Below are positions 1-64,000 of a stretch of DNA of 64,000 nucleotides, one piece after another. Numbering within the stretch: position 1 is the stretch's first letter; each line of letters starts with the position of its first letter. The stretch is from Xanthostigma xanthostigma (lineage: Eukaryota; Arthropoda; Insecta; Raphidioptera; Raphidiidae), in the NCBI GenBank assembly GCA_963575645.1, contig OY754466.1, forward strand, positions 19,818,001 to 19,882,000, in the 5' to 3' direction. Made by a program: the position numbers and the translations under genes. Under the pieces are notes generated by a model that had not been told where the DNA came from, made no database searches, and worked only from the letters and a program-made list of their open reading frames with translations.

Positions 1-217
1 CCTCAGGGTGTGCCCGTTCGGGTTGCTCTGTCGCTGACATTAACTTCGTGAACTCTCAGAGATTTCCGGCGAAGGATTGTTGACGCCGACTCAAAATTAC
101 TTAGATATACTAGACTGTCACATACGTTCGACTACTTAAATAGAACTTAGTTAAATAAACAGATCTATTATTTTTTGCTTTTCAGTTTTTCGGCGGTTTA
201 ATTTTTTTGTTAAAAAG
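1..217. repeat. truncated copy of a foldback element (right part)
   Basis: This stretch is nearly identical to 49231-49447. There it forms the right arm plus part of the spacer of a foldback whose left arm is the reverse complement (48966-49106). Only the right part lies in this window, so the left arm should lie just upstream of base 1. There is no coding potential. Confidence 0.8.
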
Positions 218-1348
218 TTTTTTTAGAAAAATTACTTGTTCGGCGAAGGTTTCTTGTGGTAAAACACAAAAACAAATGTTGCACTCTAATCTTTACCTAT
301 ATAGTTCGACATAGCGGCCCGGTCCGGGTTTGCTCGAATTTGTAGATTGTCACCGTTTTTTCGTCGACTTGCGTTGCAAAACTGGTCTCCACGAAAAGCG
401 CTTAACGCGATAATATATAGCCTATGTCCATCTTGAAGGTTCATTGTAGATATTAGCGACAACATTTTTAAATCGGATGAGTAGTTTCGGAGATTACCTC
501 TCCTACATCCAAACTTACAAACCTTACCTTTTTGTAATATTGGTATAGGTAGATTGTCGAATGAATTTGTTAATACATGACTATAAAGTTTTAATATAAT
601 GACAAAAAATTCTCTTTAAAAATTACTTGTCTGTTTTAAACGACAAATAATTATATATATAATAAAGTTTCTTTTAGAAGTTTTTCGATTTTATGCTTCC
701 TTTTTATTTTCATTACTTCTTTTGCTTTCACAAAACACATTTTCCGTTTTTACTTTACAAAACAGTTTTCTATTCATATAAAAATAACTTTTAATCACAA
801 ATTTACATTGTATAGTTTATTACAGTCATTTTTTGTTGCAATCAACTTTCATAGAGGACACAATTTCCCTAAGTACCTACATTAATCAGTTTTATTCATC
901 TTTTAGTAATCAGACACGTCTCAACACACATCATAGAAAGTCAGCCAACGCCTATCTTTTACTATTCCGACTCCACAAGTGAATGGTTACTAATTTAGGT
1001 CAAAATTCACTTTTCAAAATTTTACAATATTTTTCGTTTTGAGGTCACCCGAATCCAAAAAACATATTTTTGAAAAAAGTCTGTGCGCCTGTTTGTCTGT
1101 ATACTACACAAGTCAAACGGATGAACGGATTGAAACCAGATTTTGGTAGGATGTTTGATATGCAAATATGAAGAGCCCTGTTGTTTTTGGGTAAAATCGG
1201 CGCATGCGCAAAAGAGATATATGCTATGATAATATTTTTTTATATAATAATGTTATACTTTTCATAACGGTTTATTATTCTATTTATTTTTACAAGAAAG
1301 ATTTGTAAAATTTTTTTTCTCCACTTTATAGACTCGGAAATATTTTGA
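218..1348. other. intergenic, no gene recognised
   Basis: AT-rich sequence with no credible ORF or splice-linked exon. Bases around 1080-1210 have the look of old transposon-end sequence, but I cannot assign a family. Confidence 0.5.
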
Positions 1349-2822
1349 AAGTAAAAAAAAAATTGGAACGAAGTTTGACCCTGCAGGCCATCTTTGAAAC
1401 TTCGCGCTATTTTCGAGTTCACAACACTCAAAAATATATAAATTATAGCAAAAAATATAGCTCAAACAAAAAATCAATTTCTTACGAATTTTTCGTTATC
1501 GATATCTCGTGAACAAATGAACCGATTTTGATGCAGTTTGTGGCAATCGACGCAGTTTTTTTAACCTAAGAAAGTAATTTTGACAAAAAAATTAACCTAA
1601 TAAGAATTTTACGAGTAATTAAAAAAAAACATTTTTTTACTAATTTTTCGTTTACGATATTATGTCTTGAATAAATGAACCGATTTTGATGCGGTTTACG
1701 ACAATCAACGCAGTTTTTTGAGGAGAAGAGCTGATTAGATTTTGGAATTAATCGGTTTAGTAGCTTAGAAAATATTAAAAAAAAATAATTTCTGAAACTT
1801 GCATTTTTAAAATTTCTCATAATCTATTGGACCGAATCATTCCAAATTTTCAGGAAATCTAAGTTCATCAAAGTCATGTCAGATGCCACAAACTGCGTTT
1901 CAATCGGACACTCTTCAAAAGTAATAAGAATTTTACATACACATACACACTGCACACACCCACATACAGCCCAACAGACATTATCGCCAAAATAGCCAGA
2001 ATAGCTTTTTAGGACCTTAAAACGTCGAAATCTGACAAAAACTCGATTTTCGAAAATCGGGGTGAGAACCGAGGGCGTAGATATGGGGGGGTGGTACAAA
2101 GGGTAATTAAGGAGTCAAAAGTGGCTCCAAATGGTTCGTGTAATAACGGCTGCTGTTTCGTTTTTCTTTGTTGAACTTGGCTTGACACGCTGCCGTGTAT
2201 CTAGATGTCTATATGTGTGTGCATGGATGTATGTGTGCAAACCTCTTATATCTTTTGAACGGAGTGTCCGATTGAAACGCGGTTTACGGCATCTGACGTG
2301 ACCTTGCTGAAATTAGATTTCCTGAAAATTTTAAATGATTCGGTCCAATAAATTTTGAGAAATCTCCAAATACAAGTTTCAAATATTTTTAGGAATTTGT
2401 ATTTTTGAAATATTTTTTCAACTAGTAAACCGATTAATTCCAAAATCTAATCCGCTCAAAAACGCGTCGATTTTCGCAAACCGTATCAAAATCGGTTCAT
2501 TTGTTCACGAGATATTGTTAACAAAAATATCGTAAAAAAGTTTTTTTAATTACTCTTAAAATTCTTATCAGATCGATTTTTTGTGATAGGTAATTTACTT
2601 TTTTAAGTTAAAAAACTGTTTCGATTGCCGCAAAACGCATCAAAACCGGTTCATTTGTTCATTTGAAAAATTCGTAAGAAAGTGTTTTTTTTTTGAGCTC
2701 GAAGAGCTAAAAAATAAACTTCTTGCTATATTTTATATATTTTTGAGCGATTTGAACTCGAAAATAGCGGGAAGTTTCAGGGATGGCCTGCAGGGTCAAA
2801 CTTCTTTTCAAATTTTTTTAAT
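1349..2822. repeat. long inverted-repeat (foldback) element, arms ~610 bp
   Basis: The left arm (about 1349-1960) is an imperfect reverse complement of the right arm (about 2212-2822). Landmarks include the motif tgaccctgcaggcc near 1376 and its partner ggcctgcagggtca near 2784. The phrase about 'aaatgaaccgattttgatg' also appears in both arms on opposite strands. The spacer of about 250 bp is unique and non-coding. Short ORFs in the arms mirror each other and are by-products of the inverted repeat. Confidence 0.85.
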
Positions 2823-2897
2823 ATAAAATTCCTGTTCTGCGTATTACTGTAGAGATGTAACGATATAGTCCAATCAATGAATAGCTCAAAAGGGGGT

Positions 2898-3345
2898 GTT
2901 TCAAAATCCGGAACGTGGTTCAGAAGAAGTAAGCGGAGAATAAGACAGATGCAGACAGCGACTCTAATTTTTAATATGTAGTCTTTGACAAAACACCGTC
3001 GTAGTTCAGCAATATTGTAGAAAATATTTACAAATTATATACACAAACGTTCCTCGTTTATCGCTCTTTCCATTGATGAAAACCGTTTCAAAATCCGAAA
3101 CGCGCTTTAGAAGAAGTAAGCGTAAAAAAAGACATATGCAGACGGCGACCTTGTTTTTATTATGTAGTCTTTGACAAAACACCGTCGCAGTTCAACAATT
3201 TTGTAAAAAAATATTTACTAATTGTATACACAAGCCTTCCTCGGTTATCGCTCTTTCTATTAGTGAAAACCGTTTCAAAATCCGGAACCTGGTTTAGAAG
3301 AAGTGAGCGGAGAAAAAGGCAGAGGCAGACAGCGACTTTGTTTTA
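2898..3345. repeat. 187-bp tandem satellite, 2.4 copies
   Basis: The landmark gtttcaaaatccg recurs at 2898, 3085 and 3272, which gives an exact 187-bp period. The copies differ by scattered substitutions, and the third is truncated near 3345. A diverged inverted copy lies at 42408-42590, so the unit is dispersed as well as tandem. Confidence 0.9.
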
Positions 3346-4380
3346 TACTTTGTAGTGGTTGTTTTCTTATTTCTTTTCTAACATATCAACGTTGCCGGAA
3401 TCTTTGGGAGGGTATTCCCTCTATATTCGTTAAATGGGCCCATCAATTAACAATAAATGTTCACCCATTAAGCTCTGTCAATTTTGATATTTGTTTGTTT
3501 GTCTTTCTTCCCAAATGCAGGTTTTGGAATAAGTAGGTCCCAGCTACGACGCAACCCACTGAATGTATATTAAAGTATATATATTCTTGAAGGTAATTAA
3601 ATTTTCTACAACTCCATCTTAATAAATTTCTTTTTCAGATGAATAGTTTAGACGACATGAAGGAATGTTTGATGAAAAATATGCGATAAAAGTTTTTTTT
3701 CGAAAACTTTCACTTTTCTGGGGCGTGTAGCTCAAGAACGGTTGAGTATTTGGAAAAAGTGTATAGAACAAAAGCTGTATAAAATTTTATGAGCTTTAAT
3801 TTGACATAAGAATTTTTTCCCATGCGACGTACTGTTTTTGAGTCCTAAGCTGAAACCCCAAAAGTGGTACCTTCTTGGTGCTCCCCTCCCTCCGGCTCGC
3901 CTCCTAAACGTCAGGACTTTTGGTATGTTTACTCCCTAAGGACCCTGAACAAGTTTCTGAAGAAATCGCTTAGGGGCCTGCTCACGCACTCTACAACTTC
4001 TTTATTCACTGGACTAATAAAGGGAGTTCTGTCTACTGCACTATAATATATATTATTATAAAAATAAATAAATAAATAGTAATTTGGCTGTTCACTGTAA
4101 TGAGCGGTTAGAAACCAATCACTTTCACTTAGTACCACGTCTTGTGACAGGTGTTTGTTAAGCCTGTTATTATGGCTTTTCTGTCCTAGTTAGTGTTGTA
4201 AAACTAACGGTAATTTATTTTTTGTCGTGAACATTCGGTAAGTTTCTGTAATTTTGAGGTTTTCGTCACAGGAGCGGCACAGCTAAATTATTTTTTAAAT
4301 AAAAATAAATTATAATAGTAAATATTATAGGTAAACCAAGTAAAAGAAAAAGTTAAGTTCGCTTATATTTGTTTTGTTTT
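3346..4380. other. intergenic, no gene recognised
   Basis: No supported coding region. Around 4363-4426 there is a perfect hairpin whose arms include atatttgttttgttttt and its complement, overlapping the start of the tandem duplication described next. Confidence 0.5.
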
Positions 4381-4684
4381 TATTAAAGAATGCTTGATTA
4401 TTTAATAAAAACAAAACAAATATAGGTATCTGTATAGTGTATATAGTTTGTTCAATGAGTGCTCATAAGGGGAATGTAGATGGAAAAGTCGAAAGCAGAA
4501 CGTTGACTTAGGAACTTTGTTTGGACTAGTTAGGAGATACATACTAAAAGTCCTTACCCCTTCGAGGTATGCCCGAGGGGGGAGGGCACAAAGAAGGTCC
4601 CGTTTTTTGGTTTTTCGCTTTTATTAAAGAATGCTTGATTATTTAATAAAAACAAAACAAATATAGGTATCTGTATAGTGTATA

Positions 4685-5538
4685 TGTTATTCGCAATAGC
4701 CGAAATCGACCACTGCCCGAAATTTTTGCCCACAACGCGTTGCGGGTAAGGAAAATACTCACAAAGCGTTTTCTGTTAGTTTTTGCGGGGCATGGGTAAA
4801 ATTAAACGCCCACAACGCGTTGTGGGTAAATGCTCGTACCCACTACACGAATTAAAAGTTTTTGAAGCGTCGCATCGGTTTGTGGTCATTCCAATCTACC
4901 CACGTTGCGTTGTGGGCGTCTCTTCTTACACACGATGCGTTGAACATGCTAAGTATGACTTCCTCGGGACCAAAACAAGGATTTCTTCACTGCCTGTGTT
5001 TTAAAGCATGCGGAACAAAGGCATGTTCTTGTGTCAGGAAAAATATTAAGTGCCACTCAAAATGTCACAAAAGCAATCCGTGCCAGAATAAGTAGAGCGT
5101 GGAAGAAAAACATTGTGAATTTTTTGGTATATACTTTCTTATTTAAATGAACTCAGTGTTTATTAGGTATTTAGATACTATACATACATGTTTTTTGGAG
5201 TTAAAATTTTATTTTCATTATAATATAATATGATATTAGTGGTATTATTAAAAGCTATTAGAAAAATTGTTATTATTATTATAATGCATCGTGTGTAAAG
5301 AGACGCCCACAACGCGACGTGGGTAGATTGGAATGCCCACAAACCGATGTGACGCTTCAAAAACTTTTAATTCGTGTAGTGGGTACGCACATTTACCCAC
5401 AACGCGTTGTGGGCGTTTAATTTTACCCATGCCCCGCAAAAACTAACAGAAAACGCTTTGTGAGTATATTTCCTTACCCGCAACGCGTTGTGGGCAAAAA
5501 TTTCGGGCAGTGGCCGATTTCGGCTATTGCGAATAACA
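4685..5538. mobile_element. foldback transposon with 4-bp TATA target duplication
   Basis: The element is 854 bp. It starts TGTTATTCGCAATAGCCG and ends with the exact complement. It is flanked by TATA at 4681-4684 and 5539-5542. The neighbouring uninterrupted copy (4381-4621) has a single gtgtatatag at this place, which supports TATA as the target duplication. The arms are about 255 bp (4685-4942 and 5284-5538) and contain repeated acaacgcgttgtgggc-type motifs. The unique spacer holds a Cys-rich ORF fragment (next entry). The family is not recognised. Confidence 0.85.
4991..5095 (+). pseudogene. Cys-rich (CXC-like) ORF fragment in foldback spacer
   Basis: The spacer reads in one frame as a short Cys-dense peptide ending at a stop (5093-5095). 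The spacing is C-x-C-x4-C-x4-C-x-C-x6-C-x3-C-x6-C, with cores such as CGTKACSCVRKNIKC. This resembles the Tesmin/TSO1-like CXC metal-binding modules found in several transposon-encoded proteins. No start codon clearly belongs to it, because the upstream part of the frame runs into the inverted-repeat arm. I read it as captured or leftover coding sequence from a longer element protein. The function is unknown. Confidence 0.5.
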
Positions 5539-5785
5539 TATATAGTTTGTTCAATGAGTGCTCATAAGGGGAATGTAGATGGAAAAGTCGAAAGCAGAAC
5601 GTTGACTTAGGAACTTTGTTTGGACTAGTTAGGAGATACATACTAAAAGTCCTTACCCCTTCGAGGTATGCCCGAGGGGGGAGGGCACAAAGAAGGTCCC
5701 GTTTTTTGGTTTTTCGCTTTTATCTCGAAAACGGTGTTTCGTACGAAATTTTGTTGTGCTACATAATGAAAGCTGATAAAAATCT

Positions 5786-6787
5786 CTACAACTTTAGCTT
5801 TCACACTTTTTATCTATCTCCAATCTTTGCCTAGCTATGAGCTCCGAAAAATGATCGATTTTCAAAAAAGTGTTAAATTTTCTGTAGCACATTGTAACAA
5901 TACGAATTTTCCAAAATCATTTATTATTGCTCATCCACACTATTAAAAACACCCACACACTATTAAAAAATAACATAATAGTGTTGCCAGTTTATTAAAA
6001 GTAAACTGTTTCCGTCTTCACCGCGTGGAGGCAGGGCCGTCTTTAACCTATTGGAGGCCCTGGGTACATTAGGATAATGGGGCCCCTATGACCTTAACAG
6101 AGCACTAGTTTGTTAGAATAGACAAAGAAAATAGATAAACAAGGTTCTAGATTCTAAGTCGAGGAATGTGATATAAAATGCATATATTCAAAAGGATCAC
6201 GTTCCCAATTTTAACATGAAGAACACAAACAAAATTAAGTATATGAAAAACTAGTTCACTGATGATTTTTGTTTTAAACAGTTTAGGTACTTAGTATACC
6301 ATTAAATTGCAGTTTTATATATTTAAATTAACCTAAACATGCTGAAATCGAAAAGCCTGATTTTCGGGCGAGAATAGAGTAGCTTCGCGCATACAAAAGC
6401 TAAAAAGCAAATAGGTGTTCTAGTCAGTCATTATCGTTTGATTTTTTCGAAATAAATATGTTTTTCGGTAATGAATATCGATTATCGTTTGGTGATCTGG
6501 CAGGAACTAGGGGGTCCCTATCAATCGCGGGGCCCTGGGCACGTGCCCAGAGTGCCCAGTGGGAAAGAGGGCCCTGCGTGGAGGTACTCCCAGCTTATGT
6601 TATTTTTTAATAGTGTGTGGGCGTTTTTAATAGTGTGGATGAGCAATACGAAATTATTTTGACAAATTCGTATTGTTACAATGTGCTATAGAGAATTTTA
6701 CACATTTTTGAAAATCGACCATTTTTCGGAGCTCATAGCTAGGCAAAGGTTGGAGATAGATAAAAAGTGTGAAAGCTAAAGTTGTAG
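5786..6787. repeat. foldback element, arms ~190 bp, interrupted by a hAT MITE
   Basis: Left arm 5786-5979 (ctacaactttagctttcac onward) pairs with right arm 6595-6787 (…gtgaaagctaaagttgtag). A separate hAT-type MITE (6032-6576) sits in the spacer, so the foldback is older than the hAT insertion. No coding content. Confidence 0.85.
6032..6576. mobile_element. non-autonomous hAT element with 8-bp TSD
   Basis: The terminus CAGGGCCGTCTTTAACC and the end AGGGCCCTG form short imperfect terminal inverted repeats. The flanks carry an exact 8-bp duplication cgtggagg (6024-6031 and 6577-6584), the hallmark of hAT transposition. It is 545 bp with no transposase. A relative with a similar terminus lies at 38564-38822. 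Confidence 0.85.
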
Positions 6788-7135
6788 CGTAAAGTATTCG
6801 TGGATAACTGGTCTTTAAAACACTTGCTCTATTTCGAGCACTCCGCTGCGTCGTCGTGCTCGAAAAAGAATAGCGTAAAATATTCGTGGATAACTGGTCT
6901 TTAAAACACTTGCTCTATTTCGAGGGTTCACTCCGGCTGCGCCGTCGTGCTCGAAAAAAAGCATTTGTTTTAAACGATATTCAGTTTTTTTACATCCTCG
7001 ATCTAGATATATGGTTGTTAAGTTCGTTGCGCCATCTATTGAATATTCACTCAATCCAGTCAACAGGTATCGCCATCTTATATGGTTGTTAAGTTCGTTG
7101 CGCCATCTATTGAATATTCACTCAATCCAGTCAAC
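6785..7135. repeat. two short tandem duplications (86 bp and 71 bp periods)
   Basis: tagcgtaaa.tattcgtgg recurs at 6785 and 6871 (period 86). tatggttgttaagttcg recurs at 7010 and 7081 (period 71). The 71-bp pair is almost identical between copies, suggesting a recent event. Non-coding. Confidence 0.85.
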
Positions 7136-7463
7136 AGATAATTATGACTGTCAAGGAATAGACAAATAATTTGCAATTAAATAATATTGCGACTATAAAT
7201 TGAAATGTAAGCTATCCTATCTTTCAAGTTGGGTCGAATTGCACACGGTGTGCAAATCAAATTTAAAATCGGTTCAGTAGTTTAGGAGTTCATCGCGGAC
7301 AAACATGTGACACGTAATTTTTATATATAAAGATTAAATATTATTATCAACATGATCTCGTACTCGTACCACCACTAGTATTTAGTTTTGCCAAAAGAAT
7401 TACACAATATACTTTTACTTTTTCCCAATTTCGACACAAAGCAACGAAAAGCATAAAACACAA

Positions 7464-7669
7464 TAGCTATGTTCCAACCTCTCTGCGAACGGTAATATTA
7501 TCGTCACAGTCATGTGCCATAGCTAAAACGAAACTGTTTTGTATCGGTTTTGTGCACATGCGTCGACTTTGCATTGTTTTGTGCCAAGGACAGCGGTTGG
7601 AACACGTTTTAGCTACTGCGTGCATGTGACGATATTATTACCGTTCGCGGAGAGGTTGGAACAGAGCTA
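7464..7669. mobile_element. palindromic MITE (~205 bp)
   Basis: The left end gttccaacctctctgcgaac pairs with the right end gttcgcggagaggttggaac, with further pairing inward (ggtaatattatcgtcac). It is bounded by ta on both sides. No coding capacity. The rest of 7136-7824 shows no gene. Confidence 0.7.
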
Positions 7670-7824
7670 ATTTTGCCTTTTAAAGTACTCACTTATGTCA
7701 TACTCATATGTGATACGTATACCTATTAGGTACTCTAATTTTTACTGCAATGCGCATGGCGAATGCGGATGCCACGTGCGAGGCGTCTCGCGAATGTTAT
7801 CGTGAAAGTTACCGCGAATATTAA

Positions 7825-8648
7825 ATAGGCACCTTACACGATCAATATTACTGTCAAACGTATTGCTTCAGTAATATTGTCAGTACTCGATTATTTCAAA
7901 TCGATTCTTGTTTTATCAGAACGCACCTTACACAATCAATATTACTGTCAATATATTGCTTCAGTACTAGTTGAACCATCAGTGTATATACAGTGTTTTT
8001 TGGTTTCTTCCGAAAATGGATTCACATAATAAAGCCTGTCTAGCCATAATTTTAGCACTGGCAAGTAAGCATCCTGTTAATCGACGTTTGTGGTTGAAAG
8101 AATGGCTAATAAAACGTGATAAGTATTCACATGTCGTCTTGTTAAAAGAAATTAGTACTACAGAAATGGATGATTTTAAAAACTACTTCCGGATGAATGA
8201 GGAAACATTTAATAAATTAATACAAATAGTAACCCCTTTCTTAAGAAGGGAAAATACTACTATGCGGACCTGTTTACCAGTGAATGAACGACTAGCTTTA
8301 ACTCTAAGATATCTAGCAACTGGTAGAAACTTTGAAGACATGAAGTTTTCAGCTGTAATTGTCACCAGCTTCAATAGGCTATCCTCCATTGTTACGTCTG
8401 TACTGGCGCAAATCAAACGAGTACTGATCGAATATTGAAGCGCAACGTACATGGTCAATACTATTGAGAGTAATATTGACATTATCCCCTCCATTCTCCA
8501 GTATTGATGCGAGAATATCAAAAAATCCGGATTTGCATCAATACTGGTCGTCAATACCTGTATTGACGATCGATTTGACTTTACAATTCAATAATACTGT
8601 CAGTATTTTTGAGTATTGACAGTAATATTGATCGTGTAAGGTGCCTAT
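7825..8648 (+). mobile_element. PIF/Harbinger transposon, internally deleted
   Basis: This 824-bp element has terminal inverted repeats ATAGGCACCTTACACGATCA… and the complement at the right end. It is flanked by the 3-bp target duplication TAA (7822-7824 and 8649-8651), as expected for PIF/Harbinger. The left subterminal sequence is partly repeated (a second gcaccttacacaatcaatat near 7923). It encodes only the N-terminal part of the transposase. The right half is filled by atattgac-rich subterminal repeats. Confidence 0.9.
8016..8438 (+). pseudogene. truncated PIF/Harbinger transposase (N-terminal part)
   Basis: The ORF from ATG 8016 encodes about 140 residues; an in-frame ATG at 7971 is also possible. 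It has the typical N-terminal signature of Harbinger nucleases: RRLWLKEWL, then DDFKNYFRMNEETFNKLI, then NERLALTLRYLATGRNFEDM. Full-length proteins of this family are roughly 350-450 aa with a DDE catalytic core. Here the frame ends at 8438 and the DDE domain is missing. It is probably inactive and mobilised in trans, if at all. Confidence 0.85.
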
Positions 8649-9064
8649 TAAGAACATTCGCGAGGTGATTTTAGGCATGCGAATATTACGGTAAGTTACG
8701 TAATTTGCGTGGTAATCTTCACGGTAACATTCGACCTTTACAACACTAGTCCTAGTTGGAAGTGCGACGCGCTAGTAAATTGATTATTTTTGTCAAAGAA
8801 TTTTTTAGCTGTTTTTCGGATAAACTCGGTTATGGCCGATACGTTTAATTTCTGTGTAGTTGATAATTTGATGGATTTTGACATAGGAGATTTCGTTAGC
8901 TTCGTCGTAATTGTGGGAGTGACATAGGTGTATATATATTTCAATATGGTTTCAGCGAATCAAAAAGATACGGCAATTAAAAAATATTTTGTTATAACAA
9001 TACCTATGGGTTTCAAATAACAGTTATATAGTAAATAGCTAATTCCAAATATGTTTATTGTATA

Positions 9065-9240
9065 CTAGCGGTCCCGTTCGGTTTCACCCGGGTGTAAAAG
9101 AACGAATGGGGAAGGAAGGAACATGAGTACACACATTCATCTTAGTTTACCGAGATGAATGTTGTGTCCAAATTTCATGATGATCGGAGTTACCGTTCAA
9201 AAGTTTTTGCCAATAAAAAGCAGTATTTATATATTTTTTT
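9065..9240 (-). mobile_element. non-autonomous Helitron fragment (3' end at 9065)
   Basis: Read on the minus strand, the copy ends …CCGGGTGAAACCGAACGGGACCGCTAG followed by T. It has a short GC hairpin just before the terminal CTAG, as Helitrons do. Better-preserved copies are at 16001-16223 and 44199-44527. The 5' side is degraded towards 9240. The surrounding 8649-9259 has no gene. Confidence 0.65.
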
Positions 9241-9259
9241 AACTAATAATTTTTTTATA

Positions 9260-9792
9260 TTAAGGTAGTACGAGCACCAAGGCAATTTTAAATAAAAGGC
9301 TTGATTTTTTTATATGAAGTTGGACTAAGTCTAAACCAATTCTGAAAATTTTAGGGGGTTTTCTCGATTATTTAAATAAATAAATGACTTCAAAAGTAGG
9401 CATATTTAACATTGGCTTTATGGTAAAACGGTAGATGAATGATATGTTTTCATTGATTTCTCCAAAACTAGTTGGTGGAAATTAAAAAAAAACTTTTTAA
9501 TTAAAGTTACAACTTTAATAAATTATTGAAAACAAAAAAAAAACCCGTTGTGCCCGACTAATTAAAAATATAATTAATTAAAAAGATTTTAAAGTTTTAA
9601 TTAGTCGGGCACAACGGGTTTTTTTTTGTTTTCAATAATTTATTAATTAACTTTAAATTAAATAGTTTTTTTTTTAATTTCCACCTACTAGTTTTGGAGA
9701 AATCAATGAAAACATATCATCCATCTACCGAAATATAAGAAAAAAAATCAAGTCTTTTGTTTAAAGTTGCCTTGGTGCTCGTACTACCTTAA
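9260..9792. mobile_element. MITE with long TIRs (~530 bp)
   Basis: The ends TTAAGGTAGTACGAGCACCA and TGGTGCTCGTACTACCTTAA are perfect complements. The inner sequence also pairs (aaacccgttgtgcccgacta near 9542 with its complement near 9600), so the element is close to palindromic. No coding sequence. Superfamily not assigned. Confidence 0.8.
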
Positions 9793-10191
9793 TTAAATAA
9801 AATTAAAATAAATTTAAATGTAAGCCTTAGAAGAAAGCAATGTGGAAAATAAAAAAAAACAAAAAAGACGGGTTGCACTCCGGGAGTGCCGGCAGAAGTA
9901 AAAACTTGAATATTAACGTCTTAATTTTTGCATTTAGAAGCATTGTTTATTTATTGGCACCACTTGTAAATAAAATGGTTTGTATCATAGATTGCATTTT
10001 TATGTACGATATTTCAACGCTAGATGTCTAACGTTGTATAAAAAGTATCTGGCAATTACTATCACTTAGAGAGTCTCACCTAGTTCTTACTTTTCCTGAC
10101 GCGAGTTTAACATTTTTTACCCATTACAAAAAAAGTGTACAACGCCGCTAAAGAAGTTTTCACTTCAAAATAAAAAATAAAAATATGTTCG

Positions 10192-10264
10192 CCCAACGTG
10201 GGGCTCGAACTCACGACCCTGATATTGACAGTCGTATGCTCTATCGATTGATCCACCTGGGGTT
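10192..10264 (-). tRNA. tRNA-Lys-derived pseudogene or SINE head
   Basis: On the minus strand the sequence reads as a tRNA: A-box-like GGATCAATCGATAGAGCA, anticodon region GACTGTCAATATCAGGGTC, B box GAGTTCGAGCCCC, and end ACGTTGGGCG. The 3' half matches the insect tRNA-Lys pattern closely. The anticodon position reads GTC rather than CTT or TTT, and the anticodon and acceptor stems are mispaired, so it is unlikely to be a functional tRNA. A T-rich tail follows, suggesting a SINE. Confidence 0.6.
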
Positions 10265-10336
10265 GTGTACTCAGAACAATAATATGAGTATATCTAGTAA
10301 GTATATGCATTTCACATGAATAGAAGCTTATTTTTG

Positions 10337-10535
10337 AGATACATTTTGCAACATTTTTCATTAATGCTCCGCTCCTAATGGTCGTAGCGTAATATTATAT
10401 AGCTTATAGCCTTCCTCGATAAATGGGCTATCCAACAAAAAAAATTTTTTCAATTTGAACCAGTAGTTCCTGTGATTAGCGCGTTCAAACAAACAAACAA
10501 ACTCTTCAGCTTTATAATATATTAGTATATATAGA
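10337..10535 (-). mobile_element. Helitron 5'-end fragment
   Basis: On the minus strand it starts TCTATATATACTAATATATT and continues with aaagctgaagagtttgtttg. It is the same 5' region seen in the full-length copy at 44199-44527. The 3' half with hairpin and CTAG is missing. Confidence 0.6.
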
Positions 10536-10945
10536 TATTATACCACTTTTATACTACCATTCTGATAAAAACTACAAAAAAAGTAAAAAAACTCGAACGC
10601 GTAAAAATAACTAACTAACAGAATGAATATAAAAATGTATTATTTAAAAAAAATGAAATCCGACGGAAAAAATGAGATTAATTACTAAAAAAAAAGGAAA
10701 ACATGTCGGGCCCGTTCAAAATCAACACAAAGAGACAAATAGGTCTTCACCTGCTGCAAGTTGAGATTTTCCGACTTGATTTCCTCGTTTTAGTTACAAA
10801 TTTCATTTTTGTGCAGTCGGAAACTTAAGTTTTTTTTAATATTACATTTTTTTTATTTTTCCTAGAACGCTCTGTAAACTAAAAATTGATAATATTATTT
10901 TTTATATTATAGTGATATTTAAAAGTTTATCATGTATACTTACTG

Positions 10946-12919
10946 ATGTTTTTATTTTTTAACTTAGAGTTGAAAAATGTTTATAATAGTATATCTATAA
11001 TGGCTAAGCATTCATTATCGGCACGTCAGTTCTTGATTCAACAGTTAATTTCTAATATCGTCGCGATGTTATCAAAGAAAACGTGTTTTGTTTTGTTATT
11101 CTTTACTTTTCCACAGTTGTTGTCTTGTGATAATAGTTATTGCTTGTCAAAAATTATTAGTCAAAAAGTTACGCCAGGAAATATTGTTGTTTATAAAGTC
11201 GACACTCAGTCAAAAAGGTTTCAAAAATTCAATTCTACGAAACCGACGATCTTAAAATATATTTTAAATAATTCTTATAATTATTTTGAACTTTATCAAC
11301 GTTTAAATCTACAGAAATACTACATCTGGCAAATAGTTACTGACATAAATAAGAATATTTCTATTGTTGGAAAACCGAATTGTTATATTATACAAATTCA
11401 ACTACAAAATATTTCATTTTTTAATAAAACGCTGGAAGCAATAATGAAACATCGAAATTTTAATGGAAGAGCTCAAATCGTGATTGATATAATTTCAAAC
11501 TATGACAATTTCAATGAAAGGATCAGTGTAGCAAAAATGATCGTAAAAGAATTCTGGATACATAAAATTGCCAAGGTCATAATAATAATTCAAAATGAAA
11601 TTTTTACTTGGATTCCATATACACATGCGGAAAATTGTGGAGAAAAATTGGAAGACAAAAATATTCTATATTTTGAAAATTGTACAAATGAGTCAATTGC
11701 AAAAATACCATATCTTTCGAGGAATTTGAATCGTTGTGTATTTAATATTTGCACGTGGGTTTGGGAACCTTACATTCTTCCGCCGTTAAAAAATGACCCA
11801 AAAACTTTAGAAACAATTTACGATTCTGGTATCGAGATTAAAATGATGTTTGCATTATCCGAAAAAATGAATTTCACTCCTGTTTTTCGAACGAATCTGT
11901 CCGCTCTGCCTGGATTAAATTTACTGCCATTTTTTGAAAGACCTGGATTCGATTTCGCCATGTCTACTGTGATACCACTTTTAAAATATCATGAAAAGGC
12001 GGACAGCACAATAACTTACCTTGGTGACTCTTTGACGTGGTTCGTGCCAAGAGCGCAAGCCTCTTACGATTTGACTATAAATAATATCTTTTCATTAACT
12101 GTTTGGTTTCTATGCATTTTTTCTATAGTTCTCGTTACGATTTTTGTATATTTTGTGAGCAAATTGCAAACCACCAGTAATATGGATATTAGCGAAATAT
12201 TTTTCAGTCTCTATTATATGTTTTATGGTGGTTGTTGTTACATTAAACAATACAATATTACGACATTAAGGCTTATATTAGTATTATGGGCACTCTTCTG
12301 TTTTCATTTTGACGTTGCCTATCAAACAAAACTAACAAGCCAATATACAGAACCAGTTCTCGAAAAACAAATTTCTAATGTAAGTGAACTTATTGATTCG
12401 GGAATTAAATATGGATTTATAGATAACGTGACGAATTTTTTGATTGATCCAGATAAAAATTATCAAACCATTATTAAAAATTTTGAGTCGTGTCGAAATT
12501 CAGGTTTGAAATGCCTTAGAAGAGTTGCTTACAAAAGAGATTTTGCTTACGTCACCAACCGATTGTATGCAAAGTATTTTATAGAAGATCGCTATATCTA
12601 TGCTTTCGAGAAAAATCTGATGTCTTACAATGTTGAAATGCTAGTCAAGAGAAACCATCCCTATTTAGAACAAGTGAACAATATTCTTGGAAATTTCTTG
12701 TCTGCTGGACTATTTGAGAAGTGGCGTACAGATGTTATTTTAAATCTAGAAAAAAAGAATCAAAGCAACAATAACGGAGAGCCTAATAAATTGACATTAA
12801 AACAAATGAGAGTTGCATTTTACGTATTTTTCACAAATCTGATCATTGCCTGTGTTGCTTTTTGTTGGGAAATCATTTTTAAACAAATAAAATTAAGAGA
12901 AATGTTCATTTTCAAATAA
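10946..12919 (+). CDS. divergent ionotropic receptor (IR), intronless chemoreceptor
   Basis: This is an uninterrupted 657-codon ORF. The likely true start is Met41 (11066), because MLSKKTCFVLLFFTFPQLLSC is a good signal peptide; from Met1 the signal would be internal. The architecture fits insect variant ionotropic glutamate receptors. An extracellular amino-terminal part runs to about residue 260. The S1 ligand-binding half follows (VWEPYILPP about 272-280, GIEIKMMFALSEKMNF about 295-310, TWFVPRA about 364-370). TM1 is at about 382-403, the pore loop at about 413-437, TM2 at about 439-458, then S2 (about 465-615) and TM3 (about 621-645) with a short cytoplasmic tail. The pore has no SYTANLAAF motif, only a loose FHFDVAYQTKLTSQYTEP equivalent, as in divergent IRs. 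By family knowledge it would be a ligand-gated cation channel subunit in chemosensory dendrites working with an IR co-receptor. The ligand is unknown. No neighbour paralog is in the window. Confidence 0.93.
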   Translation: MFLFFNLELKNVYNSISIMAKHSLSARQFLIQQLISNIVAMLSKKTCFVLLFFTFPQLLSCDNSYCLSKIISQKVTPGNIVVYKVDTQSKRFQKFNSTKPTILKYILNNSYNYFELYQRLNLQKYYIWQIVTDINKNISIVGKPNCYIIQIQLQNISFFNKTLEAIMKHRNFNGRAQIVIDIISNYDNFNERISVAKMIVKEFWIHKIAKVIIIIQNEIFTWIPYTHAENCGEKLEDKNILYFENCTNESIAKIPYLSRNLNRCVFNICTWVWEPYILPPLKNDPKTLETIYDSGIEIKMMFALSEKMNFTPVFRTNLSALPGLNLLPFFERPGFDFAMSTVIPLLKYHEKADSTITYLGDSLTWFVPRAQASYDLTINNIFSLTVWFLCIFSIVLVTIFVYFVSKLQTTSNMDISEIFFSLYYMFYGGCCYIKQYNITTLRLILVLWALFCFHFDVAYQTKLTSQYTEPVLEKQISNVSELIDSGIKYGFIDNVTNFLIDPDKNYQTIIKNFESCRNSGLKCLRRVAYKRDFAYVTNRLYAKYFIEDRYIYAFEKNLMSYNVEMLVKRNHPYLEQVNNILGNFLSAGLFEKWRTDVILNLEKKNQSNNNGEPNKLTLKQMRVAFYVFFTNLIIACVAFCWEIIFKQIKLREMFIFK

Positions 12920-13232
12920 TAATAAGGTTAAATATTTGTAAGTGTGAAATACAAATGTTTGTAAGAACACCACATTAATAATAATGATTAATTTATTGAG
13001 TGCTGATTATTTCACAAAAACTACAATGTTTTATAGTTACTTATACATTCCAAACTCTACTTAATTAAGATTTAGTTTCAGATCAACTTAATTAATATAA
13101 TCTGTGGATAATATAGTGAACTGTATCTAGTAGCATAATGCGGTATATTACGACGAGTAGTAACATTATATTAAAACGAGAAAATAGCAAGTTTTATCCA
13201 TCACATGAGACAGAATATCATTGCGTATATAA
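12920..13232. other. 3' flank of the ionotropic receptor gene
   Basis: AT-rich non-coding sequence directly after the receptor stop codon. No canonical AATAAA is obvious close to the stop; aataataa at the stop itself is the nearest match. Nothing else recognised. Confidence 0.4.
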
Positions 13233-14001
13233 CCGGGTGAGGCAATAGTTCCGGAACGGTTGAATATCTCGCATACTACGCATCATATAAAAAAAAAATT
13301 CGTGTCAAATATTTTTCGAAAAACTATTTTTTGATACCACACATGACTCCCCACCCCCCACCCAGTAGGTGGGGGGGAGGGGCAACTTTAAAATTTTAAA
13401 TAAGAACCCCTATTTTTATTGCAGATTCGGATTCTACGGGAAAAATTACATCAATTTTACTTCGATCGTTTTTTTCGATTCGCGACCGATGTTGCGGTAA
13501 TCGCGAAAAACTTAAAAAATCAATCCAATTTCGCAATAATGGATGACATTCCATTCACAATTTCGAAGTTTCCCCACCCTCCACACACTGGTTGGGCGGT
13601 GGGGGGTCATGTGTGGTATCAAAAAAAAGTTTTGCGAAAAATATTTGATACGTATTTTTTTGTTTTTCGATTTTTGCGTAATATGCAAAATATCCGACTT
13701 TTCCGGAAATTATTGATTTTTTAAGTTTTTCGCGATTACCGCGACATCGGTCGCGAATCGAAAAAAACGATCGAAGTAAAATTGCTGTAATTTTTCCCGT
13801 AGAATCCGAATCTGCAATAAAAAATAGGGGTTCCTATTTAAAATTTTAAAGTTGCCCCTCCCCCCACCAACTGGGTGGGGGTGGGGAGTCATGTGTGGTA
13901 TCAAAAAATAGTTTTCGAAAAATATTTGACACGTATTTTTTTTTTATATGATGCGTTGTATGCGAAATATTCAACCGTTCCGGGACTTTTGCCTCATCGG
14001 T
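13233..14001. repeat. foldback element, arms ~280 bp, with a third internal copy
   Basis: The ends ACCGGGTGAGGCAA and TTGCCTCATCGGT pair, and the arms continue through aacggttgaatat, gataccacacatgactcccc and gcagattcggattctacggg. A further copy of the cacatgac-ccccacc segment lies between the arms at about 13570-13650. Short ORFs in the arms are mirror images and not genes. No clear target duplication. Confidence 0.8.
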
Positions 14002-15376
14002 ACATGGTATATGTTTAATGTGGACAATACATCCCGCTTTAGGCGGGGCAGTCCCGCTTTCAGGCTGTCTATCCCGCTGTGTGTAGCGAGGGCAAAAATG
14101 TATTGCTTTCGCAAACAGATCAAACGATAATTTAATTTACAATTATTTTTTGGACTCGCGGCGTGTAACTGCGGCGTGGTAGGCGACGAGAGAGCGAATG
14201 AGGCACGAGAGCGGGATAGATATCCGCTTTTTAATCTGCTTGTTTTCTGACTGTTTTTCGTGTCCAAGTGAGTGAACCCCAGTTATGGAAAACCGTCAGA
14301 AAAACAAGCAGATTAAGCGGATATATCACAGAAATGCTATGGTAATCAATCAAAATTGTTCCAGAATATTCAAACTTTAGGCGCGTTGATATTAATTGTC
14401 GATCCATGGAGATGGAGTTACTCCTATAAACCAACAATTAACATGCAGATACTACATGATTATCTAATATCTAAGCTCTAAAAGCGATTAAATTAAGTGA
14501 TTTTCACTCATTTGGTGGCTAAAAATTACAAGTATATCACTAGGGCTTAGTAACTCAGTTTGTGCTACATACTCTTTTCTTAATAAAAACTCGCAAAATA
14601 AAATGTTTTTTTACGTAATTCCGCAGATATCCCGCTCTGACAAAAAAAAACAAACATAAATGGTCACATTATAATATTATGTTGCACTACCCCATAAAAT
14701 AGCTGGGTTTCTTTTCACTTCATGGGCACTAGAGTCAATGTGCTACAAAACTGATTGCTGTCTCAGGTCTATGGAGATAATATGATGAATAGAGATGACA
14801 GTAAAAACTTAATAATCGATTAATCGAACTGTAATAATAAACGATAATCCGATTAAATTGTTCGGAAATAATTGATTATTATTATAATTTGATTAATCGA
14901 ATGTTATTTTTGTTTTTGTCAATATGACAGGTCATCCAAAATGTATTGACTTAGAGCGCCCGTGATAGAAATTTTGCGACAGTTGTGTCTATCCTTGTCT
15001 TTTATGCAGGTCGGAAGCTCCCCAAGTTAGACCCGCCGGATTTACTGTGTACTGTTGAAGGGGTTCTAGCGCCCTTTTTTTTAGTCGGTGTGACATGTGG
15101 TACAACTGTTCTACAAATAGAGATATTAGACTAGAGTACGCGAGTGAGTCTTGAAAGTGTCTGCAATTCAGACAGAGAACAGTTCCTTATCTATATGGTA
15201 ACTAATGATACAAAACAATGCTGATTTGAGTAAAAAAATATCTGATTTTTGGGGTTTCTGTAGCGTTCTCTCTCTCTCAACTGAGGACACTTTCACTTAT
15301 GGCAAGCATACGAACTAGCGTATACTCTAGTTACTTAGTTCTCTATGGTTCTATTTCTACATAATAAAATTATATA
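14002..15376. other. intergenic with small inverted repeats
   Basis: Two smaller inverted repeats are visible. At about 14217-14330 the pair is ggatagatatccgcttttta…/ …aagcggatatatc with ctgcttgttttctgac. At about 15131-15331 the pair is ctagagtacgcgagtgag/…actagcgtatactctag. Around 14815-14905 there are repeated TAATCGATTAATCGA-like motifs. No gene. Confidence 0.55.
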
Positions 15377-15567
15377 GGGTTGTTCCGAAATATAACCCAG
15401 TATACTGGCCAGTGCTAATGACGTCATGAATTCGATGCCATAATTGCACTGGTATGCCACCGTATTGTACTGGTGAGACAGATGAGACGTAGCATAAACA
15501 TTTAACCGGACGTGTGTGCATCAGACTTTGTAGAATTTTTTATTTTATTATTTGTTATTTGCAATAG

Positions 15568-16643
15568 AATAGAATAGAATAGTATTTATTATCTAAATTA
15601 CTCTTTACAAGTGGATACGTCAAAACACAAAATCTCAATCAACATATATAATAATAAATAAATAAAATACAAGTTGGTAAAATACATAATTAAAATCTAA
15701 AATCACCAATATTATAAAGACATTGAGTAAGCAAAGTTGCCTTAATTTCTTTTTTAAATTTATTTAATTCCATATTTTTTATATAAAGAGGCAACATAAT
15801 GAACATTTTTAGTGCGTGATATTCAGCACTATTATTAAATAAAGACATTTTGGATTTTGGCAAAATCACATTCAAATTATTTCTAGTGTCGTGTCCATGG
15901 ATAGCCTGAAATGTGTCGTATTTGTTGATAGTTGATACGTTGCTTAATAAAGCACAAAGTAAAATAGACATAATTATATAGACGGTACAGTTAAAATACA
16001 TCTAATATATAAAATTCTCGTGTCACAGTTTTCGTTGCCATACTCCTCCGAAACGGCTTGACCGATTTTGATGAAATTTTTTGTGCTTATCCGGTATCTA
16101 TGAGAATCGGCCAACATCTATTTTTCATCCCCCTAAATGTTAGGGGTAGTCCACCCCTAAATTTTTTTTCTTCCTTCCCCATTCGTTCTTTTGCACCCGG
16201 GTGAAACCGGGCGGGACCGCTAGTTTATCAATAAAAGTTTGTTTGCAACTGGCACGAAAATCCAGATTAAAAATGACACGAATTGCCTTTTTTTGGAGCA
16301 AGAAAATTTTTTTGATATCTGCACAATAGCCCCAGCTTATATTATTTGTATTATATTTCTGAAATAAATTTATTATTATTATTATTATTATTAACAATAC
16401 CATATTTCACCTGTTGATAAAAGTATGCATAATACACAGATAAGCAAACTTTAGAGTCAAAACAGCTATTTTTAATGACTCGAAGGGCAAAAATACTTTT
16501 AGGTAGTTTCGCAGATAGATTGTCAACGTGCAGGGCATTCCAAGAAAGTGTGTCAGTTAATGTTACACCTGAAAAGTTAATTTCTGCTTTTTTATTGAGC
16601 CGTTTATTATCTAACACAAGATTAAGATCTAAGTTACTTTTAA
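15568..16643 (-). pseudogene. 3' end of a non-LTR retrotransposon (reverse transcriptase C-terminus)
   Basis: Minus-strand pieces in broken frames give LTDTLSWNALHVDNLSAKL, YAYFYQQVKYGIV, KKIFLLQKKAIRVIFNL and later HDTRNNLNVILPKSKMSLF. In order, this is the usual C-terminal part of Jockey/CR1-like reverse transcriptases. The frame breaks at an (AAT)n run (16369-16395) after YGIV, and a Helitron (16001-16223) splits the tail. The 3' end finishes in a TATTC microsatellite (15564-15585), typical of LINE tails. Strongly 5'-truncated and inactive. Confidence 0.85.
16001..16223 (+). mobile_element. short non-autonomous Helitron inserted in the LINE
   Basis: It begins TCTAATATATAAAATTCTCG and ends GGGCGGGACCGCTAG. 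It is inserted exactly between A (16000) and T (16224), with a GC hairpin (cccgggtgaaaccggg) a few bases before CTAG. These are the defining Helitron features: 5' TC, 3' CTRR, A/T host site and no target duplication. If it is removed, the minus-strand LINE reading rejoins as …FIDK|CILTVPS, which resembles the family consensus. Confidence 0.85.
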
Positions 16644-17080
16644 TAATGTTTATTCAACAAAGTAAAGTTACGTTTGGTGGACGAGGGAAATAATAATACG
16701 TCATCGCGCTGGCCAGTATATTTTAGAACAAAACAACAGTATGGCGTCATATTCATGACGTCATTAGTACTGACCAGTATTAATACTGGGTTATATTTCG
16801 GAGCATACCCCCGATATTTTATTGTTGTATCACGTGATAGGTGATAGAGTTTTCTTACCCATAATACATACTTCGTATATCCTGATCAATGAACCATGTT
16901 AATTTACTGTTATTTCATTTTTATTAATTGGTTGTTAATTTTTGGATCAATGGTATATAGAGTCGTGTTTTGGTTTGTGTTGAGTGTGTGGAAAATTAAA
17001 ATTATTTTCCGAATTTGCTTGAACCATCGATTGTTTATAGAACGGAGTCTGTAAGCGTCAAACTCTTGTTGAGCATAGTT

Positions 17081-17660
17081 CAAGGCCGCTGTGCACGAGG
17101 ATGGTTTTGCCGCTAGAGCTAGAATTATTCTGGGACTTGTGCTCGCCGGCAGGCTGGCTACGAGGATGAAAATGAGGTCACTGCCGGCTAGAGTGCGAGG
17201 TCACAAGATAGATTTCAAAATAAGAACTAGGGCTATTTTTCGTACTAGTTTCAAATTTGTCTGCTTGTTTTGAGCAAGAACCAATCAAGAAACAGTTTCT
17301 TGTCACGTGGGCGACATGGATAAACGCCCACAAACAACCACGGGTCATATATATAGCGTGTGTTCTGTTCAGAGACAATAAACGTTAACTTTTGTTAACA
17401 ATCGAATTATCACTTTTTTTTTGTTGAGATTTATGCTAGCTCAACACACAGGGGCTATACATAGCATTGTTCACAATGATATGGAATTATCACTGCACGC
17501 GCACAAAACCCATCTACAAAGCAAGCTTTAATACATGCATGATGTCAAACGAACGCATAAAAGCCATCACCAAAACCAGCGCTTAGGCACGCTTGAAATA
17601 TAGCCGTGGAATTTAAAAGGAATCTAGAGGGCAAAACCAACCTCGTGTGCAGCGGCCTTG
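17081..17660. mobile_element. TIR element, hAT-like ends, no clear TSD
   Basis: CAAGGCCGCTGTGCACGAGG at the left pairs with CCTCGTGTGCAGCGGCCTTG at the right. The 580-bp interior is non-coding. The flanking 8-mers do not match, so the superfamily is uncertain. The rest of 16811-18792 has no gene I can support. Confidence 0.65.
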
Positions 17661-18792
17661 ACTTTTACTGATAAACGAAATTTATTCCTCCATACTGATA
17701 ATAATTTGTGCATTGTGTTTCCATCTACAGAAATCGGAATCCCTACGATTCAGCGCAGCTGATCTATTTAGTCGGAAACCTTGTGTGTTTGCTTTTGCAG
17801 TTTGCTCGTATCAGTAAGTTCTCTAAATATTGAATAATATCTCGATGTGATCGTTATACTACGTAATGTGAGAAATAAAAAGTTATGAATCTTGCATGGA
17901 TTGTAATACAGCAAAATACGATGTTACCGATTTCATAATCTGAAACAAAAGTTTTCTCTAAAATTTACTTTAATGAACTTAAGTAACAAAATGATAACAC
18001 ACATTTGTATACAAAAATAAATAGTATAAGACAGGCGGATGATCAGAGAACGAAGTGTTACTAATACAGGGGTTACGTTTTTATCATTTTTGTTTTTCGA
18101 AAGCCAATTATTTATGATTTATAAGAATATTTTGAATAAAATAATCCTTGATTAAAATCTCTTCCTACTTAGTTCGGTCAAAAAAATAAAGTAGGTATCA
18201 ATCACGAACTCTGTAACCAGGACAGTGGACACCCAGTTTTATAGTCTAGGAGCCAGTGGCCGGCAGACTATAAGTATATTATCACCAAAGATGATATTTT
18301 GCTCAATGACTCTCCTATACCTACCATACATGAGATGTGAAGTCACTAAGTCCAGCGAAGGTAGCTATGACGTCACTCTGCAGGTAAGAGGTACGAAAAT
18401 CAGATCAAGTTCGGAAGTATTTTAACAAAGCTGCCGTTTGGATATATTCCAGAATATGATTATTGCGACCAAAAAAAACAATGGCAGGCGATTTGGCTGG
18501 TTTTAACCTTATGGCAGACGTTTTTGAAAATTAAAAATAAATTTTTTTTCAAAAGTAATTCACCAAATCTGATTTTTAAATGTGTTGTTGGTAATAGTAT
18601 TATCAGCTTATTTTTGAAATGGCAGACGTTTTCTCCGGTTGTAATATTTCGGCAGACGACAAAATATTACTTACAGTGCAAATAAATGTACCTACTGTAA
18701 TTACTTTGACTTCTATGATTTCTGCATGCAAACGGATATATTATGAAAAATATATGAAAAAATGGTACTTTAGCCTGGGAAAATTAAGAAAT

Positions 18793-19997
18793 TCAGACCA
18801 AATAATTCATGTAGTTTTGAAAGTTGCTACAGTTATTCCTAAAGGTGTCCAGATGAATATACTAAAAGCCCCCGAGGGAGGGACACGAGCCGGCGTTGGG
18901 GAAGGGGGGGGGAAAGGTGTCCTTTTCAAGGTTTTTGCTTGTGACTCGAAAACTATTTATAATATCTCTTTAGTGACTTCTACATTAATTATCTACATTA
19001 AATTTCCTATAAATTATGTCTAAACATTTTTACTGTACGATCAATACTTTATGAGATACAGAGTATTAAAGGTGATAAAAATAAGAAGCTAATTCTTTTT
19101 TTTTGATCAAAAGCCATTACTAAAGAAAATAGCAACTGTATTTTATAACCCAACATCAACTCCGGATGTTATAGCAGAAGACGGAGAAAAAATGTTTCTT
19201 GAAGTATACCGAGCGCCCTGTACTCAGTCTGAGATTAATAGACATCGATTCACAGTTTTTCTGAAATCTTGTACCAAGCCCAAACCGGATCTTTCTTCCC
19301 TCCCCCCTACCAAAGGTTCAGCGAAATATCACGCTTACAGAGTATTCCATCAAGTAGAGGAGTGGCTTGGGCACCAACTGCCTCCTGAAATATGGGGTTG
19401 GAAGCGAGGAGTAAATGGAAACTTAGAACCAATCACGACCTTGAATCCTCCTGCTCCTGACGCGTTGTTAAGTTCAATTTTTTGCCGATGTAAAAGTGGT
19501 TGTTCTGGAAAATGCAGTTGCCGAAAAGCGGGCATTAAGTGTAGTCTTATCTGTAACGGCTGCCTAGGAGCTTATACTAATGGAGCCCTCATCGATGTTA
19601 ATGATAAAGATGAAACACAATTTGATTGATAAGTCGGCATACTCGTGCAAAAAAATTTGTTTAATTTTTCAGAATTAAAATTTGTAAAACGATTTAGCTT
19701 CTTATTTTTATCACCTTTCATACTCTGTAATCTGTATCTCCTAAAGTATTGATCGTACAGTAAAAATGTTTAGACATAATTTATAGGAAATTTAATGTAG
19801 ATAATTAATGTAGAAGTCACTAAAGAGATATTATAAATAGTTTTCGAGTCACAAGCAAAAACCTTGAAAAAGAGACCTTTCCCCCCTCCCCTACCGCCGG
19901 CTCGTGTCCCTCCCTCGGGGGCTTTTAGTATATTCATCTGGACACCTTAAGAAATAACTGTACCAACTTTCAAAACTACATGAATTATTTGGTCTGA
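18793..19997. mobile_element. foldback element carrying a CXC-domain ORF
   Basis: The left arm (18793-19092, from tcagaccaaataattcatg) is the reverse complement of the right arm (19693-19997, to attatttggtctga). The arms are about 300 bp with a few mismatches and small indels. They include a G/C-rich block (ccccgagggagggacacgag) and a block ending aataagaagctaa. The 600-bp spacer holds an open frame that starts at the arm boundary (19093). No obvious target duplication. Confidence 0.85.
19093..19629 (+). CDS. transposon-type protein fragment with CXC Cys-rich module
   Basis: The frame is open from just inside the left arm (stop at 19090-19092) to the TGA at 19627-19629. The first ATG is at 19192, giving 145 aa. 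The C-terminal part reads WGWKRGVNGNLEPITTL, then PPAPDALLSSIFCRCKSGC, then SGKCSCRKAGIKCSLICNGC. This matches the C-terminal signature of a widespread invertebrate family of uncharacterised, repeat-associated proteins (…WGWK…G.L.PI…PAPD.LL..I.C.CK.GC…C.CRK.G..CS..C..C). The upstream in-frame stretch KPLLKKIATVFYNPTS also fits that family. The N-terminal two thirds or more of the usual protein is missing. The Cys pattern suggests metal binding; the role is unknown. I regard it as a captured fragment, although the absence of stops over 178 codons means expression cannot be excluded. Confidence 0.6.
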   Translation, partial: FFFFDQKPLLKKIATVFYNPTSTPDVIAEDGEKMFLEVYRAPCTQSEINRHRFTVFLKSCTKPKPDLSSLPPTKGSAKYHAYRVFHQVEEWLGHQLPPEIWGWKRGVNGNLEPITTLNPPAPDALLSSIFCRCKSGCSGKCSCRKAGIKCSLICNGCLGAYTNGALIDVNDKDETQFD

Positions 19998-20521
19998 TCG
20001 ACGATTCTGAAACTAATTTTCTTAGACTACTTACTACTTTATAATAATGGATGGGGAAGACGGACTGTTTAATAATAATTATTATTATAAAAACATTTTG
20101 TTAATTTATAATAATGAAAATATGATTTAAGTTTTTACCTAATGTGGCACAGCCAAAAAGGAAGGGTTATAAGTATAGCAATCTATCAAAGTCTGTATTT
20201 ACGGTCTACGGATGTTCCACCGGATCGCCTAAACTATTCATTCGATTTTGATAAATAATATCCAATCGATTCGTTATTATGGTCTGGGTAGCATAGGCTA
20301 CATTTCTTTTTTAATTTTGGTCCCAGGGGTGAGCAAATTGGAAACAAATAAAACATAATTTCAAACAAGCCAGAAAACGGTCCATCTCGAAACACAGCAA
20401 ATCTAGATTTCCTAGTTACAGACTTCGTGGTTTTAAGTTTCATTTTTTGGCTTTCCTCTAAAAATCTGTGGGTCTCCGTATTATGTGTGTGATTTTGTAT
20501 ATATTTTTATAGAGACCTACT

Positions 20522-20584
20522 TTATTTTTTCAGCGAACTAAATAAATCCAGCAAAATAGATGCATAGAAATAAAAATATGCTTT
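20522..20584 (-). CDS. odorant receptor exon 5 (terminal, tentative)
   Basis: 21 codons including TAA, after the acceptor CACCTAG|AAAGC, in phase with exon 4. The aromatic-rich start KAYFYFYASILLD fits the usual SYSyf..L ending of the seventh membrane segment, but the match is loose and the acceptor has only a modest pyrimidine tract. Confidence 0.6.
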   Translation of the reverse strand, partial: KAYFYFYASILLDLFSSLKK

Positions 20585-23500
20585 CTAGGTGTATGAATTA
20601 CAAAGTAAGAATGGTTTGTCTTTGGGTGTTGTTAGATAACGTCTGGTAGTCAATATAGGTAAACATATTTTGCCGTCATTCTTAAATTCATAACTAAATA
20701 TCGAGGTGCTGGTTTGATATTTTTGGCGCTTGAGCTAGGCGGAAGTCAACATTTTTATTTCATTCCGTCAAATTAATACTTACAACTATAAATGTTTGTA
20801 AAGTAACAGAAAATGATTTTCCAGCGGTAATTAAAACTGGCCTTTGGGCTCTTTGTATTATTTGACACATACTGTTTATGAATTTCGTATCTCCTTCGTA
20901 CCATTCACTAAAATATGCCGCTTTTGCTACTTTGGTACTCTGGAAGAAACATAAAAAACTTTATCTGAGAAATGTTAAGCCCTTTTATTAGCTGTTAATA
21001 AAAAAGAACAAAATGTTCAAAATAGTTTTATTCCGATTAGAAATAATAGCCCAGTGCATTTAGGAATTGACCCAAAAATTTCAGATACATTTTTTCTTTT
21101 GTTGCTCATTCGAAAGGGTCTTCAATGGAGACCTTAACCCTGAATTTGCGCATTCTCCAAATTGCGTCGTCCGCCGCCACCTTGGATTCTGTTTTTTTTT
21201 CTTCAATTGCTCATATCTCATAAAAAAAAATGTTTTTCCCCTGTTTTTGAGGATGCATGGTGCTGGTGTTGAAAATTGCCGTCGACTCTCACCAACTCCT
21301 CCACTGGCCAAATCTCAAAATCAAAATTCACCCGTTTTCGAGTTGTGGTTTTTGGCCGTTTTAGAGGGCTGCGCAACCCCAAACTAAGATTTTAATATCA
21401 CCACCGTGTTCCGCATCCTCAAAAATGGGGTGGGGAGTAATCTCGTTCCGGTTGAAAATATTTACATGTTCGTCCGACTCACACACGGCACTATTAATCT
21501 GAGTTATAAATTTAAGTAAAAAATTAATGTAAAACGCGTGTTCTTTCGTTGGTCTTAATTAATTTGCGTTATATTAGTAATAAAAGCGAGAAATGCAGCG
21601 CGAAGCGCGAGTATTGGAGGCTTCAAAATAGCACGAAATGAATAGCGCAACTTCGAGTTTGATTTGGTGAGCGAGGGATCAACCGATCGGGATGAATTTT
21701 TTTTTAAATACTGGAAATTTAGTCTACTTTAAATACTAAACTGTCGGTGGGGGTCTCAGATGCACTGGAAAAAGATGCGTGCGGAAAGACCGGGCGCAAA
21801 AACTTTTGGCAAAGAAGTTGTAACTTTGGACGCTAATAACTTTTTTCCAGTACATTGGAGAGTTTTATTTGATAGACATTCGATTAAAGAGTAAATCCTG
21901 ACGAGTCCAACGACCTTAGAACGATTTATGTGGTATTATTAGAACGCGAGATATGAGCAATTTGGACAATGCGCAATATCAGGGTTAAGGTCTCCATCGA
22001 AGACCCTTTCGAATGAGCAAAAAAAGAAAAAATGTATCTGAAATTTTTGAGTCACACCTATAAAATGTGTCTAAGTGCACTGGACTATAAGCCGTTTTAT
22101 ATGTACTTATCACAGTCTCAATTTTCAAATAAAAGCGTGTTACATTTTAATAGCAAGAGAGAGAGAAAAAGACGGTGTAACGCGTTTTTATTTGAAAATT
22201 GAGACTGTGATAAGTATGGTACATATAAAACGGCTTATTTCCAATCGGAATAAAATTATTTTAAACTTTTTAGTTCTTTTTTATTAACAACTAATGAAAG
22301 TTTTTTTTTTTAATTTTTTTAAACTAAGTTTTATTCAGAGTCTATTTACCTGGTACATTATTTGACTTCCAAACCAACAAAGAACAAAAATTTCCAGAAT
22401 GCATGATGTTAAAAAAATACCATACAAAGGCATTTTGATAATATCGATATGACCATCCTGTGAAATATAAAAATACAAAATTCACAGCTTAAAAAGTTTA
22501 CATTTAATATAAATTACTTACCAAAATCGCTTTAAACTGCCAAAGAATCACACAAGTGCAAGGTCCTTGAGTAACGAAATGAAAGAAATTGACAGGGGAG
22601 ATTATTTTATTTATTTCTTCGCAAAAATTCAAAAGCTTACAATGCAATACAACGCATTCAGCCAACAGTTTGTTGAGTTCCTTATTCAGTTTCTCTTTAA
22701 AATCGTCATCATTGTTTTCAGTAATATTTAAATTTATCAGTTTTTGTTTTGCTCTTTCGCGAATGTTTTCTAAATTTTCACACAGTAATTCAAAGCCACC
22801 GTAAATGTAAATCAATACGGCAAATATGATAGCATCGTGGTTAGAAATACAAATACTGATCATTTGAGAGCAAATAGACAAGTAGGCGTAAGTTATTTGA
22901 TACGCAGGAGTCTGTTGTTCGTTGTACGGAAACCATGTATGGTAGGGCAGTTGTCTTTCTGTGTTCATTCCAGGATTACTCTTCGTATCCTTATACATTA
23001 CGAAAAATGGCAAGAAAGAGTAGAAAATCGACGTTCCCAAAAAAGATGCCGGATAAAATTTACAACAAAACAGTGAAAATTTATAACTTCTCTTATAAAT
23101 TTTCAAATTAGAAGTCGTACTGATATCAATGCTGTCATTAAGTGAGTTTAAAATTCTTATTACAGCTTGACTTTTATGTCTCAAATTTAAAATGATACAT
23201 ACTGGAAAAAAAGAAAATATTTGAATTGTTGTGTGAGAGTTTAAAACCCTTGCGGTACACAGTTTGTCCCGAAAATAAAATAGTTTTTTGTTCAAGAAAA
23301 AAAAAAGTATAATGTGTCAGCAGCGTTGTGCAAGTATATAGTCAAATAATTAATTAATCAAAGGGTAGTTATGAGATTTGGTCTAACCAAGTAATTTTTT
23401 TCAAAATAATTTTTCTGTTATTTTTTGCATTAAGTTCCTTTTCGTGTTTTAGAGACTTTAAATAAATAAAAAGTTTTTTATTTTCTGTAGAATAATAATT

Positions 23501-24742
23501 AAGGAACGTTATTGTTTTTTTTACACTCAATAATTTCATACAACTTCACATATAAATAAAATCACATATTCCTTAAAAAAATACTGCTATCAGGAAACGA
23601 GAGAGTGTATGAAACATATAGGAACCATGCTTATAGTTTCAGCATACTTTTATGAAACGGCTAGCCACTTTGTAAAACAGCTAATAATCGGCGATGTAAA
23701 AAATTGTTAAATAGGTACTAGCCTTTGATATAATTTATTACAAAATTCATAAATTCAAGCAAGACGATAATTTATGATTTAGATACACGTGAGCAAGCCA
23801 CATACAGCTGGCTGTGTGAAAACATGTTTTTTCTAGCCCCTCGGTTTTATTTATTAGTTATTCCGAAAGCGGAAATTATAATCTTTTAAATTGGAAACGC
23901 AAATCCTTTGGTATAATTGGTATGCGTGGTATTAAAACACAGTCTCCTTTAGATTTGCCACTAATTATATTAACCCTAAGAATATTTCGACCCAGATGAG
24001 AAACTTGTAAGTAAACGTGTATACCATTACACAATTTGGGTGCATCAAGATTTCGCACTAAAAGTACCGGAACACCTAATTTTAACCTTAATTTAAGAGA
24101 AGGCATTTAATAGGAGTTAGTTAAAAAAACAGTTTATGTTCTTTCCCAGAGTATAAACTATCTGCATATTAAATTTCATCACAATCGGTCCATCCATTTG
24201 GCCGTGAAAACGCAACAGATAGACAGACTGACTGACAGAGTTACTTTCTCATTTATAAATTTCTAGCTCTCCTATTTCACCCCTTCAGAGCTGTTTTTTG
24301 AGACAAACAGTAGCCTATGTCCTTCCTTGGGATGCAATCTATCTCCTTGCCAAATTATATCAAAATCTATTCAGCGGTTTACGCGTGAAAGTGTCACAAA
24401 CAAACTCACAATCGCATTTATAATATTAGTTAGGACAGAGATTAGGATTAGTATGGACTGCTATAGGGCTACTTAACTGGTCAATCCAGACGCGATCAGC
24501 ACACAACCGCTTTCAACAGCATCATTGAAATTTGTTGCGCACCCAAAAACATAATACGCCAATTGCATTATATTAATAGCAGCAAATATTGTTGTACACC
24601 ACCATTTAGTTTCAGTGAAAAACTCTTTTTTGTTCTCGGTCCAGTCCAAAGGCCACATTCCAAAAATCCTTAACATTTCTTTATTCGAAGTCGCTGCGTT
24701 TAGCATGCTATACTTTAAATTATTTTCTATATTATTGTCCAT
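20522..24742 (-). CDS. odorant receptor (OR), five-exon gene model
   Basis: I joined five minus-strand exons: 24742-24478, 23201-22522, 22457-22350, 20939-20784 and 20584-20522. All junctions are GT/AG and every phase matches (1, 0, 0, 0). The sum is 1272 bp, or 423 aa, a normal length for insect ORs. The protein starts MDNNIENN and has the N-terminal LRIFGMWPLDW motif, seven hydrophobic segments, EIFVLCWFGSQIMYQ in exon 3, and the conserved C-terminal run VAKAAYFSEWYEG … QRPVLITAGKSFSVTLQTF in exon 4. By family knowledge it acts in olfactory neuron dendrites as the ligand-specific subunit with Orco. The ligand is unknown. Intron 1 (about 1.3 kb) holds Helitron remains and intron 3 (about 1.4 kb) a nested foldback, so the gene has been enlarged by transposons without damage to exons or splice sites. 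The weakest part is the short last exon. Confidence 0.88.
20784..20939 (-). CDS. odorant receptor exon 4
   Basis: 52 codons between TTCTTCCAG|AGTACC and ATAGTT|GTAAGT. It contains VAKAAYFSEWYEG and RAQRPVLITAGKSFS, the most conserved C-terminal OR block. It lies immediately downstream of the foldback element in intron 3. Confidence 0.9.
20982..22298. repeat. foldback element in OR intron 3
   Basis: The left arm (about 20982-21170: ttagctgttaataaaaaaga… aaagggtcttca.tggagacc) pairs with the right arm (about 21960-22298). The right arm is itself interrupted by a smaller foldback (22089-22236). The central about 800 bp is unique and shows no gene. The whole element lies between OR exons 3 and 4. 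Confidence 0.85.
22089..22236. mobile_element. small foldback nested in the larger one
   Basis: AAGCCGTTTTATATGTAC … complement ending AAAACGGCTT, 148 bp, with arms of about 60 bp continuing through ttatcacagtctcaatttt. The left arm of the host foldback lacks it, giving the empty site and showing this is the younger insertion. Confidence 0.85.
22350..22457 (-). CDS. odorant receptor exon 3
   Basis: 36 codons between TTTCACAG|GATGG and TACCAG|GTAAAT, phase 0/0. It contains the sixth membrane segment with the recognisable OR motif LEIFVLCWFGSQIMYQ. Confidence 0.9.
22522..23201 (-). CDS. odorant receptor exon 2
   Basis: The acceptor TTTTTTTCCAG|TATGT at 23202 completes the phase-1 codon as Ile. 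The donor is GATTTTG|GTAAGT at 22521. It encodes about 226 residues covering membrane segments 2-5 and the long loop (KEKLNKELNKLLAECVVLH) typical before segment 5. Confidence 0.9.
23780..24435 (-). mobile_element. decayed Helitron in OR intron 1
   Basis: On the minus strand the 5' end reads TCCTAACTAATATTATAAATGC, like many insect Helitron 5' termini. It is followed downstream by helicase coding remnants (next entry). A 3' CTAG end with hairpin was not confidently found. It lies wholly inside OR intron 1, antisense to nothing and in the same orientation as the gene. Confidence 0.7.
23800..24106 (-). pseudogene. Helitron helicase (Pif1-like) C-terminal remnant
   Basis: The minus-strand frame from 24106 reads LRLKLGVPVLLVRNLDAPKL, then GNILR-type sequence, then GKSKGDCVLIPRIPIIPKDL and FQFKRLQFP, the typical C-terminal block of Helitron Rep/helicase proteins. 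A one-base shift further on recovers CFSHSQLYVACSRVSKS, the family's motif VI. The stop and frameshift show it is a dead copy. Confidence 0.85.
24478..24742 (-). CDS. odorant receptor exon 1
   Basis: Start codon at 24742. It encodes residues 1-88 with the OR N-terminal motif and first membrane segment (about 48-70). The donor is …ACCA|GTTAAG, phase 1. The frame otherwise stops within five codons, so splicing is required. Confidence 0.88.
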
Positions 24743-25199
24743 GACAGTACAACGCTGAAAATTTTAAGTGCGGAAAATGAATCGGAATCGCCCATATATA
24801 CCTACAGGTAAAATGTAGCGGCAAGAGCATAATTAGAAAGTCCTTTGCGTGTGAACATTACATAAGCGTCTATAAAAGTAATAGGTAGTCATAAAAAGAT
24901 ACATTTGTTATCTATTATTTCGTGCAATATGGTTTAATTTGAAAGCTCGTATACAAAAGGTCAAATGCAACTAAAAAGGACAAAGATTATATAGGAAACG
25001 TTAGTTTGAACAATTACAGGATACAAAATTCAATTAATTCGTGCACTTCTATAGCTGCCCTTGAAAATTTCTAAATACGGTTTCGTTATAATAATTAAAC
25101 ACTTATTTCCCAACATAATTATATGAATCCAATAACAGGGAATTACAAATTTCTGAAAAATGAATACATGCTAATAAACTTAGCATAATTAATATAAAC
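24743..25199. other. 5' flank of the odorant receptor gene
   Basis: Upstream of the OR start (gene on minus strand). AT-rich; no confident TATA box or other gene. Confidence 0.4.
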
Positions 25200-25565
25200 C
25201 AGTGAGTCCCAAAGTGGGCGCTACCGCCCTCTGGTGGGTGCTGCAACGATTCAGGGGGGTGGTGATGGCCACAGGTGCATTTAGGGGCGATGAATAACTC
25301 ATTAAGATGATTTCGAATGTTTTCACTTTTTTTTTGTATTATGTACCTTTCTATTCTGAGTTCAATAAATAGTTTCATGATTTCAAACTTCAATGTTTCT
25401 AATTTATACCTTTCTTTACTATATTTTACAAAAAACTAGAAACATTAATACATATATCTGTTTAATTTCTATTAAAATTTAAAAAAAAATAATTTTCATG
25501 GGGCGCTGAGTTTTTTTTTTTTTTTTGAAAGGGGGTAGTAGACCAAATAAGTTTGGGAACCACTT
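25200..25565. mobile_element. hAT-like MITE
   Basis: The start CAGTGAGTCCCAAAGTGGGC and the end GTTTGGGAACCACTT form imperfect terminal inverted repeats. The first 80 bp resemble 60171-60250 (…gtgggcgc.g.aacgattca). The flanking 8-mers are only partly similar, so the target duplication is not proven. Non-coding apart from chance frames. Confidence 0.65.
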
Positions 25566-27874
25566 ACATAACACGTTATACAAATAGTACCAATGATGTC
25601 CATAGCATTAGTTCATGATCTTATTGATTGACTTCATGCCTTGAACTGTCCTGGAAAAAGTCTACAGAAGGTTTGTTAGCTTGCAATAAATAGATACTAA
25701 TCTAATGCTTAAGCAAGACGCGCACATTAGAAAAAGAAACAAGAGTAAATGAATTCCCGATGAGGTTTAATACATATACTAATAGTAATCTACATATTAT
25801 AGCATTCACACTGGTGATGGCCGAACTCGCTCGAAAATTGTTAGGGTGTTGATAACCGGGCCACTGGTATACTTCACCAATGTAAACTATTACCTAGGTG
25901 CCAGGACGCAGGATGGCAAGCAGCCACTCCTGGATAGTCCAGACCAGGAGACTTAGACAGGATTCCTGGCAACTAAAACCCACCATGACAAAAGACAAAT
26001 ATCCAAAAATCAATTATCCTGGTTTTCCAAGTAAAATACGAACTTTAAAAAAGAGAAAAAACCAAATAGGGAAGAGAACGGGACAAAAGACTGAATTCCG
26101 TGAGCGGGAACGTTACATCCTCGGTAGGTCCTCCAGGAAACCGCGTTGAATATCCCAAAACTTAAATGTTTTATCTCCGTGCCAAAATATAGTTCACAAA
26201 TTCATTGTAATAAGGACTCTAATCCCCCGATGTGCCGGTTTCTCATCTCTATCACCAGGGCCGGATTTGGGGGGGGGGAGGCAGCCGGGACTAAAACCCC
26301 GGGGCCTCCACAAGAGTGGAGCCTCCACAATAGAAATTTCTAGATAAAATTTTCTAACAAATAACGAATAATATGCAAAATTATATAAAACAAGAGGGTG
26401 CGTGAAAAGTCACGCGGTACAAGTGAAACTTCTATGTGATGTTTAAAAGACGTTTAAGACACTTAACTTCTCAATGTCAGTACGTAAAATCGAAATGGTC
26501 AATCTTGTTTAAATTTTGGGAATAGGTACAAGAAGTGTTCGTCTACAAAATTTCAAAAACTCAAGTCCGAAAGTTGGATTCAACGGTATGATAGTACTTC
26601 CTTAAGAAAAGTACGAATTCTATTCGGGTACAACCAGTTAACTATAAACTACTTGTCTAGTAAAGAATATCTCACTTAAAATGTTTCAAATATTCAAATA
26701 TTAAATATTAAAAATGTTTTTTTTTTCAACTGAAAAAAATGTTTTTTATTTTCAATGACATTTTTAAAATAAATTCCAAAAATTATTTGGATAGGTATTT
26801 TAATACCAAATTTTTTATGACGAAGAACGAAAGTGAAAGTCAAAACGGATATTAAGCCATTCAGTCTTTGCCTGTCTATATCCGTTTTTCCCCGTAAGGT
26901 CGGTCATGGTGTTAAAAAGTGTCCGCTGAGTGGCGCGCTTGTAGCAGGGAATCCCCGAAAGAGACGTTCACGTTACATTGTATAAAAAAGTTATGTCCAG
27001 TTTTCAAAAATGGCAATTTTCACTATTTTCTAAATAAGTTCATAGGGTGTCAAAATTAAATTGTTTTTTCGACGGGACGTTAATGAGCCCAATTTTATGC
27101 ACTACCATTTAACCGACTTTCTATCTCCACTGACAACAAAGTTACCCATATAAGCCCATAGAGAAGAGTATAAGCCAAGGTTCTTTTGGACATTCTATAT
27201 ATAGATATTTAAAAAATCCTGCTGTTGACAGGCCTACAGTCAGATAGTCCACAATAACTTTAGATTGCGTTGGTATTTTAAGACTTAAATGTTAGTTGAA
27301 AATTTTTTGGTCAAACGAAATTATATTACGTTGATAATAATAATATATCCCTTATTGATGCGTGAAAAGATGGCCAGAGTAAAAAATATTTGGAAAAGAA
27401 ATTAAAATAAAAATTCTGTTTTTAAATTAGGTAAATGTATTTTATATAAAAATATACTTAATAAAACAACTTATACACTGCTATAGATAATAGTATTGAC
27501 TAAAAATGTGTACAACCACAATAAAAATATGGTAAATCACTAACATTCCAATTAGCACCAACATTACAAAGAACAAATAGACAACACAGAGAAACAAAAT
27601 ATTCTTGGAAGATCGCTATTGTTTACTACTACGATTAAAATTAGACGTTCATTTATTATGAAATGAAAAAAAAATAGTTTATCTGCTCTTTTATAACATC
27701 GGACATGAATAATTTATCAAAATCTTAATAATAATATATTATATTAGGAATAAATTAACATAATATTAAATTTCTCTTGTTAAGAATAAAAATTTAACAT
27801 TTCCAATTATTAAATTTCCAAAAATATTTCATGGAAACAGAATAATTTTGTAAGATTATCACATTAAAAAGTCT
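25566..27874. other. intergenic between OR and fasciclin genes
   Basis: No recognised gene. At 26252 a CAGGGCCGGATTTG sequence looks like one terminus of a hAT element whose other end I could not find. A block at 25800-26150 is less AT-rich and has an 83-codon open frame rich in Lys/Arg, but it resembles no family I know and lacks exon signals. A tttatt at 27652-27657 (AATAAA on the minus strand) is a candidate poly(A) signal for the fasciclin gene. Confidence 0.45.
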
Positions 27875-28125
27875 TTACAGATCGAACAGTACGAATCCCA
27901 GATCTGATAATGAGTGGCGTGGTTTATCGAATGGGTACATCACTTTATTGACGGTGTGAACAACTCCATTTGTAGCCACGTTGTCACATTTGTTTACAGT
28001 CATTGGGCCAAATCGAATTTCTTCGCCGTCGTTGTATAGGCGAAGTGAAGTTTTGGATGAAAGTGTTCGAAGACTCTCAGTGAATGGGAATGATTGGTAG
28101 CCGATTCCCGAACAACAGAACACAT
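27875..28125 (-). CDS. mfas: mfas-like exon 9 and stop codon
   Basis: The acceptor AAATTTTTCAG|ATGTG completes Asp after HVVPG. It reads VFCCSGIGYQSFPF … KCDNVATNGVVHTVNKVMYP and ends SDLGFVLFDL at the TAA (27875-27877), closing FAS1-4. Confidence 0.93.
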
Positions 28126-31100
28126 CTGAAAAATTTAAGTTTAAAATTTTAAGTGAAAATATTTATCTCTGCACCTGCCTGAAAGTTATAAACACAGCAT
28201 ATCTGCAGCGCTGGATTTACACTAGACAGAGGCACTAGGGTAAGGTGACCATAATGTGGGACAGAGAGCGTCTATTGTATGAGAAGCAGACGTAATAGGC
28301 GGAGAGCTGACGACGAATTTAGGGTATGTATTTCATGCAAGTTGAAATCATAAATAAAAAAAAAGTATTTTGTCAATGGGTGAATCTGGAATTGCGAATC
28401 TGCGGTTATTTCCAGGGGCGGCAAAATTAGGGAAGTTGAAAAAATTTGTTTTTGCATTGTAGAAAATTCTTCGAAAAGTGTGACTGTGTTGAAAACATTC
28501 ATGAATCAAAATAAATAAAATACTTTTTCAGTCAGACGCGTTTTCCTCTGAAAAGATGTATTATATCCCTCAATTGATGAGCGATCGTTTTGTTTGTCAA
28601 TTTATGATTTTTAATACGAAAATGAATGTTTTCTGTGTAATTATCCCATTTATAATAAAAAGGTTTTTGACTATAAATGTATATCGAACCTTTACCCATT
28701 TTATGTAAGCTTTAGATAATGGGGCGGAATATTTTATGGTGCCCCAGGGCGGCACTTACGGTAAATCCGATCCTGTTGATATTTGAATTGTGCTTATAAT
28801 ACTTATCAACTGACGACTTCTGGAAAAGATTTTATGTTTTAATCAGATCTAGAAACACTAACCTGGAACAACGTGTTGTCTAAAAACTTCATCAGCTTTA
28901 TCTTTGTTCTCTTTCAAAGTCTTCAAATCTGATTCCTTTAATTTATCAAAAGCGTCATTTGTTGGTGCCAACAGCGTCAAATCTTGACTATTGTCTCGTA
29001 AAGTTTCCTCGAGTTTCGTACCACTAACAATTTCCGACAGAACTGAGAATTCTGGTTTACTCTTGATGAGTTCCAAAATTGAAGATTTTGGTGGAACCAA
29101 TATTTTATTAACTTGGTGAATAACAGAACCGCAAGCTTGTTCATCGAAGTTTACTAAACGTGCACAATTAATTGTTGCACGGTTAAATACATTTCTGAAT
29201 ACTGGGAGCTGAAAACAAAGACAATGTTATGTTTCTAGTGCGTAATATTATGACGAATGTGACACTTTAAAAACGAGAGACAGTGTGTCACATGAGTCAT
29301 AATATTATCACGCACGAGATAAATATAGTATTTTTTGCACGGACAGTGGCGTAGCTACCGAGGGGCTAGGCGGGGCAGTGCCCCGGGGTCCTCAAGCTCG
29401 GGAGGCCCTCGAATCCTTACCAGAAAATCTCGATCGAACTGAACTTTTGAAAATCTCCTTCATTTTCAAAATAAATATGACAGGTTGCAACCCGACTTTA
29501 ATCATGGCAACTCAAATGAGAGAAATTCGAAAGTTATACCCAGGGAATTCTCCTAAATTCTTTCTGTGGGTTGGCAGTGTTGTCAATTTGACGGATAGCG
29601 ATATATTATTCATCGATATGCGTTTTATTATGAATTCGAGTCAAGTTTTTTTTTTTGAGAACGGTTAAAAAATTAATGCTGTATCAGGAGTGTAGGTATA
29701 AGCTAATGTCAATAAACTTTTTAGTACTGGTCAATATAGTGGTTCAATTTTATTTGATTTTACCATATTATTTGAGTCACTATCAATAGAAATATTTTAT
29801 CCAGAAATACTTGCAGAAGGCTGACTAAAAAACTTGTCAATTTTGGTTAATTTTTGTTTACTATCTTCTCTTTCTTGGCGTTTATTGCGTTTAAATGCAC
29901 CACTGGGTTTCTTCTTTTTGTCCATAATTTTAGTTTTCCAAATGTATAGATTTGACACGATTTATTGACGTGACGGACATCAATATAAGTGGTACTAAAA
30001 ATTTTAGTACCACTTATATTGATGTCCGCATCAAGCCTGAATTTAACCGAAGTCATTGATACTTTTGCAAAAACTAAAGCTAGAAAAAGATTGTAAATAT
30101 AATTGTTATTTAGTCAGTTGGTAGGTCCGACCTTTATATAACAAACCCTTGAATCTTTTCTATTTCGTTTTATTGCCCAAATCTACACCAAGTATTAATT
30201 GTAATTTATGTTGTTACTGTTAAATATTTTTATTACCTGCCCTGCAGTGCACAAAAAAGAGCTGATCATATCAATAAGAGCTTTATCATCGATGATAAAG
30301 TAGCTTAGCATTTTTAAAGTATTTGTATATTTAATATTTTTACTTGATAAAACCTAACCAGTTTAGATAGCAGCGGGGCCCCATTTTTTTATTTGCCCCA
30401 GGGCCCTTGGTTACCTAGCTACGCCACTGTGCACGGACCCCCTATAGAATAGTTTATTTTAACATAATTTTTAAAAATGTTGAACAAGTTCATTTTCAAT
30501 TGTAGACTGCGTCTGACTTTCATACACAGCTATACCTACTATGTTTCGGATTTCTTTTGTTTTACTTTACGCACTAGAGCGAAATGGGTCATTACCGCTA
30601 CACATGCATAAAAGGCATCTATTTTATAGGGGGTCGTTCAAAAAAAAAATATAATAACATAATTGTGAATCTTTTATAATTACGACGTAAACAAAACTAA
30701 AATGAGTAAGTATGTGAGAAGAGACTTTTTAGCTCGTTGGTTTATTGATCTTGAACGAAATTTTCGATCGACTTTAAATAGTAGACGGTTGAATATGTAA
30801 TGCAAAAGTTTTTTAAATGAAGCAAAAACTCTTAAGCGATAATTTAATTCCCATGCAGATGAACGTTTAACATTTATTTAATGCAATTACCTAAAATTTA
30901 TATTTTCGAATTTGATAATGTGATATTCGAAAATAAAAAACTCGTAACCCCGAGAAATATCCATTTTAAAAACCATATCAGAATGCAAGTGAAAATATTG
31001 TTTTGATTTACAGAATAATAAAAACGTAAACAGTCGTCACTTTTAATAACTACGATATAATTACTTTATTAACAAAGCGTAAAAATATTCGATCAAATCA

Positions 31101-34100
31101 TAATAAATTAAATGTCACGGAACATAAATTTTGCAAGTACATATACATTCACCAAGGCCGTAGAGAGGTGCAGAGTAAGATATTATTCCTCCACCATTCC
31201 AAGATCAAGTTCAAAACCTTAGTTGTTTAGCTCATAATCCCCATCTCCCCTTGAACTTACGTCCTAACTTCAATCTTGATGTTCACTCTCGGTGAGTTAT
31301 CTAATCATAATATATAAATATAGTTTAAAAAAAACTAAAAAACACGCCTTTTCGTACATCGAGCGCTCCACGCTTTTATCACAATAATACTAGTATTTTT
31401 TAATCACTATTGTTTTAAGCTTATTTTAAAAAAAATATTTTTTACTTTTTAGTTCGATATAAAACGTGCTTTTTAGTTTTTTTTAAACTATATTTATTTT
31501 TCACTTTTTAGTTTGATTTAAAGCGTGTTTGTTAGTTTTTTTTAAACTATATTTATTTTCCACTTTTTAGTTCGATTTATTGTCAAAAATTTGCCGAAAA
31601 AAAAACAATTTTTTTTTGGCGTGGACGGGATTAGAACCCACGACCCGTGATGCCGAAAGTTGACGTAAGCGAAGACCCGTGCTTTAGACCGCACGGCTAC
31701 CCACTGTACTTACAGTGCTGGCATATTATACCACTATATAAACCACTTGCTGTAGTCCAAATGGAGATTACAAACATACATAAGTACATACAAACTTACA
31801 AGTGAAACTAATATAAAGCGTGTAAAAATAAATAACAACTTACGGTTGAGTATAAGTTAACTCTCAGTTTTTCACCAGCCATTTCAGTTTCCAATTTTTG
31901 ATTATCGTTAAAGTCGCACGATTTCAATTGACCGTCGATAGTATGATATTTAATGAATTCTTTAAGTTTTTCTGGGTTATTTCTAATTGCATCAATTTCA
32001 TCAGCTGACTGATTAAATGCATAATTAGTTGGAACGAACAAGCTGACATTTCTCAAGTCTTTAATATAATTTTTAAGACCAGCATTTTCAATGAGCGAAT
32101 AAAAATCAGTCAAATTCTGTTTCTGTAATAATTCGTCTGTGTCCAATCCAGAGTCAGGCAAAATAACGCTGTCAATCATATGAACAATACCGTTGGTGGC
32201 TATTATATCAGGTTCTACAACTAGTATATCTGACTCAATAACCAACTGATTGTCTTCGTTTCTTCTCAAATGAAGGACTTCGCCCTCAATATTGTGCGTG
32301 GTTGCGTTCATTGAAATTGCACTTGAGCATACTGTGTGAGCCAAAATATGATGCTTCAAAATATCTGGAAAAATATATTAAACGAAAATGAGAATGTCAC
32401 GAAAACAATAACAACCACGAAGATAATGACAACGAAGAAGTAACTTTACTAATTTCCTGAAATTAAGAGTCTAATAGTTAAATACACAATTCATAACAAG
32501 ACCAATGATGATACACAAATAACACATTATGTAAAGACTTCTTTATGGCAACTTTTCGACTAAAATTTTTATTTTCGCTTTACAACTTTTAGTGAACATA
32601 ATTTCAAAAATACATCTGTTATCAAAAAATAAGACTTACTAATTGCACAAGCATCTCCTTTGAGCAATTTTCCGCGAACAGCCGGTTCCAGTTTATCAAA
32701 AGCAGCATCACTTGGAGCCAAGAAGGTATAATGTCCTTTAAGATCAAATTCTTTAACTAAGTCAGCTTTTTCCAAAACTAAAATGTAAACAAATTGTATT
32801 AGTATCTCAAAGTTTTACTGACAAATATTTTTGTTATATAATTAAGCTGATATCATGATCAGTTTAAACAATAAATTCCATTCAAAAAAGAAAATGACCA
32901 GCTAATTTAAAATTTTATGACGATCTAATTGCATTTTCAATTTTGTTTGAACAACCTCCAAACTACAAAAAATATATAGGATATTATTAATGTTCAACGA
33001 GTCGTAAAGTTTTTTATCGTGTTCATGTTAATTACTCGATCAATTCAATACCTACTTTTATTTAGAATAGAGAACTTCTTGCTGCTAGCAACAATATCAG
33101 TAATAGATTCTGTAACTGGCGTGATTACTTTATCAACAACATGCACAACACCGTTAGATGCAATGTTGTTCTTTTTTATGACACGAACGCAGTTGGCCGT
33201 GAAGAGGACATCATCGGTCGGTGTTGGGTAGATGTTGATTCGGATTGGACTCTGCTGATAATCGCTGTGCAAGAGATCTTCGTTGGAGACTTCATTCAAG
33301 TCCACCATTCCCGGTGTTATGTGTGCGAGGACAAGTTCGCGAGATGAAATGGCGTTTTTCAAATCTTTGTTATCACGACGTCTTCTTGCTGGTGCTACCA
33401 AAAGTTCGACTTCGTTCTAAGAAAAAATAAAAAACATTTGTTCGATCTGCACATGTACTTTTGGTTTATGTACATAAAAAGTAAATGAAGGATAAAAATA
33501 AATTTTACAAATTAAATTAAAACTACACTTTGAGGTATATAAACTGAGAAAGCAACCATAATAGATCACGAATGCTTTTTAACAATAAATTCTCATTTCA
33601 ATTGTATATTTTCAGTCGAATGTAAATTCCTCTAAGTCCCCTAATGAATCATTCATAAAGTATACACATTGTTATTTAGATTATTTACTGACACAAGTGT
33701 CTGTTGTCGACTCGGTACCTGCTGGTACCGGTATTAGGTACCTATAGGTGAGGTATGGAACTGATAACTCGATGAGTCATTCATTATGTAATGGCTAAGA
33801 TAAACATCCCGACGACTTGTGAATACAAAAAAATGTAAATATTATTTTTTTACGTCGTTTCATAAAAATAGTATAATTTTTCGGAAATTATTTAGTAATA
33901 AGATATTAATTCAATATATAGTAGAATAGATTTAATTTACACCTTTTAAAGCATATTAGTGCTAAGTTATTTGAAATGAATGTTAACAGCAACAGTATAA
34001 TAACTAATTAATGAAAACGTGGATACGTTTAAAACTATTTTTTTGCAAATTTAAATAAGAATATACATAATATAATTTGGAACTATTGGGAAAAATCGTT

Positions 34101-37100
34101 AATCATAAAAAAGCAAATATCGTGTGGGAGGTATTGGCAATAAAATCATTTACTACGCTCAAAATTTCTAAAGGGGCCTTTTTTTGTTCATTTTTCTATT
34201 CAAATGTAAAAACACAACAAGACAAATTAGAAAATCATTTTGTTTCAATAAAATACATAAAGTGAAATAACGATTTTGTGCAGGTATTGCTTTTATTTAA
34301 CACAAACTGAAACAGTAGCTGATTTTAATTAGGCATACATTTTATAGTTCTTAACGCATTATTAATTTCTCCGGAATTTTAATTTCAATTAATGCTCTAT
34401 GTGGCTTATACTCGGTTTTGTTAAGTTTTTTGTACCTATTCATTATTGTATCGAAAATTTGGGGATCAGTCAAAATTCTAAGTTTAACGACAATATGATT
34501 TGATAAGACTACTGAAATTTCCACAAATACATACCGTTTCAAGCATTTTTTCAGTGAAGGCAGCTAAAGCGTCATCGGTAGGCGCAAATATTGTCAGATT
34601 GTCTGAGGTGACTTTTTCTTCGAGACCAGTGGTCTTGAGGAGTTTGTAGAATTCCGAGCTGCCGATGTCCTTAACAGTTTCCATCATCGGTTTCATGTTC
34701 AACTGCGTGCAGCCGGCATCGTTTTCACTGCGTTGGTAACCATGACAACACTTATATTTGACAACAAACGTTCTGGTTACTCCGTGGTTGCTGACCCTGC
34801 GAAAATGAAAATTTATTTTTATGTTTATATAATATAATGGAAGTCGCAAAACAAAAAAATATAAATAGAGCCAATAGGAAGCTAACTAACTTCGTTGTGC
34901 ACTGATATTTGGTTGGCGATTGTTGGCATGTTGAGAATTTAATGTTGCCATAGAAACCTAAAGCGTCATCGTCATCTTCGTCGTCGCTACTTTCTTTATT
35001 TTCCTTATCAGGTTTGTCCACGAATTCTTCTTTCTCTTGACAGACGTTGGGTCTATAACAGAACAGACATGTTATAATTATACCAAGATATCTACTAAAG
35101 TCGATTTGTATAAGAACAACAGTTGGAGTTATTAACAATGCGTGTAACTGTTCATGGCGTCAAGTGATTCTCAAATAAAAAAAAAATCCTTTTATAAATT
35201 GCAAACCTATTTCCGTAGCTAGCTCTTGACCTATTATATCTATGTACTTGTATACTGAAATCACAGTGGCAAAGTCCAAACAACATTTTAGAAAAAATAA
35301 AAAAAAAATTATTAGCTAAAGCACACTACAATTTGGACGAATTTTTATAATTCTTTTTTGTTGACGCTATTTATGTACATTTGTACCAATCAAATAAAGA
35401 TCTCTATTATTCTATCTATCTATTTAAACCTTACGTTCTTGTGCCATAAGCCGTAACGAAACTAAAAGTTACTGTTATTACTTTTTCGGAAATATAATTT
35501 CTAAATAATATAATTTTAATGAGATGTGTAATTTTATTAAACATTACTTTCTACAAAAAATAAGTCCTAAGTATACCGCTTTTATTAGCAAGTTACCAAA
35601 ATATGTAATTTAAGGAATAATATAGCGAGAAGATTATTATTAGAAAGTTTAAGTGATATTTGTTGACGCAAAAAAAAAAAAAAAATAATGATAACAGAGA
35701 AAGCAGAATTAATGCATATTATGTGATGTGTACGGTACATATACAAAATATGTATAATATTAACAATTAAAGATAACATTAATATTATAGTCTTGAATGT
35801 TTTCTTTCAATTATGAATGTGTTTTAATTTTTTTTTTTTTTTTTTGTTGAAAAAATTGTATGTCATTGGCAGAGTTGACAGACGTTCCAATTTTTTAGTT
35901 AATTTTTAAAATGCCGTTTGGCACAGCTAATTTCATTATTTTTCAAAAACATTTAGATTAGAAGTAGAATCTTAAGTTAGATACAAAAATGTAAACCAGT
36001 TTTTTGCGACTAAATTCCGATTTTCTCGCTTCTTATCCTAAAATTTCAATTTGATAAAATAATTATCTTGCAACGCTGGTCTCTGTCTAGATTCAAACCA
36101 GGATCTTTTACTTTTGTTGCAGAATAAGTTTACAAATCTTGTAATTTTGTAATATTCTGATTGTAATATTTTGAGTGTATGATTTATCTATTTATTATAT
36201 TTTGATTTCATATGTTTAATATCACTCCCCTTGTAATAAGAAACAATTTCTTTTATACAGTAAAACTATCTATCTATCTAAATAAGTTAAGAAATAAAAA
36301 ATATTTCTGTGTTCTAAAATTCATAAAATTGAGCATTCTGTTTACTGCATTGTCATAATATTATATTATTATGAAATATTAATAATCTATTTTATTATTA
36401 TTTTACCAAAAAAAAAAATTAAAACATACCTACATGTTTTATTATTTGTCAACCGTCGATGAAAACGATGATTAATCAAATTATTACCTATACAGTATAC
36501 GCTGGCTGATTGTTTTGTATTTTTGTGATGTGTGTCTAGCTTGATGAAAAAATAAATATATATTAATTAATGAATTAAGACCTTGCAAATTGTGGGATCA
36601 CAATTTTAATCAGCTTTTACGTTAAATCGGTGCCCAAAAAGTTCACACCATTATATCTAATATTATCTGCGGAGATATCGAATTTTTAAATACAAAGATT
36701 TCGTCGCCAATACAGCTGCAGTGGTTTGTGATCTACAAAATATGCTTTCCAAAACGAGATTCAAAGACAATGTGGGATAGTTTTGTAAAATATAATCGCA
36801 TTGTTTTCTACTTAAAAATAACAATGTATTAACTCGGGGAATTGTATGACACGTTGACGGTTATTTTAGAAGAAATGTAAGAGTTAAAGGGCTAAGCGCC
36901 ACTAAAACGTCAACTTTCAACAGCGGCGCTTCCGTAAAGAAACGGTGGTATGTAGTGGTGATACGATTCAAAAATTGTGTTCGAAATTCGAAATAAAGAA
37001 AAATGGTTGCCTGTATATATTTAAACAATTTTCTTTCGTTCTGCAGAATAAAACTTCGCAAAAATGCACCGATTTAAAATATTAAAAAAAAAATGGTTGT

Positions 37101-40100
37101 AGTATTGACTTCAAATAGGTTCAGTGGTTTAAAAAATACACGCAATTTGGTGTAGGTACATTTTATACACATAACAATATTGTCTAAGTATCGTATAATC
37201 CGTATAAGAATCTTCTAGCAATTTTCACTGAATTTTTTTATATTTATTTACTTAAAATTATTCATTTCAACAGGGGGTATGAAGCCCTAACGACAGTTGA
37301 CATGTATAAACAGCAATATTAAGGTATGTTTGATGATATTTTACCACGTTTTTATTAACTCGTTTTCTTGTGTGCCGTCTTGTATGGCTGTACGGGTGGA
37401 ATTGTGTAATTGATTTTTCCTGATGAGATAGTCTTGAAATTTTTAAAAAAACTCAGAAATAGATGACAATACGAGAAAATACTAAAAAGAAGAAAATAAT
37501 AAAACAAATAAAAAACATTTTTAATATACCACGTTTTTAAAACGAACTAAAAAGTATAAAATTATTTCTTTACAGACAGATGTTTAACTTGTAGGATTTG
37601 AAATGAAAAACGTGGGGCGCACTATTCGTTTTATCTCATAAATAGTTTTTTTCATTGATAGCTACTGTCTATACTTCTTATATAACTCCGCATGCGTCCC
37701 ACGTTTTCGTTTCAAATCCTACACGTTAAAAATCTGTCTGTAAAGAAATTATTTTACACTTATAATTGTTTTTTTTTTTATTTCTTTTATTTTATTATAA
37801 TCGTCTCAGAAAATTCTAGAATCAAATTGTGATTTATTTATTTCATATAAAGATAATAAACGATAAAATATTTATTAGCATATTAAGCTTAAAATTTCTT
37901 TATCAACTACCAAATTCTCAAAATTACTCGGATATTTTTATATCAACTCTTTAGATTTGTTTTTGCTATACAATGGCGCATGAAAAAAAGAATCTTCCGT
38001 TTTGTTGTTTGGATATTAATAATTCTATTACATAATTAAATTTTCTAGAAATGTTTATTTCAAAGCATTTTAAAGATTAATAAATTTGTCGATATATAAA
38101 CAAGCAAAAAAATTAGCAAGGTTCTTTTTATTTTATAATACAACGAGGTCAAGTATACCTACACGATAAGGCAAATTATAAATCAATTTAGTGACGGTTC
38201 AACTATCACCAAAGATTTCCGTCTCGCTTATGTCTCTTTCAGTAAATCATTTTATAAGTAGTGACAATGCACCTGTTTTATTCAATATACTTCATTTGCA
38301 TAAACTGCAAAGAAACGAAGTTCAAAATCTATGGAGTCATTGAAATGGCACGATAACCCTCTGCAATTTTTATTTGACAAAATTATTGTATTTTTTTTAA
38401 ATTTTGATCTACAGTAAGCCAACGGTTAATTTTCGAAGAGAGCGACGAAGTTCTTATACAGTTTTTTGAAAATCTTCGATTTTTAAACAATACTAAGTAA
38501 CTGACGACAATGCTGCAGCTAGGGTTTGGCAAAAGGGATACCAGGGGCGACTTGATACTGCATAAAGGTCGTCTTTAGGTGTGGGCCGACCGGGCCCGGG
38601 CCCCTAGACATTAGGGCCTCCCTCGAAAATATAAAAAACTGAATGGAGAAATAAATAATTGTATCAACAGTAAACAATAAAAAAATATATTTGCGATAAA
38701 TTAAAAATGGCCTATTAAAACATTCATAAACATTGATCTTCTATTGACCCATTACGAATTCCTTAAAGGGGCCTCCAAGCTTTTTTCGGCCCAGGGCTTC
38801 GCGTGTTCCAAAGACGGCCCTGTACTGCATCGTTCTATGATGCCACAATTTTGTCTCAAAACCTATGTTACACAGGTTATAAACGCGATATACCTAACTT
38901 GACCATTTATTTTTTTTCCTCAGAACAGGACACCCTAAATTATAATTGTTAATTGAAATGACATATCAGCAGAGAATGAAGACTTTGGTAGTGAGACTGA
39001 ATCAAAACTGACTATAAACAAAAAAATTTGTGCAAGAGTATTAAAAGTAATTTATATACTTTTTGTAAACTTTTTGAATCTACCGTTTTTTTTCTTAATC
39101 TACCGCTTTATTTAGGTGCCGTTTTTTAAGATACCAGGCAACATTGACTATGCACGTGCGGGCGACAAGACTTGCTTGTTGCTACGTTTTTGTTTTGTCA
39201 AAACGGGACATTTTTTTACGTATTTTGTGGACAGCGGGACACTTAGCTTAAAAGCTGGACTGTCTTGCTCAAAGCGGGACGTGTGGTTACGTTAGATATA
39301 CGGTATACCGTATACTGCATGTCCTGCTAGAAGTTAAAAAGTAGAACGTCAAGTTGGGTGGGATAGCAACAGCCTTCTATATTTTCTACAATTTTCCGGC
39401 ACTAGCGCTGAAATTTTAACAGTATACGGCACTATGGTTACAAGGTAACACTAACGATTGGCATAAAAAATGGTTTTTTGATGGTGTCCCATCCAACTTG
39501 ACGCACATAATGTAGAAGGTGTGTTGCCCTGTATAACCAATTATATAGGTAATAATAAATCCACAGATTAGTAACTCATTTCCTCTCATCCACTAATTGA
39601 ATGCCAGGGTCACACATGCGCGAATCGTATGCATATGCTAACATGCACTGGTATACGCCCATACTAATATAACGAAATTTAAATGAACGGAAAACGCGTG
39701 TAACACTCCATTCTAGAATATTGCAACAACGTGGTTTGTTACCGCTCTGTGTACTTGACTATATGCAGGGTCGGACTACTAAAAATGATTTAAAAAATAT
39801 AAATTCTAAATACAAATGTATATAAATAGTAAAATACACTTGTTTAGAAGGAAAAACATGTTAAAATGTATTTTATTTGAATACGCCAATTTCGTAAGTT
39901 CTGTAACACTAAAACCCTATGGATCTCCGAATAGGCCAGTTCCCAGATATTTGGGAAATTTAAACCCTGCTTAACAAAAAAATACAATGGTTGGCAGGCT
40001 GGAGTGGGCCGGACCGTGAAAAAAGGGCAATTCCCAGTCACCCAAAAATGTATGCATCTTCGGATAGAATGTTGTTTACTTTAGTTTACGTTTTAACGTG

Positions 40101-43100
40101 CTCAAACTCGTATGGTTCTGGTTCCCATGGGCTGAAACCCCCGCCAACCGCGTCTAAAGATGATTTGCCAAATAGGTATTCTTACCTCATAACCAAATAG
40201 GTTGAAATGACATTTAAATGAAAGATTTTAACTTTTAAAATCGTTTCGTGGTGGGTGGGCATGAGGTTGGCGGCCCTTCATTGAAAAAAAAGCAATTGGA
40301 TTTTTTAATGAATTCTTTTTTACATAAATGGAAAGATCACATACAAGTTTTATAGCAAAACTACGTTATTTTATTTTTTAACCTTATAATTAAAAAGTCA
40401 TAATATGAAATTTAAAAATACTTTATAGCTATTTCGATGACGTCGTAATGTGTTTATATTTTGTATCTATGGTGATAGTACACAAAATAAACATAATAAA
40501 AAAGTGTTTTTAATTTCGATATAACTTTTTAATTATGAGGTAAAAAAATAAAATAAACGTAGTTTTGCTATAAAATTTGTATGTGATCTTTCCATTTATG
40601 CAATAAATAAATTTCATTTAAAATTCAATTGGCATTGGAGGGGGTTTCGGCCCACCGGAACCCGCCAACCTACCGAGTTTAAGCACGTTAAGAACGTAAA
40701 CTTCAAAATAAAATAAACAACATTAGGTATATTCGGAGATGCATAGGATAACCGTTTTTTTGGGTGACCGGAAGTTACCCCTTTTTCACGGTCCGGTCCA
40801 CTCTAGCCTGCCAACGATTGTATTTTTCTTTTAAGCAGCGTTTATATTTCCCAAATATCCATGAATTGGCCTATTCGGAGATCCATAGGATTTTAGTGTT
40901 ACGGGCTCTCATACTATAGCTACATAATAAATAAGGCCTCTTTATCTGCCTAGGCTTCTTACTGCTTCTCCGCAGACTACAGACAAATGACGTGACGTCT
41001 TATTCGAAATCTCATTTATTGATATTTTTAAAAATTAAAAATGACGGATAAATTATTTTTCCCCTGCATAAATCTATTTCAATACTCAGTGAAAAATGGG
41101 ACAACACCCAATTGCTTTGAATTCGTTAATTTGACTCAAAATTTGTCTGTCTGACAAAAACTTTTTAACGGTACCTCCGATTATCATGAAATTTGGACAC
41201 AACATTCATCTCGGTAAAATAAGATGATAACATCCGTTCTTTTACACCCGGCTGAAACCGGGACGGACCGCTAATGTTAAATAATATGCAGATAACCGTG
41301 ACAATTAATAATGTCGTTAGAAACGAGCAAACAGTTCGTCAAAAAATAAAATTGTTATCCGTGAAAATATAATAATATATAGAATTATGTTAGAAATAAT
41401 TTTTGAAGTGAACAGGTTCGTAACCTTAAAGCACGAGTCCGATACTGAGCATATACTATTTTTAAAGTGGGTCTAGCATCTGTAACCTACAATCTACATA
41501 ACAATAGAGAACGAAACAGAGAAGTTCTCTTCAGCAATTACTGGAACGTTGATTAGCGAGGTACTGTCAACTCGGTACTAAAGCAAAGACTTCTTGTAGG
41601 TCAGCTAGCGTATAATGCAAGTGTAGTTTGTTTTGGGTTTTGCACATATCAAAAGTAGAATATGTGCAAACTGCAAAACATCAATCATCGTTCAGTATAA
41701 ACAAGACGTAAATTGTGTTTTTTTAACCAGAGAGAAATGACCCCGAATTTTATAACGAAAAATGGTTTGAATCGCACAAATCAATTTACTGAATATCAGT
41801 TTCAACCTCAAAAATATTATAGGTGTGTCTGTACGGAAAAATGTAGTCGATCCTTTAAGCCAATATAAAAAAGTCCAGCCAATTGGGTGATAAAACCATT
41901 CCAATTAGGCTTTTGAAAAAAAAATAATTATCGATTTTTTTATTGTATTTTAAAACTTTATTATAAATAATATTTGATAATCGATGCGAAAAACTTTCAA
42001 AAAACTTTTTTTAAATTAATTATAAGCAATTTAAAATTGATAAAATATTTAAAAAAATCACGTGACTGCAAACGCACAAAAATTGTTTTTGACAGTTGTG
42101 ACGTCATAATGGTAAAATGTATATACGCAGTATACTATCAATGGCTTCTACATGTGTATTGACTAAAACATTATGACGTCACATTATGTTCGGGAAATGT
42201 CGGCGCGTTCTCGGAACTGGGTACAAAAATTTATTTTTAATTTGATATAACTTTTGAATTATAACGAAAATAAAAAAAAGAAAAATAGTTTTGTTATAAA
42301 ACTTATATACGATCTTTCCATTTATGACAAAAAAAAAATTTCATTCAAAAGCCCAATTTCATAAATATTGACATTTGGCATCACTATAGTATAAAACAAA
42401 GTCGCTGTTTTCCTCTATATCTGTTTCTCTGCAGCTACTTCTAAATCACGCAACGGATTTTGAAACGGTTTTCACTAATAGAAAGAGCGATAAACAAGGA
42501 AAGTTTGTGTTTATAATTTTTAAATATTTTGTGCAAAATGGCTGAGCCATGACGGTGTTTTGTTTCTTATTTTTGATAAGCTCATTGATGTCAGGTGTCA
42601 TATTTGAGATACTTAGTTTCAGAATAGATTTTAATCGTGGGCCATATTGAGATGGCTTGAGGGCCGGATGCGGCCCGAGGGCCGTATCTTCGACATCACT
42701 GATGTAGAGAGATCATCAAGCAGTCAATCCATAAATAAATTCATATCGTCTACCAATATTATTATAGTGTGTATTGTTCTTTTGTTTTGTTGTTGGGACA
42801 ATAGAAAATAAGATAGTCAGCTTAAAACTTTTCGAATCAAATTTTTAGAAAGAATACATATTACGATTTCAAAATATTTATCCATACTTCTGGGTCATTC
42901 TTCAGACAACTGTTTAGACGTAGATGGCCAACACAATTCAAAGAAAAATAGTACTTTAAGTCTCTAGAACAGAATCGCCGAAAGTACTGTTTGTTAAAAC
43001 TTAATTTACAACAGTTTATTATGTCAGTAATGAAATAGTCACGAAGTCATTAAAAAAATGTCTGCATAATAAACAATTTCCACGCAGATGATTTTTCCAG

Positions 43101-46100
43101 AACATAAAACATGAGTGTCACGTGTTCACAACAGCACGGAGGTTATAAAAATAAAAGTGGTAAGTAAATTATAATAAAAGTTTCAATTGTCTTTTGCTTG
43201 CTATTGAGCATTTCAGTCACGAATCACTGAACAAGTTCAAGGTAAATATATTATCTACCTATTTACGTCGATGGAACAATTTACTACGTGTGACAGATTG
43301 AGAACCTTCAAAATATTCAAAAATTGTCTAATACTGTTTAATTACGCATTAAAAAAATACGCACTTTTCTTATTCAAAAGATATAAAAGCACTGCTAAGA
43401 GTTGGATTTAAAAGAAGGCAATGTTAACAAAGATTAGAAAACCCCGCGGGGTACTGATTTTGTGCCTTGTTTACAAAAACTGGCAAAGTGCGAGATTTCG
43501 GTGTGCACACTAGAGCTGTAACAAACCGTATGTATTCGTTACTGAGTAACGGTTACATCGTCTGACTCGAAGTAACGAATCGTTACTTACAAATTCATTT
43601 CGTTACTCGCATTTGTCGTATCCACGTCAGTTCGACTCGTTTTTTGCGGTTATAAGTACGTTATACGAACGAAGTCATAGCGCCTCGATGCGATGGTACA
43701 TGCTTGATGCTGTTAGTACACGATTGTATATGTCGTATGAAAAGTAACGAGTAACGTAACGATACGAAAGTAACGGGTACTGGCTCTTTAAGTAACGAAT
43801 ACATACGGGTAGTACACAATTTCTCGTTACTTTTAACACCGACGATTGAGCTTCGAGTTTTCATTGAAATCAGAACTTTATTCCAAGCACCAGAGAACGG
43901 TAACAGAACAGTCACTGTTTTGTTACTGCGCAAGACTGTCTTGCGCACTAGCTGAAAAATCGATATGAACAGTTTCGTTTTAGCTAGGTGCAAGATGGTG
44001 ACGGTTCTGTTACCGTTTTCTGACTGCTTAGCACTAGATGCTTAAATTTTTTTAAGAATTTTAGTAAGTGCTCGATGCTATGTTTATAAAAGTGTTCGAT
44101 GCTACGCGGACATTAATACCTAATATTATAGGTATTATAATATGTACTAATTTTAAATTAAAAAAAAAATGTTGTTAAAGTGACTATATATTTTATAACT
44201 AGCGGTCCCGCCCGGTTTCACCCGGGTGCAAAAGAACTAATGGGGGGGGGGACATGAGTACTCACGTTCAACTTAGCTTACGAGATTAATGTTGTGTCCA
44301 AATTTCATAATGATCGGAGTTACCGTTCAAAAGTTTTTGTCATATTTTGTAACATTTTTCACTGATGCTCTGCTCCTATTGGTCGTAGCGTGATATAGCC
44401 TAGAGGCTAGCTCGATAAATGGACTATCCAACAAAAAAAAAAAATCAATTCGAACCAGTAGTTCCTGAGATTAGCGCGTTCCACCAAACAAACAAACTCT
44501 TCAGCTTTATACATATATTAGCATAGATTAATTTGTTTTTTTAACGAATTTATACCCATGGGGTCCATAATGATAAACTCTATTTCTGTTTCTAATAATC
44601 CGCAAATAATGATCATAAGCTATTATAAAATGAGTGAGTGTAACCTTTACGCGCTCACTTTTTGGGAAATATTCACTCACAAATCACTCGTAATTCGTAA
44701 ATTAAATTACGTTAACTATGCTTATCGGTTTGCGTCTGTAGTCATATTTCACTTTTCGTTTAAGATGGTTTCTACAGATGCGTTTTGATGCCGGCATCTG
44801 TCAATCGATGTATTTAAATAGTAGAAACACATTACTTCTGTCCGAAAAACAATCTGAGTTCCTCACGCCTAAAGATTTTTTACTTCAAAAATATAGTATT
44901 AATTTTTATCTAAAGTAAAATCGATACGTATGACTTGTAAATATCAAATCTCCAGACTTCATTAAAAGTGTAATATGCAAGGGTATGATGCTTACTCAAT
45001 ACAGGTCTGTGGTTGGGGGTGCGGGGCACCCACTATTTATTTTCTGTGGGTGTTGCAGAGCCCGAGTACCCACGAAGTCGGCGCCCTTGACTACAACCTT
45101 CGGAGCACCCTCACAAAGAAGACTCAACAGACTTCCTGATCTTTACTTTTTAAATGTTTTCTTCTATATATAATCCTTCTATTATTGCATGAGAACCCCT
45201 TTGATTCCAAAGTTTATGCTTAAAGTCATGATGTGTCATTACTAAAACAGTGAAATTTGGCGTCTTTTAACTTCTAAGAATTCAAATATATATACTTAGA
45301 ATGTTTGTAATTTTGACTCTGAAAGTAGCGCGCTCATATTTAACACGACTCATTTTTAACCTTGCAATTCATCCTCATGAAATTATCACCCCGGGACCTT
45401 AACATCCTTTATTCCGGCCCTGATATCTCCGCACTGTTAACATCGTTAACAATTTCCACACGTAGGTATTAAATATATTCCGCTGTTAGATCCTTCTTAT
45501 AGTTTACTCTTTCTAAGTTGATACTTCTCTATCTCGAATTATTTGAATCGCACATTCGTCGTCGATATTTTGCATTAAACATGGACGGCAGCGGATCTTT
45601 ATGTTCATATAAAGAGTGAAGAAATTTATAATTTCGACAGATTTAGATTTTATACCAAGATCCCAGACTCGCCAGGCCTACGTCATTTCAGTACTGCTAA
45701 GATTTTATCAGTAAATGTACAATATTTCATTAAAAACGGATGCCAATTTGCTGGCTTGAAAGCTGGGGCCTTTTAGAGATAACAGCTTCTAAAGGTACAT
45801 AAAACACGTGCTTACCTACGTACGCAAGGATATAATGCATTCATATGAGTGCGAGTGAGATGATTTTTGACAGCTTTATGAAATTTAGGTTGTTTATTTG
45901 TTTCCATGGAGGTTTTCTCTCTTAAACTCATGGACTACTGTGTGTGTAAACAAATAATAAATCTAAATTCTATGAAGCTGTCAAAAAATAAATCATCTAA
46001 TGCTCTCACTCGCACTCATATGAATGCATAATACCATTGCGTACGTAGGTAAGCACGTGTTTTTTGTACCTTTAGAACCTGTTATCTCTAAAAGGCCCCA

Positions 46101-49100
46101 GCTTTCAAGCTAGCAAATTGGCATCCGTTTTTAACGAAATATTGTACATTTACTGATAAAATCTTAGCAGTACTGAAATGACGTAGGTCTGGGATCTTTG
46201 TCTATTTTTACGGTTCCTACGTACCAAAAAACGGATATTAGATGTTCATACATCTGTATTCTGTAATATATGCAGAGGCCTAGCACACACGTTTTCAACA
46301 ATTAATATAAACCAAATTTATACTTTTGATTTTTTAGGGGTTCTTTTTTAGATTTGTTTTAAATTTTAACCCTACTATTCAAATAAGGGTTGATGCAGTT
46401 GATCACACGTCAAAATTACAAAAAAAAAATGTTATGGTTCATACTGAGGTATTTCAAACAGAGTAATAGTTCCGATGTTGAAATATCTGACTTTATATTG
46501 TACGCAATTTTCATAAAGCAATAAACGTTGGCTTGCTTTGTTTGAAAATCTAAGTTTAATTTGTGACCATATCTTATATTTCTTCAGAAAATGGGTATTG
46601 TAGAATTTTAAATCGGTTCTGCTCAGAAAACAAACAATTCAACTGTTTTTTTGTGTTTTAATTTTGTAAGCATGTACACAGGGCCGGATTTACTTAACAG
46701 TTAAACGGGCACATCTTTGGGGCGGTATATTTTTAGGGACACATGGGCGACATAGTTCAGTCGACTTTAAATAAACTTAATAAAATAACTCTATTTTAGA
46801 TTTCTATGAGTCTAGTCTAGACTTCCAAGATATTTTTTTTGTAATTTAATTAAATTTTCATTAGTATCAAAATCCTATAACGAACAATGGGTATGTTCCG
46901 AAATATAATCCAGTATACGTACTGGCCAGTGCTAATGACGTCAGGAATCGACGCCATACTGTTGATTCGTTCCGAAATATACTAGCTAGCGCGTTGACGT
47001 ATTATTATTTCCCTCGTCCACCATAAGTATTATTGTTTACTTTGTTGATCAGACATTATTGCAAATAACAAATAATAAAATAAAAAAATCTACAAAGTCT
47101 GATGAACACACATCTGCACTGGTTAAATATTTATGCTAAATTATATCTGTCTCACCAGCACAATATGGTGGCATACGAGTACAATATGGCCTCGGCTTTA
47201 TGACGTCATTAGCACTGGCCAGTATACTGGGTTATAGTTCGGAACATACTCCATGCATTGAGTCGGCAACAGTACCTACAGATCAAATATTTTAATTATT
47301 TCAAACGAAAACCGATCATGAATCATTTAAGACATCATGTTCTGTCTTATTATTAAGGGCTTGAAAAAACAAATTCTGAAGAAAAGTTGCGTCATGCTGA
47401 TTTTACAAACGAAACAAGTTCCACCACCAGGTGCTAAATGGGAAAATTTCCGGCTTTAGATTACAATTTTAAAATACTGGATTGTTAGTTTTTTAAAATT
47501 AAAATTTAATGTTGTTCAACAATTTTCAAATTCTTTCTACAATCACGTAAAATTGAATGATCTTCGTATGGTGGTGTGGGACGGTGGTGCGTCTGGATGG
47601 TATATGTCAGATGGCAAATCAAACAATACTAGAAACAATTAAAATTACAAGAATATTTATTATTAAAATATATAGTTAATGTTCCCTTGAATACAGTATC
47701 AATACAACTGATCATCTCTGTTTTATAATATTGCAGAAGCGCCTATCCAAAAAATGGAAATACGGTCGAATCGTAATAATATGCAATATGCCTGTAGCTC
47801 ATAATCTAAACACATTAAGAACATTATCACTAATTGGTTTGAGGGTTGAAAAATATTGCGACATTCATATCAATATATCGTTCTGAAAGTGTGATAACCA
47901 TTTATCTCGTAGAGAGCACCAACTGACGGATCCCTCGACCAATAACGTAAATAAACAAGGCTATAATAAATAAACAGAGATTTTATTACATTATCTATGA
48001 TGTATATGGCATAATACGTCCTTGTTTTTACCCCTTATGTGTTGTTCTATATCAGGAAATCATTATAGACAATTTCATAGAGTAAATAGTTATTTAAGGC
48101 AGTGACGGCTAATTCAGATGAAGTAGGTGAAGGGCAGTGGGCACCTTCATCTTTCTTTCAGATTGTTTCCCAAAAAAAAAATTATATATAATAAATACAT
48201 TTTGTTATTAATTCAAATTCTAGTAAAGTAGCAATAAGTTCAATACCGTGCAAATCAGATGTAATTTTGTCACCCTATGAAATATCAACAATGAATCCGA
48301 TCAACGACGTCGTATGTAATTTGATTCAGACTCCGTTTTCTCAATGAAAAGATGGCGATAAAAAGATTTAAACTAAGGAAATAAGTTGAAAAAAGCGGCA
48401 GATAATTCCTGGTTGTCTCAGTGTCTGAAGACATGTGGCTGTATAGTAGTTTATTTATTTATTTATAAAAACTGTTTTGTTGGTAAGTATTTCTTTTTAA
48501 CCGACGAAAAACAAAAACGGAGGAGGTTCTCAATTCGCGTATATTTTTTTTTTTTTATTTATTTATTTTTTTTTTTTTTATTTATGTATGACCACGCATA
48601 ACCAGAGTAGTCCGATTTTGATAATTATTTTTTTGTTTGAAAGGGTATACCCCGAAGTTGGTCCCACATAAATTTGGTAGAAAAATTCCAACCCTAAGGG
48701 TAGGAAAACAGGGGATGATTGATTGTTCACTCACTGATTGTAATGTATCACCACACATAACTTTTTACAGAGTGGTCCAATTTTGATAATTATTTTTTTA
48801 TTGGATAGGGTATACCTCGAGGTTCGTCTCATATAAATTTGGAAAAAAAATTCCTACCCTAAGGGTGGGAAAATAGGGGTGATTTATTGTTCACTCACAG
48901 ATTTTCATGCTGAGTTGTGTATATTACAATTATAAATTATATAGCCACAAAAAATTATTAAATAAAAACTTTTTAACAAAAAAATTAAACCGCCGAAAAA
49001 CTGAAAAGCAAAAAATAATAAATCTTTTTATTTAATTAAGTTCTATCCAAGTAGTTGAACGTATGTGACAGTCTAGTATATCTAAGTAATTTTGAGTCGG

Positions 49101-52100
49101 CGTCAAACCATCAATGAACAAAGATCACTAAAAGAAATAACCAAATCACAATGATACGTGAAATCTCCAGCGATAAACATTATCATTCTAAACATGCGCT
49201 CTCCACACGACCACTCGCAAAGACGTGTGCCCTCAGTGTGCCCGTTAGGGTTGCTCTGTCGCTGATATTAACTTCGTGAACGCTCAGAGATTTCCGGCGA
49301 AGGATTGTTGACGCCGACTCAAAATTACTTAGATATACTAGACTGTCACATACGTTCAACTACTTAGAAAGAACTTAGTTAAATAAAAAGATTTATTATT
49401 TTTTGCTTTTCAGTTTTTCGGCGGTTTAATTTTTTTGTTAAAAAGTTTTTATTTTAGTTGAATAACAATATTTAAAAGTTAAAGAAGGATTATTGTAAGG
49501 TATGATGTAGGTATAAGTAAGAACGTAGTCAGGGGAGGTGATCAGAGTTAAAAACACAATACGATAAAAATACTTTTAAAAAAATTGAACCTCCTTCAAA
49601 ACGGGCCACTAAAATAAGCAAAGTTTTGAGGTCGGTGTCTACTTAATTACTAGCACATATAATTGATAAGGTGATAAAAATTAGTTATTTTACGCTTTTT
49701 AGTGATCCATTTTGAAGGAGGTTCAATTTTTTTAAAGTGTTTTATTTTTTACTTATTGGTGGCTTTGCAATATAGTTTGCATATTAATAATCGTCTTTTT
49801 CCTTAACAGTTTAATACTAAACTTAAAAAAATGCTCTATTAAATACAAGAAGATTAATAAAAATCAATTAACAAATGCAGGTGAGATTTTGAGATAACAT
49901 ATATAAAAAAATATTTTTTGAAATCAGTCAATAACGACTGAACCCATTTTTATAAAAACCTTATGCCACTAAGTGGTAAACAGTTTGAACAAAATAGCGT
50001 CAAAATTTTTCAAATTGGTTTACCTCTCGAAAAATTATGGCTGAACAAACAAAAAAGTCAGTTAAAAACAACTGAACCGATTTTTATAAAAATTGTATGG
50101 TACTAATTCGGAAATATTCTGAATGAAATGGCGTCGAAATTTTTAAAATGGGTTAACCCCTCGATAAGTAATGATTGAACATGAAATATACGCGTCGAAT
50201 ATAACCTCCTCTTTTTTGAAGTTGGCTAAAAACTAATAAGTAGATATATTTGGGGCCATTCAAGTATTACGTAAGCACCAAAGGGGGAGGGGGTCTTTGC
50301 TTAGCTTATTTTTGATGACATGGGTCTACAGAGTGATGGCGTCAGCAATATTTATTTATAACAATAAAGAAATTTGAACAGAATTAAAAAATATATATAC
50401 CAATGCTTACGTAAGCATGGGGGGAGGGGTAAGAGCTTCGCTTGCTTTTGCTGACAAGGGGGGGAGGGTCAAAAATTACTAAAATTCTGCTTACGTAATA
50501 CTTGAATGCCCCCTTTATCACTTTTCACGGTTTCAGTTTTTATTTTTTTTTATTTCAGCCTATAGCCCTGAGTTTAAGAACAAATCTCACATATCAGTTC
50601 ACGAACCTTGGGATCCACAAGCCGCCACTGGTCTAAGGATAGACACGCACTATATAATCAAATATTTTTGATTTTAGAGGTTAATAGGTAATTGCCACTG
50701 ATCTCTCTAAATAGGTTCTGAAGGACGGCCAATGGGTGACACTCTGCCATGTTAATACGGGACTTGAAGCGCGGACTGAACATTATATGATTAGCTAACA
50801 TTTTCCATATCGTTATAGGTTATTAGTGTAGGTACAGTGTACACTGTACGTTAACTGTTTTATAACGTTTCCCTATAATGTGCTATATTTGAACGGTTTA
50901 AATTAAAATATAAAAATGTCCTGTATAACGAAAAGGGGAATTATAAAACGGTCTAATAAAAAAAAAAATTGGTGACTGATGAGATACTGTTTTAATAACT
51001 TGAGATATTAAAATAATAGTTGGGTGACTAAATTACTAAGTGAGCGACTAAATTAGTAAGTGAGCGACTAGAATGCCTTCGGTAATTTTGAAGCAGATAT
51101 CTTCTTTTGTTTTTATACTTTTTATTTGTTTTTTTCACTTTGAGACTATACAACTTAAAACGCACATTTTCATAAAGATTGAAAACCACCGCTTTTTTTG
51201 ATAAAGGGGTATGCGAATTGTCTCGCAGTGAAACGCGATGGGGCAAAGGTGGAGTTTTTAAAAAAATAATTCCGGGGTGAACGATAAACGGGTATGCAAA
51301 TTGTAATTCCGGGGTGAACGATAAACGGGTATGCGAATTGTAATTCCGGGGTGAACGATAAAGGGGTATGCGAATTGTCTCGCAGTGAAACGGGAAGGGG
51401 CAAATGTGGAGTTTTTAAAAAAACAATTCTGGGGTGAACGATAACGGGGTATGCGAATTAAATAGTTAATTGTTTGAACAGAACTGCGTTTTCTAAAAAA
51501 TGTATATTTAATTGACAGTCAATTAAATATATATTTTTTAGAAAACGCAGTTCTATTCAAACAAATAAGTATTAACAAAAAGTCGCTCAGAATAAATAAA
51601 TCATTTGTCAAATTTTGAAAAAAATGCAGGACGTCACGTTGACACTCAAACAAATATTAGGTCTCTCAAATATTATGAAGTTTCCCATTTTGTATTTTAA
51701 GTAACTCAAATGGATGTTTGTAAGTTGCTGTTCTGTTGATTTCTCGTCACGCGCAGTCGGTCGCTCACTTAGTAATTTAGTCGCTCATTTAGTAATTTAT
51801 AGTCACCCAACTATTATTTTCTCGTCACGCGCAGTCAGTCGCTCACTTAGTAATACAGTAACCCAAATTGATTATTTTTGTCACCCAAAATTGTAATTCA
51901 CAGTCACTCGTTTAAATACTACCCTAAAAAAATAGTATAAAAATGAACATTACTCACCCTTTCCACCATGGCTGCTGTCTAGCAACAGAGCCAAACCAAC
52001 TGTCGAAAATGCCCGGGAAGGACGATCCAAACGAAGGGAATGATGGCAATCTGCCACCGCCAGCCGGGACATCTACAGCTGAGACACCAAAGTCATGTTC

Positions 52101-55100
52101 GGTAGAATCTTTCTTTCCTCCTTTGGGATCCTTGTAATCTGGATCTAATGGCTCTCGTTCCCGTTCTCCAGATTCATCAATTTCTGTGCTTTTTGGCCTA
52201 TTATGGTGAAATGAAAAAGTTGGCAATAAGGACCCAAACTCTAATTGTGGTTGCCAATCCCAAATGCCTTTCCAGAAAACATCTTCTGAATTATCGTGTG
52301 ATTCACCACTAATAAAATGAATGGTCATAATGATTATGCATTGAAGACAGATATTTAATATTTATGATAAATTAATTATATTTTGGCAAATGGAAACAGT
52401 TTATGTTTTTATTCATCAACAATTTCATAATTTTTTGTATGTCAGCATGTAATTAAATGTTGTAACGAATTTTAATTAGTCATTTCCGATATAATCATTA
52501 TATCCATTATTTAACGTACTTAACTGGCCAAACAATTTTTATGCATTTTAAATCATTAAAAAAGCAATAAAGGTTCAAAATCAAAACAAATCTTTGCTAA
52601 ATAATAGTTGTACTTCACGCCTGTATAGCGGTAGTAAAATGATCCATTTCGCATTACTGCGTGAAGTAAAACAAAATAATCGTGGTTTCGACTATCCAAT
52701 AGTAATTTCTCAGCCAGTTGCTAGTTAAATTCATATGAGTAACAGAGACCGCAAAGTAGGCGACTAAAATCCACTAAAAAGTAAAAAGTAAAAAAAATTA
52801 GCCTCCTTCAAAAAAGCCACTAAAAGGAGAAAAATACAAAAAAATTGAGGTCGGCACCAATTTAATTGCTAAAACTTTTTACAATTTATTAAACTTATTA
52901 AATTGGCGCCGACCTCAAAATATCATTATTTTCCTACTCTTATAGTGGCTTTTTTTTAAGGAAGTTATTTTTTAGTTTTTATGACTTGTGTGACTACTTA
53001 AACTTGCTAGTCGCTCTTTTGTCCATAATGTCAGACTGTCCTAAAATTATAATTCACACACTTGATAGTACATAACCTACTATTCACTCAGATTCTACTC
53101 ACTGATATTAATATGTCAGACATTTTAAAAATTCGTATAATATTATTTATATATTTCAAAAAATCAAAACTGCTTCCATTTACATATACGACTAGAACAT
53201 TATCAGTTTTTACGAAGATAATAAAAAAACTAAAAAAAAACACTTTTTTAAAAACAAAATATTTTACAAAAATATAGTAGAAACATAGATAACGAAATAA
53301 ATATAAACAAAAGGTATAATACGACATGCAAAAAATAATTTGTGGCTTCAAAACATAAAAATACATTGTTAGTAAAAAAAAATAAGTCAAAAAATGTTTT
53401 TTGAAAGGCGCAAATTAATAAGGAAAAAACATGCAACAAATCACAAATAAAAACCCAGTATAATAACTCCAAAAATAGGTAGAAAAAATCAATAAAAATG
53501 CAATACCTAAATCTTAGAACATCGATTTCATCAACCAGCGCATGATAATTAATCAATTAAAATAATATATATTACACATTAATAAGTCTTATGCTTGGTT
53601 GCAAAAAGGGTTGTCAAAAAATTTTATTTCACAATGACCTTAGACTTAGATTAATAATAATTACAGTTTCCCTACATCAGGAGTAATCTAATACCTATTG
53701 TATTCAAACTCCCTGTCATCTAGATTCTAGAACATTACCTATACTCACAAAAACAATTATTGGTTGTTCTAAATAGAAAAAAATCGCTTTTCAAACAAAA
53801 TTTTGATCAAGATGTGTAGAAAAACGTGTTTTGAAGTGGAAACTGTAGAAAAACGAAGCTAAGTACATGTACAATGTATCGTTTCACTGTCAATCGATCA
53901 ATTATTTTTCGAGCAGGATAGATTTAAAACTCTACAATGCTTTTCATATGGAGATATCTGAATGCTAACAATCTAGGGACATTGTAAAATAAAATTTTCT
54001 GACAATGCTTTCTGCTCACTCAGGTTTGACTGTATACATAAAAAAAAGAAAAATTCAAAATATACAGAAAAGTAACTTAATATTTGTATTTTCAGACAAC
54101 GATAACTATTTATTTTAACGATAAGTATTTATTATATTTACACCATATTTTATAGCGACAAAATGTATTCTAGCTTGTTTTTAGCGAAGACCAAATAATT
54201 TCAAAAACAAACCGACATTTGTACAGATGCAAATTTAATACACCTATGTTTATTTGTAACTGTAATATGAACAGGTTCGGATTAAATCAATTTAAGTTAA
54301 GCATAGGAAAATTAAAATAGAGATACTATTTGTCCGTACACTGGTTAGGCATATACTTGTAATAATTTCTACTACATACATCTAAGAGTTAATGTTGAAT
54401 TAAATAATGAAAAAATCATTCACCGTAGCCTCGCATCAATGGAAATATATCGTTATCTTTTTCTATAATAAACCGAAGCCTTCTCTGGTTTGTGTACCTT
54501 ATATTAAGTATTTTGCAATTAATATTCTGTAATGTAAATGTATGCAGACAATAAAAAAATGAACGAATTTCCGACAGTCGACAGCTGGTATTTATTTATC
54601 AGCAAACAAACTTCGAATTTGGATATTTTTTTGCATTCCAAATAACTTTATCTAGCAGATAAATAAGAGTGAATAAATCGGTCATAAGGCGACAAAATGA
54701 ACCTAAATATTTTTTAAATCATATCGTTCAAGAAAGAGATTCTACGGCTAAGGTCTCACTGTACAAATGGTCAATGGAACACCTGTGTTATGTTTACAGG
54801 TACCATTCCGTAACAATGCAATGTGAGCACGGTACCACCATCAACACATTACAGAAATACAGTTAGATTGAAACCTGACTTAAACAAAACATTATTCTTT
54901 TCCGTTCGTTCTGAGTTCAGTTAAATTACAACAAAAAATATTGCAAAAATCTTGGAAGTGACGATGAGCGGTATTTATATGACTTTATACAGAGCTGGGC
55001 TTATACATTTCCAGTAAAAAAGTTCTTTTTTGACGTGAAAACGTCCATTGAAAGCAGCCGGTTGAACTTTCTTGTGTTATCAAATCCCCTTAGATTTCAA

Positions 55101-57840
55101 TCGCTTATAAATACGGGGCAAATAATGCGTTAACAATAGTTAAGCCTACAATGGGTAGAGCATGTCTTTACGAGTTCGTCACGCACGATTTGTTTTGTCT
55201 GTGACGTCATCGCACGAGTGTAGGCGCATGCACATGATAGTCACGAATTAAGCTTTGTGTAAATTTTAAAATGAATGTAGCGTGGAAACGCGTTTAGCTA
55301 GGACGCTAATTCGGATGTCATTTTAAAGAGATCGCGGAGTAAGTACTACTAGTAGCTAAACTGAGACGATAAAAATAGTCACCTGAATACAAGTGAAAAT
55401 TGGAATTAAATTGTAAATTACAATATTGTTAAACATATCGTCTCATATGACTCGCAAATATGCTCGGAATTATAAAAAAACGCAGTCAGCGAAAATCTCG
55501 CATCGAGAAGAATGCATTAAACCTAAAAAGTCCAGTGCCGAGCGAAAACGAGAGTAGCTCTCGTTTTCGTCGAAAAGCGTCGAAAAAGGAACGAAAAAAC
55601 TCAAAAATTTACGGACCTTGTACAGGGAAAAAGTAATACTCGATGTTTTCACGAGAAATTTACGGCGCGAATACAAACTGCGCCTTTCTTTGGTTTTTTT
55701 TTTTTTTTAGAAATTTAAGTCTTTTTAATATCAATTCCAACAATACATCTTTGTCAACGATTATTTGTCCATTCAACTGACAATTTTAAAATTCGTTAAG
55801 GTAGGTTTTGTTTAAAAATAAATATTGTACATATATATTATATTTAACGAGTTTCATCAAAATTGGTTTATCCGTTCCCGTGCGATGTTGGTACAAAAGG
55901 TTGTATTTTTTTCGTTAAAATATATAAAAAAAACCCAAAAATCCCGATAAAACGTTTAATACAGACAGAGGTTTCGTTACTAATTTATGTGTAAATTTAA
56001 TTACATCATATTCCCATATATTATTAATTATTATAATATGTAAGGTGCACAGTAAATACTAATGTTCGAAACAAATTAAAAGTCTGCATATAAAAATGTC
56101 GAGCAAATAAGTTTCTGAACTATTTGTAACTAATGTTTATTACATGACATTTTATTATCTACGAGGATTCATCTAAAAAGAAGAAATAATTTGATCATAC
56201 AAGAAGTTATAAAATTCAGTAATACAATTCATAAATGTATAGTCCAGCTCTGTTCTCTTAGCAACATTAGGTTTCAATGAACTTTATAACAGTCAGTAAA
56301 GATAAAAAATCTTTGATATTAGATGTCGAGGTATATTACGAAAAATGAAAAATATTTCTTGGAACGATGACGAAATCTCAAAACTTCGCTATTAATATAA
56401 TAATAACTACATGTGATTATAACAATTCTTTTTCCATAAATCCATAAAAAATCAGAAAAACAACAATGAAGTTGAATAACAATAATTTGTGTATTTATTG
56501 TTTTTTCTAAATAGTAATATTTGCAGTCAGTAGAAGAAAATAAATTAGGTATACGACCAAAAGAATAAACAGTGAGTCCCAGAATTGCTGCTATATGATC
56601 AACTAAAAATTTTTGAGTTTCCTTTTGATATTTTGGAATTAAATCTTGCTTGGGCGATAAATATTTTACGTTTTTTTTTTAATTTTCAAGTCAACTTTAA
56701 AAATTAGGAAAAAACCTCTTTTCAGGTAAAGTACCTTTTGCATTCATAATACGGCACAGTATAAACGAAAATTGTTGAGAATATGTCCGTATATCCGTAC
56801 CGTATGTAATAGGGCCATAATTTTACGTTTTCAACAACTTCTCTTGGCAATACTTACGTATTTTGTCGTATTATCGCATGTACATGCGACATGGACAGTT
56901 TTTGTTAACTTTCAAGCCCGACTTGAAAATTTTGAAATCCGATTAAAATTCATGGCTCGTTTTCCAAAAGATCAAATTAAAACTCAAAATTTTTTTAGTC
57001 AATGCAATAGATAATAAAAGCAGTTATGATTTTAAAATTTAAAGAAACGTGAGGAAAAATAGCGCGTCTGTACCAAGAAAACTATTTCAATTTCAAACCG
57101 TTTGGTTTGGTATGGTGAAAGAACTATTCTATCTCACATAGACACTAGACATTTCTTTATCATATACAAATATTAAGAGCACCGTGGTTGAAACAAAAAT
57201 AAAAAAATATGGAATAGTTACTTTTTACCACAACAGTTTTATTAGCGGATGTACATTTCGGGAGCTATGCTCTCATCTTCAGCAAACACTAAACAGTTTA
57301 GTGTTGTACATTTCGGGAGCTATGCTCTCAGCAAACACTAAACTGTTTAGTGTTTGCTGAAGATGAGAGCATAGCTCCCGAAATGTACATCCGCTAATAA
57401 AACTGTTGTGGTAAGAAGTAACTATTCCATATTTTTTATTTCTTTATCACATAACTGTATATAGAAAAAAAATAAAATAAAAAGATATAAATTGAAAAAT
57501 GTTTCAATTAATATATTAAACTTTGTTAAAAAGATTGTCATATATATCTAGAATCTAGATCATGAAAAAGATTGTTAAGTATATTTTTTATATGATTTTA
57601 AAATTAAAATTCGGGTCACTTAATCCATTACTAGTTCAATTTACTCAAACCTGAGCGATATAATACATAGATACATACAAAAAGGGAGGCTGTTGAGAAA
57701 ATCAATGAAAGTTCCAGAAGAAAATGTACGTATAGAATAACACCAGGGAAGATGAAAAATGACTCTTACCGAAGCTCCTTACAGTATGCAAAATGCACAC
57801 ATAACAACACAACAAACAACAAGCACTTGTCTTTTAGCAT
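27875..57840 (-). CDS. mfas: secreted fasciclin-domain protein, TGFBI / midline fasciclin type
   Basis: I assembled nine minus-strand exons: 57840-57770, 52308-51958, 35052-34891, 34796-34535, 33416-33056, 32777-32640, 32364-31844, 29208-28863 and 28125-27875. Every junction is GT/AG and the phases agree (2, 2, 2, 0, 1, 1, 0, 1). The total is 2463 bp, or 820 aa. The order is: signal peptide (1-20), a low-complexity Trp/Gly/Pro and acidic linker, a GPNVC-led EMI-like Cys-rich segment (about 141-230), then four FAS1 domains (about 225-385, 390-530, 530-665, 668-810). The FAS1 domains show FAPT/LAPS/VPTN/LAPTN boxes and ANGVVH-type H2 boxes. This is the architecture of vertebrate TGFBI/periostin and Drosophila midline fasciclin. 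It is expected to be a secreted, matrix- or membrane-associated adhesion protein of nervous system and epithelia. The gene spans 30 kb, mostly two long transposon-rich introns (35053-51957 and 52309-57769). The coding sequence shows no breaks. Confidence 0.92.
28206..28775. mobile_element. hAT-like MITE in mfas-like intron 8
   Basis: CAGCGCTGGATTTAC at the left pairs with GTAAATCCGATCCTG at the right (570 bp). The interior has a second set of hAT-like phrases (aaggtgaccataatgtggg, gccccagggcggc). No convincing 8-bp flank duplication. Confidence 0.65.
28863..29208 (-). CDS. mfas: mfas-like exon 8
   Basis: The acceptor TTGTTTTCAG|CTCCC and the donor GTTCCAG|GTTAGT. It closes FAS1-3 (INCARLVNFDEQACGSVIHQ) and starts FAS1-4 (LTLLAPTNDAFDKLK, RQHVVPG). 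Confidence 0.93.
29797..29925 (-). pseudogene. hAT transposase N-terminal remnant
   Basis: ATG at 29925 gives a 42-aa frame, MDKKKKPSGAFKRNKRQERE, then KQKLTKIDKFF, ending at a TAA. This Lys-rich head followed by a L.KIDKFF-type motif is typical of the N-terminus of many animal hAT (zinc-finger MYM-like) transposases. The rest of the protein is deleted. Confidence 0.7.
29974..30028. repeat. 55-bp near-perfect palindrome
   Basis: Two 27-base arms (cggacatcaatataagtgg… and complement) around a single central base, inside the hAT element. It would form a strong cruciform or hairpin. Confidence 0.9.
31618..31703 (-). tRNA. tRNA-like SINE head or pseudogene (Leu/Ser-type length)
   Basis: The minus strand has an A box (GTAGCCGTGCGGTCTAAAGC), a long middle, and a B box (GGTTCTAATCCC) ending CGTCCACGCC, in the layout of a class II tRNA. 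Stem pairing is poor in the centre and it lies in intron 7 of the fasciclin gene after a T-rich tract, so a SINE copy is more likely than a working tRNA. Confidence 0.55.
31844..32364 (-). CDS. mfas: mfas-like exon 7
   Basis: The acceptor TTTTTCCAG|ATATTTT and the donor TCAACC|GTAAGT. It closes FAS1-2 (KHHILAHTVCSSAI … IIATNGIVHMIDSV) and carries most of FAS1-3 (NVSLFVPTNYAFNQS, FIKYHTIDGQL). Confidence 0.93.
32640..32777 (-). CDS. mfas: mfas-like exon 6
   Basis: The acceptor ACATTTTAG|TTTTGG and the donor GCAATTA|GTAAGT. It encodes the middle of FAS1-2 with YTFLAPSDAAFDKLEP. Confidence 0.93.
33056..33416 (-). CDS. mfas: mfas-like exon 5
   Basis: The acceptor TTTTTTCTTAG|AACGAAG is phase 0. 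The donor is AATAAAA|GTAGGT, phase 1. It completes FAS1-1 (LAHITPGMVDL … TANCVRVIKKNNIASNGVVH) and begins FAS1-2 (ASSKKFSILNK). An Arg-rich run, APARRRRDNKD, lies near the exon start. Confidence 0.93.
34535..34796 (-). CDS. mfas: mfas-like exon 4
   Basis: The acceptor TTTTCGCAG|GGTCAG completes Lys. The donor is GAAACG|GTATGT. It contains KYKCCHGYQR (end of the EMI-like part) and the start of FAS1-1 with DNLTIFAPTDDALAAF. Confidence 0.93.
34891..35052 (-). CDS. mfas: mfas-like exon 3
   Basis: The acceptor CTGTTATAG|ACCCAACG completes the Gly codon of GPNVC. The donor is ACGAA|GTTAGT. It holds a Glu/Asp-rich stretch (ESSDDEDDDDALG) and the first half of the EMI-like Cys-rich segment (FSTCQQSPTKYQCTTK). 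Confidence 0.9.
35290..35427 (+). repeat. LINE 3'-end fragment
   Basis: The sequence tgtaccaatcaaataaagatc followed by tctattattctatctatcta resembles the 3' UTR and microsatellite tail of CR1/Jockey-like elements. A similar (tatc)n tail occurs at 36268-36283. Confidence 0.4.
37554..37765. repeat. inverted repeat, arms ~60 bp
   Basis: aaattatttctttacagacag … aggatttgaaa on the left pairs with tttcaaatcct … ctgtctgtaaagaaattatt on the right. Central about 90 bp unique. Non-coding. Confidence 0.75.
38564..38822. mobile_element. hAT MITE with 8-bp TSD
   Basis: The right end AAAGACGGCCCTG matches the 6032 element's CAGGGCCGTCTTT; the left end is mutated (AAAGGTCGTCTTT). The flanks are tactgcat at 38556-38563 and 38823-38830. 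259 bp. Confidence 0.85.
39903..40912. repeat. foldback element, arms ~400-500 bp
   Basis: gtaacactaaaaccctatgg pairs with ccataggattttagtgttac. The arms continue through gtgggccggaccgtgaaaaa, gtttacgtt.ttaacgtgct and the inner cttataattaaaaagt block. A related piece of the inner segment is at 42220-42350. No coding. Confidence 0.85.
41118..41274 (+). mobile_element. Helitron 3'-end fragment
   Basis: It ends cacccggctgaaaccgggacggaccgCTAA followed by T, with the same hairpin and terminus as the other copies (CTRR end). The 5' part is diverged. Confidence 0.6.
42408..42590 (-). repeat. diverged inverted copy of the 187-bp satellite
   Basis: The reverse complement contains cggttttcac-type, gtttcaaaatccg and ttatcgctcttt landmarks of 2898-3345 in the same order. 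A separate hAT-like terminus (ggccgtatcttcgacatcactg) follows at about 42660-42703. Confidence 0.75.
43527..43809. repeat. inverted-repeat element
   Basis: ccgtatgtattcgttact (43527-43544) and agtaacgaatacatacgg (43792-43809) are perfect complements. The interior has many cgttactcg-like repeats. Non-coding. Confidence 0.75.
43891..44022. repeat. inverted repeat, 132 bp
   Basis: cagagaacggtaacagaac pairs with gttctgttaccgttttctg. Short interior, no coding. Confidence 0.7.
44199..44527 (-). mobile_element. full-length non-autonomous Helitron
   Basis: On the minus strand it starts TCTATGCTAATATATG and ends CCGGGCGGGACCGCTAG after the hairpin cccgggtgaaaccggg, inserted between A and T. 329 bp, no coding. 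It provides the 5' and 3' ends used to recognise the fragments at 9065, 10337 and 41118. Confidence 0.8.
45656..46200. repeat. foldback element, arms ~250 bp
   Basis: Caagatcccagactcgccag… and …ctgggatctttg pair. The arms also share gtacgcaaggatataatgc-like and catatgagtgcgagtgag blocks in opposite orientation. Central about 45 bp unique. Confidence 0.85.
46889..47252. mobile_element. intact copy of the TGTTCCGAAATATAA MITE
   Basis: 364 bp with inverted ends gtatgttccgaaatataatc and the complement. It is the uninterrupted reference for the split copy at 15377-16810. Just upstream, 46680-46760 resembles one hAT end (cagggccggatttac). Confidence 0.85.
48600..48905. repeat. ~172-bp tandem duplication
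   Basis: ccgattttgataattatttt and cctaccctaagggt-type landmarks recur about 172 bp apart. It is preceded at 48497-48535 by ttaaccgacgaaaaacaaaa… ggaggaggttctcaattcg, a phrase common in insect interspersed repeats. Confidence 0.7.
48966..49447. repeat. foldback element, arms ~140 bp
   Basis: The left arm 48966-49106 is the reverse complement of the right arm 49309-49447 (…cggcggtttaatttttttg). The spacer is about 200 bp. The right part recurs at 1-217. Confidence 0.88.
49571..49740. repeat. palindromic MITE
   Basis: aaaattgaacctccttcaaaa pairs with attttgaaggaggttcaattt. Related to 52784-52985, which shares cctccttca…gccactaaaa and gaggtcgg. Confidence 0.75.
50252..50513. mobile_element. MITE with TIR GGGGCCATTCAAGTATTACG
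   Basis: Left ggggccattcaagtattacg and right cgtaatacttgaatgccccc. An internal cttacgtaagc motif near 50407 repeats the theme. Flanked by ttt on both sides (possible 3-bp duplication). 262 bp, non-coding. Confidence 0.75.
51010..51900. repeat. complex inverted and tandem repeat block
   Basis: The arms around 51010-51075 (taatagttgggtgactaaat, agtgagcgact repeats) pair with 51765-51830. Between them lie three head-to-tail 37-bp units at 51267-51377 (taattccggggtgaacgata…), themselves inside a longer repeated unit with gtctcgcagtgaaacg at 51218 and 51376. A near-perfect hairpin follows at 51471-51566 (gaactgcgttttctaaaaaa and complement). It sits just downstream of mfas-like exon 2 in intron 2. 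Confidence 0.8.
51958..52308 (-). CDS. mfas: mfas-like exon 2
   Basis: The acceptor TTTTATTAG|TGGTGA completes an Arg codon with exon 1. The donor GGAAAGG|GTGAGT is phase 2. It encodes 116 residues with Trp-rich (FWKGIWDWQPQ), charged (ESGEREREPLDPDYKDPKGG) and Ser/Phe/Gly-rich (PSFPSFGSSFPGIFDSWFG) parts. It ends QQPWWKG, so that joining to exon 3 gives the conserved WWKGPNVC. Confidence 0.88.
52784..52985. repeat. palindromic MITE related to 49571-49740
   Basis: ttcaaaaaagccactaaaag … gaggtcggcaccaatttaat on the left pairs with attaaattggcgccgacctc … tagtggctttttttta on the right. Confidence 0.75.
57196..57444. repeat. inverted repeat with internal duplication
   Basis: atatggaatagttact … gcggatgtacatttcgggag pairs with ctcccgaaatgtacatccgc … agtaactattccatat. 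Within the left arm the block acatttcgggagctatgctc is present twice (57252 and 57306). It lies about 330 bp downstream of mfas-like exon 1. Confidence 0.85.
57770..57840 (-). CDS. mfas: mfas-like exon 1: start codon and signal peptide
   Basis: ATG at 57840, reading MLKDKCLLFVVLLCVHFAYC then KEL. This is a clean signal peptide with cleavage likely after the Cys or Ala-Tyr-Cys. The donor CTTCG|GTAAGA is in phase 2, matching exon 2. It is upstream of 5.5 kb of intron, so it rests on phase match, signal peptide and the adjacent promoter signals. Confidence 0.8.
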
Positions 57841-57936
57841 TGTCTTTTTTTATGATATCACTGCGTAAAATAGAAAATTCGATTGTTTTATTATACAACA
57901 CGCTTCGCACTACTCGCTCGTATCTCGTTATTCAAC

Positions 57937-57971
57937 TGTTTGCCGGTACAGAGCGACCTCCCGGTTTTATA
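57937..57971 (-). promoter_or_regulatory. core promoter of the mfas-like gene (TATA + Inr)
   Basis: On the minus strand a TATAAAA box (57965-57971) is followed about 34 bases later by AACAGTTG, an arthropod Inr-like CAGT (A at 57937). This gives a 5' UTR of about 97 bases before the ATG at 57840. The region 57940-58030 is notably GC-richer than its surroundings. Placement is inferred from motifs only. Confidence 0.55.
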
Positions 57972-58545
57972 CGACGACGAAACACCGGCAAACCATGACC
58001 AACGCGATCGTCTGCTAGTGGGGAATGCGGTCTGTGGAGTCGAGTTTCTCGAAAAGACGATACATTATAATGGACTTAACGACTTTAATAACTATTATCT
58101 CTATTATGACGAACTCGTAAGTCGCTCACTAAGATAAAATTCCAGAACCTACATCAAACGGACACGTTATTTATGTTGAATTCTGTCAAAAAATTAAAAT
58201 TTTAATAGGCTGTTTGACAACACAGATCTAAAAAATTAAAATAATACAATAATATTAATGTTTTAGAGCTTATGAATATTCGAAATCGTAGAAATACCGA
58301 CTTTTTTATAACCGATGCTTTAATGTCGACGTCTGTTACAATTTAAGAACACCCGGATTCCAGATTCTGATCTGAAAACTGAAGAAAATTTCAAATGAGT
58401 TTTCAATAATGGATGAATCCCAAACCAATTTCAATTTATCAGTTTTTTATAAAATTTGGATCGGGGTTTCATTCTAAAAAATTACCGATCTTCATAATTA
58501 TTTTTTAACGACCCCCTACAAAATGACTACTTTTCATGTCTGTAT

Positions 58546-59075
58546 TAGTAATGTGCCGGATCGTTAAAAATGTATATCCGCGGATACGGATCTGAATACG
58601 GATTTTTGGTTGTAAGATCCGCGGATACGGATACGGATCTTTACTTTCTTAGAGTATGCGGCGGTAAATATTGCACATCGACCTTTGAAAAGAGACTATC
58701 TAGTTATTGACCTCTTTAAGAGTTAACTCTCATAACAGGTTGTCTCTTTCCAAAGATCGATGTGCAATATCTCATTATAAAGATAGTTTTTAGTACCTTT
58801 GAGTTATGTACTATTGGTATGGTACTCACTACGATAAATGTTGGCAATATAAAGGTGCCAAATACGATTTTAAAAAAATAAAAAATAATCTGAATGGAAT
58901 TTAACAGTTTTTCATTATTACCTAATCACCTATTTTATATACTTATAAAATTTCATCTATGAATTGAAAATTAATAAGGTAAAAGATCCGCACAAAAACT
59001 AACGGATACGGATACGGATCTTTCTTCTCCCTCGGATATCCGCGGATACGGATACGGATATCCGGCACATCACTA
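58546..59075. mobile_element. hAT MITE with 8-bp TSD and ggatacgg repeats
   Basis: TAGTAATGTGCCGG at the left and CCGGCACATCACTA at the right, with gtctgtat duplicated at 58538-58545 and 59076-59083. The subterminal regions are built from repeated cggatacggat motifs. The interior has a palindrome (attgcacatcgacctttg/…caaagatcgatgtgcaat). 530 bp. Confidence 0.9.
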
Positions 59076-59603
59076 GTCTGTATATACGGTAGCAAAATGA
59101 CCAATTTCTCGTTAATTCGTTAATTAAAACAGAAAAATGCGATTTTACCAATATAATAGTAATTTCCGTATTTGAAACCATATAAACGACAGAGACAGCG
59201 AAGTAGACGTAGTCTTCGTAAACAATCCTATAATATATTTCAATATTTCCAATATGGCCGAACCTAAACTGTCAGATATATTACTTATTATGAAGTGACC
59301 TACGTGCAAAAAATGTAGTAGGTATGTATCTCGATTGCAATGCTTTTGGGACTCGTCTGATTGTTTGGTTGCTCATCTTAACATAATGTCACAGCTCGCA
59401 CTTAAAATTATTCATTATAATCTAAATAGTTGACAAAACCAAAAGTGCACATCCCGCAAGTTTTCCGGTGTATAATGAAAATTGAAAAAATAACTAAAAA
59501 AACATTTGAAAAAATACAAAAAAAATCAAAATATATGAGAAATATATATAATAGCATAAAAAACATTAAGTAGAATAAAATAGAATAGAAAAAAATTCAA
59601 TGA

Positions 59604-59676
59604 TGTCGCGACAGGAATCGAACCCGGGACCTTGCAACTACTACTCTGACGCCTTATCCACTGAGCCATAGTGCTC
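59604..59676 (-). tRNA. tRNA-like SINE head or pseudogene (Arg-like)
   Basis: The minus strand reads GAGCACTATGGCTCAGTGGA, TAAGGCGTC, a central AGTAGTAGTTGCAAGGTC and B box GGTTCGATTCC, ending CGCGACA. The A and B boxes are intact, but the anticodon stem does not pair. Its continuation into AT-rich repeat sequence favours a SINE. Confidence 0.55.
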
Positions 59677-60170
59677 TTACACAATAGAGAAGAGAGGTTT
59701 TTGTTACACCGTGCCGCTGTTATAGTGGGATAGAAGTATAGCATTTATTCTACGGTAATTTACTACATTTAAATATATCATTTTTTTAACTATTAGCTAT
59801 CAAAAATAATAAAAATTAAGCTACTGAACACATTTCAGTGAATTTAAATAGGGTTCTGGTCTGATAGTAAACAAAGTGAATAAAATATAAACCAAGGCGA
59901 TCCGATCAAAATTGCGATCTGTAGAGCTCGGACGTACGTACATCCGTACAGACCAACCGACAACTGCTGTTCGTGATTTTCAATTACAATTTTAGTAGTA
60001 AGTTTAATAAAGAGCTAAGAGAATATTTAATATCTAGATAATCCAAAAATTATCTCACAATATAAATTTTTTTGCTCGGCCTGTACTATACCTGTAAGGC
60101 TGGCGCCGTTACAAGATTCTAAACTCACAGATCAAGTGAAAAAACGCAGGCGAAACAAGACCCTAAAGCA

Positions 60171-60250
60171 CAGTTTCCCAAAGTGGGCTGTATCGACCCC
60201 CTCCTGTGGGCGCCGAAACGATTCACAGCGGCGCTAATATCCGAAGAAGC
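60171..60250. mobile_element. left end of a hAT-like element
   Basis: CAGTTTCCCAAAGTGGGC… gtgggcgccgaaacgattca matches the first 80 bp of 25200-25565. The matching right end was not found within the next kilobase. Confidence 0.5.
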
Positions 60251-60396
60251 AATTGGGTGGCGTTGAATAAAAATAAAGAGCGAAGAAAGCATTTTTGTTA
60301 ATTGTTGTAAAATTATGGTGTTTATATAGGTACCTAAAAGGAGCCGATATTTTTATTTGTACGTCATTATTTTTTGTCATAAACTTGAAAAAAAAA

Positions 60397-60480
60397 ATGG
60401 TTGTGTACTGCTTTATTTGTGGAAAAAATAGTGAACAAGATGAGAATTTGGGTTTATTTAGATTTCCTACACTAGAAACG
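60397..60480 (+). pseudogene. THAP-like zinc-finger first exon (fragment)
   Basis: ATG 60397 gives MVVYCFICGKNSEQDENLGL then FRFPTLET, followed directly by the donor GTAAGC. The N-terminal C-x2-C, the acidic residue and the FRFP box fit the beginning of a THAP domain; the later C…H half would be in another exon that I could not find. THAP domains occur in host regulators and in THAP/hAT transposases. The hAT-like end 220 bp upstream favours a transposon origin. Confidence 0.5.
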
Positions 60481-61673
60481 GTAAGCACCGTTTATTTCTG
60501 TCGTTCTAAATCGTTAGACAGATGCAGTAATGTAATAACTGAATCGACAATAGGATATTACCTACACCATTTTTTGAAAAGTGTTTTAAATGAATCCTAA
60601 AGTGATAAAGAAGCGCTAAATTTTTTATATTTTATAAACGAATAGTGCAATAAAACGACTTTGAATTTATCATGAAATTTCGAGCGAAAACGACTATGGT
60701 TATAAATAATAACCATAGTGTCACTTTTGTAGCTATAATGGCCACACATGCCAAATCGCATTTTGTTTTCTTGTTAATAAAAAAAACAAATATTTCAGAT
60801 TGCTATGATTATTATATTATGTTACAAGTATGTAAGTAAGTATACAAGTTAGTAAAACTTTATTTATTTATTATTAAAAATAGAAACAGAAAAGAAATAA
60901 TATATTTTGTCTCTTAAAATACAATAATAAACAAAAAATCATTACCACTTTACACAGAGATACAATAGAGCGCTACTTAAGGTATTCCTGTATTAGTAGA
61001 TTGGTAGATTAGTACTTTCTGCTTTTACGAAACCGTCTTCCATGATGCGAAATCAATAAAATACAGGATAGAAGTCTTTAAACGTGATAATAATTTGAAA
61101 TAACTTTAAAATAACACACAGTACAACATAAACGTAACTAGTTTAGAGTGACCATGGACATAGGAATAGGTTTAGACGAAGTGACGTCACGACGGAATCC
61201 AACATGGCGAACTGCGTTTTAGACTTTTGAAGAACAGATTAAAGAATAAAATTCTTAAAATTGAATTATAAAATCTATAGTCCATTATTATAAATAGAAA
61301 TTAACATTTTTCGTTTGCTTTTTACAAAATCTATCAAGAATAGATAGGTATGTATTATAAGATTTTTTCCTATATGGTGCAAAATACCCTATTCTTTTCA
61401 TTATTACAATCATATTGACATTGTGTAATGTGTAGTGCTACAAAAAATGTATTGAATCCATATATTTAGTAAATTACTATACATATGAATCATTGTCTAT
61501 CTACTCAATGTGCGGTGAGTGAAAGCAACAAAGCGTATCGAAAATATATCTGCGTCTCTTTCTTCGATGTTATTCCCTGATTTCTCCGATGATAGGATTG
61601 GTTGATGTACTTGCATTCAATCTGAATAAAGTATCTATGTTCCCAAAAATTTTGTCTTTTTCTATGACGTTAA

Positions 61674-61773
61674 CATGGGCGCACCCAGCTTTTGGCCCAG
61701 GAGGGGGCAAATTAGAAATTTCTTAAGCCGGGTCCCCCGTGCTGGTTTTGTTCTCCTGGATACGCCAATGCTT
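61674..61773. repeat. short hAT-like inverted-end fragment
   Basis: catgggcgcacccagctttt at the left and ctcctggatacgccaatg at the right are imperfect complements enclosing ggaggggg/cccccg blocks. Confidence 0.4.
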
Positions 61774-62072
61774 ACGGCGTAAAAAAGACAGAAGTATATG
61801 TTTGCACCCTAATAGTTCGATTACGATTTTATTCCTATGCTCGGTATAGAATAAAAGTATATGACTGAATCAGACCCTGTTCTCTAAATATGCAGTCATT
61901 CAACAACTTGCATATGATCGGCTACACGAACTCGTGTTATGTTTGCGCATGCGTCAGGTTGACTTTATAAAAAAGTCGAATTTGGGATTCGAAGACGCCG
62001 ACACCGAGTAACTTCAGTTACTGTAATCACCACAGAACAGTACCTATTACTGTTCTGTGGTAATCACGAAAA

Positions 62073-62240
62073 ATGATCTCTACTGTGACACTATTGTTCA
62101 TCAGCGCAAGAATCGGGACTGCTAGTGTTTATAATTTTAGTCCAACATTGAAATACGAAGCAGGCCAGCGCATTTTACACCTTTGTGTAACACACGCAAT
62201 AGTGTCAAAAGTGTTAACAATTTTTACACTGGAGCATGAA
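62073..62240 (+). CDS. possible first exon of a secreted protein (tentative)
   Basis: ATG at 62073 starts MISTVTLLFISARIGTASVY, a weak signal-peptide-like head, then NFSPTLKYEAG. A TATAAAAAA lies upstream at 61966 and a TCAGT at 62014, but they are 50 bases apart, too far for a normal TATA/Inr pair. A 14-bp stem hairpin sits at 62029-62061 just before the ATG. No good donor is seen and the frame runs into the MITE at 62250. It may be chance. Confidence 0.2.
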
Positions 62241-62249
62241 TACCAAATA

Positions 62250-62700
62250 CAGTCGAACCTGGATAAGCAAGAAGTTCAAGGGATTGCGATCTCTTTTTCG
62301 TTTATGGAGGTTTTTCACTAACCCGAGTTTGTAACTTATAGAGGTACAGGAGTGACCATTCTAACTTATAGAGATCTATAAAAATATAGCAAATTTGTAG
62401 TGACAAACATGTTTGTATTATTCGATATAGATGCTAAAAAAAAAAAACAAAAAAACCAATGATACAATAACAATGTTAGTTAGTTCAGCTATTTATGATT
62501 CATTCTTAAATTTCGTGGAACTATTAATACGTTCGACTATCGCTTAAAGAGGCATAGGTAAGTATTTAAGTAATAGTCTCAGTTATAGAGGTCCATGAGT
62601 GAAAAACGACATTCTCTTAATAGAAAGACGGTATCTGGCAATTACTCTCACTTAGAGAGTTTTCTCGCTTACCCAGTTCTCACTCACTTTGGTTTGACTG
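62250..62700. mobile_element. pogo/Tc1-like MITE with TA target site
   Basis: It starts CAGTCGAACCTGGATAAG and ends CTCACTTTGGTTTGACTG, flanked by TA on both sides (62248-62249, 62701-62702). The interior repeats ttatagag phrases. A related fragment of its right part (ctggcaattact.tcacttag) is at 10050-10072. Confidence 0.75.
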
Positions 62701-63034
62701 TATATGATTTCTTGTTTTCTATTACGATTATACTACAGGCCTCGTTCGAAGAGATTACAAATAATTCAAACCATGTAGTTATCTCCCGCGCACGCTAGAT
62801 GTCACAACGTTTAGAGTGTTTAATGTTTTTCCGCTTCCTTCCTCCTTGTTCCCTGACATGTCATATCTTTTCGTTGTGCGCTAGATGACAGACGTAAAAA
62901 AGTGTTCGCGTATATTTACCATTATCATAATTTTTTTCGCTACGGGAATTTCATGAAAATCGACTAAAGGTAAGAGTTCAGATCAGGTTTTGAAGAAATA
63001 AGTAAAAAACAAAAAGAAATGCAAAGTGAATAAA

Positions 63035-63134
63035 AAAGGTTGTGTCTTACTGCAACGTGTAAAAAATGGCGCCATCAATGACGCTGAACACGTTCTTGAA
63101 AATGAACTAGAATCCGATTCGGAAAGAGATGAAG
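63035..63134 (+). other. candidate acidic coding exon (unassigned)
   Basis: One frame reads KKGCVLLQRVKNGAINDAEH then VLENELESDSERDE and meets a good donor, GAAG|GTAAGG, at 63135. There is no start codon in frame. If joined to an AG at 63380-63381 the frame continues as DGESFSNEPV, but there is no pyrimidine tract there. The family is not recognised. Confidence 0.3.
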
Positions 63135-63343
63135 GTAAGGTTCTAGAGATCTTGGGTAAGGTTAAGTTAATAATTATACCGGGTGTCCCACTTTAAAGGA
63201 ACACATTGATTAACTTTTACAATTTTCATTATATGAAAAATGCCCAGAATAAAAGTCGTTTGGTTGGAGGGGGAGATCGAATAAAGACAAATACCACCCC
63301 TTTCTCTCATCCACTACGCAGGGATGAGGGTGACTTTGACTTC

Positions 63344-63346
<3 letters not shown>

Positions 63347-63380
<34 letters not shown>

Positions 63381-63960
63381 GATGGCGAAAGTTTTTCTAA
63401 TGAGCCTGTACGTGAGACAGGACATATTAGAAAGTGATCTAATGAGCTTGCACGAGAGGCAAGACAGATTAGATATTATTCTAATGAGCTTGTACGAGAG
63501 ACAAGACATATTAGATATTATTCTATCGAGCTTGTACGAGAGACAAGACATGTTAGAATTGAAACAGATGAGTTTGCACGGGAGGCAAAACATATCTGTA
63601 AAATAAGATTGGTTAATTTCCAATTTCTGACAATGCCAATGATTTTACAACTACTGAAGTACAATCAAACGACACGACATTAAAAGAGGGCGTATTAAAA
63701 AATTTTTTTGGGAGATGTTCCGTTAACTTCAAAGGGCTTAGAAAAAACACCCCACCATAGACTAAAGATGGAAACACTGGATATACAGTGGCATTTCTGA
63801 GGAAAACAGAACCTCTTTATTTAAAAAAAAAAAAAAAAATCTAATGAGCTGGCACGAGAGGCAAGACAGATTAGATATTTTTCTAACGAGCTTGTACGAG
63901 AGACAAGACATGTTAGAATTGGAACAGATGAGTTTGCACGAGAGGCAAAACATATCAGTA
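63347..63960 (+). repeat. A-tracts followed by 42-bp coding-like tandem repeats (two blocks)
   Basis: A run of about 30 A (63347-63377) is followed by five approximate 42-bp units, each like tctaatgagcttgtacgaga + gacaagacatattagatat (63400-63590). A second, shorter block (63840-63945) again follows an A run (63822-63839). One frame reads SNELVRETRHIRYY-type 14-residue repeats, broken once by a TGA (63438-63440); a second frame reads MSLYERQDILDII-type repeats without a stop. Purpose unknown. The right edge of the window cuts the region. Confidence 0.6.
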
Positions 63961-64000
63961 AAATAAGATAGGTCTTTTACATTTTTAAATAAAAAAGTCA

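Follow-up and report, generated by a model that had tools for sequence, protein, structure and literature searches.

The question raised by this locus is what an open reading frame with a Cys-rich end is doing between two long inverted arms. The original prediction described a foldback element whose spacer frame is either captured cargo or the gene of a minimal mobile unit. The window is the whole 64-kb stretch of DNA that was analysed (C3:19818001-19882000), and the genome searched for copies comprises 623 Mb in 28 contigs. The features discussed below are collected in Table 1.

Table 1. Coordinates of the reported element, its parts and two further elements (positions within the window)
Feature	Position	Strand	Basis or remark
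Target-site duplication (TSD) CTT, left copy	18768-18770	.	Alignment of copies
Short left tip, 22 nt, reading inward TAGCCTGGGAAAATTAAGAAAT	18771-18792	+	Identical in 14 of 14 copies compared
Left inverted arm	18793-19100	+	Inverted-repeat comparison
Box AAATAATTCATGTA in left arm	18800-18813	+	Nucleotides 30-43 from the left end of the element
178-codon open frame, C-terminal remnant of a transposon protein of predicted XPG/FEN1 fold	19093-19629	+	First Met is codon 34
Internal-deletion junction within T run	19097-19105	+	~1027 bp of copy L034 missing in the window copy
Cys-rich module CRCKSGCSGKCSCRKAGIKCSLICNGC	19483-19563	+	Translation, CxC...CxC pattern
Right inverted arm	19686-19997	-	Inverted-repeat comparison
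Long right tip, 32 nt, reading inward TAGTCTAAGAAAATTAGTTTCAGAATCGTCGA	19998-20029	-	Alignment of copies
Target-site duplication CTT, right copy	20030-20032	.	Alignment of copies
Second non-autonomous long-arm element	4685-5538 (widest span given 4681-5542)	+	CXC reading 4985-5092, stop 5093-5095
Third element, TAG tips 21 and 33 nt outside arms, TSD TAA	21047-22087	.	Tip/TSD scan

Ends, copies and internal deletion

The two arms of about 300 bp and the spacer of about 600 bp are present as predicted. The arms are identical at 294 of 304 aligned bases, with 12 gap columns in addition, and enclose a spacer of 585 nt. Inverted arms are common here, the spacers of 11 chosen pairs covering ~7.8% of the window; the Rfam and tRNA scans of the window gave no matches. 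The left arm has at least 41 matches in the genome, of which at least 40 are near full-length, at 34 places including that of the window (40 of 197 candidates scored). Among the candidates scored, the other copies are 95-98% identical to the left arm of the window. Hence the predicted mobile, repeat-associated unit is real, and the locus is not a parental frame carrying one chance insertion that has no other copies.

Conservation does not stop at the arms but extends a further ~22 nt beyond one arm and ~32 nt beyond the other. We aligned 14 copies, namely the window copy and 13 of 14 fetched 10-kb stretches, leaving out L043, which has one arm only. In this alignment, the element runs from 18771 to 20029, spans 1259 bp, and is flanked by CTT. 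The predicted bounds, 18793 and 19997, are the edges of the arms, and the arms are subterminal, not the termini of a foldback element, as both tips and the TSD lie outside them. The arm edges had been considered as element ends, show no convincing TSD, and were dropped after the copies were aligned. A perfect 3-bp TSD flanks 13 of the 14 aligned copies, the exception being L032 (AAT versus AGA).

Twelve of the 13 other copies are 2157-2439 bp long, and one is 1648 bp. Their inverted arms, as delimited by blastn, measure 642-667 nt in 11 copies and 752 and 824 nt in the remaining two, and are 94-99% identical. As the arms of the larger copies extend into the coding region, both contain the last ~90-97 codons with the Cys module. 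The interior codes for what looks like a nuclease, with the stretches VVFDGYDD, ASDADC, GEDVDLVVLL, and HSFSGCDTTSAI. In L033 it is open over 434 codons, the first ~37 of which, in our reading, run antisense through the arm. Measured against L034, ~1027 bp are absent from the window copy; in L034 they separate the left arm from the portion of the frame that reads FDQKPLLK. This internal deletion of ~1.03 kb is why the frame seems to begin at the inner edge of the arm. The T run followed by AG at 19113 was considered as a 3' splice site and rejected; as the 2.2-kb copies code continuously there (IIKIFDQKPLLK), it marks the deletion junction. Since the copies examined have a larger and homologous interior, the same arms are not found around unrelated spacers. 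A copy at C3:23790655-23801700 (L043/L052), considered as a possible parent, turned out to be of the 2.2-kb type and split by other sequence. Its interruption is several kb long, includes a 1147-codon frame and a zinc-knuckle frame, and is probably a nested retroelement.

The interior is not fixed relative to the unequal tips. Among L031-L042, L044, and the window, it has one orientation in five copies (the window's included) and the opposite one in nine. The two orientations, seen at different loci, suggest inversion by recombination between the arms. The palindrome could also persist for another reason, if the arms were transcribed to double-stranded RNA and fed the small-RNA pathway of the host as a source of silencing RNA. 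The predicted transcript folds along the arms with a minimum free energy of -608.8 kcal/mol (a raw value, given without a shuffled control), and, as the 2.2-kb copies hold part of the CXC coding in both arms, such a hairpin would contain transposon coding sequence. However, any long inverted repeat folds in this way, and we consider this explanation improbable.

The Cys-rich frame as part of a transposon protein

The predicted length of 178 codons stands, while the predicted start exactly at the inner edge of the left arm does not, the frame opening 8 nt within the arm. In simulations with an order-1 Markov model of window composition, the longest frame was 149 codons among 2000 sequences of 585 nt and 172 codons among 40 windows of 64 kb. 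With codon 34 as the first Met, the edge of the arm itself has no ATG. The frame does end in the Cys-rich module that had been predicted, and this tail is common to a large family of transposon-borne proteins, in keeping with the repeat-associated family that was envisaged. In the proposed search for Tesmin/TSO1 CXC, the Pfam profile matched neither the window ORF nor the 434-codon and 1449-codon ORFs at any E value up to 10; a divergent relative is possible. No relatives of the window ORF were found in phages, viral contigs, or prokaryote contigs. Structure prediction of the 178-residue ORF alone was useless (pLDDT 33.4).

The genome also contains full-length relatives. Their frames of 1449-1521 codons are enclosed by long inverted arms, and these relatives have tips and TSDs of their own. 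The best of them shares 46% identity with the window ORF and 55% with the 434-codon frame of L033. An N-terminal search found no intact autonomous parent with the exact window tips among 45 scored of 184 candidates. The transposon protein has no Pfam match above the cut-off and no informative match to PDB sequences. Its fold was assigned by re-examining the 1000 best chains of Foldseek, using a model built with seven sequences (mean pLDDT 67.7, below 50 in the Cys tail). The assigned XPG/FEN1-fold part is located near the C-terminus, after ~1000 residues of unrecognised sequence, and is followed by the Cys-rich tail. According to this model, the interior of the larger copies encodes a protein of predicted XPG/FEN1 fold that ends in the Cys-rich tail seen in the window.

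We measured selection on the frame, for which conservation with dN/dS below 1 had been proposed as a check. Purifying selection was not seen. Across the 14 copies, of which the window and L042 are partial, we counted 63 non-synonymous and 20 synonymous differences as well as 2 nonsense ones relative to the majority row, which gives a pN/pS of 0.93; reshuffling gives an expectation of 22.7 +/- 4.0 synonymous changes. The CXC part alone, taken from 14 hits with at least 95% coverage (hits below 95% were left out), falls into seven distinct rows, two of them frameshifted, among which 12 non-synonymous and 2 synonymous changes were counted. In these copies, the frame therefore behaves like DNA without function.

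The six frames of the 64 kb contain the relaxed CxC...CxC pattern twice, at 19483 and 4991, against zero occurrences in 60 simulated windows. Both occurrences sit in foldback spacers. The one at 4991 belongs to the second long-arm element, whose CXC reading LHCLCFKACGTKACSCVRKNIKCHSKCHKSNPCQNK is located just inside the left arm. The arms of this element are unrelated to those of the reported one and run to its ends, without the unequal-tip pattern. They have at least 40 matches in the genome at 97-100% identity, its own included (40 of 183 candidates scored). All eight fetched copies of this second family have the CXC reading, and all eight have direct repeats of 4-6 bp (YAYA) at their ends. 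The similarity of its CXC reading is weak, with E 0.03 without composition correction and 8.0 with it. The corrected value is at chance level, and a meaningless hit at 13878 has E 0.067; similarity was thus discarded as sequence evidence, and the CXC call relies on pattern and place instead. The CXC tail is the one feature that would place the second family in the same superfamily. The flank around this element is tandemly duplicated (4372-5723). As 185 bp at 4440-4624 are identical at 5539-5723, the neighbouring copy represents the empty site for an insertion at TATA.

The recurrence of the module invites the reading that the CXC tail is retained for a useful protein, e.g. a DNA-binding repressor of the autonomous element, so that derivatives keeping it are favoured as minimal mobile units or domesticated modules. 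Such selection would account for a CXC reading in every fetched copy of a family with unrelated arms, for two patterns that both fall within ~7.8% of the window, and for a frame intact over 178 codons. From the divergence of the arms, the probability is ~0.08 that the window frame has acquired no indel and 0.64 that it has acquired no stop. Its intactness thus fits its age for substitutions and less so for indels, the latter counting against a remnant. On the other hand, an intact frame is unsurprising for substitutions, no ATG precedes codon 34, and neither the pN/pS of the 14 copies nor the two frameshifted rows out of seven point to a selected product. Retention of the tail is explained by geometry, because the 3' end of the gene adjoins the right arm. 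We regard a selected module as very improbable. Capture of a host gene exon by an unrelated foldback element, to which the coding nature of the spacer and its G+C content (0.40 versus 0.35 in the arms) might point, is already contradicted by the other copies of this element, in which the coding region continues further upstream, and by the full-length frames, in which it recurs together with separate arms, tips, and TSDs; we give it almost no credence.

With high confidence, we conclude that the window element is a non-autonomous deletion derivative in a superfamily with a protein of ~1450-1520 residues (predicted XPG/FEN1-fold part plus CXC-like tail), probably AcademX, and that the ORF is its own C-terminal remnant. 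The element has TAG-tip ends, 3-bp TSDs, at least 40 arm copies at 34 places, and a ~1.03-kb deletion, and its ORF is the last part of the gene. Neither alternative of the original prediction holds, as the ORF is not cargo but the C-terminus of the element's own nuclease-fold protein left by internal deletion, and as such a remnant, with the pN/pS of its shared coding region, it is not the gene of a minimal unit. The element would move in trans, with an autonomous relative supplying the protein by which the TAG tips and the boxes inside the arms are recognised. The long arms may have arisen when the 3' end of the gene was copied, inverted, onto the other end, e.g. during gap repair; the C4 element, whose right arm contains the last 27 codons of its frame, and the CXC coding in both arms of the 2.2-kb copies fit such an origin. 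Recombination between the arms would flip the interior relative to the tips, and the remnant ORF would yield no selected product. Subterminal arms that extend into the 3' end of a gene, followed by internal deletion, represent a route to foldback elements with coding spacers.

Unequal TAG tips in six lineages

The ORF within the foldback is an ordinary remnant, and the design of the ends is the part worth following. Six lineages start with TAG, and their arms begin at unequal distances from the two ends. In the window family, the tips are 22 and 32 nt in 13 of 14 copies, and 22 and 31 nt in L044. In the L045 lineage, they are 30 and 20 nt in all eight evaluable pairs, each with a perfect 3-bp TSD; the pair L075/L076 was left out as its right piece is too short, and the right tip of L045 itself, being unrecognisable, was taken from other copies of the lineage. 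Three lineages are known from one copy each, namely L053 (30 and 40 nt, TSD CAT), L054 (37 and 27 nt, TSD GAG), and the C8 relative (34 and 24 nt, TSD TTT, which is low-complexity). The two tips differ by 10 nt in five lineages, these three among them, and by 12 nt in the sixth. The arms of the window family and the L045 lineage are unrelated, blastn giving only pieces of 14 and 20 nt with E ~0.2. In both, a 14-nt box (AAATAATTCRTGTA) starts at nucleotide 30 from the short-tip end and at nucleotide 40 from the long-tip end. L053 carries TAATT at 33 and 43, in register with this box, and L054 has no such box.

TAG tips with a 3-bp TSD were found in two of 12 scanned inverted pairs of the window, 18793-19997 and 21068-22054. 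The latter pair belongs to the third element, in which no coding remnant was seen, and its link to the superfamily is weaker for this reason. Its left tip shares 14 of 16 positions with the tip of the C8 relative, which is full-length. The third family is very abundant, with 609 first-look candidates in the genome, of which 40 were scored. Five copies were examined, and the TSD matches in all three evaluable ones; the script did not score L083/L084, whose right tip was unrecognised, or L085/L086, which have a box mismatch and, by eye, the TSD AAT. In the same scan, the combination of TAG tips and a 3-bp TSD was absent from the long-arm inverted repeats at 1355-2819, 5786-6787, 13238-13996, and 39903-40902. 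The window also contains an ionotropic-receptor-like ligand-gated channel frame (10916-12919, plus strand), an odorant receptor frame (22504-23316, minus strand; 7tm_6, E 2.9e-21), and fasciclin-domain frames (28861-33416, minus strand). The 7tm_6 family is typical of insects, and with these frames to its left and right the element sits in surroundings of insect-like appearance.

The unequal tips raise the possibility, which we put forward tentatively and at less than even confidence, that the XPG/FEN1-fold superfamily has its own "12/23-like" rule. One end would have a short spacer and the other a long one, synapsis would need both, and the arms would recombine and the interior flip while the tips stay fixed. 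If functional, this would be a further end rule of one helical turn, and it becomes testable whether such rules arise wherever a transposase pairs non-identical ends.

Comparison with known systems

The superfamily is probably AcademX. The AcademX nuclease is of the XPG type and accompanies a Cys-rich protein. Here, likewise, a nuclease-like part of predicted XPG/FEN1 fold is encoded with the transposase, and 3-bp TSDs are found in 13 of 14 window-family copies and in all eight evaluable L045-lineage copies. AcademX TSDs are 3 or 4 bp, and TSD lengths of Academ lineages are linked to the encoded helicase and nuclease, according to the sections of PMC10045372 that we consulted. The fit thus derives from the 3-bp duplications (4-6 bp direct repeats in the second family of the window) and the nuclease fold, Academ being compared by description only. 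In contrast, TAG tips outside long arms with a difference of 10-12 nt do not appear in the sections of the Academ descriptions consulted. Among the papers listed in the literature search, none mentions both Academ and a helical turn, and the end rule may have been published elsewhere; PMC3627910 mentions Academ as well as asymmetry, but in its passages Academ is named only for a helicase, and those on ends concern Helitron2. The nuclease part differs from FEN1, Exo1, and XPG nucleases in having 11-15% identity to them, the unrecognised residues ahead, and the Cys-rich tail after it.

The element shares long inverted arms around a short spacer with Foldback-type elements (Galileo, Tetris), as far as the excerpts on these elements go. 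Foldback arms are the ends of the element, are often internally repetitive, and go with longer TSDs. In the reported element, by contrast, the ends lie 22 and 32 nt beyond the arms and the TSD is 3 bp.

The Drosophila P element resembles it in that an inner site is spaced differently at the two ends, by about one helical turn, and internally deleted non-autonomous copies are normal there. In the parts of PMC7776569 consulted, the binding site is separated from the terminal repeat by 9 bp at one end of the P element and by 21 bp at the other, spacings that are likened to the 12- and 23-bp recombination signal sequences (RSS); the P element also has 31-bp perfect terminal repeats and 8-bp TSDs. 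Unlike these, the TSDs here are 3 bp, and the transposon protein gave no sign of P homology and no Pfam match. We take the resemblance to the P element and to the 12/23 RSS to be one of working principle, not of descent. If the proposed rule is true, a lineage with a different nuclease follows a spacer rule comparable to those of RAG and P.
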